From assembly GCA_026122225.1 (NCBI GenBank), contig JANEZZ010002239.1, positions 496,001-560,000 on the forward strand: 64,000 nucleotides of DNA, given 5' to 3'. The notes under the pieces are model-generated. The model saw only the letters and a program-made list of their open reading frames with translations. It did not search any database and was not told the origin of the DNA. Shown here piece after piece: positions 1 through 64,000 of the stretch. A program made the translations under genes and the position numbers. The first letter of the stretch is position 1. Every line of letters starts with the position of its first letter. The DNA comes from Heloderma charlesbogerti. Its lineage: Eukaryota > Chordata > Lepidosauria > Squamata > Helodermatidae.

Positions 1-480
1 GGCTCTGCTGGGCTTTGGGCTTCAGTTGTGGGAGGAAGAGGACTCTGACATTGCAAAGGGCCTGGCTCTGTAGTGCCCACCTCTCCCAGCTCCACAAACA
101 CCTCTGGCCTGGGTACAGTGGCTTTTCAACAATGCTGGTGTAACCCTCCTCTGTGTGGCACCCCAGAATGAGTTTACACCTATAAAAAAGAAGCAGGATG
201 ATTTTAGGTCCACTTGAAAAGAACTGGGATGACACCCTCTGACCCTTCTTCAAGCACGGAGTTTACTACGTGAAACAACAGACCTGGCTGAGCTGACCAG
301 TTCACTTTTTTTTTTAAAGGTACCCTGTGAAATTGCTATTAAAGATAAAGAGGACCTCAGCATTCAATACACATACACAATGCAGCCCAGCCAATAAACC
401 ATCTCTCATTTGACAATCTGAAGTCCAATATCCTACTGTAATAAGGCCTAATTGCTGGGTAGGAGTGTCCCTCTGTTTCA
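1..480. other. Unassigned AT/GC-mixed sequence
   Basis: I see no gene, structured repeat or recognisable transposon here. A short T-run lies near 307-315. Frames are short and composition-driven. Confidence 0.4.
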
Positions 481-612
481 GCCTCCCCCAACCTGGTGTC
501 GCCTTGATATTTGGACTTTGAGTCCCATAAGCACCAGGGAGCTTGACCAATGGGCAGGAATGCCGGAAGTTGTAGTCCAAAACGTATGGAGGGCACCAGG
601 TTGGGTGAGTGC
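481..612. mobile_element. Short foldback MITE (hAT-like, CAACCTGGTG ends)
   Basis: The left part reads CCCCCAACCTGGTG and the right part reads GGGCACCAGGTTGGG, so the ends are inverted repeats. The inside holds the GGAAGTTGTAGTCC phrase typical of a very common squamate MITE that carries complementary halves of 'actacaactcccatcatc' type. Related partial copies lie at 22985-23078, 33682-33776 and 54500-54566. It encodes no protein. The hAT assignment comes from family resemblance; I see no clear target duplication. Confidence 0.55.
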
Positions 613-739
613 TAATGTGCACCAAATTTGCATGTGCCATTGATGCTGCTACATGTAAGATCATGCTTTTAGCATTTGGAACAAAATGAAAGAGTCAATA
701 GTTGTAAAGCAGATTTTGTGGGATTCTTTTAAGTCCACT

Positions 740-800
740 GAAAGAGGACACTTGACTAGATGAACCCTTGATCTGAGCCAGCAGGGATCATCTTATGATC
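740..800 (+). mobile_element. CR1-type LINE 3' end fragment
   Basis: The phrase 'gactagatgaacccttgatctgagccagcagg' followed by a degenerate TTCTTATGTTCT-like tail is the recognisable 3' end of a CR1/L3-type LINE in sense orientation. It is about 60 bp and strongly 5'-truncated. Confidence 0.5.
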
Positions 801-1009
801 TTAAAGTATATATTTCTGGAAAGTCGGTGAATGAAGAATTGAATAGATGAAGTTTGTGATGACTTTTTAGATCTGAAGTTAAGAAAGAACTATAGTTTAG
901 TGTAATTCATTTTTACAAATTATAAACGCACTCACATGCACACACACCATTTGTGCAATCCATCAGCTGTGAGTGGCAATAAAACACAAACGTTTTATAG
1001 GGGTTAATC

Positions 1010-1185
1010 AAATACTGCAGTTGTTTAGTGAGGGATGTGGTGAATTCTCCACCACTTGGAGCCCTTAAATCAAAACTAGATGTCTTTCTAAATGACATAT
1101 TCTAGTTCAGCCATAAAGTTATTGGACTCCATTCAAGAATTACTGGGTGAAACTCCAAAGCATTTGTTATATGGGAGGCCAGGCT
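1010..1185 (+). mobile_element. CR1-like LINE 3' region relic
   Basis: Around 1035-1065 the sequence reads GGTGAATTCTCCACCACTTGG, and then a stretch resembling the end of CR1 ORF2 and its 3' UTR (ATTACTGGGTGAAA near 1140). The identification rests on recalled family sequence. The copy is decayed and has no open frame of note. Confidence 0.45.
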
Positions 1186-1610
1186 TTCACAATTAAAAAC
1201 AACTCCCTGAAGTTGTGACACAGTGGTTGCTTGTATCAAGAACCCATCAAAATAGCTTCAAACCAGATCCTCAAAACAGCAACGTGATTATGCAAGTCAT
1301 ACATGACTGTGCCATATGTTAGCGCACCTAGAACTATACATTTTAAAGGCCACCATGCTGATTAAGAATTCAGAATATGATGGTGCACACAGTTTTACAG
1401 CATTTTGCGTGCATAAGAATCTCTCAGCTTGGTAGCAATGAAGACTTGGCAACCTACTGTTCTGTTTCCTGTCACCCATTCCTTTTCCCAGAAGCACTGT
1501 CATATTGTTCCAATCTTTTACTGAAGACATTTCAGCATTTTTTCAATTATTAGGGTACTGGAGAAGTCACTTTGATTGATGCATCTGATTAATGCAATAT
1601 CACTGCCCCC
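1186..1610. other. Unassigned sequence
   Basis: No feature recognised. It lies directly upstream of the degenerate BovB copy; I could not find a target duplication linking it to the sequence after 4624. Confidence 0.4.
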
Positions 1611-4600
1611 TTCATGGATCACTGCCTTGTTGTGGCGAAGGGGCTTGCGTAACTCAGTGAAGCCATAAGCTATGCCGTGCAGGGCCACCCAAGACGGACA
1701 GGTCATGGCGGAGAGTTCTGACAAAATGTGGTCCACTGGAGAAGGAAATGGCAACCCACTCCAGTATTCCTGCCAAGAAAACCCCATGGAATGTATCACA
1801 AGGCTAAAAGATATGACGCCGGAAGATGAGCCCCTCAGGTCGGAAGGTGTCCAATATACTACTGGGGAAGAGAAGAGGGAATTTCCAAGAAGCGCCAGAA
1901 AGAGTGAAGCGGCTGGGCCAAAGCCAAAAGGACACTCAGCTGTGGATGTGTCTGGTGGTGAAAGGAAAATCTGATGCTTTAAAGAACAATATTGTTTAGG
2001 AACCTGGAATGTAAGTTCAATGAATCAAGGTAAGCTGGAGGTGGTCAAACATGAGATGGCAAGATTGAACATCGACATCTTGGGAATCAGCAAACTAAAA
2101 TGGACAGGCATGGGAAAATTTAATTCAGGTGACCATTATATCTAGTACTGTGGGCAAGAATCCCTTAGAAGAAATGGAGTAGCACTCATAGTCAACAAAA
2201 GGGTGGGAAAGCAGTACTGGGGTACAATCTCAAAAACAATAGAATGATCTCAGTACGAATCCAAGGCAAACCATTCAACATCACAGTAATTTAAGTCTAT
2301 GCCCTCCAACCACTGAGGCCGAAGAAGCTGAGGTTGATCAGTTCTATGAAGACCTACAACACCTTCTAGAACTAACACCAAAAAAAGATGTCCTTTTCAT
2401 CATAGGGGACTGGAATGCCAAAGTAGGAAGTCAAGAAATAACTGGGATAACAGGCAAGCATGACTTTGGTGTACAAAATGAAGCAGGACAATTGCCAAGA
2501 AAACACGCTGATCATAGCAAACACTCTTTTCCAACAGCACAAGAGGCGACTCTACACATGGACATCACCGGATGGTCAATATCGAAATCAGATTGATTAT
2601 GTATTTTGCAGCCAAAGATGAAGAAGCTCCATACAGTCAGTAAAAAGAAGACCTGGAGCTGAGTGTGGCCCAGATTGTGAGCTTCTTGTTGCAAAATTTC
2701 GGCTTAAATTGAAGAACGTAGGGAAAACCACTAAACCATTCAGGTATGACCTAAATCATATCCCTTATAATATACAGTGGAGGTGAGGAATAGATTTCAG
2801 GGATTAGACCTGATAGACAGAGTGCCTGAGGAACTATGGACGGAGGTCCATAACATTGTTCAGGAGGCAGCAACTCAATCCATCCCAAAGAAAAAGAAAT
2901 GCAAGAAAGCCAAGTGGCTGTCTGATGAGGCTTTACAAGTGGCTGAGGAAAGAAGAGAAGCAAAAAGCAAGGGAGAAAGGGGAAGATATATCCAACTGAA
3001 TGCAGAGTTCCAGAGAATAGCAAGGAGAGACAAGAAGGCCTTCTTAAATGAACAATGCAAAGAAATCGAGGAAAACAATAGAATGGGAAAGACTAGAGAT
3101 GTTTTCAAGAAAATTGGAGATCTCAACGGAACGTTCTGTGCAAAGACGGGCATGATAAAGGACAAAGAAGGCAGGGACCTAACAGAAGCAGATGAGATTA
3201 AGAAGAGGTGGAAAGAATACACAGAAGAACTATACAGGAAAGATCTTAATGTCCCTGATAGCCATGATAGTGCGGTCACTGAATTTGAGCCAGACATCCT
3301 CGAGAGTGAAGTCAAGTGGGCCTTAGGAAGCATTACTAACAACAAAGCTGGCGGAGATGACAGTATTCCAGCCGAGCTATTTAAAATCCTAAAAGATGAT
3401 GCTGTTAAAGTGCTGCACTCAATATGCCAACACATTTGGAACACTCAACAGTGGCCACAAAACTGGAAAAGGTCAGTTAACGTTCCAATTCCAAAGAAGG
3501 GCAATGCCAAAGAGTGTTCAAACTACCGAACAATTGCGCTCATTTCACATGCCAGCAAGGTGATGCTCAAAATCCTACAAGCTAGGCTTCAGCAGCATGT
3601 GAACCGAGAACTACCGGAAGTACAAGCTGGGTTTCGAAGAGGCAGAGGAACTAGAGATCAAATCACCAACATTCATGGAGAAAGCACGAGAATTCCAGAA
3701 AAACGTCTATTTCTGCTTCATTGACTATGCTAAAACCTTTGATTGTGTGGATCACAACATACTGTGGCAAATTCTTAAAGAGATGGGAGTACCAGACCAC
3801 CTTACCTGTCTCCTGAGAAACCTGTACGAGGGTCAAGAAGCAACAGTAAGAACCAGACATGGAACAACCGATTGGTTCAAAATTGGGAAAGGAGTACGAC
3901 AAGGCTGCATATTGTCACCCTGCTTATTTAACTTATATGCAGAGTACATCATGAGAAACGCTGGGTTGGATGAATCAGAGGTCAGAATTAAGATTGCTGG
4001 GAGAATGATCAACAACCTCAGATACGCAGACGATACCACCCTACTGGCAGAAAGCGAAGAGGATCTAAAGAGCCTCTTGTTGAGGGTGAAAGAGGAGAGT
4101 GCAAAAGCTGGTTTGAAACTCCACATTAAAATCATGGCATCTGGCCCCATCACTTCCTGGCATATAGAAGGGGAAGAAATGGAAGCAGTGACTGATTTTA
4201 TTTTCTTGGGCTCCAAGATCACCTCAGACGGTGACTGTAGCCATGAAATTAAAAGATGCTTGCTCCTTGGTGCTGGAGAAGACTCTTACAAGTCCCCTGG
4301 ACTGCAAGGAGGTCAAATCAGTCAATCCGAAAGGAAATCAACCCTGAGTGCTCATTGGAAGGACAGATACTGAAGCAGAAGCTCAAATATTTTGGCCACC
4401 TAATGCGAAGAGAAAACTCACTGGAAAAGACCTTGATGCTGGGAAAGACTGAAGGCAAAAGGAGAAGGGGACAGCAGAGGATGAGATGGCTAGATAGTAT
4501 CACTGATGCAATGAATATGAACTTGAGCACACTCTGGGAGACAGCAGAAGACAGGAAGGCCTGGCGTGCTATGGTCCATGGGGTCATGAAGAGTCGGACG

Positions 4601-4624
4601 CTTAAGTTCTGAACAACAACAACA
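1611..4624 (+). mobile_element. BovB (RTE) LINE, near full-length, degenerate copy
   Basis: This copy is colinear with the intact BovB at 19094-22306. It starts at the same TTCATGGATCACTGCC base and ends in CTGAACAACAACAAC, so the 5' end is probably the true element start. It is about 200 bp shorter than the intact copy. The main loss is about 169 bp near 4270, where CTTGCTCCTTGG runs straight into TGCTGGAGAAG; a shared TGG sits at the junction. Smaller gaps occur near 2488, 3672 and 4127. No flanking target duplication is visible. Confidence 0.93.
1672..4612 (+). pseudogene. BovB endonuclease/reverse transcriptase pseudogene
   Basis: This is the broken reading frame of the degenerate BovB copy. 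The N-terminal leader is open to a stop at about 1972 (TGA where the intact copy has CGA). The endonuclease part is further cut by indels, including a shift near 2298 and a loss near 2488. The linker and first half of the reverse transcriptase reopen at 2777-3724. A small 8-nt deletion near 3672 then shifts the frame. The RT core continues at 3675-4373 with the RQGCILSPCLF and YADD motifs, and the C-terminal RMRWLDSITDAMN block is open at 4256-4612. Catalytic motifs survive, but they lie in different frames, so no functional protein is expected. Confidence 0.92.
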
Positions 4625-4966
4625 TAGTTAGTATGAAACTGTGTTATACTGGGCAGTATCCGCTGCTGCTCTGCTTAAGCCATTGATGTAGCGCTAGCAT
4701 AAGTGACCCCTACTACAGCACCAATAGTGTATGCTGGAATGATGGGTTTTCCATTGAAACCATCACTTCAGCATATACTATTGGCATTGTGCAAGAAGTC
4801 ACTTACACTAGTGCTACGTCAGTGATGTAAGTGGACTGGCAGCATTGGATAGTGCCCACTGAATCAGATCATAGGTCCATCTTGCTCAGTATTGCCTACA
4901 CCAGGGGTCCCCAACATGGCACCCATGGGTGCCATGGTGCCCACGAGTCCCCAACATGGCACCCAC

Positions 4967-4970
<4 letters not shown>
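4625..4970. other. Unassigned sequence with local short repeats
   Basis: This stretch holds repeated phrases such as CCCCAACATGGCACCCA twice (about 4908-4926 and 4950-4966). They look like a short direct duplication next to the TA microsatellite. I see no gene. Confidence 0.45.

Positions 4971-5002
<32 letters not shown>
4971..5002. repeat. (TA)n microsatellite
   Basis: About 16 uninterrupted TA units. Confidence 0.97.
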
Positions 5003-5004
<2 letters not shown>

Positions 5005-5049
5005 CTTTTTCCATGTTTTAAATATACATACATGGATTTGTCTGAAATG

Positions 5050-5640
5050 CATACAGCTTTCTAGCAATTATACATGGGCTGCAACAAATGTGGACCAAAT
5101 ATCCAAATAAGTATCCATTTGAAGGTGACGTCTATATACCACACTTTCAAAAATGGAAAGTGTAGTAAGGTCCTCAATCCAATGCATTATAGGAGGTGAA
5201 GGTTTATCCTTCCAATGTTGTAATATCAGTCTTTTAGCCGTCAAAAGGTGCAGAGAATCTATTTATGCTGACCATTTGTTAATTTCCATGAATCAAGTAA
5301 ATAATTTAAAAGAGCATCTACATCAGTGAATATTAAAGACTGTTCCAGCACAAATTTTTCAATGTAATAACCTCCCTGCAAAAAGAAGCAGCTACTGGAC
5401 ATTGCGAAAACAAATGTTTAAAAGAAGCATTAGCTGTATGGCACTGCCAGCAATTAGCTGAATTAGACAATCCCTTGTCTATTAAAGAGACATTGCGGTG
5501 TCCAACAGACATGAAGCAAAAGTTTTTGCTGAATAAGACGCAGCCCAAGATCCATAGATGTGAAAGGTAGATGCCAAAGTGGCAACCCACTGATTAGGCA
5601 TTTTGTGGTATCTCAAATTCCCAAATGTGCCCATGGATCC
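5050..5640 (-). pseudogene. L1 LINE ORF2 C-terminal relic
   Basis: On the minus strand the translation gives pieces such as NCWQCHTANASFKHLFSQCP (with the Cys/His spacing of the L1 ORF2 C-terminal region). Further along, across several frame breaks, there are phrases corresponding to LTAKRLILQHWKD and WIEDLTTLSIFE-type sequence. This order (Cys-rich block, then the LTAK..I..W block) is typical of the end of L1 ORF2. The copy is 5'-truncated and frameshifted. It is the only L1-like sequence I recognise here. I am fairly sure of the L1 clade and less sure of the exact ends. Confidence 0.7.
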
Positions 5641-5659
5641 AAAGAGGTGGGGACCCCTG

Positions 5660-5765
5660 GCCTCCACTGATCGGCTCTCCAGGGTTTCAAGCAGGTATCT
5701 TTTCTAGCCATACCTAGAAATGCCAGGGATTGAACCTGAGATGCTCATGTTGATGCTTCTATAAG
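5660..5765 (-). mobile_element. tRNA-derived SINE fragment
   Basis: CTCTCCAGGGTTTCAAGCAGG followed by 'gggattgaacctgagatgc' matches the middle and tRNA-like head of the SINE seen more completely at 27610-27800, 43138-43545 and 55479-55665. It is oriented on the minus strand and truncated. Confidence 0.6.
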
Positions 5766-5789
5766 TCCGTGTAACTGACTCCGCATGAT

Positions 5790-6190
5790 TTTCACAGATT
5801 TGCCTTCTCACCTGTAGTATTTTAAAGCTTTGCTAATATTATTGCATTTATTACTTTCCCTGACAGACACTCAAAGGAGCCTGGTGACAGCTGATTAATA
5901 GTTCCAGTATGTTATATGCCTGACCACACTTCCACCTCCCAAAGCAATTTAAAAAGGAAAAAAATTATCAGTAGAGCAATTTTGTGGTTAACTTAACCTT
6001 TCCTTTAAATAGATTCAACTAATGAAGTTCACATTTTTGGCAGCCCCTCTAATGCGTTTGGGGTAAAGGTGTTTCTATATATGACTTTTTTTTTAAAAGG
6101 ATGTATAAAAAGGAACACTTCCATTCTCCAATCTCCATACTAAGCACAGCAAACTGTAAACAAGAGAGAGATTTCTAAGAGATTTATTTC
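5790..6190. repeat. Paralogous block A (partner at 11500-11910)
   Basis: The stretch containing CCTGGTGACAGCTGATTAATAG, then CCAAAGCAATTTAAAAAGG, TTATCAGTAGAGCAATTTTG and CTAATGAAGTTCA has clear colinear counterparts in 11630-11800 (CTGATGACAGGTGATTAACAG, AACAGTTTAACAAATTATCAGC, GCTAATGAAGTTCA). Similarity extends more weakly to both sides. It has no terminal repeats and no coding content. It could be an old local duplication or two copies of an ancient repeat. Confidence 0.6.
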
Positions 6191-6214
6191 TTAGAGCCCA
6201 TTTTTTCCAACACT

Positions 6215-6768
6215 GATTGTTGTTGTTCAGTCGTTAAGTCATGTCCAACTCTTCATGACCCCATGGACCATAGCACGCCAGGCCTTCCTGTCCTCCGCTC
6301 TCTCCCGGAGTGTGCTCAAGTTCATATTCATTGCATCGATGATGCTATCTAGCCATCTCATCCTCTGCCGTCCCCTTCTCCTTTTGCCTTCAATCTTTCC
6401 CAGCATCAGGAACTTTTCCAGGGAGTTTTCTCTTCGCATTAGGTGGCCAAAGTATTTGAGCTTCTGCTTCAGTATCTGTCCTTCCAATGAGCAGTCAGGG
6501 TTGATTTCCTTTCGGATGGACTGATTTGACCTCCTTGCAGTCCAGGGGACTCGTAAGAGTCTTCTCCAGCACCACAGTTCGAAAGCATCAATTCTTCGGC
6601 ACTCAGCCTTCTTTACAGTCCAGCTCTCATAGCCATATGTTGCTACTGGGAAAACCATAGCTTTGATTATACAAATCTTTGTCAGCAAGGTGATGTCTCT
6701 GCTTCTTACTATGCTGTCTAGGTTTGCCATAGCTTTCCTCCCAAGGAGCAAGCGTCTTTTAATTTCAT
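6215..6768 (-). mobile_element. BovB LINE 3' fragment (5'-truncated)
   Basis: On the minus strand the 170-codon frame at 6239-6751 reads LLGRKAMANLDSIVRSRDIT and continues to the ELWCWRRLLRVPWTARRSNQ and RMRWLDSI blocks, which are the last ~175 residues of BovB ORF2. The 3' terminus at about 6220 carries TTGTTGTTCAGTCGTTAAGT, the complement of the BovB 3' end. It is truncated just after the RT domain, as usual for RTE insertions that stopped early. The frame stays open over this length, so the copy may be fairly young. No clear target duplication was found. Confidence 0.92.
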
Positions 6769-7215
6769 GCAGTTTATAAAACTGCAGTTGACATTACTAT
6801 GACAAATTTTTATAGTGCATTGGTTTTATATTGTTTTAATAGCTATGAGTTGGATCCAGATTGGCCATATCATGAATGGAAGAGGTCCTTACGTTCACAG
6901 AAGGCACAGAATCCAGTAAAGGCTCCCCACTGGAGGAAGGGGAAAGGGAAGTAATCATCATCTGTTCCTCCTCCCCCTTGTGGAACCCTCCATGCTGCTC
7001 TGGTGGGTCCCCTATCTCTCCAGAGCATGCTTTTCGGGAGGTACAGAGGACTGCAATAGGGAGGAGGAATCACAACGGTTGTCTCTTTCTTCCAGCATGA
7101 ATGGAACTCCACTAAGCTGGATCCAACCCCAAATATTTCCATGAATTCTGAGGCCAGCATTCATTCAGTTTAAATTGTGGCAGTGGTGGTAGTGGTTGTG
7201 GTGGTGTTTGTGTGT

Positions 7216-7218
<3 letters not shown>
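6769..7218. other. Unassigned sequence
   Basis: I recognise no gene or transposon. Short open frames occur on both strands but share no motif with a known family. Confidence 0.4.
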
Positions 7219-7257
<39 letters not shown>

Positions 7258-7295
7258 AAAAGAAAGACAAAGACAAAGACAAAGACAAAGACAGA
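7219..7295. repeat. (GACA)n and (AAAGAC)n compound microsatellite
   Basis: About nine GACA units run into five AAAGAC-type units. The long frames across it are low-complexity artefacts. Confidence 0.97.
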
Positions 7296-7469
7296 GAGAG
7301 ATAGGACGTATAAAAACACACATGTTCTGGAATATAAGAAAATATGCATTTTGCTGTGGATGTTCTAGCATTTTTGTCTTGGAACAAATCACCAAACATC
7401 ACAGAAATCACTCACATAGCAGGCTCTCTCCTCAGGATGGGGTCTACCAATCTACCTTAGCCACATAAC

Positions 7470-7866
7470 ATTTAATCACAGCATAGTGGGGTTGGAAGGG
7501 GCCTACAAGGCCATCGAATCCAATCCCCTGCTCAGTGCAGGAATCCAAGTCAGAGCATTGCTGACAGATGGCTGTCCAGCCTCGTCTTGAATGCCTCCAG
7601 TGTGGGAGAGCCCACCACCTCCCTAGGTAGTTGGTTCCATTGTCGTATTGCTCTAACAGTCAGGAAGTTTTTCCTGATGTTCAGCCAGGATCTGGCTTCC
7701 TGTAACTTGAGCCCATTATCCCATGTCCTGCATTCTTCTGGGATGATCGAGAAGAGATCCTGGTCTTCCTCTCTGTGACAAACTTTCAAGTCCTTGAAGA
7801 GCACTACCCTATCTCCCCTCAGTCTTCTCTTCTCAAGGCTAGACATGCCCAGTTCTTTCAGTGTAT
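7470..7866 (-). mobile_element. CR1 LINE 3' end (antisense)
   Basis: The minus strand encodes the C-terminal part of CR1 ORF2: LGMSSLEKRRLRGDRVVLFK, then RSWLNIRKNFLTVRAIRQWN and LEAFKTRLDSHL. The 3' UTR at 7470-7560 contains the CR1 phrase GGGGTTGGAAGGGGCCTACAAG. The same region occurs at 60080-60470. The copy is 5'-truncated at about 7866, where a short inverted repeat sits. Confidence 0.9.
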
Positions 7867-7882
7867 CTGAAAGAACTGGGCA
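7847..7882. repeat. Inverted repeat at CR1 5' junction
   Basis: GCCCAGTTCTTTCA is followed seven bases later by its exact complement TGAAAGAACTGGGC. Only the left arm is CR1 sequence (compare 60442-60458), so the right arm appears to be an inverted copy at the truncation point. Confidence 0.8.
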
Positions 7883-8625
7883 ATGCAGTGTAGACAACCC
7901 ACTGAGATAACCCAGCATTATCTCATTTCCTCTGTCAAACGCTAGAGTGGGTAATACCTCCACTGAACAGTGACTACGACTCTTTAACAACATATACTTG
8001 GATTGCTTTTCTCTGGCAGATCTAGTGAAGAGGAGGTCTATAGCCACAGAGATGATTAAATAAATACCAGGGTGAGGTGAGGTGGAGCAGGAGGGTTTTT
8101 GAATTGTGTCCCTGCCTCACTGCAGCAAAGCAGCACTGTAGTAGGTGCTCCAGAGACCCTCACCAGTCCCACTCTCCTGCTGTGGCCAATGCCATAGTGG
8201 GAGAGCATCTGACTCTGGAGTAGCCTCTCACTCTCTGGCTCGCTCCTCAGAGCAAGGCATTATGGGAGGGGTGTCCTAGGAGATTGCCTGTACCACGGGC
8301 AATCTTCCAGGACACCACCACTGCAGTGCCCAGCTCTGAGGAAGGACCCCCTCAGAGACAGGCATTTAGGCCTGGCTGGCTCTCTGAAAGTGGTGTTGGC
8401 CACTTTCTTTGGCTGATGCAGCTCTCCAGAGAATTCAGCTGCAGTCTAGCTCACTCTGAGGGGATCAGAGCCATGCATTTGGGCTTGGTCAACTCTCTGA
8501 AGAGCCACACTGGCCACTTTCTCCATCCTCCGGTGGCAGGAGAACCTGTGCTGCCACTGATACATAAAGAAAGAGAAGGGTGGGGTGAGAGCCCATCACA
8601 CGAAAACTAACACACATGCAAACCA
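7883..8625. other. Unassigned GC-richer sequence
   Basis: Two blocks (about 8345-8420 and 8460-8540) share the order 'aggcatttaggcctggctggctctctgaa ... ggccactttc' and 'atgcatttgggcttggtcaactctctgaa ... ggccactttc', suggesting an imperfect internal duplication of about 110 bp. No protein family is recognised. Confidence 0.4.
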
Positions 8626-8629
8626 ATTA

Positions 8630-8885
8630 GTTTATGGACTTTGCTGCCGCGAGATCTGGTGATGGCATGCTTACCTGCAAGTAAGCCCCATTAAACTGCA
8701 AGTCTATCAGTGGCTATTAGTCATGATGTATTGAACCTCCATGTTTGGAAGAACATTTCCTTCAGGCCCTACTTCTGGGCTTCCAAGAGGCATCTAGTTG
8801 GATCAAAGTGGGAAACAGGATCTTGGACACTTAGGTTGACCTTGTCCTTTAGTCTGACCCAGCAGCGTGATTCTTAAGCACTGAG
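8630..8885 (+). mobile_element. CR1/L3-type LINE 3' end, decayed
   Basis: The sequence runs from 'tttgctgccgcgagatctggtgatgg' to 'gaggcatctagttgg ... tagtctgacccagcag ... ttctta'. That is the same 3' region as at 12270-12402, 13945-14255 and 35940-36225. It is in sense orientation with no open frame. Confidence 0.6.
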
Positions 8886-8949
8886 ACACTCCCACCTCCC
8901 CAGTTACACTAGTTTAAAAGTCAGTTGTCTCTCCAGTGTGTCAAAAGTA

Positions 8950-9075
8950 TAAAAAGGGAGTGGGGGACCTTTTTCATCCTGAGGGCCACATTCCAATCTG
9001 GGAAAGGTCTCGGGGGCACATTCCATCTGTGGGTGGGAACAAAGGCAAAGTCCCCCATCTCCTCTTCACCCTCCC
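8950..9075. mobile_element. hAT-like MITE fragment
   Basis: GGGGGACCTTTTTCATCCTGAGGGCCACATT resembles the end of common hAT-type MITEs of amniotes ('...ggggaacctttt...ggccacat'). Only one end is recognisable. Confidence 0.35.
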
Positions 9076-9299
9076 AGTTACCCTTTTAGACCAGTAATGC
9101 TACAGGACATCTAGGGATTGGGGGTGTTTTTGTACTGCACCAAACTGGAGCATTTATTATACCAAGGAAGTTATTAGTTACCCAGAGAGAAAAAGGCATC
9201 AGAGTACAACAACTGAGAAAAGAAAATACAAAAGAATTCTGCTACCCCTCTGGTGCAATATTGATATATTTTCTGAACTGGCTGTAATCGCTAGGCTAA

Positions 9300-9755
9300 G
9301 GGAGCAATCCTATGGCCACTACTCAGTGGCTAGATGGCCATAGGATATGTGGTTTTTCAGGAACCGACCTCGGAGCCTGCACTCCGAGGTCGGTTCCTGA
9401 AGAACTGATGTTCTCCCCCTTCCATGGTGCCTCGCAGGCAGCTCAGAACAGCCGCATGATCGTTGCTTGGAAGAGGAGCATGGAGTGCCCAAAACGGGGC
9501 ATTCCAGGGGGCATTCTGGGGCATGGAAGGCGGAAATGCCTATACGACACATCCTATGTGTCATCCAGCAGCCTCCTCCCCCACTCCGACTCCGCCTTCC
9601 TGTGGCTAGACAGCTGAAATCGGCTGTCTAGCCGCAAATGCAGGGCAGGACAAGCACAGAGGGAACGATCCTCTCTGTGCTTCTCCTGCCCTGCGTTGGA
9701 TAGGTGGTTGCCTCCAGGTTCGGAGGTGGCTGCCTATCCCCATAGGATTGCGCCC
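9300..9755. mobile_element. Harbinger-like MITE with complementary ends
   Basis: The left end GGGAGCAATCCTATGG and the right end CCATAGGATTGCGCCC are inverted repeats of about 16 bp. TAA flanks both ends (9297-9299 and 9756-9758), the target size expected for PIF/Harbinger elements. Inside, 9355-9405 holds an exact hairpin (CCGACCTCGGAGCC...), and GGCTGTCTAGCCGC/GCGGCTAGACAGCC-type complementarity recurs near 9605-9640. It encodes no protein. A related copy starts at 14410. Confidence 0.7.
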
Positions 9756-9955
9756 TAAAAGACAGCATGTTGACTGTAACATTTTGCCGTAGCACAACAG
9801 TTTTGTGAGGCAGGCCAGTTGTGCATGTATCTATCTGATTGATAAGATGCTTCCACCTTTTCCCCTCTAATCCTGGCTAGGGGGAGCCCAGAGGTGTAAG
9901 CTAATTATTTGCCTGGGTTTGAGATAACAACCAGCTTAGTCTCCCATCAGCTCAG

Positions 9956-10484
9956 TGTCAGGGTGGACACTGAGCCCATAGAATCCCAGAGTAGTTCTGA
10001 TTCTGAGGAAGAGGAGCCGCTCCTGGGAGAGGAGTGCACTTATCTTTCCCAGGGCCAACAGCTGACAGAGATTCCTCCCACCGGCATTCCTAGCTTAGAT
10101 AGCAGTCCTGGGGGTGACAGAGTGCGGGAAGCAGACTTGCTGGACGGGCGACGCCGACGCAGGGAGCAGTGCCAAATGGAGGGCGCGGAAAGGAGGCGTA
10201 GTGCCCAGTTGGCGCACAAACAACGGTTGCACCCAGAGGATCCAAGGGAAAAGGGGAGGGACTCTCCCTAGCCCATAAGTTCAGGGTCTGCCAGTGATTC
10301 CCTTTCAAACGTGGACCAACTGTTCCAACTTAGGGCATAGGTACTCTGCTGCTCATATCTAGTTGCTAACAGTAGAGTTGTTAAGTTGTAAAAGAGGAAT
10401 AAAGCTTTGAAAAGAATCCCTTTGTCTGTGTCTGGACTTGGCTACTGGATTAGACTGAGAGCGGCCTCCAAGGAGCCCTTGACA
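9956..10484 (+). mobile_element. Solo LTR (family 1) with 5-bp target duplication
   Basis: The block begins TGTCAGGGTGG and ends CCCTTGACA, so it has TG...CA ends. CTCAG flanks both sides (9951-9955 and 10485-10489). A polyadenylation signal AATAAA lies at 10398-10403, placing the transcript orientation on the plus strand. It is 529 bp, a typical LTR length. There is no primer-binding site, internal region or second LTR, so it is a solo LTR left by recombination. The open frame inside it is not a gene. Ty3/gypsy or an endogenous retrovirus are both possible sources; the 5-bp duplication does not decide between them. Confidence 0.85.
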
Positions 10485-10489
10485 CTCAG

Positions 10490-11499
10490 GCAGTCAGGCT
10501 GCTTTTCTTTTACTTCCCCATAGGCACAAATAGGTAAACACAGGTGAGCTGAGTGATGAGGCAGGTGGGAGAGAAGCCTTTTTTGAATCTCCAGAAACTC
10601 ATGCTCAACCCTCAGGTCCAACCTGAAAGAAGATGTCTATTGAGAGAATATAATAAGAGACAAAAAGGGAAAGCAAAGTGGGTACTTGAAAATAAACAAG
10701 GCGAAAAGCTTGCTAAACCACGCCAACACTCTTGAGGTCAGATACTCACAATGCAGAGCTCACCTGGAAAGTTGCAATATGCACAGCATCTTTGGCTGGT
10801 CAAAGGAAGGGGTGACCAGGACAAATGTGACCGAGTGACCAGAATGACATAGGAATAAAGAACCATATTCCATTTTTATTATGTTTGGCTGGGGGGAGGG
10901 GTGGGCAGGGATGACTGCCCAACAGGTTTCACCAGTCAGAGGAGTACCATGAATACAGGAATATCCTCTTCTAATATGTTTTGGTCTAGGGGATGGACTA
11001 AAGAAGTGTGAATTAAAAAGGAGATGGTTTTGATGGTCTCTGGCAGAATTGACAGGCTTCTTGTTTTGTGGATCCGGAAGCTCTGTGAAAGACATGTGTT
11101 ATTCCAAATGGGCTCTGGGTACCAGCAACAGTGACTATGATAGAGGCCCTGGGCAAGGCTGCTGTTTCCTGGCATGAAACCGCTTTCATGGCACCCTACT
11201 TTCAGTTTTAATTTATATATGCCTAAAGTGCCAAAATGAATCTCAAAATAGGATTTCTCTGTCATTTAGGTATGCTGAGAAACATATAATCAGAACCTGT
11301 GGCAGGCTACAAAAAATCAATAACTCCATTTGTGTTACTTAAGTGGAAATGAAGTGTCGATCTCACTTCTTGTGTTAAACAAAAACAAAATCAGATTCAT
11401 TCTTTCTAAAAGAATAGTATGGAAGTTATACGAGCGGAGATTCTGTCTTATTTCTTGACAACCATTTGATTTGCTACTGAACGAAATCTGGTTTAATTC
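10490..11499. other. Unassigned sequence
   Basis: No recognisable element. Two overlapping minus-strand frames near 10760-11265 show no conserved motif and I do not consider them genes. Confidence 0.4.
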
Positions 11500-11910
11500 A
11501 AACTGCAGAGTTTTGCAGCTCCCTGCCTTGTCTTAGCTGATGCTTTTTAAAGGTCTATTAATGCAGCTTGTTTTATTGCTCTCACCATCAAGGCCTGGTT
11601 CAACAAGAGCCTGAGCTGCAGAAGACGGCCAAGGAACCTGATGACAGGTGATTAACAGCTCCAGGATGCTGTGTGCTTGACCGCACTCACGGCTCCCAAA
11701 ACAGTTTAACAAATTATCAGCAGGGCAATTTATTTTGTGGCTAAGTAACCTATTTCTATAAACAAGCTGCTAATGAAGTTCAAAACCTTGGCACTCTCAG
11801 TTGTGCTTCTGAACAGAATTCAAGAGATACTGTCACTTTCTTTTCCTTTCCTTAAAAGTGCTCTCACACATACACACTTTCACCTATGAAAGCTGAGACT
11901 ATGGAGAAAC
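11500..11910. repeat. Paralogous block B (partner at 5790-6190)
   Basis: It shares colinear segments with block A, best in 11630-11800. It contains no microsatellite or terminal repeat that would explain the similarity. Confidence 0.6.
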
Positions 11911-12269
11911 ACTGAAGCACAAAGATATACCCAGTAAATTTTTAAGCAAGGTGTGGATGTTAATGAGTCTATGCCTTGGGGCTATGTTTTCCAATGTGGA
12001 AAATGCATTGTGCTTGGAAATGTTTGCCTTGTGCAATTTTAGTCTGCATAAGCTCCATGCCCAGGCACATCTTCAGTTTTCTGCATGAGCGGCCGTCAAC
12101 TTTATTCCTAATGCAGGAACTTTCTAAGACAGTCTCTGATTAAATAGCATGCCAAGATGGTTGAAGTTTTCTACATGCTCCGTTTCGTAATCATCCCAAC
12201 AAAATCCCCACAGATGGCCATCTTAGCTTCAGCATAATTCCACATGATATTCCTCAGTAGTTGTGGAAC

Positions 12270-12402
12270 TTCTTTAACATATGTTAACTTCATGCCCTGC
12301 CTGTTGGCTTCCTGGAGGCATCTGGTCAGCCACTGTGGAAAACAGGATGCTGGACTAGAAGGACCTTTAGTCTGATCCAACAGGGCTTTTCTTAAGTTCT
12401 TA
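12270..12402 (+). mobile_element. CR1/L3-type LINE 3' end
   Basis: Contains CTGGAGGCATCTGGTCAGCC, then 'gatgctggactagaaggacctttagtctgatccaacagggc', and a TTCTTAAGTTCTTAT tail. These are the 3' terminal phrases of this LINE group. Confidence 0.75.
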
Positions 12403-13480
12403 TATCATAGCCCATTCTGCACAAGTGAAAGAAGTGACATGTCAACTGCAAACATGAGAACTGGCATCTTCTAATTCCAGAGGGTAGAAAATAAATTGGA
12501 TTTTGAAAATGCTCAGTGGATGCAGATTTAATTTATTTATTTTTTATACAGAAGGCCACCAGGTTCTGTATCACCATTACAGAATAATGATACACCATTT
12601 CTCATTCCAGATGGGCTGCTTCTGCAGGATAATTCAGTGGAATCTGAAAGATTCCAAAGGGTTCTGGAAGACTGCCATTAGCAAAAGACTTCTATATATT
12701 GGTGTAGTATGATGATGTCATCATGTCATGCCCGTGTAGAAGGCTTCTAGATACACAGCCTACAACATTAGAGAACCTTCTAGAACTGCAATGGAACATG
12801 ATGGATTCTAGTAAGAATAGGTTCTGATCTAGTCTGGTCCCACTGAATGTAAATCTGTCACCAAATACCACTCAAAACAAAATTCAGTAGGCATGTTGTC
12901 CACTCCCACACACCCAGCGGGAACTTATGGGGATGTGGGATGGCACTGTGGAAATGAGGCAGGATGCCTGGGACATATGGATGCACGTTGGGTCCCTATG
13001 TTGTGGGGGAGAGGAAGGGAAGAGGATTTATAACAGGATTTAATGTCCGGCCCTTCCTGACTGGGCTTCATCACACCCACCCTCCTACCTGTGATAGCAG
13101 TAGAGATAAGACTAGTCACTTTGAGGCTGAATAGGAATACTTTTACCTGGAGACCTGAACAGCCTTTGTCACTGGTTGTTGTTGTTGTTGTTTGCCTATC
13201 TATGGAAGTAGGTCTTTAGGCAGGGTGGCATCATTTTAAATAGGTTGGCCACATTAGCAGTGTGGAAAGGAAGATAAAAAGTTGGGTCAATGTGAGGGGG
13301 CAGATCCCCTAGACTGGCCCCTTAGGTCTATAGGGCTTCAGTGGCAAGGAGACCTTTGAGGCTTAGCTGGATCACATGCCTAAAGTTGTGTAGCTTTCGG
13401 GGGGTAGTGACTTGGGAGGGCTCCCCCAACACCTACAGGTGTGGCCAGTGGGCCTGGAGCCAGATAACACACTGGCAGCG
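12403..13480. other. Unassigned sequence
   Basis: No gene or clear transposon. A short (GTT)n run lies at about 13178-13192. Confidence 0.4.
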
Positions 13481-13481
13481 T

Positions 13482-13518
13482 GGCAGGGCAGGGCAGGGCA
13501 GGACAGGACAGGGCAGGC
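13482..13518. repeat. (GGGCA)n minisatellite-like run
   Basis: Five-base units GGGCA and GGACA repeated about seven times. Confidence 0.85.
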
Positions 13519-13944
13519 TCATCTAGGTAATGTGGCAGAGGACAGGAAGGCCCTCAAGTGGTTGTCACCTTAGCCATATCCTACACTGCTAGTGTTTTTA
13601 TGCAGATCTTTTGTGTAAACCAATAAATGTGGCCATAGTTATCCAGCACCTCAGTCTCATCTCCTTCTTTCATGGTTGCAAATATATGAGCACCACTAGC
13701 ATTGCTAAATAAATGGGTCTTTTTGTGTGTTTGAATTGAAAACTTTAAAAGCCCCCATTTAACCTCTGCTGCTCCTTCTCTATGAGTCCGCTGCATCTCC
13801 AAGCCAAAAGGGCATTATCTTTGGGAAGGGGATAACAGGTGAGGATTGGAGAGGACCTTTTGGCCTAAATGACACATTGAGCATAATTTTCTGTGCATCA
13901 TTTGCAGTGGAGAGCTCCTATGCCTATGTGCATAGTTAACTATG

Positions 13945-14255
13945 GAATTCGTTACCACAAGATGTGGTGATGGCCATCAATTTGGATGGTTTCAAAAGGG
14001 GGGTAGACAAATTCATGGAGGAAAAGGCGATTGATGGCTACCAGTGCTGATGGCTACATGCTTCTTCCAGTATCAGAGATGGTCTGTTTATACATACCAG
14101 TTGCTGAGGACCACTAGTAGGAGGGTGGTATTTCACTCATGTTGTACTTGGTTTTCCCACAGGCAGCTGGTTGGCCACTGTCTGAACAGAATGCTGGACT
14201 AGATAGACCTAGTCCTATTCACCATGACTCTTCTTATGTTCTTAAGTTCTGTGGG
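13945..14255 (+). mobile_element. CR1/L3-type LINE 3' end
   Basis: It includes the end of ORF2 ('gaattcgttaccacaagatgtggtgatggcc ... gggggtagacaaattcatggag') followed by the 3' UTR with TTGGCCACTGTCTGAACAG and a TTCTTATGTTCTTAAGTTCT tail. It is one of the better preserved 3' ends of this group in the window. Confidence 0.85.
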
Positions 14256-14409
14256 AAGCTTCTGCTTGAAGGGAGAGCTGTTCCCAACTCAAATAGTGTC
14301 ATTCTATTCAAGTAGTCAAGTTTCATGTTTTCAATGTTCCCTTTTGAAAACCCCATCCCTAAAATTAAGTGGCATCCCTACATCAAAGCACTGATTAATT
14401 AGTGATGGA

Positions 14410-14750
14410 GGGAGTAATCCTATGGCCGCTAGGCAGCAGCTAGATGGCCACAGGATATCTTGTTTTCTGGGAACCAACCTCACAGCCCGCGCTCTGAGGT
14501 CGCTTCCCAGAGAACTGACCTCCCCACACTTCTGCGCTGCCTCCAAGGCAGGGCGGAACAGCCCTGTCCTCCGCACTCGCAAGAAAAGGGGCATGTCTGG
14601 GGGCATTCTGGGGTGGGGAGGGTGGAAATGCCTGTATGACACATCCAGTGGGTCGTACAGCAGCCTCCTTCCCCACTCAGCCCTCCTGCAGCCCCTCTGA
14701 CTGGCCAGACTGCTGGGTCTAACATCGTGATGCCAGCCGACCCATGTTAT
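14410..14750. mobile_element. Harbinger-like MITE, one end lost
   Basis: Starts GGGAGTAATCCTATGG and is colinear with 9300-9600, including the TTTTCTGGGAACCAACCTC region and the GGGGCATTCTGGG phrase. The right terminal repeat is missing. Confidence 0.6.
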
Positions 14751-14754
14751 GTGT

Positions 14755-15474
14755 CTTCCTCTTCAAAGAGGAGGGGAGGCAAAACTACCCTTGCTCTTAT
14801 CTAGAGGAGTGAAGTTCCTGAAATTCTAAGAAGTTCTCTCCCACTGGACAAAAAAGCCAGACTGTGTTTTCTAGGAATTCTTTCTTCCCTGGAGTCATGT
14901 AAAATATTACTTCTTAGTTTTTGACAGCCTTCAGTTCAAGTTCTCCCTGCCAGCTTAAACCAAACCAAACCACCTATAGTTCTAGGCAAACTGTGTTCAT
15001 GTTGCAACTACCACCAGCACAAGAAACATCCAAGGAGCCCCTGTAACCTTTAAGCCTGTCTGACCTTCCCCAAAGAAAATCAAGATATAAGTGTAATATA
15101 TAAATTAAGGGAAAGGGTTACATTGTTAGCTTTATATCCAGTTGCAGAACCATCACTCATGATCTGGATAGCCTTGCCCCCCAGCTCTTTCCAAACCACA
15201 AACATTGTCTCTAATCATGTGATTTATAACGAGTTGACTTCTATTGTCGGAAATGTGTCTTAAGGCACTCTGGATGCGTCAAGAAGATTTAATGCAGATA
15301 GTGGTTTATAGAAAAAAAATGTACTGCATGGAGGGAGGTAAAGTTTTCAAACAGAACCTTTTTATCTTGGGAAGTGGCTCTAATGGCCTTGAATATGATT
15401 TGATTGGACCTGGGATGAAATCATAATCCAGGCACTCTTAACAACCCAGATAAATCAAGCAGGACAGTAGGACA
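14755..15474. other. Unassigned sequence
   Basis: No gene or element recognised. Confidence 0.4.
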
Positions 15475-15475
15475 T

Positions 15476-15477
15476 GA

Positions 15478-15529
<52 letters not shown>

Positions 15530-15530
15530 A
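15476..15530. repeat. (GAAA)n microsatellite
   Basis: About 13 tandem tetramers. Confidence 0.97.
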
Positions 15531-16235
15531 CAAGGCTTTTTATTGCTGTAGTCAATTTGACCAGTTTTTTTTAAAAATCAGGATGAGGTCTAGCATGGGC
15601 TACATGGCGTTAATGTGTTTAGATGTTACAGTGAGGGAGGAGGGCCAGGGCCCAACCAAGCCATTTTGCTGTCTGAAGCAAAGGACAAGATGGCATCCCC
15701 ACCTCCATTTCACATATAGAAGCTGGCATTTGAGTCTTCCTTCAACACTGGCAATGGGATACTGTCCTCTACCACAAATGAGGGTAGCAGGCTAGTCAGG
15801 GGATGCAGGATCAGCTGGGTGGCACACACAGCTCTGTCCTCCAAGGCAGGAGGATGGCCAGGGGGCTCAGGAGTAATGGCTGAGGGGCTGCCACCGCTGC
15901 CCCCCCCTTCTGCTGTCTCAGGCAGTTGCCTCACTCTGCCTAGTTTTAGGGCCCGCTCTCAGGAGGGAGGAAGACCAGTGGCATGCTTCTGTTGCAAAAC
16001 AGAGGGCCACGAGCTCACCACCAAAGCTCTGTGCAATATAGCAGACAACCACTGCCCTCCTTTTGGCTCTTGAGAAGGCTGGGGATTGTCAGAGTCGCAT
16101 AAAGCAGGGAGATCTCTGGTGCTTTCTGGGGCTCAGGGAAAGGTCAGGAAGAGTTCAATGGACTTCTCCAGGCTCCCCTCTCCAGCTCAGTGGTATTGAG
16201 ATAGGCTAGGTTTGTCTCCACAGTCATGCTGATTC
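15531..16235. other. Unassigned sequence
   Basis: GC-moderate, with no recognised element. Several short frames on both strands lack motifs. Confidence 0.35.
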
Positions 16236-16239
16236 TTGT

Positions 16240-16600
16240 AGGTCAGGAGTGCAGAACCTCAAGCCCGGGGGCCAAATGCAGCCCTCCTGAGGTCCCAGTT
16301 GGGCCCTCTTTCCCTGGCCCCACCATTTCCCCTGACCACCAATCATTTAGTAGCTTTCCAGGTTTGTGCATTTTCCCCTAAAAGTTTGACATGCCTCTCC
16401 TAAGGCTCAGTTACTGGCAGCAAGAGGTGTAGGCTAAAATTGGCTGGTATTTTGGGTTCTGCCCCTTTTGCTTGTGTCCCCACCCCATTTGTCTTCAGCC
16501 CCACCTCTTTGCCTTCATCTTCACCCACCACTGGAATGCGGCCCTCAAGAGCTTCTGGAATGTGGTGCTTGGGATGATAGAGGTTCATCAACCCTGTCAC
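16240..16600 (+). mobile_element. hAT-like non-autonomous element, copy 1
   Basis: Colinear with 31880-32228: both share 'aagcccgggggccaaa'-like starts, the GGCCCC...CCACCAATCA block, TGCCTCTCCTAAGGCT, and CCACCACTGGAATG. The other copy ends in GCTCCCCACCCCC, complementary to the GGGGTGGGGAA-type hAT terminus. No clear target duplication. Confidence 0.5.
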
Positions 16601-16959
16601 TGGTGCTCAGAGCCCCTCCAAGCTTGGCACAGCTTCCCAGAAATGACCTCACCACAACCCCTCAGGGTAGTTTCAGGGTCAGTGGTGAGCACTAACAAGG
16701 CTAGCCAAAGTTTGTGGCTCTCTGCACAGAAGCGTATGGCCATCAGTGTAGGCAAAAGTCTTTTCTGCCAGGCAGAAATAAAGTTAAGACCTGTACGAAA
16801 TGCAATAGAATTGTATAGACTGTTGACTTCAGGGCCTTCAACGTGAGCCCCATGTCTTCTCTTTCACACATACTCAACTTCAACTGCTGTGTGGGAGACC
16901 ACAGCTGCTTTTCTGTCACCAGAAGAACTGCATCTTCCAGTTTTTCTACTCAGAGAGCA

Positions 16960-17345
16960 TCTCTACACCAGCCTAAATTCCCACATTTAAAACGAGGTTT
17001 TCTGCTTCCGTTTTAAAGTCAGGATCACAATGGACTCCCTTTATATGTGCTTCCTTCCCCTGCTTTCCCCCTCATCTGAGTCTTTGATATGTTTCATTAT
17101 ACAACCACTAGATGGTGCTGTAGTCTAGCTCCTCTTATGGAGGGCAGGGAACTCAAGTGTACCTCAAGTGCTGTAATTTGATAGCTCATTATCTCCAACC
17201 TTTTAAAAAAAATGGAATAAAGGTCATTTAGTGCAGGAGACACCCTGGAGGCTGACGATGTCATCTAAAGGACCCACAAACTTCCATGAGTGAGCAATCT
17301 CAATAGCAGGATAAAAGCTCCATGTGAAGAAGCCCAGACAGGGGA
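16960..17345. repeat. Interspersed repeat R, copy 1
   Basis: Shares colinear sequence with 38745-39105 and, for its right half, 48075-48185: TTCTGCTTCCGTTTT, GATAGCTCATTATCT, GGCATTTAGTGCAGGA and CAATCTCAATAGCAGGATAAAAGC. No terminal inverted repeat or protein. The type is unknown; it is probably a non-autonomous transposon. Confidence 0.6.
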
Positions 17346-18931
17346 GATCAGCAATCACAGGGGTGTCTCCCTCTTCTGACATGACACTGCTCATACAAGT
17401 AGGCCACCGGTATGAGCATTTATTTGCACGGATAAACCAGCTCCAATCATGTCTTAATCTCTCCCTAGTAACATGATAAATTGTCATAACAGAATTATGA
17501 ATAACCCACAAACAAAGCTGAAAATGTAAAGAAGACTCATTGGTTTTAACTCGTTAAAGATAAGCCACTCCAGAAACATGGGATATAAGAAAACTGCATG
17601 CAGCCATGTCTCCACTAATGTGGATTCACTGTATGTAGGACATCTACTCCAGGTAGAATATTAGGACATTCCCAATTTGCCAAAAATAAAATATGTGCTC
17701 CAGAGCAATATTTAATACAAACATATTCAGACTGTAATACACACACACACACACACACACACGGATGTACATTATTTTAGATATATCAAGCCAGAGATCC
17801 TGTGTCAACAAATGCAGAATCTTTAGTGCTTTCTTTTTCCAAAGGCCCTCTTGGCTGAGATGAAATTTTTCAAAAGTAATAAATAACAGGGCAATTATTT
17901 TTACTTCCTACACAGGAACTCAAAAATGTGATTGATGTTGCCTTTTCAGACAGTGCCAATGAGCCTCAAGTAGCTTTCATTGGCACACCTGCCAGAACTT
18001 TGGAATGAACGCCAGATATCATATGTGACTAGGCACAACTTCTGCTTCTCTCTCTTAACATTTTCTCCAGAGGTGTTCCATGACTGGGAAGAGATATTAG
18101 CCATGACCCATAGAGGTTATGCAGGTAGGTAAAAGGCTGCCTCATGAAGTGAAAAACAAGGGTGGACAGAGTAATCACTAAATAATATAGTATTCCACCT
18201 CATATCTTTGTGAATTATACACTCTGTGAAATACAATATAGCCCTGTTTGTTCATTTGTTTGTTTGATTTATATCCACCACCACCCCAAAGTTGTTCAAG
18301 GTAACTAATAAATATTAAAACATATTCATATGAGCCTAGGAAACTGCAAAATAGTCAAATAATTATATTAATAAGGATGGGGAAAAATATGTGCAAACAG
18401 TCCTGTGGTCTCCATCAACTATTGGCAGGGATAAAAACTGTTTTTATCAATTGAAGGACCTACTGGAATCAATTCCAAGGCATCTCATTTATACAAGTAC
18501 TTTGGCCATTTCATAAATCTTCAGTGTTGTCAGCTGTTGGAGAACTGTCCCATGTAATGGCTGTGTTCATCTTTGGATGAAGTTGGAAACAAGTCTGGCC
18601 TAAAAGCTACTGTCTAGCTCAGGACTGCACGATATGTGACCCTCTAAGCCAAAAAACCAACCCAACAGTCAACTATGTTGCCCCCTGAAGGACTGTGAAA
18701 ATAAGGTGAGCTTTCATATGGCAGGTGACAATCCATGGCTAATAGGGTGCATTTGATTGGTGAGTCGCAAGTTGTTCTACCTGATGGATCTGCCAGTTTG
18801 AGTGACCAGCAAAAGATTAAGAAGGAAGGGCCTGGTAAAATGCCCAGGCAAATAAGAACATTTTCACTGGACACTGAAAGATAACAGAGTCATCTTCAGT
18901 CACGCTTCTATAGAGTATAATTAAGGAGATG
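17346..18931. other. Unassigned AT-rich sequence
   Basis: I see no gene. The only simple repeat is (CA)n at 17739-17761. Confidence 0.4.
17739..17761. repeat. (CA)n microsatellite
   Basis: About 11-12 CA units. Confidence 0.95.
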
Positions 18932-18954
18932 TAAATGTTTAAAGGGGGCCACGG

Positions 18955-19016
18955 TGGCTTAGTGGTTAAGACGCTGAACTGCAGACTGGAAGGTCAGCAG
19001 GACAGCAGTTCGAGAC
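18955..19016 (+). promoter_or_regulatory. RNA polymerase III internal promoter (A and B boxes) of SINE
   Basis: TGGCTTAGTGG fits the A-box consensus TRGYNNARNNG. GTTCGAGAC fits the B-box core GTTCRANNC. The spacing is 42 bp, within the normal range. With the BovB inserted downstream, any transcript from here would read into the BovB 5' end. Confidence 0.8.
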
Positions 19017-19093
19017 CCGAGTGCTGCGTGACGGAGTGAGCTCCCGTCTTCAGTCCCAGCTTCTGCCAACCTAGCAGTTCGAAAGCAAGAAAT

Positions 19094-22000
19094 TTCATGG
19101 ATCACTGCCTTGTTGTGGCGAAGGGGCTTGCGTAACTCAGTGAAGCCATAAGCTATGCCGTGCAGGGCCACCCAAGACGGACAGGTCATGGCGGAGAGTT
19201 CTGACAAAATGTGGTCCACTGGAGAAGGAAATGGCAACCCACTCCAGTATTCTTGCCAAGAAAACCCCATGGAACGTATCACAAGGCTAAAAGATATGAC
19301 GCCGGAAGATGAGCCCCTCAGGTCGGAAGGTGTCCAATATGCTACTGGGGAAGAGCAGAGGGAATTTCCAAGTAGCGCCAGAAAGAGTGAAGCGGCTGGG
19401 CCAAACCCAAAAGGACACTCAGCTGTGGATGTGTCTGGTGGTGAAAAGAAAATCCGATGCTGTAAAGAACAATATTGTTTAGGAACCTGGAATGTCAGAT
19501 CAATGAATCAAGGTAAGCTGGAGGTGGTCAAACATGAGATGGCAAGATTGAACATCGACATCTTGGGAATCAGCGAACTAAAATGGACAGGCATGGGCGA
19601 ATTTAATTCAGGTGACCATCATATCTACTATTGTGGGCAAGAATCCCTTAGAAGAAATGGAGTAGCACTCATAGTCAACAAAAGGGTGGGAAAAGCAGTA
19701 CTGGGGTACAATCTTAAAAATGATAGAATGATCTCAGTACGAATCCAAGGCAAACCATTCAACATCACAGTAATTCAAGTCTATGCCCCAACCACTGAGG
19801 CCGAAGAAGCTGAGGTTGATCGGTTCTATGAAGACCTACAACACCTTCTAGAACTAACACCAAAAAAAGATGTCCTCTTCATCATAGGGGATTGGAATGC
19901 TAAAGTAGGAAGTCAAGAAATCACCGGGATAACAGGCAGGCATGGCCTTGGTGTACAAAATGAAGCAGGACAAAAGCTAATCGAGTTTTGCCAAGAGAAC
20001 ATGCTGATCATAGCAAACACTCTTTTCCAACAGCACAAGAGGCGACTCTACACATGGACATCACCAGATGGTCAATATCGAAATCAGATGGATTATGTCC
20101 TTTGCAGCCAAAGATGGAGAAGCTCCATACAGTCAGTAAAAACAAGACCTGGAGCTGACTGTGGCTCAGATCATGAGCTGCTTCTTGCCAAATTTCGGCT
20201 TAAATTGAAGAATGTCGGGAAAACCACTAAACCGTTCAGGTATGACCTAAATCATATCCCTGATGAATATACAGTGGAGGTGAGGAATAGATTTCAGGGA
20301 TTAGACCTGATAGACAGAGTGCCTGAGGAACTATGGACGGAGGTCCGTAACATTGTTCAGGAGGCAGCAACTCAATCCATCCCAAAGAAAAAGAAATGCA
20401 AGAAAGCAAAGTGGCTGTCTGATGAGGCTTTACAAGTAGCTGACGAAAGAAGGAAAGCGAAAAGCAAGGGAGAAAGGGGAAGATATACCCAACTGAATGC
20501 AGAGTTCCAGAGAATAGCAAGGAGAGACAAGAAGGCCTTCTTAAATGAACAATGCAAAGAAATCGAGGAAAACAACAGAATGGGAAAGACTAGAGATCTT
20601 TTCAAGAAAATTGGAGATCTCAAGGGAACGTTTTGTGCAAAGACGGGCATGATAAAGGACAAAGAAGGCAGGGACCTAACAGAAGCAGATGAGATTAAGA
20701 AGAGGTGGCAAGAATACACAGAAGAACTATACAGGAAAGATCTGAATGTCCCTGATAGCCATGATAGTGCGGTCACTGAACTTGAGCCGGACATCCTCGA
20801 GAGTGAAGTCAAGTGGGCCTTAGGAAGCATTAGTAACAACAAAGCTAGCGGAGATGACAGTATTCCAGCCGAGCTATTTAAAATCCTAAAAGATGATGCT
20901 GTTAAAGTGCTGCATTCAATATGTCAACAAATCTGGAACACTCAACAGTGGCCACAAGACTGGAAAAGGTCAGTTTACATTCCAATTCCAAAGAAGGGCA
21001 ACGCCAAAGAGTGTTCAAACTACCGCACAATTGCGCTCATTTCACATGCCAGCAAGGTGATGCTCAAAATCCTACAAGCTAGGCTTCAGCAGTATGCGAA
21101 CCGAGAACTACCGGAAGTACAAGCTGGGTTTCGAAGAGGCAGAGGAACTAGAGATCAAATCGCCAACATTCGCTGCATCATGGAGAAAGCAAGAGAATTC
21201 CAGAAAAACGTCTATTTCTGCTTCATTGACTACGCTAAAGCCTTTGATTGTGTGGATCACAACAAACTGTGGCAAATTCTGAAAGTGATGGGAGTACCAG
21301 ACCACCTTACCTGTCTCCTGAGAAACCTGTACGAGGGTCAAGAAGCAACAGTAAGAACCAGACATGGAACAACCGATTGGTTCAAAATTGGGAAAGGAGT
21401 ACGACAAGGCTGCATATTGTCACCCTGCTTATTTAACTTATATGCAGAATACATCATGAGAAATGCCGGGTTGGATGAATCAGAGGTCGGAATTAAGATT
21501 GCTGGGAGAATTATCAACAACCTCCGATATGCAGACGATACCACCCTAATGGCAGAAAGCGAAGAGGATCTCAAGAGTCTCTTGTTGAGGGTGAAAGAGG
21601 AGAGTGCAAAAGCTGGTTTGAAACTCAACATTAAAAAAACGAAGATCATGGCATCTGGCCCCATCACTTCCTGGCATATAGAAGGGGAAGAAATGGAAGC
21701 AGTGACAGATTTTACTTTCTTGGGCTCCAAGATCACCGCAGACGGTGACCGTAGCCATGAAATTAAAAGACGCTTGCTCCTTGGGAGGAAAGCTATGGCC
21801 AACCTAGACAGCATAGTAAGAAGCAGAGACATCACCTTGCCGACAAAGGTCCGTCTAATCAAAGCTATGGTTTTCCCAGTAGTAATGTATGGCTGTGAGA
21901 GCTGGACTATAAGGAAGGCTGAGCGCCGAAGAATTGATGCTTTCGAACTGTGGTGCTGGAGAAGACTCTTACGAGTCCCCTGGACTGCAAGGAGGTCCAA

Positions 22001-22306
22001 TCAGTCCATCCTAAAGGAAATCAACCCTGACTGCTCATTGGAAGGACAGATGATGAAGCTGAAGCTCCAATATTTTGGCCACCTAATGCGAAGAGAAAAC
22101 TCCCTGGAAAAAACCCTGATGCTGGGAAAGACTGAAGGCAAAAGGAGAAGGGGACGGCAGAGGATGAGATGGCTAGATAGCATCACGGATGCAATGAATA
22201 TGAACTTGAGCACGCTCCGGGAGAGAGCGCAGGACAGGAAGGCCTGGCGTGCTCTGGTCCATGGGGTCACGAAGAGTCGGACACGACTGAACGACTGAAC
22301 AACAAA
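19094..22306 (+). mobile_element. BovB (RTE) LINE, full-length and intact
   Basis: 3213 bp, from TTCATGGATCACTGCC to CTGAACGACTGAACAACAAA, about the full length of BovB. The start coincides with that of the copy at 1611. The bases AAAT lie on both sides (19090-19093 and 22307-22310), consistent with a short target duplication inside the SINE, although AT-richness makes four bases weak evidence alone. It has a short 5' leader of about 60 bp, one uninterrupted ORF and almost no 3' UTR, the usual RTE plan. BovB is well known for patchy, horizontally transferred distribution between squamates and ruminants. Confidence 0.96.
19155..22298 (+). CDS. BovB ORF2: AP-endonuclease/reverse transcriptase, intact
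   Basis: 1047 codons without a stop. Residues 1-105 are a low-conservation leader. The apurinic-type endonuclease spans about 108-350: TWNVRS (111-116), ISELKW with catalytic Glu141, VYAP (209-212), GDWNAKVG (245-252) and GSDHELL with Asp339-His340. The endonuclease nicks target DNA to prime reverse transcription. A basic linker follows (410-480, KKKKCKK). The reverse transcriptase spans about 605-860: IPIPKKGN, NYRTIALIS, AGFRRGRGTRDQ, FIDYAKAFDCVDH (Asp692), GVRQGCILSPCLFNLY and YADD (792-795). The C-terminal part carries ELWCWRRLLRVPWTARRSN and RMRWLDSI. All catalytic motifs seen are intact. I use the first ATG; initiation at a later Met (for example residue 12 or 19) is possible. Whether it is expressed cannot be judged from sequence. 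Confidence 0.95.
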   Translation: MPCRATQDGQVMAESSDKMWSTGEGNGNPLQYSCQENPMERITRLKDMTPEDEPLRSEGVQYATGEEQREFPSSARKSEAAGPNPKGHSAVDVSGGEKKIRCCKEQYCLGTWNVRSMNQGKLEVVKHEMARLNIDILGISELKWTGMGEFNSGDHHIYYCGQESLRRNGVALIVNKRVGKAVLGYNLKNDRMISVRIQGKPFNITVIQVYAPTTEAEEAEVDRFYEDLQHLLELTPKKDVLFIIGDWNAKVGSQEITGITGRHGLGVQNEAGQKLIEFCQENMLIIANTLFQQHKRRLYTWTSPDGQYRNQMDYVLCSQRWRSSIQSVKTRPGADCGSDHELLLAKFRLKLKNVGKTTKPFRYDLNHIPDEYTVEVRNRFQGLDLIDRVPEELWTEVRNIVQEAATQSIPKKKKCKKAKWLSDEALQVADERRKAKSKGERGRYTQLNAEFQRIARRDKKAFLNEQCKEIEENNRMGKTRDLFKKIGDLKGTFCAKTGMIKDKEGRDLTEADEIKKRWQEYTEELYRKDLNVPDSHDSAVTELEPDILESEVKWALGSISNNKASGDDSIPAELFKILKDDAVKVLHSICQQIWNTQQWPQDWKRSVYIPIPKKGNAKECSNYRTIALISHASKVMLKILQARLQQYANRELPEVQAGFRRGRGTRDQIANIRCIMEKAREFQKNVYFCFIDYAKAFDCVDHNKLWQILKVMGVPDHLTCLLRNLYEGQEATVRTRHGTTDWFKIGKGVRQGCILSPCLFNLYAEYIMRNAGLDESEVGIKIAGRIINNLRYADDTTLMAESEEDLKSLLLRVKEESAKAGLKLNIKKTKIMASGPITSWHIEGEEMEAVTDFTFLGSKITADGDRSHEIKRRLLLGRKAMANLDSIVRSRDITLPTKVRLIKAMVFPVVMYGCESWTIRKAERRRIDAFELWCWRRLLRVPWTARRSNQSILKEINPDCSLEGQMMKLKLQYFGHLMRRENSLEKTLMLGKTEGKRRRGRQRMRWLDSITDAMNMNLSTLRERAQDRKAWRALVHGVTKSRTRLND

Positions 22307-22502
22307 AAATAGGTACCGCCTCGGCGGGAAAGGTAACAGCGTTCCGTGCACCTCGGTGTTCAGTCATGCCGGCCACATGACCACGGAAGCGTCTTTGGAC
22401 AGCGCTGGCTCTTCAGCTTAGAAATGGGGATGAGCACCGCACCCTAGAGTCGGACACGACTGGTTGGGGACACCTTTACCTTTTTACCTTTAAATGTTTA
22501 AA

Positions 22503-22567
22503 ATTGCTATTTTCTTTTTATATTTATACATTCCCATATTTATATAATTTAGATTCATTTTAACCTG
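22503..22567. other. AT-rich spacer after SINE
   Basis: Plain AT-rich genomic sequence between the SINE and an L2 relic. Confidence 0.5.
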
Positions 22568-22980
22568 GTTTGCCAGTTTGAGGATGGAAACAGCCTTAGT
22601 CACCTCGGTGGATGACCTATGCCAAGAACTGGACTGGGCAAATGTGTCCCAGTTGGTTCTGCTGGACCTCACAGCAGGTTTCAGTACTATTGACCATGGC
22701 ATCCTCTGGACCTGCTTGGCAGGATGGGATTTGGGGGCACAGTGTTACAGTGGTTATGTTCCTTTCTGGATGGGCAATTCCAGAAGGTGGTGCTGGGGGA
22801 TTTCCATTTCAGGCCTGGGCCATTGGCTCAGGGGATCTCACAGGGTTCCAGCTGGTCCCCCATACCATTTAGAAAGGTCATCCAGGGATTTAGAGGTTGA
22901 TGTCATCAGCATACAGATGACAGCCAACATTATCTCTCTTTTCCATCTCATGCCAGCCTGAACAGCAAGGATGCATACCC
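22568..22980 (+). pseudogene. L2 LINE reverse-transcriptase relic, part 1
   Basis: In the plus frame starting near 22578 the translation reads ETALVTSVDDLCQELD, LVLLDLTAGFSTIDHGILW and, after frame damage, VISIQMTANII where L2 has its H-Q-YADDTQ motif. This order matches the central RT of L2-group LINEs. The catalytic aspartate context D-L-T-A-G-F-S is still visible. The copy has lost the second catalytic motif and cannot be functional. The continuation is at 24057-24195. Confidence 0.8.
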
Positions 22981-22984
22981 TTGG

Positions 22985-23078
22985 GCAGCCTTCCCCAACC
23001 TGTTGCCCTCCAGATATCTTCAACTTTAACTCCCATCCACCACCGCCAGTATAGAAATGGTCAGGAATGCTGGGAGTT
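22985..23078. mobile_element. hAT-like MITE fragment
   Basis: CCTTCCCCAACCTGTTGCCCTCCAG, then 'actcccatccacc', then ATGCTGGGAGTTGC. Same family as 481-612. Confidence 0.6.
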
Positions 23079-23526
23079 GCTGTCCCATCCCTCCTCTCTC
23101 TCTCTCTGCCAACTCCTTCCATTCTGGGCAAGGAGGAAGAGGCTTTATCTATACAGTTCCTTTTAAATACATTTTAAATAAATTGGGGGGGCGGGATGCC
23201 AAAACAAACCTGAGTAGAAAAGAATAAGGACCTATTCTTGTAAAAACATTACCACAGATCTTGCTGTGTGAACATGAAGTAGTGCTCTTGGACTGTATTC
23301 TGTGCCCAAGTTGAAACCATCAAGGTCTGCAGGGGCCTTTGGTGCAAGCCCAGGACCAAAAGCAGTAGGCTGCCAGGAGAAGGACATGCTGCTCTGTCCC
23401 TCCTTCAGCAGTTCATTTGGCTTCCATGCTGCGTGGGGGAGAAGAGGCTACTCTTCACCCTGCCTAGGACAGAAACACAGCTGGGAGTCAGAGGAGGGGA
23501 GTGTCACAGAGAAGGAAGGTTGGAGT
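23079..23526. other. Unassigned sequence inside L2 gap
   Basis: (TCTC)n near 23092-23108 and a G-run near 23186. No gene recognised. Confidence 0.4.
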
Positions 23527-23970
23527 TAGGGGTGTGCAAATCTCAAAACTCAAGCTCACCAAAGTTCTCCAAATTCCATCTCAAAGCTCGTTCCGACTTG
23601 AGTCTGTATCAGATTGCAAGACTTGTTTTCTTTTCACATGAAAATCTGTGCATATTTTCATGCATATTTTCCCAAATGTACACATCAGTTGTGCGCATCT
23701 TTGAAATGTATACATTCCTCTCCCATTAATTAAAGGGTATTTGTGCACATTTTTCAAAAGTACACATTTGTTCATGCACATTTTTCAAATCTATGCATCC
23801 TTTTGAATGTAATTTGGGGTGGGGGGTCTGTGAATCACACTGCAAGCTTGGAAATGCATGGACTTCAACCACAGATTGTGTCTGAGTCTGAGTCCATGTT
23901 TGGTCTGGAAGGTGCAAACTGGATAAATCTTGACCAAAACAAACTGAAACAAATTTCTCGTACATCCCTA
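23527..23970. mobile_element. hAT-like MITE (TAGGGGTGTGC ends)
   Basis: Left end TAGGGGTGTGC, right end GTACATCCCTA. The flanks GTTGGAGT (23519-23526) and GTTGGGGC (23971-23978) match at 6 of 8 positions, the duplication length of hAT elements. The interior is AT-rich with repeated GCACATTTTTCAAA-type phrases and encodes nothing. It shares its interior style with 26834-27188. Confidence 0.7.
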
Positions 23971-24056
23971 GTTGGGGCTGAGGAGAAGAGGCAGCAGGCG
24001 GGATGCAAAGGTGCTGTGGGCTGGAACTGTTCATGGGCCAGTGGTTCCCTGTGCCT

Positions 24057-24195
24057 GCTGTAGACATCCTGAACCAATCCCTGGAGGCAACGATGGACTG
24101 AATGTGGGCAAACAAATTGAAGCTTAATCCAGAGAAGACAGAGGTGTTCGTGGTCAGTAAACCTGACCCAGGAATAGGGGTTCAACCAGTGTTGG
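24057..24195 (+). pseudogene. L2 LINE reverse-transcriptase relic, part 2
   Basis: The plus strand gives M-WANKLKLNPEKTEVFVV, the L2 phrase 'N.LKLNPEKTEV' that follows the YADD region. With 22568-22980 it forms one L2 copy. The piece between is interrupted by two MITEs. Confidence 0.8.
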
Positions 24196-24599
24196 ATGTA
24201 GACTGGCCACTTACACATTGCCAGAAAAGAGGAAATGCATCACCAAAACAAGAGGACAAAAAGATACCAATTTGCATAATGTTTGCATATGCAAATTTAT
24301 ATGCATAGGTGCAAATTTGGAAACAATAACTCTAATTTAAATAGAAATACAATCTATCTCGCCATAGCAGAAAAGACTAGGTGACCTGCATAACATAGGA
24401 GGACACATGGCCACCCTAGTCCCAGCCTGTGGCTTTATCCCCATCCAGTGGCACAGCGTGAAGCCTCTGGAAATACGTCACCCATTCCCCTTTATTGATG
24501 GCTTACATTATGGCATTACCTTGTCTACTCCAGTGTGCAATTTGGTGAAGACTCAACTACCTGGGCTCAAATGTTGGCTGCAAGTGATGTGATTGCAGG
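24196..24599. other. Unassigned sequence
   Basis: No gene or element recognised. Possible continuation of the L2 3' region but too decayed to call. Confidence 0.35.
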
Positions 24600-24607
24600 G
24601 CCATTAT

Positions 24608-25286
24608 TAGGGGTGTATGAATTACTTACCCTGTTCCGGGGCATCTGCGGGGGGGGAGGCAATCTGTTCCTCCCCCTGGAATCCTCCCTGGCCGGCTCCG
24701 CTCCGTGGCAAGTCCATGGAGCCGCCGGCCGGGCCTGCCCGCAGCTGGACTTCTATCTGCTGTCGGGCTGTGGCCACAAATGGAGTCCACCATAGAGGCC
24801 ACCGTTTGCGTTCCTGCATTAGCTGTGACAGCTACGTATATATTTATGTAGCCTATCATGGCAAAAGGCAGCGACGTAAATGGCATAGTGGCCGCCATTT
24901 GTGTCCCTGCTTTTTGCCATGATGGGTTAAGTAAATACTTACGTAGCCTATCATGGCTAACGCAGGGACACAAATGGCGGCCACAGACTGGGGCAGACAT
25001 TTGCGGCCGCAGACTGGGGCCAGCAAATGGACCGGATGGCCAACACCAGGTAGGGTCTGTCCCAGGACAATTTCACGGGGTGGCGGGGGGATTGCTCCAT
25101 TCCGCCACGGACTCCGGGGAGCCGGATTCTTTAGAATCCAGCCCCCTGGAGTCCGTGGTGGAATGGAGCAATCCCCCCCGCCACCCTGTGAAATTGTCCT
25201 GGGACGGACCCTACCTGGTGTTGGCTGTCCGGTTCTTTAGAATTCGGCCTCACTGGAGTCCATGGCGGAATTCTCTAACATCCCTA
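24608..25286 (-). mobile_element. Foldback hAT-like element, copy 1 (E1)
   Basis: 679 bp, ends TAGGGGTGT and ACATCCCTA, flanked by an exact 8-bp duplication GCCATTAT (24600-24607 and 25287-25294). It contains two AT-centred hairpins (about 24826-24866 and 24921-24960) and CpG-rich ATGGC...GCCAT hairpins between them. The right third (25032-25232) is an extra ~92-bp inverted duplication of the terminal hairpin. Outward donor-like motifs occur at 24624-24632 (reverse) and 25047-25055 (forward). No protein. Orientation is set by the end bearing the terminal hairpin. Confidence 0.88.
25032..25232. repeat. ~92-bp-arm inverted repeat inside E1
   Basis: Left arm from CCGGATGGCCAACACC and right arm ending GGTGTTGGCTGTCCGG, nearly perfect complements around the self-complementary centre GGATTCTTTAGAATCC (about 25123-25139). 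It repeats the element's own end in mirror order. Confidence 0.9.
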
Positions 25287-25294
25287 GCCATTAT

Positions 25295-26224
25295 TTTCAT
25301 TAATCTTAGTAGGGATACTGAGCATACAGCTATAATCCCAGAAGTAGTAGCAGCTTCCCCACTACTAATTCTACTACTACGTAGATCTCTCTTATCTATC
25401 ATCTATCAATCTATCTTTCACCATGAGTGGTACATAACAGGTTTGTGGATCAAATTAGTTGGGATTAGTTAGCAAAGCATTAGTTTGAGATGATTCATAT
25501 TTGCATAATAGGAGTTGAGTTACAAACTCTGAAACACTTGCAGAATCCATGTTAAGCATTCAATACGGAAATGTGGAATGGAGAAGGCACACATTTCCCT
25601 GTGATTTCCCAGTGATCCATGAATGTTTATTGGGATGTCATGTCTCTGACCCTGTAGTGGGACTGAAGCCAGTTTATATAAAAAAGATACTCTTATACCC
25701 TGGCATAGTTTGCAGACACCAGTTCCGTTGTATGTATGTTTTACATTTCCAGTCGCAGGGCTCTGTGTGGGAGTTTTATGTAATGTATCAATATTTATTT
25801 GGCTTAGTTTTACAATTATAATACTGAGACAAAATGATTCTCAGATGCAAGAACCAGTGTGAATAATTTGAATTTTTATACATGCACACACACACACACA
25901 CACACACACAAATACACTTTACCCTTTAGTAAACTATGAATTTCACTCCTAGCAAGCTGTTCAACAGTTCAATCTGCAATATCATTCAGCTGAAAACTTT
26001 GAATTTAAGCAAATGTATCCTCACTGAAGTATATTGGAATAAATCAGTTAAACAAAAACACCAAACTTTAAACTGGACTGTGGATAGGGCTTTAAGGATA
26101 GGGCTTAAGGGTGTTAGGACCAAGAGTGTTTCTTCAGCAATCTGCATGCTAAGTGGAATGTTGACAAAGAAACAGAAAATATACTGTTGCCATAACCGAC
26201 AAAAACATCTATTCAGCTTTGAAA
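25295..26224. other. Unassigned AT-rich sequence
   Basis: Contains (CA)n at 25885-25910 and short TATC runs near 25398. The frame at 25936-26484 runs into a BovB fragment and is not a gene. Confidence 0.4.
25885..25910. repeat. (CA)n microsatellite
   Basis: About 13 CA units. Confidence 0.95.
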
Positions 26225-26237
26225 TGAAATCAAATAT

Positions 26238-26481
26238 TGTTGTTGTTCAGTCGTTAAGTCGTGTCCGACTCTTCGTGACCCCACGGACCATAGCACGCCA
26301 GGCCTACCTGTCCTGCGCTCTCTCCCGGAGTGTGCTCAAATTCATATTCATTGCATCGATGATGCTATCTAGCCATCTCATCCTCTGCCGTCCCCTTCTC
26401 CTTTTGCCTTCAATCTTTCCCAGCATCAGAGTCTTTTCCAGGGAGTTTTCTCTTCGCATTAGGTGGCCAAAATATTTGAGC
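26238..26481 (-). mobile_element. BovB LINE 3' fragment with 13-bp target duplication
   Basis: 244 bp of BovB 3' end in antisense, starting TGTTGTTCAGTCGTTAAGTC and including the complement of the RMRWLDSI and YFGHLMRRENSLEK codons. TGAAATCAAATAT flanks both sides exactly (26225-26237 and 26482-26494). It is severely 5'-truncated. Confidence 0.95.
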
Positions 26482-26504
26482 TGAAATCAAATATACACCT
26501 GACT

Positions 26505-26815
26505 AAAGGTGTATCTCAATCCTATGGTCCCTGGGAGGGTTTCCCAGGGAGCACAGGATATTGCGGATCTCCCCTCCACTCCTGGAGAGGGACCTCCTTC
26601 TCTGCCCACAGACCTCCCTCTCCACTCATGGAGAGGATCTCATGGAGAGGGAGGTCCATGGGCAGAGAAGGAGCTCTACCCTTGGAGATCTACTCATTAT
26701 TGCAGTGGAAACCTCTGCTGTGATTCCATCTCTGCTATCAGTGCTCCAAAGGTGGGAGGGGGAAGAGGCAGTTATTCCCCTGTATATACTCCCTCCCCTG
26801 CCCCTATAAGTTTGC
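26505..26815. repeat. Foldback sequence with CAATCCTATGG start (Harbinger-like)
   Basis: Starts TCAATCCTATGG, like 9300 and 14410. An internal inverted repeat joins about 26597-26627 (CTCCTTCTCTGCCCA...) with about 26643-26673 (...TGGGCAGAGAAGGAG). The right terminus is not defined. Confidence 0.5.
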
Positions 26816-26833
26816 TCTGTTACTATTCTTTAA

Positions 26834-27188
26834 TAGGGATGTACAATAATTTTGTTTCAGTTTGTTTTTGAGTAGAACTTGCCTTGTTCACATGTGAACA
26901 GGAACACAAGCACATTTCCCAAGCTTGTGATGCTGGTTCAAAAATGCACATTTTGGGAAAGTGTTCCCTTTTAAAAGTATGCACTTTGATGCTTTAGTCA
27001 ATGGGACAAATGTGTATGCAGTTGGGTGCACACTTTTAAAAAAGAAGCGCATGCAAACGTGCACTTTTCTTGTTCAAAAGCAAAAGAAAAAAGCTGGCAT
27101 TCAGGAATGGGAATGAGACAAACTGAGCTTCGAGGTGGAAGTTGGAGAACTCCAAGAAGTTTGAGCCTCGCCGATTCTCCCATGCTGA
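26834..27188. mobile_element. hAT-like MITE with 8-bp duplication
   Basis: Begins TAGGGATGTAC. TTCTTTAA occurs immediately before (26826-26833) and again at 27189-27196, an exact 8-bp duplication. The right terminal repeat has decayed (CCCATGCTGA). The interior resembles 23527-23970 in inverted orientation. Confidence 0.75.
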
Positions 27189-27224
27189 TTCTTTAAGTGT
27201 ATTCAGAACACTTCTGAGATAACA

Positions 27225-28300
27225 CAAATGTAAACATTTTATTGATTGGTATATTAAAACATGTATAACCTGTCTTTCATCAAGGCAGCCAACAGCAATA
27301 AGTTAAAAATAACTTTTAACTTTGAAAATAACTTTTAATAATAATAAAATAATAAAAATCATTTACAATAACAATAATATACTAAAGCAGCCATCAAAAC
27401 ACTAAAACATAGAAAAGAGATTTTTAAAAAGTACAATAAGCTATAAAAATGATTTAACCAGATGCCGTCTGGGAATGATAACCACTTCAATAATAAGGGA
27501 CCCACCATTTATGGCCCAAAAGGAAGGTTCTAACCATCTTATGGAAGGCCATGAGAGAGGGAGCAAGATGACCGCCAATCAAGGGGGGGGGCAGAGCCTG
27601 GAGCACAGCATAAGGAACATAGGACCATAGGAAGCTGCCTTATACTGAGTCAGACCATTGGTCCATCTAACCCAATATTGTCGACATGAAACGGAAACAG
27701 CTCTCCAGGATTTCAGGCGGGGGTATCTGGAGATACTGGGGATCGAATCTGGGACCTTCTGCATGCAAAGCAGGTGCACTCCTACTGAGCTACGACCCCT
27801 TCCCTCTTCCTGGTTCCAAACAGGTACATTTCTGGGGATACTGGGACATGCAGGAGGGCCTCTGAAGATAGATGGGCAGATTTGTACAGGAAAAGCACCA
27901 GACATCCTAGTTTGAAAGAACATAAGCACCACCACTTTGAATTGGGTCCAGAAAAAAATGGAAAGCCAGTGCAGTTTCAATAGGAGAGTCATGTGCTCCC
28001 TAGACACAACATTCTGAACCAGCTGTGGGTTCTAAGAACTGTTAAAAGCCAGTCCAGTATAGAGTGCATTGCTGTGATGTAACTAGGGCATGTGACACCA
28101 TGGCCAGATCTGCAGTCTCCAGGAATGGATGTCATTGGTGCCACAGTCTGAACTAGGCAAAACCATTCCTGGCCACAGGTGACAAGGTCAAAGCTGGGTC
28201 CAAAGCGTGGGTATTCAAGGTCAAAGCTGGGTCCAAAAGAACCCTCAAACTATGAATATACGTTTTCAAGGGGAGTGTTACCCCATCCATCTAAGATGGC
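27225..28300 (-). mobile_element. L2 LINE 3' region (antisense), split by a SINE
   Basis: The plus-strand text 'tttgaattgggtccagaaaaaaatggaaagccagtgcagtttc' (27938-27980), 'gtcatgtgctccctag' and 'gtgcattgctgtgatgtaac...agggcatg' is the antisense of the L2 3' part common in sauropsid genomes. The stretch at 27470-27600 fits the neighbouring L2 segment. The SINE at 27610-27800 interrupts it. It is decayed with no open RT. The assignment rests on recalled family sequence. Confidence 0.6.
27610..27800 (-). mobile_element. tRNA-derived SINE
   Basis: On the minus strand it begins with a tRNA-like head (GTAGCTCAGTAGGAG as A box, then GATTCGATCCCCA as B box) and ends with CAGCTTCCTATGTTCC. Same family at 43138-43545, 55479-55665 and 5660-5765. 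The head is not a functional tRNA: there is no foldable anticodon arm and the body continues into SINE sequence. Confidence 0.85.
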
Positions 28301-28545
28301 TAGTTGTCCTACTTTACAAAGTCCTCTGCTTTGGAAGGCTGGCAGAAGACAGTCTTGTGTTTCAAAGCATCCTCTGTTTGAAGGATCCTCTGTCCAATCC
28401 AAGTCCAGTTTAAAGGCAAAGAACCCTAAGAAGGTGAGGGGAGGTCTTGAAGTTGCCTGTCAACAGTTAGTGCCTGAACAGCAGACTGTGCAGGCATATA
28501 GGTCACCAGGTCACCCTCTCTCCCACTATGGTGAGAGGTATTGTA
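28300..28545. repeat. Interspersed repeat shared with 46705-46830
   Basis: CCAATCCAAGTCCAGTTTAAAGGCAAAGAACC...AAGAAGG...CTTGAAG matches CCAGTCCAAGTCCAGTTTAAAAATAAAGAACC...AAGAAGG...CTTGAAG at 46750-46806. Nature unknown. Confidence 0.55.
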
Positions 28546-28552
28546 CTTCTAT

Positions 28553-28635
28553 TTAATCCTACATATGTCTACTCAGGAATAAGGGCCATTGAGTGTAATG
28601 GAACTTACTCCCAGGTAAGTGAGTATAGCCTTAAT
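28553..28635. mobile_element. Short Harbinger-like MITE (caatcctata type)
   Basis: Contains TGTCTACTCAGGAATAAGG...GGAACTTACTCCCAGGTAAG. Same short family at 38452-38541, 45735-45822, 47610-47790 and 55676-55768, several with near-complementary GCAATCCTATA / TATAGGATTGC ends. Confidence 0.6.
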
Positions 28636-28935
28636 TACACTAATTATTTCCACGTTTGCATCTATACACATAAATTATTACATGCAATTTTTATGTAAAT
28701 CTGTGTCCTCTTTTATCTTCTTTTTTTGGCCACCCTAACTAGAATGGGATACAACAGCCAACAGTGGAGAAAATAGATTTATCTTTTCCTTCCTGGCTCC
28801 TAGAGGGGAACAATCTACTTACTAAATTATTAAATCTGAAATGTAACGAAAATGGTATGGATAGGTTTCAAAAACCTCCTGGCTCATGAGATCACTAGCT
28901 ATCCCTTAAAATATGGGAAAGGATATCTTGATTTT

Positions 28936-28997
28936 AGAGAAGAGAAGAGAAGAGAAGAGAAGAGAAGAGAAGAGAAGAGAAGAGAAGAGAAGAGAAG
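28936..28997. repeat. (AGAAG)n microsatellite
   Basis: About 12 tandem pentamers. Confidence 0.97.
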
Positions 28998-29153
28998 CAT
29001 CTTGTATGATACCCATTTGAATTTCTGAGTGTCAGATATTCTGACACAACTTGGACCCCAAGTGCCTCATGCATGGTAATTTCCAACCATTTGCCCCTTG
29101 GCTGCAGCATCTCCCAATGCTGCATCACATACCATTCCAGAAGGTTCCCCAAC

Positions 29154-29964
29154 TAGGGATGGCAGAGAATTCCACCATGGATCTCGGTGAGGCCGAATGC
29201 CAGTGCATTCGGCCTCCCGAAATCTGTGGCAGAACGGCCTGTCACACCCCCCCCCCGCCACCTCGCGGATCCCCCCCAGGACGAGACTTACCTGGGGCGG
29301 ATCTTCTGGGTGGCGGCGGCGGCTCCGGTGGCGGTGACTGCGGTGGCTGGTCTTCCGACCGGCTGCCACCGCCGCCATCTGCAGGTGTTTTTTTTTTTGT
29401 TTTTTTACCCATACGTGATAGGCTACGTAAGTTTTTATGTAGCCTAAAACAACTGGGTAAAAAAAAAAAAAGGCATACGCAAATGGCGGCGCCCATGGGT
29501 GCCGCCATTTGAGTTCCTTATTTTGGGCCATCTTAATCTACATAAATATTTACATAGACTAAGATGGCGAAAATAAGGGGAACGCAAATAGCGTCTGCTA
29601 CGCTATTTGCGTTCCCCTTATTTTCGCCGTCTTAGTCTATGTAAATATTTACGTAGATTAAGATGGCAAAACTAAGGAACGCAAATGGTGGCGGCCGTAG
29701 CCGCCACCATTTGCGTACGTGGTTTTGTTTTTTTCCCCAGAGCCCTCCGCGGCCGGAAATGCGGCTGCGGACAGCTCTGGCCTGGCTGGGCCTGGCCAGC
29801 TGCTCCGTGGAGCTGCCGCGGAGTACAGCCAGCCATGGAGGATTCCGGGGGGGAGGAATGGAGTGCCTCCCCCCCCGTCGAGGATTCCGGGGGGAGGGAC
29901 GGAACGCCTACCCCCCCACCATCAACATAATCCGCGAAAGGTAAGTGACTTTCGTACATCCCTA
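29154..29964 (+). mobile_element. Foldback hAT-like element, copy 2 (E2)
   Basis: 811 bp, ends TAGGGATGGC and GTACATCCCTA, flanked by exact TCCCCAAC (29146-29153 and 29965-29972). Order: terminal hairpin with loop GAATGCCAGTGCATTC (29171-29245), GC-rich GGCGGCGGCGG tract, three AT-centred hairpins (about 29408-29452, 29528-29568, 29625-29668) separated by CpG-rich hairpins, a second GC tract with repeated GGATTCCGGGGGGAGG phrases, then the right end. Outward donor-like motifs: 29286-29294 (reverse) and 29938-29946 (forward). No protein is encoded; long frames here are shadows of the GC-rich repeats. Confidence 0.93.
29568..29626. repeat. Perfect 27-bp-arm palindrome at E2 centre
   Basis: Arms 29568-29594 and 29600-29626 are exact complements around a 5-base loop (CTGCT). 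Complementarity continues outward with a few mismatches to about 29490 and 29705, taking in the flanking hairpins. Confidence 0.95.
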
Positions 29965-29974
29965 TCCCCAACCC

Positions 29975-30790
29975 TAGGTAGCTGCTTTAAGAACACAACA
30001 TGCTAAGTGGGGAGGGGGAGAGGGAGATGGTGTGTAGTATGCAAAACACCACAAACAGTTCTTTGGATCTAAGCCCGGGAGACTTGTTTTGCACTTCGAA
30101 ATGAGGAATGAAGACTTGCTTGAAAACGGATTCATTGCATCTTTGGTCTTATTATAATATACACACAAGAATATTTTGCCTTAACTGCACATTCCATCTC
30201 TAGCTTAAGTTGAGCTAAAATACATATGCTATTTTTGTTGTTTGTCTAATTTTACCTTCTTTTTTTGTCTGGATGTACCCTATTCCTTCATTTAAAATTA
30301 CTTATTTTGCCCTGGGTTATTGACATGTTTTGGTCTAAACCCATCTTCACCAGTTTAAAGGACTGAGTGATGAGGTGCAAATAATTTTTTTAAAAAAAAC
30401 TTAAATTGAACAAGAGTGTAATAATAATTTTTACATTTCTGGAATTCATGTGTGACTGTCTGTGTGCACTGTCTTCATTTTAGGTAGATCATATTTTTAG
30501 GCAGTTGAATCCTTGCCCAGTCCTACAATTTTTAGAAAATTCAATTTCTTCAGTTCATTCTTCTTCTATGGTGTGTGCTTCATATTGTTCTTTTATTTTA
30601 CAGCTATGCCAGTGTTCTGTCTTGTGTGCAATGTGGGTGGATTGTGCTGTATCCTGTGTATAGATTAATTTAATATACATGCAGTGTAGATCTATTAAAT
30701 CACTGATCTATGTTACTGTGCACCCAAACATCCTCCCTCCCTCCTGATCTAGGGCCAGAATGAAGAAGCAGGGGTGTCAACATACAGGCT
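29975..30790. other. Unassigned AT-rich sequence
   Basis: No gene or element recognised. Confidence 0.4.
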
Positions 30791-30829
30791 TAAGGCTGAC
30801 TTGCATCAGCCTCTCCCTCTGCCTCTTCA

Positions 30830-31560
30830 TTCTGCCAGCCTGCCAGCCTCCACCACCAGCTGCCTCTGCCCATCTGCCTCCTCTGCCTCCTCCTCTCCAG
30901 CTAGCTGCTTTCTTGATGCAGCCACTCTCCAGAACACCTTGCTCACCGTTTGCCTCTTAGCATGGTGCTCCCACCCACCATCAGGGGCCTGGGCCCACCT
31001 GGCCTACTTACAGTTACCTGCCTGGCTACCTGCCTCTATCTTATTGCTGTAAGCCGCTTTGAGAGGGCTTCTGCCAATCTGCCCTGAAAGGCAGCCAAGA
31101 AATATTATAAATAAATAATATAAATAAATAAATAAATAAATAGCTCACTCTGCCCGCATCCTCCTCCACCCACCTCCTCTCTCTGCCCGCATCCTCCTCC
31201 ACCCACCTCCTCTCTCTGCCAGCCCGCAAGATCCCACCAGCACCAGCCACTGCCTTCTGCTGCCCATCTAGCCACTCGCTTGCAGCAGAGTAGACACTCT
31301 AGTTTGCCTCCTGCTGCTTAGGATGGTGATCCTGCTCGTCATCGGGGTGACCATGCCTGCCAGGCTAGGGTGCTGTGCCCAGTTATAGTTAAGTGCCTGT
31401 CTGTCTCTCTGCCGCTCTCTGCTGGCCGGCCTCCTCCACCACCTGCCTCCTCGCTCTGCCAGCCAGCCACCACTATCACTGCCTGCCTCCACCATCTGCC
31501 CACCTAGTTGCTCTCTTCATGCAGACGAGGCAACCCTAAAACAGGCTGTGGCTTCTGGGT
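30830..31560. repeat. CT-rich imperfect tandem block
   Basis: Three related starts occur: AGCTAGCTGCTTTCTTGATGCAG (30899), ATCTAGCCACTCGCTTGCAGCAG (31265) and ACCTAGTTGCTCTCTTCATGCAG (31502). Each is preceded by a CTGCC/CTCC-rich tract and the first two are followed by 'agCATGGTG/ggATGGTG ... CATCaGGGg' sequence. An L2-like tail lies inside the first unit (31040-31142). A 33-bp subrepeat (CTGCCCGCATCCTCCTCC...) occurs twice at 31149-31217. Confidence 0.6.
31040..31142 (+). mobile_element. LINE (L2-like) 3' terminus with (AAAT)n tail
   Basis: GCTGTAAGCCGCTTTGAG followed by AAATATTATAAATAAATAAT and an AAAT run is the usual terminal phrase of L2-type LINEs in sauropsids. Only the last ~60 bp plus the tail is present. 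Confidence 0.6.
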
Positions 31561-31879
31561 GGTTTGTTAAACCACCCCAGCTATCCACCCTGGCCAGGTT
31601 CGTACGTAACGACAAGACACGGTGTGCCTCTGCCATGGCTGGCATTTTAAAAAGCAGGCAACAACAAGCCCCGTGGGGAAATTAACCCACAGCGGCTTGT
31701 CATTATGTATGGAGCAGGGCGCTGGCTTGAGGAGCTCCAGGGGGTGCCTTGGCTGGGGACTCGATGACATCAGGAGGTGGGAGCCCACCACCCCTGATGT
31801 CATTCAACCCATGGGAACCCAAAAATGCTCTCCGCCCTTGCTCTACACAAACAGAAAAGGCAGAGGTGCAGGGGACCTC

Positions 31880-32228
31880 TGGCTCAGGGGCCAAAGTCAG
31901 TGCTCCCCTTCAGTGCTCCCCAGATGGCCAGGCCCCCCTACCCTAGGCCTGGCCCCTTTCCCCCAGCCACCAATCACTGGGTGGTCTCCCACTGTTGTGT
32001 GCTTTTTCCCCATTCTAAAAGTTGAGATGCCTCTCCTAAGGCTGCATTATTGGCATCATGAACTTCAAACGACAATATTCTGCTATTTTTTGTAATTTTG
32101 CCCCTCCCCTTTTGCCTTTGGCTCCATCCCTTTCCATTCAGCCCCACCCACCACTGGAATGGAGCCCTCCCGAGCTTCTCCAAGACTGAATTTGGCCCTG
32201 TGGGCTGAAAGAGGCTCCCCACCCCCGA
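31880..32228 (+). mobile_element. hAT-like non-autonomous element, copy 2
   Basis: Colinear with 16240-16600; see the shared CCACCAATCA, TGCCTCTCCTAAGGCT and CCACCACTGGAATG blocks. Its right end GGCTCCCCACCCCC is kept. Confidence 0.5.
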
Positions 32229-32295
32229 GATAATGCTGGTGGGTTGTGAAAGCACACTAGGGGATGAAGTCAGATTCAATACATTACCAGATATT

Positions 32296-33167
32296 TAGGG
32301 ATGTACAAAAGTCACTTACCTTTTCGAAGGGTGACATTCGCAGTGCAGGGGAGGCACTCCGTCCCTCCCCCCAAAATTCTCACCGGCCGGCTCCACTCTG
32401 CGGAGATTCCGCTGAGCCGCCAGCTGGGGCCACTCACAGCCAGACATCCGGCCTCTGGGCAGCCTGCAGGGATGCAAATGGCAGCTGCCGTAGCCGCCAT
32501 TTGAGTCCCTGTATTTTGCTGTGACAGGCTATGTACATATCTACGTAAATATTCACGTAGCCTATCACGGCAAAACCCCCACAAAAAAACAGGAAATGCA
32601 AATGGCGGCAGCTACGGCGGCCGCCATTTGCTTTCCCTTTTTTTTGCCGTTTTACCCTGCGTAAATATTTACATAGGCTATTACGGCAAAAAGAAAAAAG
32701 GGAAGGCAAATGGCATAGTGGCTGCCATTTGCGTTCCCTTTTTTCTTTTTGCCGTAATAGCCTACATAAATATTTACGCAGGCTAAACCAGCAAAAAAAA
32801 AGGGAATGCAAATGGCAGCCGTTGTAGCCGCCACCATTTGTGTTCCCTTAGTTAAGCCGTGATAGGCTACGTAAATACTTACTTAGCCTATCACGGCTTC
32901 TGCAGGGATGCAAATGGTGTCCCTGCGTTAGAAGTGATAGGCTACGTAAGTATTTACGTAGCTTATCACGGCTATATGGAAGAAGCGAATGGCGGCCACA
33001 GACGCGGCTGCCATTTGCAATGCAGTGCGGACAGAAGCAGGTAGGTGCTCCGTTCCGGGCCCATTTCGTGGGGTCGGGGGGCTTCGTTCCGCCACAGATT
33101 TCAGGGGGCTGAATGCACCGGCATTCAATCTCACCAAGATCCGTGGCGGAATTCTCTGACACCCCTA
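32296..33167 (-). mobile_element. Foldback hAT-like element, copy 3 (E3)
   Basis: 872 bp, ends TAGGGATGT and ACACCCCTA. Flanks CAGATATT (32288-32295) and CAAATATT (33168-33175) match at 7 of 8. It contains five AT-centred hairpins (about 32518-32574, 32645-32690, 32748-32792, 32857-32900, 32935-32972) and CpG-rich hairpins between. The terminal hairpin with loop GAATGCACCGGCATTC is at the right. Outward donor-like motifs: 32314-32322 (reverse, AAGGTAAGT) and 33039-33047 (forward, CAGGTAGGT). No protein. Confidence 0.92.
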
Positions 33168-33177
33168 CAAATATTGC

Positions 33178-33680
33178 ACCTTTTTGTGTAGACGTTCCCT
33201 GGAATTTGCACTTACCTGAGAGGGAGGGAAGAGAAGAAACAGTAAATGTTTGTCTGATCTAATGGGACTGATCTTGCCTGCTACTAATACCAGTTTGAAT
33301 TGCAGTTCAGCACCACCTAGTGGCTGACTTAAAAATACAACCATCAGTAGATCTAAAGCTTTTCAGATCCGAGATCAATTTAAATTCCAATCTTCAAAAT
33401 GAAAAAGTCACTTTGAATTTATTGACTGCATTGGTCTGCTGCCTCTTTTATTTCTTTCTTTCTCACCCCTTCTGCTCTGGTTTTCTCTTTATCTCAAAAG
33501 AAAAATTAAACAAACTAAATGGTGGTAGAGAGAGACACTGATAGGGCCAACGTACCTTAGGCTGGGCCACAAGCCAACTTTAGATCACAACTGCTGAGCT
33601 GAAGACCAATTAATTATTTACTGGGGGGAAACAGTGATGGCTAAAATAGTACTTAAATTCCTCACCACTGTTGAAATCAG
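33178..33680. other. Unassigned sequence
   Basis: No gene or element recognised. Confidence 0.4.
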
Positions 33681-33681
33681 G

Positions 33682-33776
33682 GGTGGACAACTTGTGGCCT
33701 TCCAGATGTTTTGGCCTACAACTCCCATCATCCTTCACCATTGGCTATGCTGGCTGGGCTAATGGGATTTGGTTTA
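33682..33776. mobile_element. hAT-like MITE half
   Basis: GGGGTGGACAACTTGTGGCC...CCAGATGTTTTGGCCTACAACTCCCATCATCC...GGCTGGGCTAATGGG is one half of the common squamate foldback MITE also seen at 481-612. Confidence 0.7.
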
Positions 33777-34034
33777 AAGCCTATCAAGATCCCCTCAAGT
33801 AATGCTCAAGATGTCTAAAGCAGAAGTAAGAGCAATGCCTCTAAAAGAATCCTAACACTAACCCTTACCTTTGCCCCTAAAATCCAACAGACAGTCCAAG
33901 CTGGTTCATCAGCACTGTCCTCACACCTGGCTTCTATGCATTCATTTGAAGCTCAGAATATAGGAAGTATCTCCAGCCTTCAAATGAATGCATGAAGATT
34001 GGGAGTGCGGACATTAAATATGATACAACCCCAT

Positions 34035-34130
34035 GCAGCAGTGCAGTGGCAAATTCAGAAGCGCAGGGTCCCTTCGTGACAGTCACAGCCACGCTCCCTC
34101 ACAGCCACGTCCCCTTCTAAGATTGTGCAA
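34035..34130 (+). mobile_element. CAGTGGTGTAG-type MITE, partial
   Basis: GCAGTGCAGTGGCAAATTC...GACAGTC corresponds to the left part of the copy at 34512. Confidence 0.45.
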
Positions 34131-34482
34131 CCTTGTAAGATATACAGCCTTCAACTGGAATCCAAAAACAGTGCAGCTGAGAGTAAAGCAGTGGTATTTC
34201 AACTGGATGTCTGAGAAAAACTGCAGGGGTGTTAAAATCTTTTTCACTCACTCACTCACATCACAAACATTTTAGGTTTTCAAAATATGATACTCTATGG
34301 AAGCTTCATCCTCGCCACTCAGCCCTCATGGACAGATCCCTTCTCATGTAAACAGCCCCCTTGCATACTCCCTTAGCGCCTCAACATTATGCTCAACATT
34401 ATACCTTCCCTAAGCTCCTTCATTATATCTCCCCCCTCCCCCTCCAACAGAAACATCCACACACCCAGCTGGATTGAACTAC

Positions 34483-34511
34483 ACACACACACACGCACGC
34501 ACGCACACACA
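34483..34511. repeat. (CA)n/(CGCA)n microsatellite
   Basis: CA units with interspersed CGCA. Confidence 0.9.
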
Positions 34512-34897
34512 CAGTGGTGTAGTGGTAAATTTGGAAATGCAGGAGCTCATTGTGACAGTCTCCAAGGGCAGTCCAAAAGTTTCAGGCAGCTGTGTCGATC
34601 CATATCAACAAACCAGTTCTAGGAGTTTTCCTCTCCACCAGGAGCACGTCTTTGGTAAAGCGAATAGGTCTTAATTGCCCATTCCAGACCAAGTGATCCC
34701 AAATACTTTGCATTCCAACATGGAACAATATATTGTCGCTTGGAAAATTCATTCCCCTCACAGCTACAGTGAGGATCACAGCTAAGCTCAGAGGGAACAG
34801 GGAATTCTGAGGGGGGTGGCAGATGACATCAGAGTCCCTGTTAATGAAAAAGTGCCAGGGCTGCATCCCTGCGAGCCCTGCCTCCACTACACCACTG
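34512..34897. mobile_element. MITE with 14-bp perfect terminal repeats (hAT-like)
   Basis: Left end CAGTGGTGTAGTGG (34512-34525) and right end CCACTACACCACTG (34884-34897) are exact complements. 386 bp, no protein. The left side adjoins a CA microsatellite, so the target duplication cannot be read. Confidence 0.75.
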
Positions 34898-34899
34898 AC

Positions 34900-35935
34900 C
34901 CCATGTATTCAAAGAATGTCTGAGAAGGGCTTACCTTAGGTGTCTCAAGTGTTCCCACCAATCTATGCTCCTGTTAAACTGTCTAGTATGTGTGTTGTTT
35001 TCACAGCCAGTTTTAAGTAAGTTTCCAAGTTCCCGAAGCTCCAGAACAGACAATAAAGGTAATAGTTGAACTCACAACTGAATATATTCTTTTCATCACT
35101 GTGTTTGCCTTTGGTTTGATTTGCAAGTGTTCAGATGCAACCAAAACATCCAGGTCTTGCTATAAAATTATGCTACAGTCTCTCAGGTTGAGAAGCAACT
35201 ACATTGACAGGGAAATTATTAGAAACAGAAGGGGGCTCAGTTCTAATGATCCCACATTGGTTCTTAACCTAATTCATAAACCATTCACAGTCTCTCACTG
35301 ATACCTTCTCCCTTTGATTTCTGAAAGTTCTTGCAGGCTCTGCATCAATTCAGAGTTGCAGAACAACAGAGAAAGAAGACCTCCCCACCCCCCAAAGAAA
35401 CAATATCAGAAAAAGATGTGGCCTACAGCACTCTTATTTAGTTCCATGCTATTTCCATATTGCACCGTGAGCTGTAAGACCAGAAATATTGAACTTCCAT
35501 GATTCTTTCAGCATACATTCCTCCATTGGCTTCAAGCATCGGACTGCAATGATACTTGATGCATTGGCTCCAGGCCGTGATAGTGGAAGAGTGAGTCAGC
35601 ACTAAGAAGCTGTTGTCAGAACTTGGTGGGTGGTTGCCAGTCTCCCCACAATGGATGCTGTGACACAAGGCAGTACGTGTGTGCACAAAGGCTAGATCAG
35701 AATGGGCCTGCACTTCATGGATCCTGGGCAAGGAAAATATTGTACATGATTCCATTTGCAATTAAATGTTTGGAAGCGATTAACATTGGCAGGTATGCAA
35801 GGAAACCCAAGAAGCAGAGATTTTTCAGCATTTAAAATAGAGATTAGAATCCGGGTCACATGCTGTAGAGAACCAGTGTGGATCGCAAGATCGTGAGCTT
35901 CTGAGAACTGTGTTTAGTAATGCCATAGAGCTTTT
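34900..35935. other. Unassigned sequence
   Basis: No gene or element recognised. The minus frame at 35438-35761 has no family motif. Confidence 0.4.
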
Positions 35936-35939
35936 TACA

Positions 35940-36225
35940 GCTGTTGAAACCTTAATAAGTACAGGAAGCATTTCTTCACAGAGCACATAGATGTGTGTTC
36001 AGTGCCAGATGGCTTTTTGAAAGGGAAGGATAGGTTAATCAATGGCTATAAGTCAAGATGGCTAGCTACCTCCAGGTTCAAAGGCAGTATCCCTCCGAGA
36101 TACCAGTTGCCAAGAACAACTTGTGGGCTTCCCATAGGCATCTGGTTGGCCACTGTGAGAAACAGGCTGCTGGGCTAGATAGTAGTCCTTTGATCTGATC
36201 CAGCATATTATATTCTTATATTTGT
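35940..36225 (+). mobile_element. CR1/L3-type LINE 3' end
   Basis: 'tttgaaagggaaggataggttaatcaatggctat' is the end of ORF2. Then come CATCTGGTTGGCCACTGTGAG and 'ctagatagtagtcctttgatctgatccagc', with a TATTCTTATATT tail. Confidence 0.75.
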
Positions 36226-37259
36226 ATAATTGCTAATCAGTCTAACCATTCAGAGGATACATGTTTTTAATGGAGAAGCCAAGTTTTTCTATGACCTTGT
36301 GGTCTCAACAATACATTTGCAAAGAAGAAAATGAGGCATGAAAACATCTTTTCATTTTTATTATTATTACTGAATACTTTTCTTATTAGAACCATCTGTC
36401 AAGAAGATTCCTTCTGACAGATGGCATTAAGAAAGAGGGGGTGGGGAGGGAAGTCCACACTTCAAACGATGCGTTTAACTGAACAGTACTGGCTTCAGTG
36501 CATGTCAATTCCTTCTCTTTTTGCAAATAAATGTCTTGTTCTTCCTTTGCAAGGGATGCTGTGATTACTCAGTGGCTCTAGGACTCAGACCTTTCCTACA
36601 CAAGGCATTTATTGTGTGCTTGTAATTCCTTATTTACAATTGTTACGGGTTCTTTATATGGTCATGATCCTCCAGTTTCGCTTCTGTTTTTTCAGAGTGC
36701 TTTCCTGGTGTTTTTTAGAATGGGGAAAATGGGGTATTATTTCTGAAACCACTGCTTCTACTTGTGCATTTGCGCTATTCCATTATAGTACATCTCCACC
36801 CAGAGGTTATGTAGCAGAACAGCAGGAAAGGAAAAGCTCTTTGTGTAGAGCTCAGATCTCAATTCTGCGACAAAACTGAAAGTAGATACAGCGATTAACA
36901 GCTAGGTGTAGAAAAGCTCCTAGTTATTGTTTGTAACCAACCTGGATAAACATATTAAAAGCGGGATCGAAATTTACAAACAAAAGAATGGTGTCCTAAA
37001 GTTTGTGGGGTTTTACCCTGCTTCCTGTCAACTGGATGCTTGCCTCCCAAATATTCAATGTGTATTTACATTAATTCATTTGAATGTTGTAAAATGATTC
37101 CATGTGCTTTACAAAAGCAATATGATCATTTCATTGCAAAGAAACGTTGTTTTAAAAAATAACTCGGTTCATGTAGCCATATGCAGGACAGCAATTAGTG
37201 TCTCAACTGGTAGCAATAATAAACAGATTCTCTTCCCTCCCACTCCATTTTGGTCAAAA
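36226..37259. other. Unassigned sequence
   Basis: No gene or element recognised with confidence. A LINE-tail-like stretch ('gtaaccaacctggataaacatattaaaagcgggatcg') lies near 36934-36970. Confidence 0.4.
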
Positions 37260-37267
37260 GGTATTTT

Positions 37268-37804
37268 TAGGGATGTCAGAGAATTCTGCCACGGATCTCC
37301 ATGGTGGAATGAAGGCCCCCCCCCCCGCAAAAGGTGTGCGAAACAGAGCACTTACCTGCTGCAGTTCGCGCTGGTTTGCGAATGGCGGCCGCGGCTGCGG
37401 CTGCCATTCGCTTCTTCATTATAGCCGTGATAGGCTATGTAAATACTTACGTAGCCTATCACGGCAAAAAAAAAAAAAAGGAACGCAAATGGCAGCTGCC
37501 GTAGCCGCCGCCATTTGCATTCCCTTTTTTTTTTTGCTGTGATAGGCTTCGTAAATATTTAGGTGGCCTATCACGGCAAAATACAGAGACGCAAATGGCG
37601 GCGGCTGCGGTGGCCACCATTTGCGTCCCTGTGCAGGCTGCCCAGCGGCTGGATGTCCAGCTGCGGGCAGCCCTGGCTGGCAGCTCCGCGGAGTTGCCAC
37701 AGAGCGGAGCCAGCCAGGGAGAATTTCGGGGGGAGGGACAGAGCGCCTCCCCCCCACCGCGAATGTCACCCTTCGAAAAGGTAAGTGTCTTTCATACATC
37801 CCTA
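37268..37804 (+). mobile_element. Foldback hAT-like element, copy 4 (E4)
   Basis: 537 bp, ends TAGGGATGT and ACATCCCTA, flanked by exact GGTATTTT (37260-37267 and 37805-37812). The terminal hairpin has lost its loop (CCACGGATCTCCATGGTGG only). Two AT-centred hairpins (about 37424-37466 and 37534-37578) alternate with three CpG-rich hairpins. Outward donor-like motifs: 37350-37358 (reverse) and 37778-37786 (forward, AAGGTAAGT). No protein. Confidence 0.93.
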
Positions 37805-37812
37805 GGTATTTT

Positions 37813-38450
37813 AGAGTTTTCAAAAGTTCTGGCACCAAATGTTAAAGCAGATGTGATGTGATTCTGTCAGATACTGAAAGGCATTGGAAGTAGAAGGTAT
37901 ATAATCCATTGGGTAAGGTCAAGAGCTGTGTTGTATCATCAACTATATTGCCATGTTTTGTTACTAAGGACTCTGTCCAAGCCCCCTCTAAGAGTCTGAG
38001 AGGTGTGGGGGCTGAACATTCATTTGAGACTCCTATCTTCCTCACTACTCTTCTGTCAATGTCATTTCCCCCTCGGTTTGGGGGGAAAAAAGCATAACGT
38101 CTTCTTAAAAAAACACTATATTATTTGATATCACAATTCAATACAGCAGTATTTGTCATGTCTCCAAAGTTAGCAATAAAAACACTATTGGATTCAGGTG
38201 CAAAGTGCAGCACCCCTTCTGTATGCCAGATGCTCTTTTCACATTTCATCAACTAAAATACCCAATACCATCATCATCATTTACTGCACAGTCACAATCC
38301 CATTAGGAGACCCAATACAAAGTTAAAACATGTGGCTGAGCCAGTAAGTATTCCTTGCTGCTATTGGCTATGGTGATTGCCCCATCATCCTGCCCTCTGT
38401 TCAAGCTATTGGTCTGCCTGGAGATGCAGAGGGAAAGAGGAAAAAGGAGT
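37813..38450. other. Unassigned sequence
   Basis: No gene or element recognised. Confidence 0.4.
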
Positions 38451-38451
38451 T

Positions 38452-38541
38452 GCAGTGCAATCTTATACATGTCTACTCAGAAGTAAGCCCCATTGACTTC
38501 AGTGGGACTTAACTCCCATAAGTGGGTACAGGATTGCACTC
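38452..38541. mobile_element. Short Harbinger-like MITE, best copy
   Basis: Left GTGCAATCTTATACATG and right GGGTACAGGATTGCAC are near-complementary ends around CTACTCAGAAGTAAGCCCC and CATTGACTTCAGTGGG. About 90 bp, no protein. Confidence 0.7.
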
Positions 38542-38744
38542 TTAATGAATAATAAGTTGACTAAATTTGAAGATCAAGCACATGAACAGTAAGAGCAGAT
38601 CCCTCCTCTGAAGTCAACAGCCCAATAAGTGGAGCTGGTGCCAAGAAAAGTACTGAAGTTTGTTCTGGGGCTGCATTTTCACTGACCAGAGTTACTGTCC
38701 TTTTTAAGGGAAAGGATCTGATCATTTGATTTCAAACACTGAGG

Positions 38745-39105
38745 GCACCTCTACAGCAGCCTAAGATCCTGCATTTAAAACAGGGCTTTCCGCTTCCGTT
38801 TTGAATGCAGGATCATAACTGTCTCCCTTTACATATACTCCCCCCCCTTCTCCCCATATCTGAGGCTCCCCATATTTCATTGATCCTGCTCCTCTTCTTC
38901 CCGCTTCTACTCTTTACACAGGAGGAAACTGAAGCGGAACACAAGGGGGTAATTTGATAGCTCATTATCTATTTAAAAATGGAACAAAGGGCATTTAGTG
39001 CAGGATGGTCACGGCAGGGTCACTGCATCATATAAAGAGCCTACAAACTTCCGTGAAGGAGCAATCTCAATTGCAGGATAAAAGCCTGGGGAGAAGGAGC
39101 CCTGA
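38745..39105. repeat. Interspersed repeat R, copy 2
   Basis: Colinear with 16960-17345 (GCATTTAAAACAGGGCTTTCC, CTTCCGTTTT, GATAGCTCATTATCT, GGGCATTTAGTGCAGGA). Confidence 0.65.
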
Positions 39106-40070
39106 GAACCTACAACTGTTCATCTGTATTGATGTGACCCCCATTATGTGTGAGGTCCAGAGCAATTGTCTCCTTTGTCCTTCACCTAAACAAGGCCCTG
39201 GTTCTATTACTTAGGTTACACTTTAAATCATAACACCAGCATGGCTTATAGGCACAGGCTGAATTGGGCCACTCTAGATTTTAAAAATCTCTTTCAGTCT
39301 CCAAAGAGATGCAAAAGTCTGGAGCCACTGATTCTCCTCAAATAGATTCCCTTGCCCTTCATTGTTTCTACCCACTAGTCCTTCTTTCTCTGGTACTTCT
39401 TTCTGTGAATTCTAACGCAGCTCTGTTCCATCATCTTCCTGGAAATCGCATGTCTCATGTATCCATAAGTGAAGTTGGCCTCTGCACATAAACAACATGG
39501 CAGCACTCATAGGTAGTGATAGGGAAACTCACCTCAGCCCTATTCAGAACTTGATCACCAATCATGAGCATGCTCAGAAAAACACTAGGCATTTGCAAGA
39601 GCTCTTCACCTTGTAACTCAATTGTTTCCATTTCTAGGATGCAGGTGCATTCACACGCTTGGGAACTGTAGTGCTATGGTGGGTAAAGGCCATGCATTCA
39701 TAAGCAACTTCTATAAGCCCCCACCATGATTGGATATGTGAATTACTTTAAAAGTCACATTTACATGCTGCATACCCTTGGGCATACCTGGCTTTTTGAA
39801 ACTTGGACATTCTTTGCCAAATTGATGGCGCAGAAGTAAGGTGTTGCTTTGTAAATGACATTCCCACATTTAAGACGTTCAAGGCAATTTCAGCCATCAA
39901 CCATGGTTTCACTTGAGAGAAAGGGGTTAAAAGTAATCAGGTTTTGAGCATGTGCTAGCCCTGGCAGTGACCTTGAGTGCCTCCTCAATCTGATGAATGC
40001 AGACTCAGCAAGGATAAAACCGGTGCATGAACTTGAAATAATCTAAATTTAAATGTCAAGCAAGATGAAG
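39106..40070. other. Unassigned sequence
   Basis: No gene or element recognised. Confidence 0.4.
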
Positions 40071-40076
40071 ACTTTG

Positions 40077-40715
40077 TAGGGATGTCAGAGAATTTCTCCA
40101 CGAATCTCGGGGAGGCCGAATGCCAATGCATTCAGCCCCCCGAAATTGGTGGGGAAATTCTCCGACCCCCCCCCGACTCCCCCCCGGATGGGACTTACCT
40201 CTGTCGAATGTCCCTCTCAGCGGAGGGTCCCGGTGGCAGTTCGGCAGCGTTGCGGCGGCAGCAGCGGCCAGTCTTCTGACCGACTGCCTCCACCACCATT
40301 TCCCAGTAAAAAAAAAAAAAACGTGATAGGCTACGTAACGATTTACGTAGCCTACCACGGCTAGATTTTCAAAGTCAGCCGTGATAGGCTACGTAAAGAT
40401 TTACGTAGCCTATCATGGCTGACTTTGAAAATCTAGCCGTGATAGGCTACGTAAATCTTTACGTAGCCTATCACGTTTTTTTTTGTTGTTTTTTTACAAT
40501 TTACTTTTTTATTTTGTGGCCGGGGAGACAGGGCGCTCCCCCCCAGCCAGAATTTCAGCGGGGAGGGATGGGGCGCCTCCCCCCCCGGCCTGAATTTCAG
40601 CCAGGAGGGGCGGGGCGCCTCCCCCCACCAAGAATTTAGGGGGGAGAAACGGAGCGCCTCCCCCCCGCACCGAAAACAGCTGCGGGACCAGGTAAGGGAC
40701 TTTCGTCCATCCTTA
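40077..40715 (+). mobile_element. Foldback hAT-like element, copy 5 (E5)
   Basis: 639 bp, begins TAGGGATGTCAGAG, ends GTCCATCCTTA. Target duplication not readable (AGACTTTG versus CTTTCAGG). The core (40321-40475) is three AT-centred hairpins separated by CTAGATTTTCAAAGTCAGC and its complement, so the central hairpin is the axis of a larger palindrome. CpG-rich ATGGCGGC modules are absent. The right part has four GC-rich repeats of the type CAGAATTTCAG(C)...GGGAGGG. Outward donor-like motifs: 40193-40201 (reverse) and 40689-40697 (forward). Confidence 0.85.
40321..40475. repeat. Three-hairpin nested palindrome in E5
   Basis: Each unit reads CGTGATAGGCTACGTAA...TTTACGTAGCCTATCACG. Spacers at about 40362-40378 and 40426-40438 are complementary to one another. 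Confidence 0.95.
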
Positions 40716-41044
40716 CTTTCAGGGCAAGGGAGTTCTGCCTGGAATATTTTCAGGCATTACAAGCTGGGAAAAATTGTATACTTGAGCCCAGCTCATCACT
40801 TTTGAGATTCAGCGGCATCAATACTGACATTACTCTTGGTGCAATGACAGCAAGAGCAGAAGCACATGGCTTGTAATCCTTGGCCTCATCTGAGCCCATG
40901 GGTGTATTGAGTAACTCCATGTTCCAACAGCGACCTTGTGACATCTGTTGGGCCCCAAACAAAGTCACAGGATTCCATTACCACAGGGAAGTTGCAATGT
41001 CAGTTGGCATGTCCCTGGTGGTTCCGAACGCACCCATGACCCAA

Positions 41045-41335
41045 TTAGAGTCCTGAGAAGAGCCTGAGAAGAGCCTTCAGTGTGGCAGGTCCCTTCCTGT
41101 GGAACTCCCTGCCTCTGAGGTCAGGCAGGCACCAACATTGTGTGGTTTTCAGCGCCTCCTGAAAACATCTTTATTTCAAGAAGCCTTCCTTGACTGACTA
41201 GCCACAGATTTTATTGGTACGCTGTTTGTTTGTTTTTTAAGTGGTATTTTATTGTTTTTCTTTTATTGTCCAGAAACTGTTTAGATGTGGAGTGGTATAT
41301 AAAAGTTGTAAATAAAATAAATAATTAGACTTGAG
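41045..41335 (+). mobile_element. L2 LINE 3' end
   Basis: 'cttcctgtggaactccctgcctctgaggtcaggcagg', 'gcgcctcctgaaaacatctttatttcaagaagcc' and the tail 'agtggtatataaaagttgtaaataaaataaataa' match the end of L2 ORF2 and its 3' UTR as known in sauropsids. Sense orientation. Confidence 0.7.
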
Positions 41336-42915
41336 TACCTAATTTAACAAGGTTAACTGACATGTACAGTGGTTGCCCTGCTCTTGATAGCTGGGTTCCT
41401 AATTAAGAAACAGGCTTTGGGGGGAAAAGTAGTGGCCCACAGGTTGGGAAATCCCTCAGCTCAGTAGGCTCTAGTCCACAAGTCAATGCTGGTATGTTCT
41501 CCTGCTTCCCATCCTTTCCTAGCTTAGGGCTTGGGTGGCACTGGCAGTAGTTTGGCAAGCTCAAGTTGTAGCAGCCATTTGCCCTTTCTGCTCTTACCTG
41601 GCTCCCTCTTATTTGTTCATCTGCCCCCATGGTGGTCCCACTGCCCCTACCAGCTAAAAGTCCTGCTCCTGGTCTAGTAGGCACTATGGGCCAAAATCGA
41701 CATTACTTTAAATCTGTATCTAGCAGTGATATCACCTCTTTTTTCATCTTTACTCTAAAGTAGGCACAAGGAGGGGCTGACTGGATCAGGACCCTGGCAT
41801 GGGGGAGTAGGGGGCTTTTAAGATCTGAATCAGGGTCCCTACACCTAGAGTAAAAATGGGGGGAGATGATGTAGGTGCTAGATAGATACAGATTTAAGGT
41901 AATGTCTGTTTTGCCCAATCTCTGCCCACAGCTGGCCTTCGTCCACAAGTAGCAGCAATTCAAGATGGCCAACAGTGACTTCAGTACTGTGGGGTTGGAG
42001 AAAAAGGGCTGTGAGGTCAGGTTGCCCGCCAGCCTTATAAACCTACACAGGAAACAGTAAGGAAATTATAATTGCCAATGTGCCTCTACATTTGATCCTT
42101 AACAACAACACTCACCATTCGAGTACTACTTTTTTGAGTATTCAAACTATTTATGACCTCAGAAATCCTTACTACAGCTTGCAAGTTACATCAGTATGAT
42201 TATCTCCATTTTATAGATTGGATCCTGATGCCGAGATAAAGTGGCCTGCCAAAAACCACCCATTGAGTTCAGAGCTGTAGTTGCATTCGAACTGGGCACT
42301 TCCTAGCTCTTTGCTCACTCCTGGCCGTGATGCTACAACAATAAAAGCTGATGCATATTTTGTCCCAGCCCTAGTTACCAATTTTCTGTATCCCTCTTAT
42401 GTTTAACACCAACCATCAGGAGATTGTATTTTATTATTTTATCCACTGTAAATAATTGCAGAAGCATGTTGAGGGTTATGTTTATGATTATTTTGTTTCT
42501 GATCTTATAGGTATGGGTTTTTATCTTTAAAAATAAAAATTAAAAACAGTGTTTTTTTAAAAAGAAATATTTGCACGAACGATTCTCAATACGGGATCAG
42601 ATCTCTAAGATGTATGCAAGATCATGTGGTGCTTCAGAAATTAAACCATGGAAAATTTATTACTAGATTCACCTTGCTGCCCTGGACCACCTGTGGATAA
42701 ATTCTATTAAAGCGAACTTGGTGGGCCTCTTTTTCCTGCTCGATGTTGAATGCCACCTTCCCGGTGGACAAATATTAGAAGACACCCCTTGAATTCAGAC
42801 GATGGATATGGCAATGGTACCATAAAACATAACAGTAGCAGCAGCAGCTCAAAATGTATGTCATCAAAAGCACATTCCAGAGCCTGGACTAAGGTTCTGT
42901 AATGGAGTAGAACTG
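41336..42915. other. Unassigned sequence
   Basis: No gene or clear element. The minus frame at 41403-41684 shows no motif. Confidence 0.4.
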
Positions 42916-42919
42916 TTTT

Positions 42920-43137
42920 TCGCTGACCTGTTCAGGAACAGGACAGACCAAAGAAAAGACCTCCTCACACAATGCATAACTAGCTTTAAAGAATGTTCTG
43001 CCACAACATGAGGTGGTGGGTGCTAGGTTTAAAAAAGGGATTAGACAAATTCATAAAGGAGATATGCCTATCAGATGGGGTATTCAAATTATCTCCCTTA
43101 CACGTTTGCTGAATGTGTGAGGGCAAGAAGGAACATG
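42920..43137 (+). mobile_element. CR1/L3-type LINE 3' part
   Basis: 'gaatgttctgccacaacatgaggtggtggg...ggattagacaaattcataaag' corresponds to the end of ORF2 of the same LINE group as 13945-14255. Decayed. Confidence 0.6.
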
Positions 43138-43545
43138 CCTGCAAGGCTCACAGGGACATAGGAAGGTGCCTTATACTGACCTGGTTCAAGTGATCAAAAT
43201 AAGCCACAGTGGGCTGTTGTAGCGTTATTTGAGGGTTGTTTCCCCTCCAACAAGCTGTGCCACCTGGTTCAGATGACATGACACGAGGTGATTATGGAGA
43301 TTGTGTCCCTCATGCACTGAGCATCCACCATGATTTAAATAAGCCATGGTGGCTTATTTTGATTGTGCAAACTGGCCCACTGAGTCAGACCATTGGTCCA
43401 TCTAGCCCAGTATTGTCAACAGAGACTGGCAAAAGCTCTCCAGGTTTTTCAGACAGGGATCTTTTCCAGCCCTACCTGGATATGCTGGGGATCAAACCTA
43501 GGACCTTCTGCGTGCAAAGCAGCTGCTCTACCACTGAGCCACGAT
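43138..43545 (-). mobile_element. tRNA-derived SINE split by a MITE
   Basis: The 3' end of the SINE (GGACATAGGAAGGTGCCTTATACTGA, 43153-43179) and its body and head (GTCAGACCATTGGTCC to the A box near 43530) are separated by 199 bp of unrelated DNA (43180-43378). Across the gap, ACTGA is repeated. The tRNA-like head is on the minus strand. Confidence 0.85.
43180..43378. mobile_element. MITE with ~28-bp terminal inverted repeats inside SINE
   Basis: Left TTCAAGTGATCAAAATAAGC and right GCTTATTTTGATTGTGCAAA are imperfect complements. ACTGA occurs at 43175-43179 and 43379-43383. A further internal palindrome surrounds 43340-43356. No protein. The superfamily is uncertain. Confidence 0.8.
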
Positions 43546-43549
43546 CCTC

Positions 43550-43925
43550 ATGTCATCAGCCAGCCACACATGCATACTCCACCAGCCACTAGATCAGTAG
43601 GGGTGGGCGTGGAGGGCTAAGCATGTATAGGCCTCCACATGAATGGGAAACCTAACTGGCCTGGAAAAAAGAAAAAGAAAGCAGACTCAGGCCAACATTT
43701 TTTAAAAAAAAATGTTTTAGTTATCTTAATTTTCTTAGTGACTTGAGGCATCTGAAATCTTGATAATAAAAGCTTAGCAAAGCCTGTGATGCCAGTTAAT
43801 GTTGTGATTTGTCTATGCTACTCCAATTTAAAAAAAATCATTCCTTCTAACTTTTAAAATACTTTAGCCCCAAAATATTAAAATGCCACAGAAAGTAAAG
43901 AGAGGGGCTCATGAGAAAGAGGTTA
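43550..43925. other. Unassigned AT-rich sequence
   Basis: No gene or element recognised. Confidence 0.4.
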
Positions 43926-43933
43926 TTAATAAC

Positions 43934-45663
43934 TAGGGATGTGCCTCAGATTTGGAGAAAGCCAACAGAATTGAAGCTGGCCCAGAATAAGGCTTTGTTT
44001 CAGATTCGTGCCCAAAGAGGCACCAGACTTGATGTCTCCAAATGGTGTCTTTTGCTTTCTTTTCTCCAAATGCAGAGCAGGAGGAGGGGGAGGGACAGCA
44101 GCTGAGTGACTTTCAGGTTCACCTTGTAATCATAGGGCACATTTTACCAGGGCTCTCCAATCACTGTGCTTTGGGAGAGGATAAGGAAGGAAAAGTGAGA
44201 TGGACATTCTTCCAGTGCTACCAGGGTTCTCTATGAAAAAAGCCTTAAACTGGTTTTCAAGCATTGTAACTCCCTAGTCCCTGCACCCATCCTTCTGAAA
44301 CACTGCAGGTTCATTGCTTGAGGACACCTCTATGAGGTAGACCATTTTTACACAAATTGCCCAAAAAACTATGGGGGGAAGGAACGGGAAGCGAATCACT
44401 TCCTTCTCCCAAGCATTGAGGGAACCCTTCCACATGAACCACTGCAGCTATCCTGCTGAAACTTTGCAGGTTTCTTACTTTGGGACACTTCTAGGCAGCC
44501 TGTCTTTTTCAGAATACTAGTCCACAAGGAACATAGGGGGATAAGTGCATCCTCTTTTCAGTACCCTCAAAATGACAAGGCTGCTTGTGACGTACCTGCC
44601 TGGGTTCCACCTTCTCCCCAGCCTCTGCCTCTGAAACTGAGAAACAACCCCCTCAGGAAATGCCTGCTTTCACCTGGATCAGTTGTTCCCACTGATACCC
44701 AAGTGTCAACCCTTTTACTTTCTCTGGGTTCCAGAGAAACTCAATATGCTCAGTTGGTTCTCTCAACCCACTACAGGAGAAGTAAGAAGGAAATAGATTT
44801 AATAATGGTAGCGTAACACAATCAACACATGGGCGTCTGTATTTAAAAACAAACAAATAAATTTAACACAGGAAGAGATATGTTATTATTATTCAGTGGT
44901 GCTTGGTCCTAACTTCCCTACCTACTCTACCCCTTCTAAAATCCTATACACAAACCCCACTAACCAGATATTGCTTCTACAATTCCTAAATCCCTATCTG
45001 CTTAATTAACTGTCAATTCATTCCTTATATAACCACAGAATCCTCACACTTGCACAAGCCTCTCCCTTTCACTCCCTAACACATTATTAACCCTATCTTA
45101 CCCAGGTCACATTTAACAATGAAAATACATACATTAATATAATAGGCATAGGTTGCACAAAATCCCCCTGGATTTATCATTCTGAAATTTGGCAAGCTTG
45201 GTCCCCTCAGAAGGGGCAACTATCCCTGCAATTTTAATCAAATTCTATTTAAAAATAAAGTTATTTAGGACACCATCCTAAATAATATAGTGTCATCGGC
45301 AAACTTGGCCACTTCACTTCTCACTCCTTGTAAATAATAAGTTTTTAAAAATCAAAATATAAAGACAGATAGCACAGAGACACCTCTACCTATTTTTCTG
45401 ACACTAGGTGGGCATAATCCCTTCCCAAGGGCCTAATTTGCTTGCAAATATAATCCAATTCTGACCAAGGAAGAAAGGTATAGCCATTTTTTTAAATTTC
45501 CCATGATAGTCAATGGGAGGCACAAAGCCTTGGATTTCAGAATCTTGACTTGGGTTCAGTACACCAGTTGAAGCCGACAGATTCCAAATTTGTCCCAGCC
45601 AAAGTGGCCCATTTTCCACAGCACCAAATTGGGCTCCAAATCAAATATTGGGGCACACCTCTA
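43934..45663. mobile_element. Large hAT-like element without coding capacity
   Basis: 1730 bp, left end TAGGGATGTGCC and right end GGGGCACACCTCTA are inverted repeats. Flanks TTAATAAC (43926-43933) and CTAATAAC (45664-45671) match at 7 of 8. A small antisense CR1 scrap lies near 45265-45335 ('ctaaataatatagtgtcatcggcaaacttggccac'). No transposase frame is present. It probably derives from a hAT family by internal replacement. Confidence 0.75.
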
Positions 45664-45734
45664 CTAATAACCCTAACAGCCTGTAGTATAACCTTATACA
45701 ACATGTAACATTTGATTAGTGGTTTTCCCCCACA

Positions 45735-45822
45735 ATGCTATAAATGTCTACTCTCAGAAGTAAGTCTATTGAGTTCAAAAGGAATTACTCCCAGGTAAGT
45801 AAGTACAGGATTGCAGCCACGG
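45735..45822. mobile_element. Short Harbinger-like MITE
   Basis: Contains TCAGAAGTAAGTCTATTGAG, TTACTCCCAGGTAAGTAAG and GTACAGGATTGCAG. Same family as 38452-38541. Confidence 0.65.
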
Positions 45823-46704
45823 ACATGTATCTGATAATTTGCTGCTACTGATCTATTTGTAATATCTGCATGTTTAAAAGCATACTCCAAATCTTCCCAT
45901 TTCTACTTAAAACTGAGCTATTTTGAAAGCAAAAAACAGGAAAGGTTCAGTAGGATATCCTGCTGTTTTTAAGTGGCTTGGCTAGGAAGATTTATGTTGA
46001 AAAGTACCCTGAGGTTGGAGATAAAATAGTGCTCCAGCTCTGAAAATGAATTTGCTTTTTCATTTTCCTTGTCAAAAACCCAATATGTGAAAAAAAAGCC
46101 AAGGAGTAGGATTTGGCATAGCTGGAGTTTTGCCAACAGAATGACTAAATAAATACTGAACTGTTCTGTTAAGTGATATTCTTGCCCCCTGTGCCATGTA
46201 GGTAGAGTTATGCGAGAAAGAGAGCTCTCTGCCGTATTCAGAATTTTGGCTATATTCTCTTTCCCTGTTCAAGGCCTAAGTAAATATGGTGCATGGGATA
46301 GGACTAGAAGGAACTCAACAGAATCACGTTCTTGAAAGACAAACCAGGTGTGCTATTACGGGCAGTGGGCCACAATAGCTCCCACAACACCAATGGCTAT
46401 CATAGCGAAGTAATAGTTGCAATCCTGAACCCAGATGGTTGAAAGAAATCCCACTGACTTCAAATGGGATTCAACAGTCTTAACTTTGCAAGATTGGAGC
46501 CCATGCCTGGGATACAAAGATCTACTTCAGGTGCTCCCAATGGCTCAGGCACATACCATGGCAATTTTTAAACTTTTAAAAAAATTATTGAACAGACCCC
46601 ATCTCCTTCTGGCCATGCCATATTGCAAACTGCTTTTGAAACATTTCTCAGTTTCAAGAATTGCTGCCCATTTGCCATGGGGCATGTGTATTTGGCTGAT
46701 CATG
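45823..46704. other. Unassigned sequence
   Basis: No gene. A weak relative of the short Harbinger-like MITE may lie at 46415-46500 (GTTGCAATCCTG...GCAAGATTGGAGC). Confidence 0.35.
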
Positions 46705-46830
46705 AGTCCTGCTTTATAGAGGACTATCCTCTATTTGAGGGGCTGTCCAGTCCAAGTCCAGTTTAAAAATAAAGAACCATAAGAAGGCAAAGTAGGGGCC
46801 TTGAAGTGCCCATCAGAACGTTGAGTTCCC
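46705..46830. repeat. Interspersed repeat shared with 28300-28545
   Basis: See the common GTCCAAGTCCAGTTTAAA and AAGAACC...AAGAAGG phrases. Confidence 0.55.
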
Positions 46831-47605
46831 CACTGCTCAGCTGTTGGAAGGGGAATGGGGTCTGGATTTCTGGATTCGATCCTTCTGCTCCTCCTTCCTT
46901 AAGACATCTGATAGGTAGGATTTTAATGTTTTTGAAAGGATTCCACATGCACAAGCACACAGTTGCTGCACATGTGTGCTTTGGATTGGAGCACATATGT
47001 TTTCTTTTGAAACATACATGACTTGCATTTTTTTCAGCCTACATGCCATTAAAGCTTCAGTCTGACACATTTTTACTATTAAACACACACAGAGATGCAC
47101 ATTATTACTCTTTAAAAACCTGGACCCTTGGTTCAAACTAAGGGTCCATTCACTGCACCATCCTGTCTCTGATGGGGGACAGCCAGATGCTTCTTCTGGG
47201 AAACCAACAAGCCTTTCTCTGTTCTTTACACCTGGCTCTCTTCACACCTGACATTTTATCCCACTACAAACTGATCCTTTTGATTCCAAATCGTTTCTGG
47301 GATTTAGGCTGAAAGCTTCCCTCTGCTCTATACCTTTTCATGGCCGCATGGAAAAATCAGGACAGAAGGCTGGTCACTGGGTCCTGTAACATAACTGATG
47401 GCTCTGCTGGTCGCTCCACTCCTCTGCAGCAGAAGGGCAGCATGAGGGAAGTTGGAAGCCCTTGTAGTGACTTTAAAGGTGGAGGGAATCAAAGGAGTGC
47501 CTCCCTCTCTCCCGCCCTGGCATGTGTGCAAAGGAGTGGGGGAGGGAGTCTGGTTTTCATCTCTTAACTTGTGCTGTACTGTTTCCTTGCAGCCCTCAGG
47601 AAAGC
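46831..47605. other. Unassigned sequence
   Basis: No gene or element recognised. Confidence 0.4.
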
Positions 47606-47609
47606 TACG

Positions 47610-47790
47610 ACTTACTTCTGAGTAGACATAAGATTGTGCTGTAACTCTGTAACCCTAGGCACATTTACTTGGGATCAAGCCCCATTGAAGTCAATGGGAC
47701 TTACTTCTGAGCAAACATAAGATTGCACTGTAAGTCTGCAACCCTTGGCACACTTACTTGGAAGTGAGCCCCATTGAACTTAATGGGTGC
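47610..47790. mobile_element. Two adjacent short Harbinger-like MITE copies
   Basis: TTACTTCTGAGTAGACATAAGATTGTGCTGTAA and TTACTTCTGAGCAAACATAAGATTGCACTGTAA lie about 90 bp apart, each followed by '...ggcacA(t/c)TTACTTGG...AGCCCCATTGAA'. This is a tandem pair of the same repeat. Confidence 0.65.
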
Positions 47791-48074
47791 TCTGACTCAA
47801 CAGAGGACATTGCTTCTGAGCTTGGTGGGGTGGGGGATCAGATCTGTCTCCTTTGGTCGCAAGGAGACATTTAACTCTCTTCCCCCTCCGATCGAGAAAT
47901 ATGCTCAAGCATTTACATGGCAGGCATGAAGACAGCGCAGCCCACAGCCAACCAGACATAGCAGTTTCTTCCACTACTGGAGAATTTCACAGGGAGATCA
48001 TGGCACTGTTCCATGGGCTGGAAAAAATACATTTTTTTGCATTTGGGGAAAAGATGGGATAGGCTGGGGAAAAT

Positions 48075-48185
48075 GGCAGGAGATGCCCTGGAGGTTCACT
48101 GCATCATCTAAAGAGTCTGCAAACTTCTGTGAGAGAGCCATCTCAATAGCAGGATAAAAGCTCCATGTGAAGACGCCCATGGTGT
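48075..48185. repeat. Interspersed repeat R, partial copy 3
   Basis: GATGCCCTGGAGG...CATCATCTAAAGAG...CATCTCAATAGCAGGATAAAAGC...CATGTGAAGACGCCC matches the right half of 16960-17345. Confidence 0.7.
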
Positions 48186-48560
48186 GCTTTTTGTGATTTA
48201 TATGCAGGGATGATGTATGTGAGTGTACTCCTGGCTTGAGAATTGGTAAGAATATATCATTATTTTCACCAAATATCCACCTTTTGCAGGGGGCAGGGTC
48301 ACCATTACCATTACCATTCTTTACCATTACTTCGAAATCTAGAGAAAAAGTAAAAGAATTGACTGAGATAGTTATTATGATCATTACTCTGGCCTGAATG
48401 AGTTGATTAAAAAGGTTAACCGCCGTTTTTAAAATAAACACTTATCATCTATTTACACTACGCCACTGATGTCAGTGCTTATCGGGGCCTCCGTTGTTGA
48501 GGTACCCCTTTTAAGGAAGGAACTGCACTTTAGCAGGTCTTGATGGGAAATCAACATGCT
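48186..48560. other. Unassigned sequence
   Basis: No gene or element recognised. Confidence 0.4.
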
Positions 48561-48570
48561 TACATCCTGC

Positions 48571-48756
48571 CAGTGGAGGCTGGTGACTCCAATGTCAGTG
48601 GGGTAGTGAATCAGCTCCAGGTTTCAGTAGGAATTCTAAAGGAGCTATCCAAAGTGCTCTGCACTTTGGCTAGCTCCTCTAGAGTTCTGATGGGTTCTGA
48701 CTAAAATCTGGAGTGGATTCACCACCCCACTGACACTGGAGCCACGTCCTCCACTA
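48571..48756. mobile_element. hAT-like foldback MITE (CAGTGGAGGC), copy 1
   Basis: Starts CAGTGGAGGCTGGTGACTCC and ends with GGAGCCACGTCCTCCACT. The arms are complementary for most of their length. CATCCTGC flanks both sides exactly (48563-48570 and 48757-48764). 186 bp, no protein. Confidence 0.85.
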
Positions 48757-50199
48757 CATCCTGCACTGCACCCTATTTCACAAACATGATGGATCTGTGT
48801 GTGCTATGGATCCTAACCTGGCATGGTATCTCACACCTTCTGTGATGTGACATAAGAGCATCTGAGACTGAGTGTCTTCAGATATTTGTGGGACTGTGGG
48901 CTTTGTTTTGTTTTATCCAGGTTCTCCACTCTAGTTTCTTTAGGTACAGTATAAGAAGGAAGCCATGTTGAGACTATTTACTGAGGGGTGGGCTATACAT
49001 TTTGTAAATAAATGTAAGAACAGAAGAAGAGACATGCTGGATGAGAACAATGGTCCATCTAGTCCAGCATTCTGTTCACACAGTGGCCAACCAGCTGTTG
49101 ATCAGGAAAACACAAGCAAGACACAAGTACAACAGCACCCTCCTGCCCATGGTCCCCAGCAACTGATGTACACAGGCATACCGCCTCTGACACTGGAAGT
49201 AGCACACAGCCCTCAAGCCAAGTAGCCGTTGATAGCCTTGCCCTCCAGGAATTTGTCTAACCCCCTTTTAAAACCATCCAAGTTGGTGGCCATCATGACA
49301 TCCTGTTGTAGCAAATTCCATAGTTTAACTATGTGCTGTGTGAAGAAGTACTTCCTTTTATCTGTCCTGAATCTCCCCCCAATCAGCTTCATGTGATGAC
49401 CTCGGGTTCCAGTATTATGAGAGAGGGAGAAAAAAGTCTCCCTCTCTACATTCTCCACACCATGCATAATTTTGTATACCTCTATCATGTCTCCCTTTAC
49501 CCTCCTTTTTTCCAAGCTAAACAATCCTAGATGTTGCAACCTTCTCACATAGGGGAGATGCTCCAGCCTCTTGATTATTTTAGTTGCCCTTTTCTGCATT
49601 TTTTTCCAGCTCTACAATATGCTCTTTCAGATGCAGTGACCAGAACTGTACACAGTATTCCAAGTGTGGTCACACCATAGGTTTGAATAAGGGCAGTATG
49701 ATATTGGCAGTTTTATTCTCCATTCCTTTTCTAATTTTGCCTAACACAGAGTTTGCCTTTTTTACAGAAGCTGTACTCTGGGTTGACATTTTCACTGAAC
49801 TCTCCACCACAACCTCAAGATCTCTTTCTTGGTCGGTCACCACTAGCTCAGTTCCCATCAGGTTATACTTGAAGTTGGAATTTTTTGCCCCAATGTGCAT
49901 CACTTAACGCTTGCTTACATTGAATCGCACTTGCCATTTGGATACCCATTCTCCCAATCTGGAGTTCGTTTTGGAGCTCCTCACAATCCCATTGTGTTTT
50001 AACCATCCTAAATAATTTGGTGTCATCAGCAAACGTGGCCACTTCACTGCTCACTCCTAATTCCAGTTTATTTATGAACAGGCTGATAAGCATTGGTCCT
50101 AATACAGATCCCTGTGGGACCCCTCTATTACCTTCCCTCCATTGGAAGAATTTACCATTTATTTCTACTCTCTGCTTTCTGTTCTTTAACCAGTTACTG

Positions 50200-50723
50200 T
50201 GTCAGGGTTGCCTCTGAGCGCAGCGATTGGCAGAGTCGCTCAGAGTTTGAAAAGGAACCGCAAAACATGGGGGAGGAAATTTCTCAGGCCTGGACAGAGG
50301 TGGATAGGCCTCCTCAAGCTTCAAAGGCCCCTCTTCACCCATCCCTGTGAGAGATAGCAAACAGGGAGAAGGCGGGCTGGTAAAGCCTGAATTCTTAGAC
50401 GCAGATGCAGAGACAAGAGAGAAATGGCAGGGGCAGAGCTTAGGTGATCTGCCGATTGGTCCAGCCGGAACAGCTGCGCTTAGAGTCCTCATGAGATAGA
50501 GGCAGATCCCCACCCCCACCCCTTAATTTAGGACAGCAAGCTTGCCTGTTCCTTAAATGGAACTCCCTGAAGGTATTTCCTTTGTAGACTGAGGGTCACT
50601 GGCAATTAGCATCTGAATGACCCATTGAATTAAGTGGATTAAAAGCCTTGGAATTGAAGTCTCTGGTCTGTGTTTTGATATGGCTTTTGAAGTTTTACAG
50701 CAGGGGCAAAGGGAAACGTGACA
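50200..50723 (+). mobile_element. Solo LTR (family 1-like) with 5-bp duplication, inside CR1
   Basis: Starts TGTCAGGGTTG and ends AACGTGACA. TACTG flanks both sides (50195-50199 and 50724-50728). 524 bp, similar in length and start to 9956-10484, with ATTAAAAGCC in the place of the AATAAAGC signal. No internal region remains. A relationship to the other LTR is likely but the interiors differ. Confidence 0.85.
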
Positions 50724-51192
50724 TACTGATCCATAAGAGGACCTATACTCTTATTCCATGACTGCTGAGTTTGCTCAGGAGTCTTTGGTGAGGGACTTTG
50801 TCAAAGGCCATTTGGAAGTCCAAGCAAACAATGTCTACTGGATCACCCTTGTCTACATGCCTATTGAGACTCTCAAAGAACTCCAAAAGGTTAGCGAGAC
50901 AGTGCTTACCTTTGTGGAAGCTGTGTTGATTGATTTTTCAGCAGAGCTTGTCCTTCTATAGACTTACTAATTTTATCTTTAAGAATGCTTTCAACCAATT
51001 TACACGGAACAGACATTAAGCTAACTGGCTGTAACTTCCCAGATACCCCCTGGATCCCTTTTTAAAAATTGGTGTGGCATTGGCCATCTTCCAGTCCTCT
51101 GGTACAGAGGCGGATCTTAGGGACATGTTGCATATTTTGGTTAGAAGATCAGCAATTTCATATTTGAGTTCTTTGAGAACTCTAGGATGGAT

Positions 51193-52192
51193 TAGGTATG
51201 TACGAAAGTGACTTACCTGTTCGCAGATTCTGTTCGCGGTGGGGAGGAGCGCTCCGTCCCTCCCCCCGGAATCCTCGATGGAAGAGGAGGTGATCCGGTC
51301 CTCCACCCCGGAACCCTGCCCAGCTGGCTCTACTCCGCAGCGGCTCCGCGGAGCAGCCGGCCAGGGCCGTCTGCAGCTGGACTTCCGGCCGCAGACGGGC
51401 TGCTGCAGACGCAAATGGCGGCTGCTGTAGCGGCTGCCATTTGCATCCTTTCAGGCTGCCGTGATAGGCTACATAAGTATTTACGTAGCCCATCATGGCA
51501 TGCCCCCCCCCAAAATGGTGTATGCAAATGGCGGCGGCTATGGCAGCCGCCATTTGCATTTCCTATTTTTCGTCATTCTAGCCTATGTAAATATTTACGT
51601 AGGCAATTACGGCAACAAAAAAAAGGGGGGGGGAACCGCAAATAGCATAGTGGGCGCTATTTGCGTTTCTTTCTTTTTTCGCCGTAAAAGCCTACGTAAA
51701 TATTTACGTAGGATAAAACAGCGAGAAAAAAAAAGAATGCAAATAGCACCCACTACGCTATTTGCAGTTCCCTTTTTTTTCGTCGTAATTGCCTACGTAA
51801 ATATTTATGTAGGCTAGAACGGCGAAAAATAGGGAACGCAAATGATGGCCGCCGTAGCCGCCGCCATTTGCGTGCGCTGGTTGTTGTTTTTTTATTTGTT
51901 GGCTTGCCGTGATAGGCTACGTAAGTCTTATGTAAGACTTACGTAGCCTATCACGGCAAAGACCAGAGTGCAAATGGCGGCCGCAGCAGCTGGTCAAAAG
52001 ACCAGCCGCCGCCGCTGCTGCTGGTGCCACTGGAGCCGCTGCCGCCATCCAGAACATCCACCCCAGGTAAGCCTCGTCCCAGGGGGAATCCGCGGGGGGG
52101 GGGGTAGGCCATTCCGCCATGGATTTCGGGGGGCCGAATGCCAGTGCATTCGGCCTCACTGAAATCCATGGCGGAATTCTCCGCCATCCCTA
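51193..52192 (-). mobile_element. Foldback hAT-like element, copy 6 (E6), largest
   Basis: 1000 bp, ends TAGGTATGTACG and GCCATCCCTA, flanked by exact GGATGGAT (51185-51192 and 52193-52200) inside a CR1. Five AT-centred hairpins: 51458-51500, 51571-51613, 51680-51723, 51781-51824, 51906-51957. Four complete CpG-rich or ATAGC-type hairpins lie between them. Hairpins 2 and 4 are inverted copies of each other around hairpin 3, and hairpins 1 and 5 are also paired. The terminal hairpin with loop GAATGCCAGTGCATTC is at 52105-52178. Outward donor-like motifs: 51211-51219 (reverse) and 52064-52072 (forward). No protein. Confidence 0.94.
51906..51957. repeat. Perfect 25-bp-arm palindrome in E6
   Basis: Arms of 25 bp are exact complements with a 2-base centre (TG). 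Outer part GCCGTGATAGGCTACGTAAG. Confidence 0.97.
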
Positions 52193-52559
52193 GGATGGAT
52201 ACCATTTGGGCCTGGTGATTTATTTGCTTTCAGTTTATCAGTAAGGTTGAGAACTTCATCTTTTGTCACCACTGTTTGCCTCAGTTCCTCAGACTTCTTT
52301 CCTGAAAACATCCATTCAGGCACAGGTATCTGTCCTATATCTTCTGCACTGAAGACTGATGAGAAGAATTAATTCAGCTTCTCAGCAATCTCTTTGTCCT
52401 CCTTTAGTACTCCTTTAGCTCCATTGTCATCCAACAGTCAAGCTGCCTCCCTAGCTGGCTTCCTGCTTCTGATATATTTAAAACATATTTATTGCTGGCC
52501 TTGATATTGTTAGTGATATGCTCTTCAAAATGCTTTTTGGCAACAAATTTGGGGGGCTG

Positions 52560-52660
52560 TTGTTGCAAGATTCCTGCCTTGAGTAGGATCTTGGGCTAGA
52601 TGACCTCAAAGAGATGGACCTCCCATCTCTAAAACTCTATGATCTTATGAAGTCAATAAA
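52560..52660 (+). mobile_element. CR1 3' end scrap
   Basis: 'ttgggctagatgacctcaaagagatgg...ctctatgatct' is the classic 3' end of CR1 in sense orientation. Confidence 0.7.
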
Positions 52661-54495
52661 GTCAGGGGAGAAATGGTGTTCTTGAATGTATCTGAGATTC
52701 AAAATCAAAATATTATGAAGCTGGACCCAATCTGAGACCTAACATTTTAAGGTATACTGCAAAACACACTGGGGGTGGTTATATAAAACTCTATAGGTTT
52801 CACATACAGAACATCTCTGGGGAACTTCATGTTTTCTTTATCGCAGTGAAAATATAACATTGCATCTTGGATGTTCTCAAGCATGAGTGATATGCACATC
52901 TATCAAATGTGTAAAATTTCAAGGCAGTGATAGCCTGGATCTTGATGAGAAATTCAGAGCTATGCTGGGAGAAAATTTGGATTAATTAAGAGCCATGGAA
53001 TTTTGGCCCATGTCTATACTCTCTTTCTCAAATATAAAATGACACTACACTGATAATAAGACCATATGTTTGCACAGAAGTCTTCATTGCCTTCATTACC
53101 TAATGGATGATTATTTTAAGCTACAGGTTTTAGCTCTTTGTCTGACTGGCCAGTCACCTTTATGGCCCTCACCTCTACAGTATATGAGCCCCTAACATCA
53201 TGGCTACATTTCAGACCAGAGACTTGTAAAGCACTTTGCAAATATTACAAATGATGAAATATAAGTCAAACATCTGCATCATAAAAACCTACATTTCTTC
53301 AGCAGAGCTCCCCTCAAGATGTTAAAAGTACTTTGGTGGTTGGATAGGTTATATGGAGATCAAGAGTCCAAGCCAAAATCTCAGATATGAACACATTGAG
53401 ACATTGGGAACTGGAGTTGAACCCACATTTTTTACAATAAATCAGACCAAGGCCCAAGATTCAAATAACAATGAACCTTAGGGGGAATTCAGCTTCAAAC
53501 ACTACAGTCCAAGACACCTCCAATTACCAAAATTTTCTCATTAAATATATTAGTTTTGAATAATAAAAAAGTCCTAGTGACCTCATTGGTCTGCATGCTT
53601 GTCACATATTCCATTCTTGCAGATGTTTTGTTTCAGATAGCTTACAGTTGCTCCCCACAGCTCTCCTCTGACCATGCACACACCCCTGGCTTTTGCTTTG
53701 CATGCTCTTTGAGGCCCAATTCATACTTGGAAAAGACAACTGTGTGGAGGCAAGTCCACATGGAAAGCTGTTTGCATGAAGCCCATTTGATTCAGGCAAT
53801 TTTGACCATGCTGTTACAAATGATCTTCACAGGGAGTTGTTTCATAGAGATAGCTGCCTCCATGTTATTTCTTTCCTTATTTTCTTTAATTAAAAAAGTG
53901 ATGATCATGCTAGAGAATTCACATACAAATTGGGCCTTTGTGTTCGTTCAGCTTAGGATATGTCCACACTGCTGCTTTCTTTCATTTTAATTTGTCCCTA
54001 ATTCTTTGTCCCTTCATGTTCTTGTGATCTTTCGCTTTTGCAGCACCCACTTGTGATGATAAACACCGAAATATTGAGGGCAATGGACAGAGCAAAGGAC
54101 AAGTGTGCAACTTAAATCCACAGGCTGGGGCCTACTTGCTAGTAAATTTACTTTCTCACACAAGTTTCAGCCTGCCTTTTTAAATTACTGACTGGGATGC
54201 CCTATGTTTAAGAAGATTTACTTATGTGTAGGCACCCTAGCTTGCCACATCAACAGGAGACAAAGTTTCTTATTAATTTATCCCAGCATCCCAATCACTG
54301 ATGCTACCTAAGTCTATCTGGAGGTGTACCAGGTATTTCCAGTACATTCTGGAATATATATCCTGGAGCTGGGGGAGGGAACAGCAGCAAATATTCCCTA
54401 AAAAATCTACAGTGCTCTTGTGTTCAACTTTTTAGTTTTTTCCTGGATTATTTTCCTTATTCTCTGACTTTCCTATGTTTATTCAGCTTTATTTA
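52661..54495. other. Unassigned AT-rich sequence
   Basis: No gene or recognisable transposon. A 144-codon frame at 53556-53990 has no conserved domain that I can see and I treat it as chance. Confidence 0.4.
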
Positions 54496-54499
54496 ACCT

Positions 54500-54566
54500 G
54501 GTGCCCTCCAGGTGTGTTGGACTGTAATTCCCATCATCCCAGTTCAGGTTGAGGAAGGCTGTGCTA
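54500..54566. mobile_element. hAT-like MITE fragment
   Basis: ACCTGGTGCCCTCCAGGTGTGTTGGACT...CCCATCATCCCAG. Same family as 481-612. Confidence 0.65.
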
Positions 54567-55105
54567 ATCTGTCACACTCAATAATAAAACTTGAATGCCT
54601 TGTTATCACTTCATTTGCTTGCTAGTGCAAGGAGGGTCTGTAACTGCTCTGGCACTTGGGCAGATGAGATTGTCATTCCTACTCTGAAGAAAATCCAGGA
54701 GCTGCACTCGTCCATGCTCCCCTTGACTACACTGCTGGTAGCAAGCCAAGTGTCCTGGGGCAAAGGCCTCAAAGTCTGACTATTTAATTTCTATTTTTCT
54801 TTTTGTAGAACGTGGTGGATATTATCAACAATTGTTTTTAATCTGGAATAGCCTCTATTTTTACAGTTGTAGGGAACATGAGAGTCAGACAAGAATTATT
54901 TAATCACATTAGAAGCGAAAGCTTCAAAAGACCATGTTTCATCATGATTACAAATTACTGAAACAGAAATGTTAAATCAACATGTGAAAGTATACTAAGC
55001 AAATATACCAATTTTTTAAAAAAGAAAATTGTTTTGCTGTTAATTCCTTGATATTAAATTACTATGCCTCATTAATTTCTGTTATAAAACATTGTTACAT
55101 GGACT
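54567..55105. other. Unassigned AT-rich sequence
   Basis: No gene or element recognised. Confidence 0.4.
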
Positions 55106-55109
55106 TTGG

Positions 55110-55306
55110 CAGTGGAGGCTGGTAGCTCCAATGTCATTGGGGCAGTGAATCTGCTCCAGGTTTCAGTCAGAACCAGTCAGAACTCAAAAGGAGCTATCCA
55201 ATGTGTGAGGCACCTTGGATAGCTCCTTTAGAGCTCTAACTGGTTCTGACTGAAACCCAGAGTGGATTTACTGCCCCACTGATATAGGAGCCACCAGCCT
55301 CCACTG
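55110..55306. mobile_element. hAT-like foldback MITE (CAGTGGAGGC), copy 2
   Basis: Starts CAGTGGAGGCTGGTAGCTCC and ends CCACCAGCCTCCACTG; the ends are exact complements over 13 bp. Colinear with 48571-48756. No readable target duplication. Confidence 0.85.
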
Positions 55307-55478
55307 TATAATCAATTAAATAACTAACCATTTGCTGTCCTTTCATGCCAGATGTAGCACCTCACTCTGCCAAATGGCCAGCCCTGAGTCTTCAATAATA
55401 CTTGCTTTACCTAATTTTTATAAGAATTCCTGAGAGTATATATGTGACATGCTTTGAGCTCTACAATTCACTTGATAG

Positions 55479-55665
55479 GAACATAGGAAGCTGCCTTATA
55501 CAGAGTCAGACCATTGGTCCATCTAGCCCAGTACTGTCAACACGTACTGGCAGCAGCTCTCCAGGGTTTCAGGGAGAAGATTTTCCTGCCCTACCTGGAG
55601 GTGTCGAGGATCAAACCTGAGCTGTTCTGCATACAAAGCACATGCTCTGCCACTAAGCCAAAAGG
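55479..55665 (-). mobile_element. tRNA-derived SINE
   Basis: Same family as 27610-27800: GGAACATAGGAAGCTGCC, GTCAGACCATTGGTCC, and at the right the complement of an A box (CTCTGCCACTAAGCC). Confidence 0.85.
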
Positions 55666-55675
55666 CCGAGAAGCA

Positions 55676-55768
55676 CTTGCAATCCTATACAAATCTACTA
55701 AGAAGTAAGCCCAATTGGGTTAAATTGTCCTTACATCCAGGTAAGAGTATATAGGACTACAGTCTAAA
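55676..55768. mobile_element. Short Harbinger-like MITE
   Basis: TTGCAATCCTATACAAATC...AGAAGTAAGCCC...CAGGTAAGAGTATATAGGA. Complementary CAATCCTATA ends. Confidence 0.7.
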
Positions 55769-58700
55769 TGTACTATGCAAAACCAAAGTATTGTTATCAT
55801 GTGGAATAGTGTGCATGCATGCTATGAGTGTTATCTTCCTGTATATATTGCCTGTGGCTGTGATTCTCCAAAGAATTCTGAATATGTTCTTTTCCTGATA
55901 CAAAAGAGTCTGTTACAAAAATTGCAGCTGAGCAATGAGGGTATGGTCTAAAATATTAGCGAACTAGACTAAATGTTCTGCTTGTTATGTTATTCGGTCT
56001 TTAACTATTGAATAAATAGAAATATTTGATTTATGTTTTAGAATTTTACTTCTGTAAGTCAAGCTATGGCTTTGTATTTTATTCTCCCATGTATTGTTGT
56101 ATAGGTCTTATTGTTAAGTTTGTTGACTGGATCAATCACCGGACAGACAGACAGACAGAGATAAAGTCATTTCAGTGCTGTGGGTTGCTTGCTCTTCACT
56201 TTTCCCATCTCTGACACAGTCATGATAGGGCCTATTTTCTCTGTCCCAGCTATGGGCTCAAAAGGAGATATGATATTCTGCAGAGCTCTTAACCCTGCTT
56301 AAATGTCCACTTCAGCCCTCCTCAAATGCCTATGTGTGAGAGCTCGCAGGTGCCAGAAAGTTAACAGGAGAGTTAGACTGCTGAGGCAGACAGAAAGGGA
56401 GAAGGCAAGTGCTCCTTGGACCTTAATGGATTCCCCTTGCAAGTGAGTACTCTCCTTTCAATCACACTGGTGAGGCAGTGCATAAAACATGGAGATCTAC
56501 CCATTTCCCATGCCTGGCTGTAAGAACTACAGGGTGGCAGTGGGCAGCTGTAGAGTGACATCATGAAGCCTATAACATTGTCAGAAAGTTCTGAAATGGC
56601 TGCGTTTATTTTATTTTGGAGCCATGGTCCTCACTGCCTTTAATGAAGCGCCAGTCAAAGCTGCCTCTGGCAGCTGCACGAATATTGGTTTTGGCAGGGA
56701 ACACGAAGACCCAGTAGACTGTAAGGAGTCAGCAGCCAATGCGATAAAAAAAGAAACAACTAATAGTGCTGAGGCCAAAAGAGAAAAAGCAATAAGTTAC
56801 AAAATGCAGACAAAGAAAAAGACCTGCCAATCCTCCACCCCTTCTTCCCACAGCACCTCCACTGGAGGTTATCACTCAGCAAGGTGGGGCACAGAAATGA
56901 CAGTGCAGAATTGAACCATACAGAGATGGATGAGAGTGCCCTCCTCAACCTACTGAGCACAGTGTGGAATGGAAGGAGCAGGAAAAAAGAAGGCTTTCTG
57001 GGGAATCCTAGAAAGTAGTGATGATGAGATCCCCCCCACCCCTAATTCTTAATTGATCTGTGAGAAACAGACTAATTGCTGGATGTCTTCTGGCAGTCTG
57101 AAAATTAGGACTGCAACTCAGATAAAGAAATGTTAATCAATTAATGATCAGATTTTAGACAATTATCATTGATTACATTTTGCATAACTTTGCATATTCA
57201 TAAGTGTAAATATATACATATATAAACTTTTAAACTTTGCTTGTTTCAGATTATTCCCTGAAATCTATTCAACGTCCAGCTCAAACTTTGATAACGTTTT
57301 ATCAGCTTTATAAAATTTATTGCTAGGTATAACCACAATAACATTAAAAAAAAATCTGGATTATTCATATTCCAAGACTAAAACAAAATTTATTTCTTCC
57401 AGGCATATTCTCCTAGAAAGAAAAAAGAAGAAAACTGTACTTTTTAGTTAATGACTGACCTACTCCTAAGTTGTTAAGTCTGAAAACAAGGCAAGGATGT
57501 CATGGACTAGGACTCTAAACCCTAAATGTCAGAGGATCCCGACCACATGTCCTCGGAATAAGAGGCTTCAGAGTTATTGGTTCAGGGAGAGGACCCAGCC
57601 ACAGAAAGATGTCATGAAGCTTCCATCTCCTCAGGACCCAGTTCTCCAGAAAGACTCCAGGGGTTGGCTCTCCTTCATCTAGAGGAGATTGCATGAGGAC
57701 ACTAGTATGCCACAGCCGCTCCCACATCATCACAGCCTGAAATTATTAAAACAGGTCAGAGCCCTTTAAGAGACAAAATCTCAGTTAGTATGGAGGTGGG
57801 GCCAAGCAGCCTAAAAACAGTCAAATTTTTATTTCAGCTCAGTCTTGCACTGCTCCTTGTTGGAGCAACAAACAGACAAGCCTTCTAGCCCCACTCAGAA
57901 CTTTCCATGGTACTGTTCTGTTTCCATTCCTGAAACCTGGCCTTGTTGAAAAACCCAACCCACAGGGGAACTCTGCAACCCAGGCCTCACCAGCACTGAA
58001 CAGCACTCAGGCTTCACCACAGTAGAAGTAGAAAAGAACACAGGAAGAACATATTGGCTTTTCAAAACTACTGCTGTTCCCAGGCCTTCTGTTCTCTCCC
58101 CTTCCTGCCCATGTACAGATGATAGTGCCTACGGTTAAAGAGCCCTGCCTTTTAGAACAGGTGAGAGACTCTCTCTCACATAAGAGTATAGCAATGCTTG
58201 GTCACTTCCCGCAGGCCAAACTATGGTTTGAAATATCAAGAGAGTGGTGGTTGTGGTGGGGAGATATGGGATGTGCTTGGCAAGGCTAGGCCAGCTAAGA
58301 AGTGTGGCCTGAAAAGACACAGCAAGAGTCAAAAAGAAAGTTGGTCTGATTAATCAAGGCCATAATTTTAATTAAGGCTGTTTTAAAAAATTGATTACTC
58401 AGGTTGATCCATTGATTAATGTACCAACCCTACTGAAAATGAATGCATTTGCCTTCCCCCAGATCAGCTACAAATCAGCTAGCTTCCTTTGCACATCAAG
58501 AAGAGAAGGTTTCAGTAGACCTTAAAAACTCCCATAATGTGCATCCAAGATGGCTGAACATCATGGGAATTCAAAGACAGCTAAATGTCTCCCTGCGCCC
58601 TTCTTGGCTACATTTTCCACCACACCACCCCCAAAGCAAAGAGACCCCAACTTGGCTGGCACTGATACAGGGACACCTCTAGGCCCCTTTGAACACCGAA

Positions 58701-58835
58701 TGAAATCACTGGGCATGTGAAAAGGCCCCCAAATCCTCTGCCAGCTTCTCTTAACTTGGACCAGAATGGATCTGTGAAAAAAAGCTGAATCTGCCCAAAG
58801 TGTGATGACTAGACTCAAACAAGACAATATGTTGC
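55769..58835. other. Unassigned sequence
   Basis: No gene recognised. A short (GACA)n run lies at 56141-56158. A region near 57480-57980 has an LTR-like composition but no boundaries I can support. Confidence 0.35.
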
Positions 58836-58837
58836 TT

Positions 58838-58925
58838 ATGGTTTTTTTTTTTTTATGTACTTGTACACTGCCCAGAAGAACTTAGTTATTAGGATATCTA
58901 AAAGTAATAAATAAAATAAAATTAA
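58838..58925 (+). mobile_element. LINE 3' terminus (L2/CR1-like)
   Basis: ACTTGTACACTGCCCAGAAG...TAGTTATTAGGATATC...AATAAATAAAATAAAATT resembles the terminal 'accgcccagag...attgggcggtat...aataaat' of L2-type LINEs. Confidence 0.5.
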
Positions 58926-58929
58926 AAAT

Positions 58930-60075
58930 GTGAAATGTGTGATTGTATTTCATGTATCTGCGTATCTCTTTTCGAAAAATAAAAACAAAACCAGATGCGC
59001 CTTCCAGGATAGAACAGCAGTTTCAAAGGAGCAATTTTCACTGGGATTATGGCACAGGAGGAAGGGTGATAGTTTCCTCCCAGCATGCTATGGTCCTGAT
59101 CCTGATTGGCCCCTAATATGGCTATTTAAAAAAAAATGAAACAAAAAACAGGTGTGTGAAATGCAATCACCCATTTCACATATCATCTAGTTTGGTGACT
59201 TGTCTACAGGAAGAATTTCATGAACATTTGTGGAATGTGGCTGATAAAAACCAGGCCTTATATTTTACATTCTAGATTGTGGCTAAGAAAATCCTATGTA
59301 CCTTTCTTATGAGTTCTAGAAGATCTAGGGATGACTTAAACTTATCCTTTAGGAATTTCGGGGTGGGCAGGCTTAACAGACTTTGGATCTCTGTAAGATT
59401 TGTGTGTGTGTTTGTGTGTGTTTTTATAGTCGATGAGAGATCACTTTCCCCCTTAGTGAATCTCTTGGAGAAAACGTTGACTCTACATTTTATTCCAAAT
59501 ATTTTAATTTGCACAATTTCACAGTATGTGATGGCAATTCTTCCCCTATACTGAAACCTTTGCCTGACAGGTAGAAGACTTTAACTATCATTGTAGAAAA
59601 TTAAGCAATGGCATGTGTTCATCATCACCCATAAGAAGATTCTTTTAAAAACACACAGCAACTCTGAGAATTAGTGTTCCATTCTTAATTGCCCTGAACT
59701 TGTGTGTGTGCATGCGCACACACGCATATGCACACACATGTACACACATGCACAGAAGGGTTTTTTGCCTTCTCTTCCATGTTCTGCTTAATCGAAGTGG
59801 AGGATGTGTGCTGTCTGTAATCCTGCTTAGCTAGAGGTTTCCATTTCCCTTGCTACAACAAAGTGAGGTGTGAACATGAAGTGCAGTTCAGGATCATTTC
59901 TCTGGTCTTACTTTGCTTGTCTAGTTCTATAGGGTTACAGCCTATCAGATCTGTTGTAGTTATCTATCAGTTTATTTGTATGCCACCTTTCCATCAAAGG
60001 TGGCATTCAAGACATTTAAATAACAAATCAGGAACTCTGTGCCATGGCCATTCATGGGGTTGTACATACTATGTG
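58930..60075. other. Unassigned sequence
   Basis: Short GT/CA-rich patches at 59398-59424 and 59700-59755. No gene recognised. Confidence 0.4.
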
Positions 60076-60078
60076 CAC

Positions 60079-61048
60079 ATAGAATCATAGAATCGTAGGG
60101 TTGGAGGGGGCCTACAAGACCATCGAGTCCAACCCCCTGCTCAATGCAGGAATCCAAGTCAAAGCATCCCTGACAGGTGGCTGTCTTGAAAGCCTCCAGT
60201 GTGGGAGAGCCCACCACCTCCCTAGGTTATTGGTTCCATTGTCATATTGCTCTAACAGTCAGGAAGTTTTTCCTGATGTTCAGCCGGAATCTGGCTTCCT
60301 TTAACTTGAGCCCATTATTCCGTGTCCTGCGCTCTGGGATGATCGAGAAGAGATGCTGGCCTCCCTCTCTGTGGCAACCTTTCGAGTACTTGAAGAGCAC
60401 TATCCTATCTCCCCCAGTCTTCTCTTCTCAAGGCTAAACATGCCCAGTTCTTTCAGTCACTCTTCATAGGGCTTTGTTTCCAGTCCCCTGATCATCTTCA
60501 CTGCCCTCCTCTGAACCCTCTTCAGCTTGTCTGCATCCTTCTTAAAGTGTGGTGCCCAGAACTGGACACAGTACTCCAGATGAGGCCTAAGCAGGGCTGA
60601 GTAGAGGGGAACTAGTACTTCCCGGGATTTGGAAGCTATGCTTCTATTAATGCAGCCCAAAATAGCATTTGCCTTTTTTTGCGGCCACATCACATTGTTG
60701 GCTCATATTCAGCTTGTGATCTACAACAATTCCAGGATCCTTCTTGCTTGTAGTGTTGTTGAGCCAAGTATTCCCCATCTTGTAACTGTGCATTTGGTTT
60801 CTTTTTCTTAGGTGCAGAACATGGCATTTATCCAATGTCATTCTGTTGTTTTCTGCCCAGCAGTCCAGCCTATCAAGATCACTTTGAATTGTGTTTCTGT
60901 CTTCCAAAGTATTAGCTATCCCACCCAATTTTGTGTCATCTGCAGATCTGATCAGCATTCCCTGCACCTCCTCCTCCAAGTCATTAATAAAAATGTTGAA
61001 GAGCACTGGGCCCAGGACTGAGCCCTGCGGTACCCCACTCATATACAA
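60079..61048 (-). mobile_element. CR1 LINE 3' half (antisense)
   Basis: 3' UTR at 60079-60170 (AGAATCATAGAATCGTAGGG). Minus-strand RT: GVPQGSVLGPVLFNIFINDL, then SADDTKLGG, where CR1 normally has FADD or YADD (60647-61048), and [20 protein letters not shown]...[19 protein letters not shown] (60457-60693). One or two frameshifts separate these pieces. It is 5'-truncated at about 61048. Although well preserved, the changed catalytic neighbour and frameshifts make it inactive. Confidence 0.93.
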
Positions 61049-62100
61049 ATGAAATATCTGCTATATGGGCCACCAAGCTGACACAAGGGAACAATGTGTC
61101 CCATCTCATCCTTTAGCCTAGCAGTGGCCATTTGTGCTGAGGCACCACTGCTCCAGTCCAGCCCTTAAAAAGCTCAGCCAAATAGCTTTTGTCAGAGAAT
61201 CTTTGGGTGTTTCCAGGAGAGGCTTTCATTGTGCAATTGCTCTGCTTCATCCAGGGAATATTATGAGGGGTCCAGATACCATTTCCATTTGTAACTTCCC
61301 TTGTTCTCCCACTGCTGCTTCTGTCTTTTTTCTTACCACAGAAAATCTGTTGAGGACAGAAAGAGAGAATAACTGCAGAATTTCTTTTGACTGATAGCTC
61401 TAGGAGCCGTCCATCTTTTTATGGACCACCTATTTGCTTTGGAATCAGGAAGAGAATGGAACAATTAAGAATGGTTGTGGGGAATATATGGCAGGAATGG
61501 CAAAGCAGGAGATCCCATCCCAAGATCTTGACAGCAAAACACCACCATTAAAATTAGTGCTGCTGTGCCGAAAATTTCTCCCACATTTTTTGACCATTCA
61601 CATTCAATTTGATAGAAGAGAAATTGCTTTCAAAAGGAAATTCAATGATGAAGAAATTTCGGATGAGTTCTCATGGGTTGAGTTTGGGTTTGGAACACCC
61701 TGAATGAGGCAGAACAATGGAAGCCTCTTTCATGGGGGGAGAAAACTGTCAGGAAATTGGAGGCCAGATTTTGGTAAAGCACTAACTCCACCTCATCCCT
61801 GGAGCCAGGCACAACACTACCCCCACCTGCATTGCGGTGGATGCAAACCGGGGCCAGCCTGCTAAGACAGTTGATGCTGTTGCAGCACAACCCCCCACCC
61901 AAACACTTGCAAAAAGAGAAATAAGCTGTGCTACAAGCCCTGCCAATGGCAAACCCTACCTGGGAGAAACTATTGAGAATTTCTCCTCCTCCCCCTCTCC
62001 CAAATTTCTCTGCCTACATGTAAAGTAGAGAATTTCAAGAGGCCATTTGTGCACAGCTCTAATGAAAATCAACATTCAGTTAAACCCACAAACATTTAAA
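61049..62100. other. Unassigned sequence
   Basis: The right end (62050-62061) reads GTGCACAGCTCTA, like the terminus of the hAT-like element that begins at 62111; this may be the end of a related copy whose left end I could not find. Confidence 0.4.
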
Positions 62101-62644
62101 CACTAAAATATAGGGCTGTGCACAGACCCCCTGATCTGCTGCAGATGCTGATTCGGACCTTCTGAATTGACTTGGATTTTCTTCAGACCAATTTGGACCC
62201 AACTAGATTTGCTTCAGATTCAGATCCGAAGTGAAATTCAGATATCTGAATTATTTGGATGTTATGTTTTTCCATTTACTTGTGTTAGAAAACAAAAACA
62301 ACCATAACTTCTTCCATTTCTATTATAAATTCATGACATTTACGGACCTGGCATACCCTATGGAGGTGATTAAACCTGCCAAATTTCAGACAGTCTGGCC
62401 CAGTAGGTTTTGTGCTAGGTGCAGGTAAAATGTGATTTTTTCAACAAAAACTCTCAAAGCAAAAAGCTATAACTTTTCACTGTTTCCACAGAAGTACATG
62501 AAATTTAGGCTCCTTTTGCCACATAGTATACAGACAAATGTGTAGTGCTTTGCCCACTATATAATGTATGGACTCATGTGTAGTGCTTTGCCCCACGGTT
62601 TTTGGCCACAAGCACACACACACACACACGAGCAAAAGAAAAAA

Positions 62645-63126
62645 TAGGGATGTCAGAGAATTCCACCACGGACTTCAGTGAGGCCGGATTCTTTAGAATC
62701 CACCCCCTGGAGTCCGTGGCGGAATGGCCTCCCCACACCCGCCACCCCGCGGAGTCCCCCCAGGACGGACCTACCTGGTGGCGGATGTGGTGGCGGCGGC
62801 TCCAGCAGCAGCAGATGATGCAGCGGTGGTGACAGCTCGCCATTTGCATCCCTATGCTTGCCCGTGATAGGCTACATATATATTTATGTAGCCTATCACG
62901 GCTAAAGCAGGGACGCAAATGGCGTCCCCTATGCTGGACGCCATTTGCGTCCGCAGCAGCCCGGCAGTGGGTGGAGGCCCCGCTGAGGATTGGCCTGGCT
63001 GGCGGCTCCACGGACTGGCTGCGGAGCTGAGCCAGCTGGGCGGGCTTCTGGGGGGGAGGAACGGATCGTCGCCCCCCACCTGCGGACCCCAGCAGAGCCA
63101 GGTAATTGCGGTTTTGTACACCCCTA
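62645..63126 (+). mobile_element. Foldback hAT-like element, copy 7 (E7), smallest
   Basis: 482 bp, ends TAGGGATGTCAGAG and GTACACCCCTA. The left flank AGAAAAAA and right flank GAAAAGGA agree only partly because the site is A-rich. It has the terminal hairpin with loop GGATTCTTTAGAATCC, one AT-centred hairpin (62862-62902) and one CpG-rich hairpin (about 62910-62956). Outward donor-like motifs: 62769-62777 (reverse) and 63099-63107 (forward). Nested in 62111-63904. Confidence 0.88.
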
Positions 63127-63531
63127 GAAAAGGAGATAGAGAAAGAAGAACTATGTACAAGCTAAGGAGGGGGAGTATAAAGCCTAACGGAAGAGAAAAG
63201 GTGTGGTGTTTTTTTTTAAAGTTAAGAGTTGAAATGGGGAGGGAAGGAATACAGGAACTGAGAAGGGCAGGTAGGGGGAGGAGCCAAGGAATAAGCCAAG
63301 GAAAGTCCTTTTAAATGTTTTTCTTTGTGGGAGGGATTAAATAAAGAGTCTAGAAAAGAAAGGGAAGACTAATAGGAATAGCCACATTGAGAAGGGTTGA
63401 GTGGGAAGGAAGAAGACTGACAAAGCTGCAGTAGAACATACAAATCACACAGATCTCTCACCTTCTAGCTACCAGCAACCGATTCTCCCTCACTGTTAAA
63501 TGAACAGACAGATCTCCTGTAATATACAGAA

Positions 63532-63556
63532 TCACCACCACCACCACCACCACCAC
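63532..63556. repeat. (CCA)n microsatellite
   Basis: About eight CCA units; the glycine-run frame on the minus strand is an artefact. Confidence 0.95.
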
Positions 63557-64000
63557 TGTCACTGACTGGAGACTGCTGGGTTAAGTTCAGCCCTAATCTG
63601 GCAACTAGAGTTGCCATTCGCCAAGGCTCACAATTTCCCCCCTCCCTCCTCCTCTTCACCCACCCCTTCCATCCTCTATCCTCTCCTCTTCCCTTCCCTG
63701 ATCTTCCTCAAGTTGATACATTTTACAGGCAGGCTGTTTGGGCTTCTGAATAGCTCCGAATCTCCAAGGCACACCGAAATATTTCAGAGCAAACTGCTTT
63801 GCTTCAGATTGCCTCGGGGCTGTTCTGACCTGCTTCGGAGCTCAACAAAGCCCCCTGATTTGCTTTGGGATTCAGATTAGGCTCCGAAGCGGTGCACAGC
63901 CCTGCTAAAATACATGTCAGAATGAAAATGCTCTGCTTAACTGTAACCATAAAAATCCCACCTAAACTTTTGAAAGCCTTGCAGATCTTCTCAAATTTGC

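Follow-up and report, generated by a model that had tools for sequence, protein, structure and literature searches.

Copies of the element in the window and structure of copy C6

The window, viz. the whole stretch of 64,000 bases that was analysed, contains a 1000 bp non-autonomous hAT element (copy C6; hereafter MITE). Blast searches with C6, together with profiles of its ends, identified C1-C5 and C7 as six further full copies; beyond these seven, no element ends were detected in the window at E below 0.1. Together the seven copies account for 5,020 of the 64,000 bases. Their coordinates and those of the features of C6 are listed in Table 1. The limits of C6 are exact, its first bases being TAGGTATG and its last bases CATCCCTA, and its short terminal inverted repeat consists of TAGGTATG and TAGGGATG, which are found in the same or nearly the same form in the other six copies. 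The short terminal inverted repeats of hAT elements have a consensus of the type (C/T)A..G. The 8-bp target site duplication (TSD) and a hAT transposase partner with similar ends, described below, uphold the hAT-like identity assigned to C6 in the initial annotation.

Table 1. Coordinates of the copies of the element and of the features of copy C6 (positions in the window)
Feature	Position	Strand	Remarks
Copy C1	24608..25286	+	TSD GCCATTAT 8/8; right-end hairpin enlarged by fold-back duplication ~25026-25239
Copy C2	29154..29964	-	TSD GTTGGGGA 8/8; mirror axis in A2, 66/68
Copy C3	32296..33167	+	TSD 7/8; mirror axes A3 (76/84), A5 (47/54)
Copy C4	37268..37804	-	TSD AAAATACC 8/8; two B hairpins
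Copy C5	40077..40715	-	TSD match 1/8; axis B2, 84/88; nearest to autonomous right end
Copy C6, non-autonomous hAT element, 1000 bp	51193..52192	+	TAGG...CCTA ends; 8-bp TSD; relatives in genome
Copy C7	62645..63126	-	TSD 4/8; one B hairpin
TSD GGATGGAT of C6, left copy	51185..51192	.	8/8 identical to 52193-52200
TSD GGATGGAT of C6, right copy	52193..52200	.	8/8 versus left copy
C6 left end	51193..51218	+	counterpart of autonomous hAT right end; AAGTGACTT at 51206-51214
CpG-rich hairpin A1	51408..51447	.	
AT-centred hairpin B1	51458..51499	.	17/21 paired
CpG-rich hairpin A2	51522..51559	.	arms 16/17
AT-centred hairpin B2	51572..51613	.	mirror partner of B4; self-paired 15/21
A-type hairpin A3, CpG-poorer	51633..51669	.	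core GCAAATAGC; mirror partner of A4
AT-centred hairpin B3	51681..51722	.	axis of large palindrome; 16/21 paired
A-type hairpin A4	51739..51765	.	core only
AT-centred hairpin B4	51782..51823	.	16/21 paired
CpG-rich hairpin A5	51831..51878	.	
AT-centred hairpin B5	51904..51959	.	27-bp perfect arms, 27/27 paired
CpG-rich hairpin A6	51977..52018	.	divergent
Right subterminal hairpin	52111..52177	.	17-bp perfect arms
Second-level palindrome	51424..51990	.	axis in B3; self match 232-798, minus strand, 73% over 598 columns

The interior of C6 is made up of two kinds of small hairpins which alternate along its length, viz. B hairpins (centres at 51478, 51592, 51701, 51802 and 51931) and A hairpins (centres at 51427, 51540, 51651, 51752, 51854 and 51997). 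This confirms the earlier description of five AT-centred hairpins alternating with CpG-rich ones, the count now being five B and six mostly CpG-rich A hairpins. A dyad scan found 5 strong dyads in C6 and none in each of 20 mononucleotide shuffles, and the predicted folding energy of the single DNA strand is -332.7 kcal/mol versus -169.3 (sd 5.5) in 20 dinucleotide shuffles, i.e. on the secondary-structure prediction that had been named as a check, C6 folds far better than its shuffled counterparts.

The small hairpins are also nested in a palindrome of a second level, the axis of which lies in B3, the best axis of those scanned. In an inverted alignment of the two halves of C6 about B3, 312 of the 399 aligned bases agree, with 20 gaps, and the score of 148 compares with 57 for the direct alignment and with at most 19.5 in 200 shuffles; the ungapped arms agree at 58/71 positions. 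The central claim of the initial annotation, that small palindromes sit inside one large palindrome, is thus borne out, and so is its statement that hairpins 2 and 4 are near complements of each other about hairpin 3 (B2 versus B4 with flanks: 93 inverted, 46.5 direct). For hairpins 1 and 5, for which the same was claimed, the relationship is weaker in C6 itself (46 inverted, 32 direct), although B1 and B5 do mirror each other in the 33-copy majority consensus. Among all pairings of the half-units obtained by cutting the array between neighbouring axes, that which mirrors them about B3 has rank 1/15, 1/105 and 2/945 for three, four and five half-unit pairs, respectively. Inverted repeats of the foldback type, which reach the termini, are absent in C6, its large arms being internal.

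The copies in the window vary in the number of their hairpins and, in some cases, in their mirror axis. B hairpins in C1 to C7 number 2, 3, 5, 2, 3, 5 and 1 (one overlapping match in C1 being left out). The inverted scores exceed the direct ones for B1-B2 of C2 (102.5 versus 59.5), B2-B3 of C3 (95.5 versus 63.5) and B1-B3 of C5 (90 versus 60). Half-unit orientation was counted in C1, C2, C3, C4 and C6, with C5 and C7 left out: in 32/34 cases the nearest half-unit runs the opposite way, inclusive of neighbours that share a small palindrome; with neighbours excluded this number is 18/34 versus 13.2 expected, and the pattern is clear only in C6 (8/10). The TSD matches at 8/8 positions in four of the seven copies and at 7/8 in one, C5 and C7 being without a clear TSD. 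All of the copies are GC-rich (0.51-0.63), with a CpG observed/expected ratio of 0.60-0.96 versus 0.28 for the window. Near the left end of the copies, GC-rich units of ~41 bp are seen in direct tandem at 29838-29917, 40527-40666 and 51237-51320 (the third by eye).

The right-end hairpin of C1 has been enlarged by a fold-back copy of ~105 bp, the arms of which agree at 42/46 positions without gaps and at 95/105 with gaps. A genome search with the right part of C1 gave 6,742 first-look candidates, a figure which should not be read as a copy number, and 40 of these were scored. Among these 40 places the whole 307-base query is matched only by C1; C585 covers bases 26-254 at 79%, and the remaining places reach to about base 185. 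The fold-back is, therefore, apparently private to C1. By eye, its return junction shows a common CCGG.

Relatives of the element in the genome

The assembly searched comprises 2,302,168,690 bases. The first-look candidates numbered 20,708 with C6 as the query and 12,397 with C2, totals which are not copy numbers; 40 were scored in each case, and all 40 places scored for C6 match. The search of the host genome, also named earlier as a check, has thus recovered many relatives and shows that C6 is not a one-off structure. Of 39 places besides C6 that were fetched, 33 were parsed by script (L118, L123 and L134-L137 being excluded), and these include L131, whose right end was falsely placed. The TSD is identical in register at 8/8 positions in 20 of the 33 parsed relatives and at 7/8 in six. 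Five B hairpins are present in 30/33, and L104, L106 and L107 show four at the same threshold. With C2 as the query, 12 of the 39 other places were fetched, and their TSDs match at 8/8 positions in six, 7/8 in three and 6/8 in one, with none in two.

A majority consensus, 968 bp long, was built from C6 and 32 relatives without L131, and the copies are 88.6-93.6% identical to it. Its arms about B3 extend from ~269 to 735 and include ~140 columns without any difference, the mismatches being found in the axis hairpin and in a spacer at ~305-325. The difference between axis and clean block has p 9e-6, based on counts read off the alignment with the ~305-325 spacer left out. Mismatches in the axis hairpin are the trace expected if the array had been copied by fold-back from an older hairpin. 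The consensus of 13 copies of the C2 subfamily has its arms about A2; by eye, these differ at about five of 145 columns and contain two gaps, with no mismatches at the A2 axis; because of this, the axis-mismatch sign of fold-back rests on one subfamily.

Arms compared within one copy show no greater similarity than arms compared across copies, both in the C6 type (0.868 within versus 0.865 between, 34/34 copies, p 0.13) and in the C2 type (0.882 versus 0.886, 13/13 copies, p 0.84). It follows that the large palindromes predate the spread of their subfamilies and that the inserted copies have undergone no measurable correction of their arms. Thus, the large palindromes are older than the amplification and have decayed since then in the single copies. 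Since the large C6 palindrome is common to the relatives, and its arms are near-perfect in the consensus, it is best read as the result of one founder event and not of many rounds about one axis. The initial annotation had proposed growth by repeated inverted duplication around the axis; inverted duplication about a hairpin axis is retained here, but in place of repeated rounds the consensus of the relatives is better fitted by one event. The small palindromes are present in the autonomous relative as well.

Some unusual forms were also observed among the places fetched. In L131 and L134, which are fold-back forms, the left end of the MITE is present at both termini and the TSD does not match, and in L135 a MITE array is apparently joined to an array of the autonomous type.

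An autonomous hAT transposon with similar ends

The probable partner of the MITE is a hAT transposon of 9.4 kb, whose transposase frame is 883 aa long. A genome search with PF05699 gave 871 candidates, and all 150 that were scored exceed the cut-off. The autonomous copy G000:C235:52196-61582 is 9,387 bp long, and its TSD is CACAACAC when a variant last base pair is included; the copy in C2152 has the TSD ATTTGTAT, and in both of these copies, the two that were checked at both ends, the TSD agrees at 8/8 positions. The 883-aa frame, read from one copy (L169), matches Dimer_Tnp_hAT (PF05699) at 61.5 bits (cut-off 21.4) and zf-BED at 20.2 bits, just below the cut-off of 20.6. Its residues 772-839 match four PDB sequences, two of which are named Hermes transposase and two only transposase. 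The best 5 of 25 protein relatives are from squamates (Sceloporus, Phrynocephalus and three geckos) and 37-41% identical, and PF02892 is annotated in 3/5 of these; such relatives suggest that the host, too, is a squamate.

The resemblance between the ends of the two elements is crosswise. The left ends of autonomous copies L170 and L171 begin with TAGGGATGTCAGAGAAATTC, which resembles the right end of the MITE read from outside, and the autonomous right end, read from outside, is TAGGGGTGGACGAAAGTCACTTACCT or a near variant, which resembles the MITE left end. Further, a tip, GC-rich repeats and A/B palindromes of the kind seen in the MITE are all present at the autonomous right end. Right ends were examined in 25 autonomous copies; 18 of them showed a tip and 12 an array that could be read. 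Inner B hairpins in these 12 number one in one copy, two in eight, three in two and four in one; they are arranged in direct tandem, and the GC-rich repeats number 1 to 3. The 3.2 kb that precede the array show 96-99% identity when L175 is set against four other copies. Of the window copies, C5 can be aligned to the right end of the autonomous element, with 76% identity in 353 columns. At the other end the likeness is short: the right tip of C5 matches the autonomous left end over only 22 bp, the other six window copies show no match to it at E 1e-3, and for the right ~130 bp of the MITE no counterpart was found in the autonomous copies compared. An occurrence of CATCCCTA ~335 bp past the transposase domain was considered as the autonomous right end and rejected, because most copies and alignments continue alike beyond it; the true end lies ~3.8 kb further.

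One MITE member of 559 bp (L172:4553-5111) lies inside a copy of the autonomous type with CATTCCAG on each side, and in L169 the CATTCCAG site is present once and is empty. This insertion and the empty site are together the outcome expected of cut-and-paste insertion. The TSD consensus is nnnTAnnn for Buster elements and nTnnnnAn for Ac elements. In 33 exact TSDs of the present family, T is found at position 4 in six and A at position 5 in nine, and T is found at position 2 in 10 and A at position 7 in 15, a pattern that does not resemble the Buster consensus and resembles that of Ac weakly.

Palindromes as candidate binding sites

Each end of the 9.4-kb copy carries two TTTACGNAG motifs, and the ~8.6 kb interior carries none; CGAAAGT occurs three times on the left, once on the right and not in the interior. 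The B palindromes are inverted pairs of TTTACGNAG. From this composition, and from the confinement of TTTACGNAG to the ends, we infer that the B palindromes may be dyad binding sites for the transposase, and more generally the A and B palindromes are candidate paired sites for its BED zinc finger. The case is weaker for A, because the A motif is not common to both ends (none on the left, two on the right and one in the interior of the 9.4-kb copy) and because AAGT/ACTT shows no clear enrichment at the element ends. The distribution of ATGGCG in the same copy is one on the left, none on the right and three in the interior.

The BED domains of Hermes are reported to bind cooperatively to two subterminal repeats that form a quasi-palindrome, and a quasi-palindromic AAGT pair lies just inside the Hermes left end, the corresponding sequence in Tol2 being AAGTACTT (PMC10368747). 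In the family described here, AAGTNRCTT is found near the tip in 3/7 window copies and 7/33 relatives of C6, and at bp 14-22 in 16/18 autonomous right tips (by eye). Motifs resembling a splice donor (AGGTAAG), pointing outward, were also seen by eye near both ends of C6 (51211-51218 and 52065-52071) and in similar form near the ends of most other window copies. An outward splice donor (ACTTACCT) had been considered as a promoter-trap feature and was dropped in favour of the AAGTNRCTT quasi-palindrome.

In an alignment of nineteen B hairpins, 84.5% of the cells are paired versus 81.1% in shuffles (reached in 0/500), and 14 cells are changed on both sides versus 8.1 (7/500 shuffles reach 14). 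However, neither the number of pairs with changes on both sides (5 versus 5.4) nor that of pair types (17 versus 17.8) is above the shuffles. One pair is changed on both sides in 7/19 sequences and unpaired in none. Changes on both sides fit selection for symmetry as well as renewal by template switching.

Origin and spread of the palindromes

The reading that we favour, and consider reasonably probable, is that a hAT transposase acts in trans to move the MITE and that the palindromes of the MITE are putative dyad sites, which were multiplied by fold-back and later decayed. According to this proposal, a non-autonomous hAT element would be mobilised in trans by a transposase coded elsewhere in the genome, its palindromes serving as paired sites for the transposase BED zinc finger. 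During replication, or in the repair of the gap left by excision, a new strand could snap back on an existing hairpin, copy the array in mirror image and then resume on its template at a further hairpin of that type. The element enlarged in this way would transpose as a unit and found a subfamily, and after insertion its palindromes would decay. Template switching has been described as a process that both generates and repairs hairpins (PMC8794818), and for Galileo an explanation by template switching during gap repair has been put forward (PMC4168063). A bolder version, which we regard as rather unlikely, is that the hairpins are self-multiplying sites that would both recruit transposase and prime their own mirror duplication in post-excision gap repair, so that a ratchet of nested palindromes results. 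If true, transposition would feed the growth of the array, and the longer an array, the more transposase it would attract and the better it would compete.

The nested palindrome could in principle be a by-product of tandem duplication, since palindromic units arranged head to tail are mirror-symmetric about every centre. It is true that the inner hairpins of the autonomous copies are repeated in direct orientation and that their arrays differ by direct tandem units, that B1-B2 and B2-B3 of C5 score slightly better direct than inverted (82 versus 73 and 72), and that non-adjacent half-units in several copies show no excess of mirror partners. However, tandem duplication alone, when tested, was disfavoured by the excess of inverted over direct scores, exemplified by B2 and B4 of C6, and by the rank of the B3 mirror pairing (1/105); in addition, the consensus arms agree inverted over ~140 bp, and C2, C3 and C5 carry long inverted arms about other axes, so that we hold this explanation to be very improbable. 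Equally improbable in our estimate is that the arms have been kept alike by ongoing gene conversion within each inserted copy, as in sex-chromosome palindromes. The arms of C2 pair at 66/68 positions though the half-units of C2 differ more from those of C3, and the B-hairpin pair noted above, changed on both sides in 7/19 sequences and never unpaired, points in the same direction; continuing conversion in inserted copies is nonetheless disfavoured by the comparison of arms within and between copies, which shows no significant difference in either subfamily. Gene conversion could have acted on the source copies before their amplification.

A more serious rival, though to our mind still doubtful, is that the palindromes are useless to the transposon, and that they persist as hairpins switch template readily while the size of the array drifts. 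The number of hairpins does vary, from 1 to 5 B hairpins in the window copies and from 1 to 4 inner ones in the autonomous copies; C7 was inserted with a single B hairpin; template switching has been described as a maker and mender of hairpins (PMC8794818); and the pairs changed on both sides and the pair types in the B alignment do not exceed the shuffles. Against this stand the absence of TTTACGNAG from all but the ends of the autonomous copy and, in the same nineteen B hairpins, the higher proportion of paired cells and of cells changed on both sides. Multiplication by fold-back of putative transposase sites is, in our assessment, the more probable account.

Relationship to known systems

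Like other hAT MITEs, the present elements have an 8-bp TSD, short similar tips and many copies, no coding domain was found in them, and the transposase lies elsewhere. They are unlike them in that their interior is an array in which as many as eleven palindromes alternate, a second-level palindrome being superimposed. To our knowledge, no hAT MITE with such a plan of palindrome arrays has been described. A search confined to part of the literature named no family with such an array, and five sequence stretches from the family do not occur in the literature text searched.

The likeness to the ends of Hermes and Tol2 lies in the AAGT-type quasi-palindrome near the tip (PMC10368747), which corresponds to AAGTNRCTT in the autonomous right tips, whereas the palindromes described here, as candidate binding sites, are 40-60 bp long, lie in the last few hundred bp and are variable in number. 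Galileo and the Drosophila foldback elements are similar in that large inverted repeats grow by tandem repeats and by the uptake of inner sequence (PMC4168063). The Galileo inverted repeats are terminal, whereas the large palindrome is internal here; relatives L131 and L134, however, have the left end at each terminus. In template-switch mutations, nearby sequence is likewise copied as its reverse complement in one event (PMC8794818); in the present case, however, the arms are ~230 bp long, the axes differ among copies and the product was amplified by transposition.

The two subfamily consensuses, with near-perfect arms about different axes, form a natural series for the growth of palindromes, which also includes the fold-back of C1 and the autonomous array that varies among nearly identical copies. 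They offer one system in which to test the origin and growth of palindromes in animal genomes, and also why the ends of transposons gather repeated subterminal sites.

Other observations on the window

Of 20 reading frames submitted to Pfam, three have a match, all to reverse transcriptase; no Pfam domains were found in the 14 frames without reverse transcriptase in or near the elements. An exact 24-mer scan against viral contigs gave no matches, and 90 matches in a 14-mer scan against them are taken as chance. The window also contains a near-intact LINE with a 1048-aa frame that has endonuclease and reverse transcriptase domains (19152-22298, + strand). A tRNA-like Rfam match of 42.6 bits, not called by ARAGORN, is present at 43477-43547 (- strand) and is perhaps the head of a tRNA-derived SINE.
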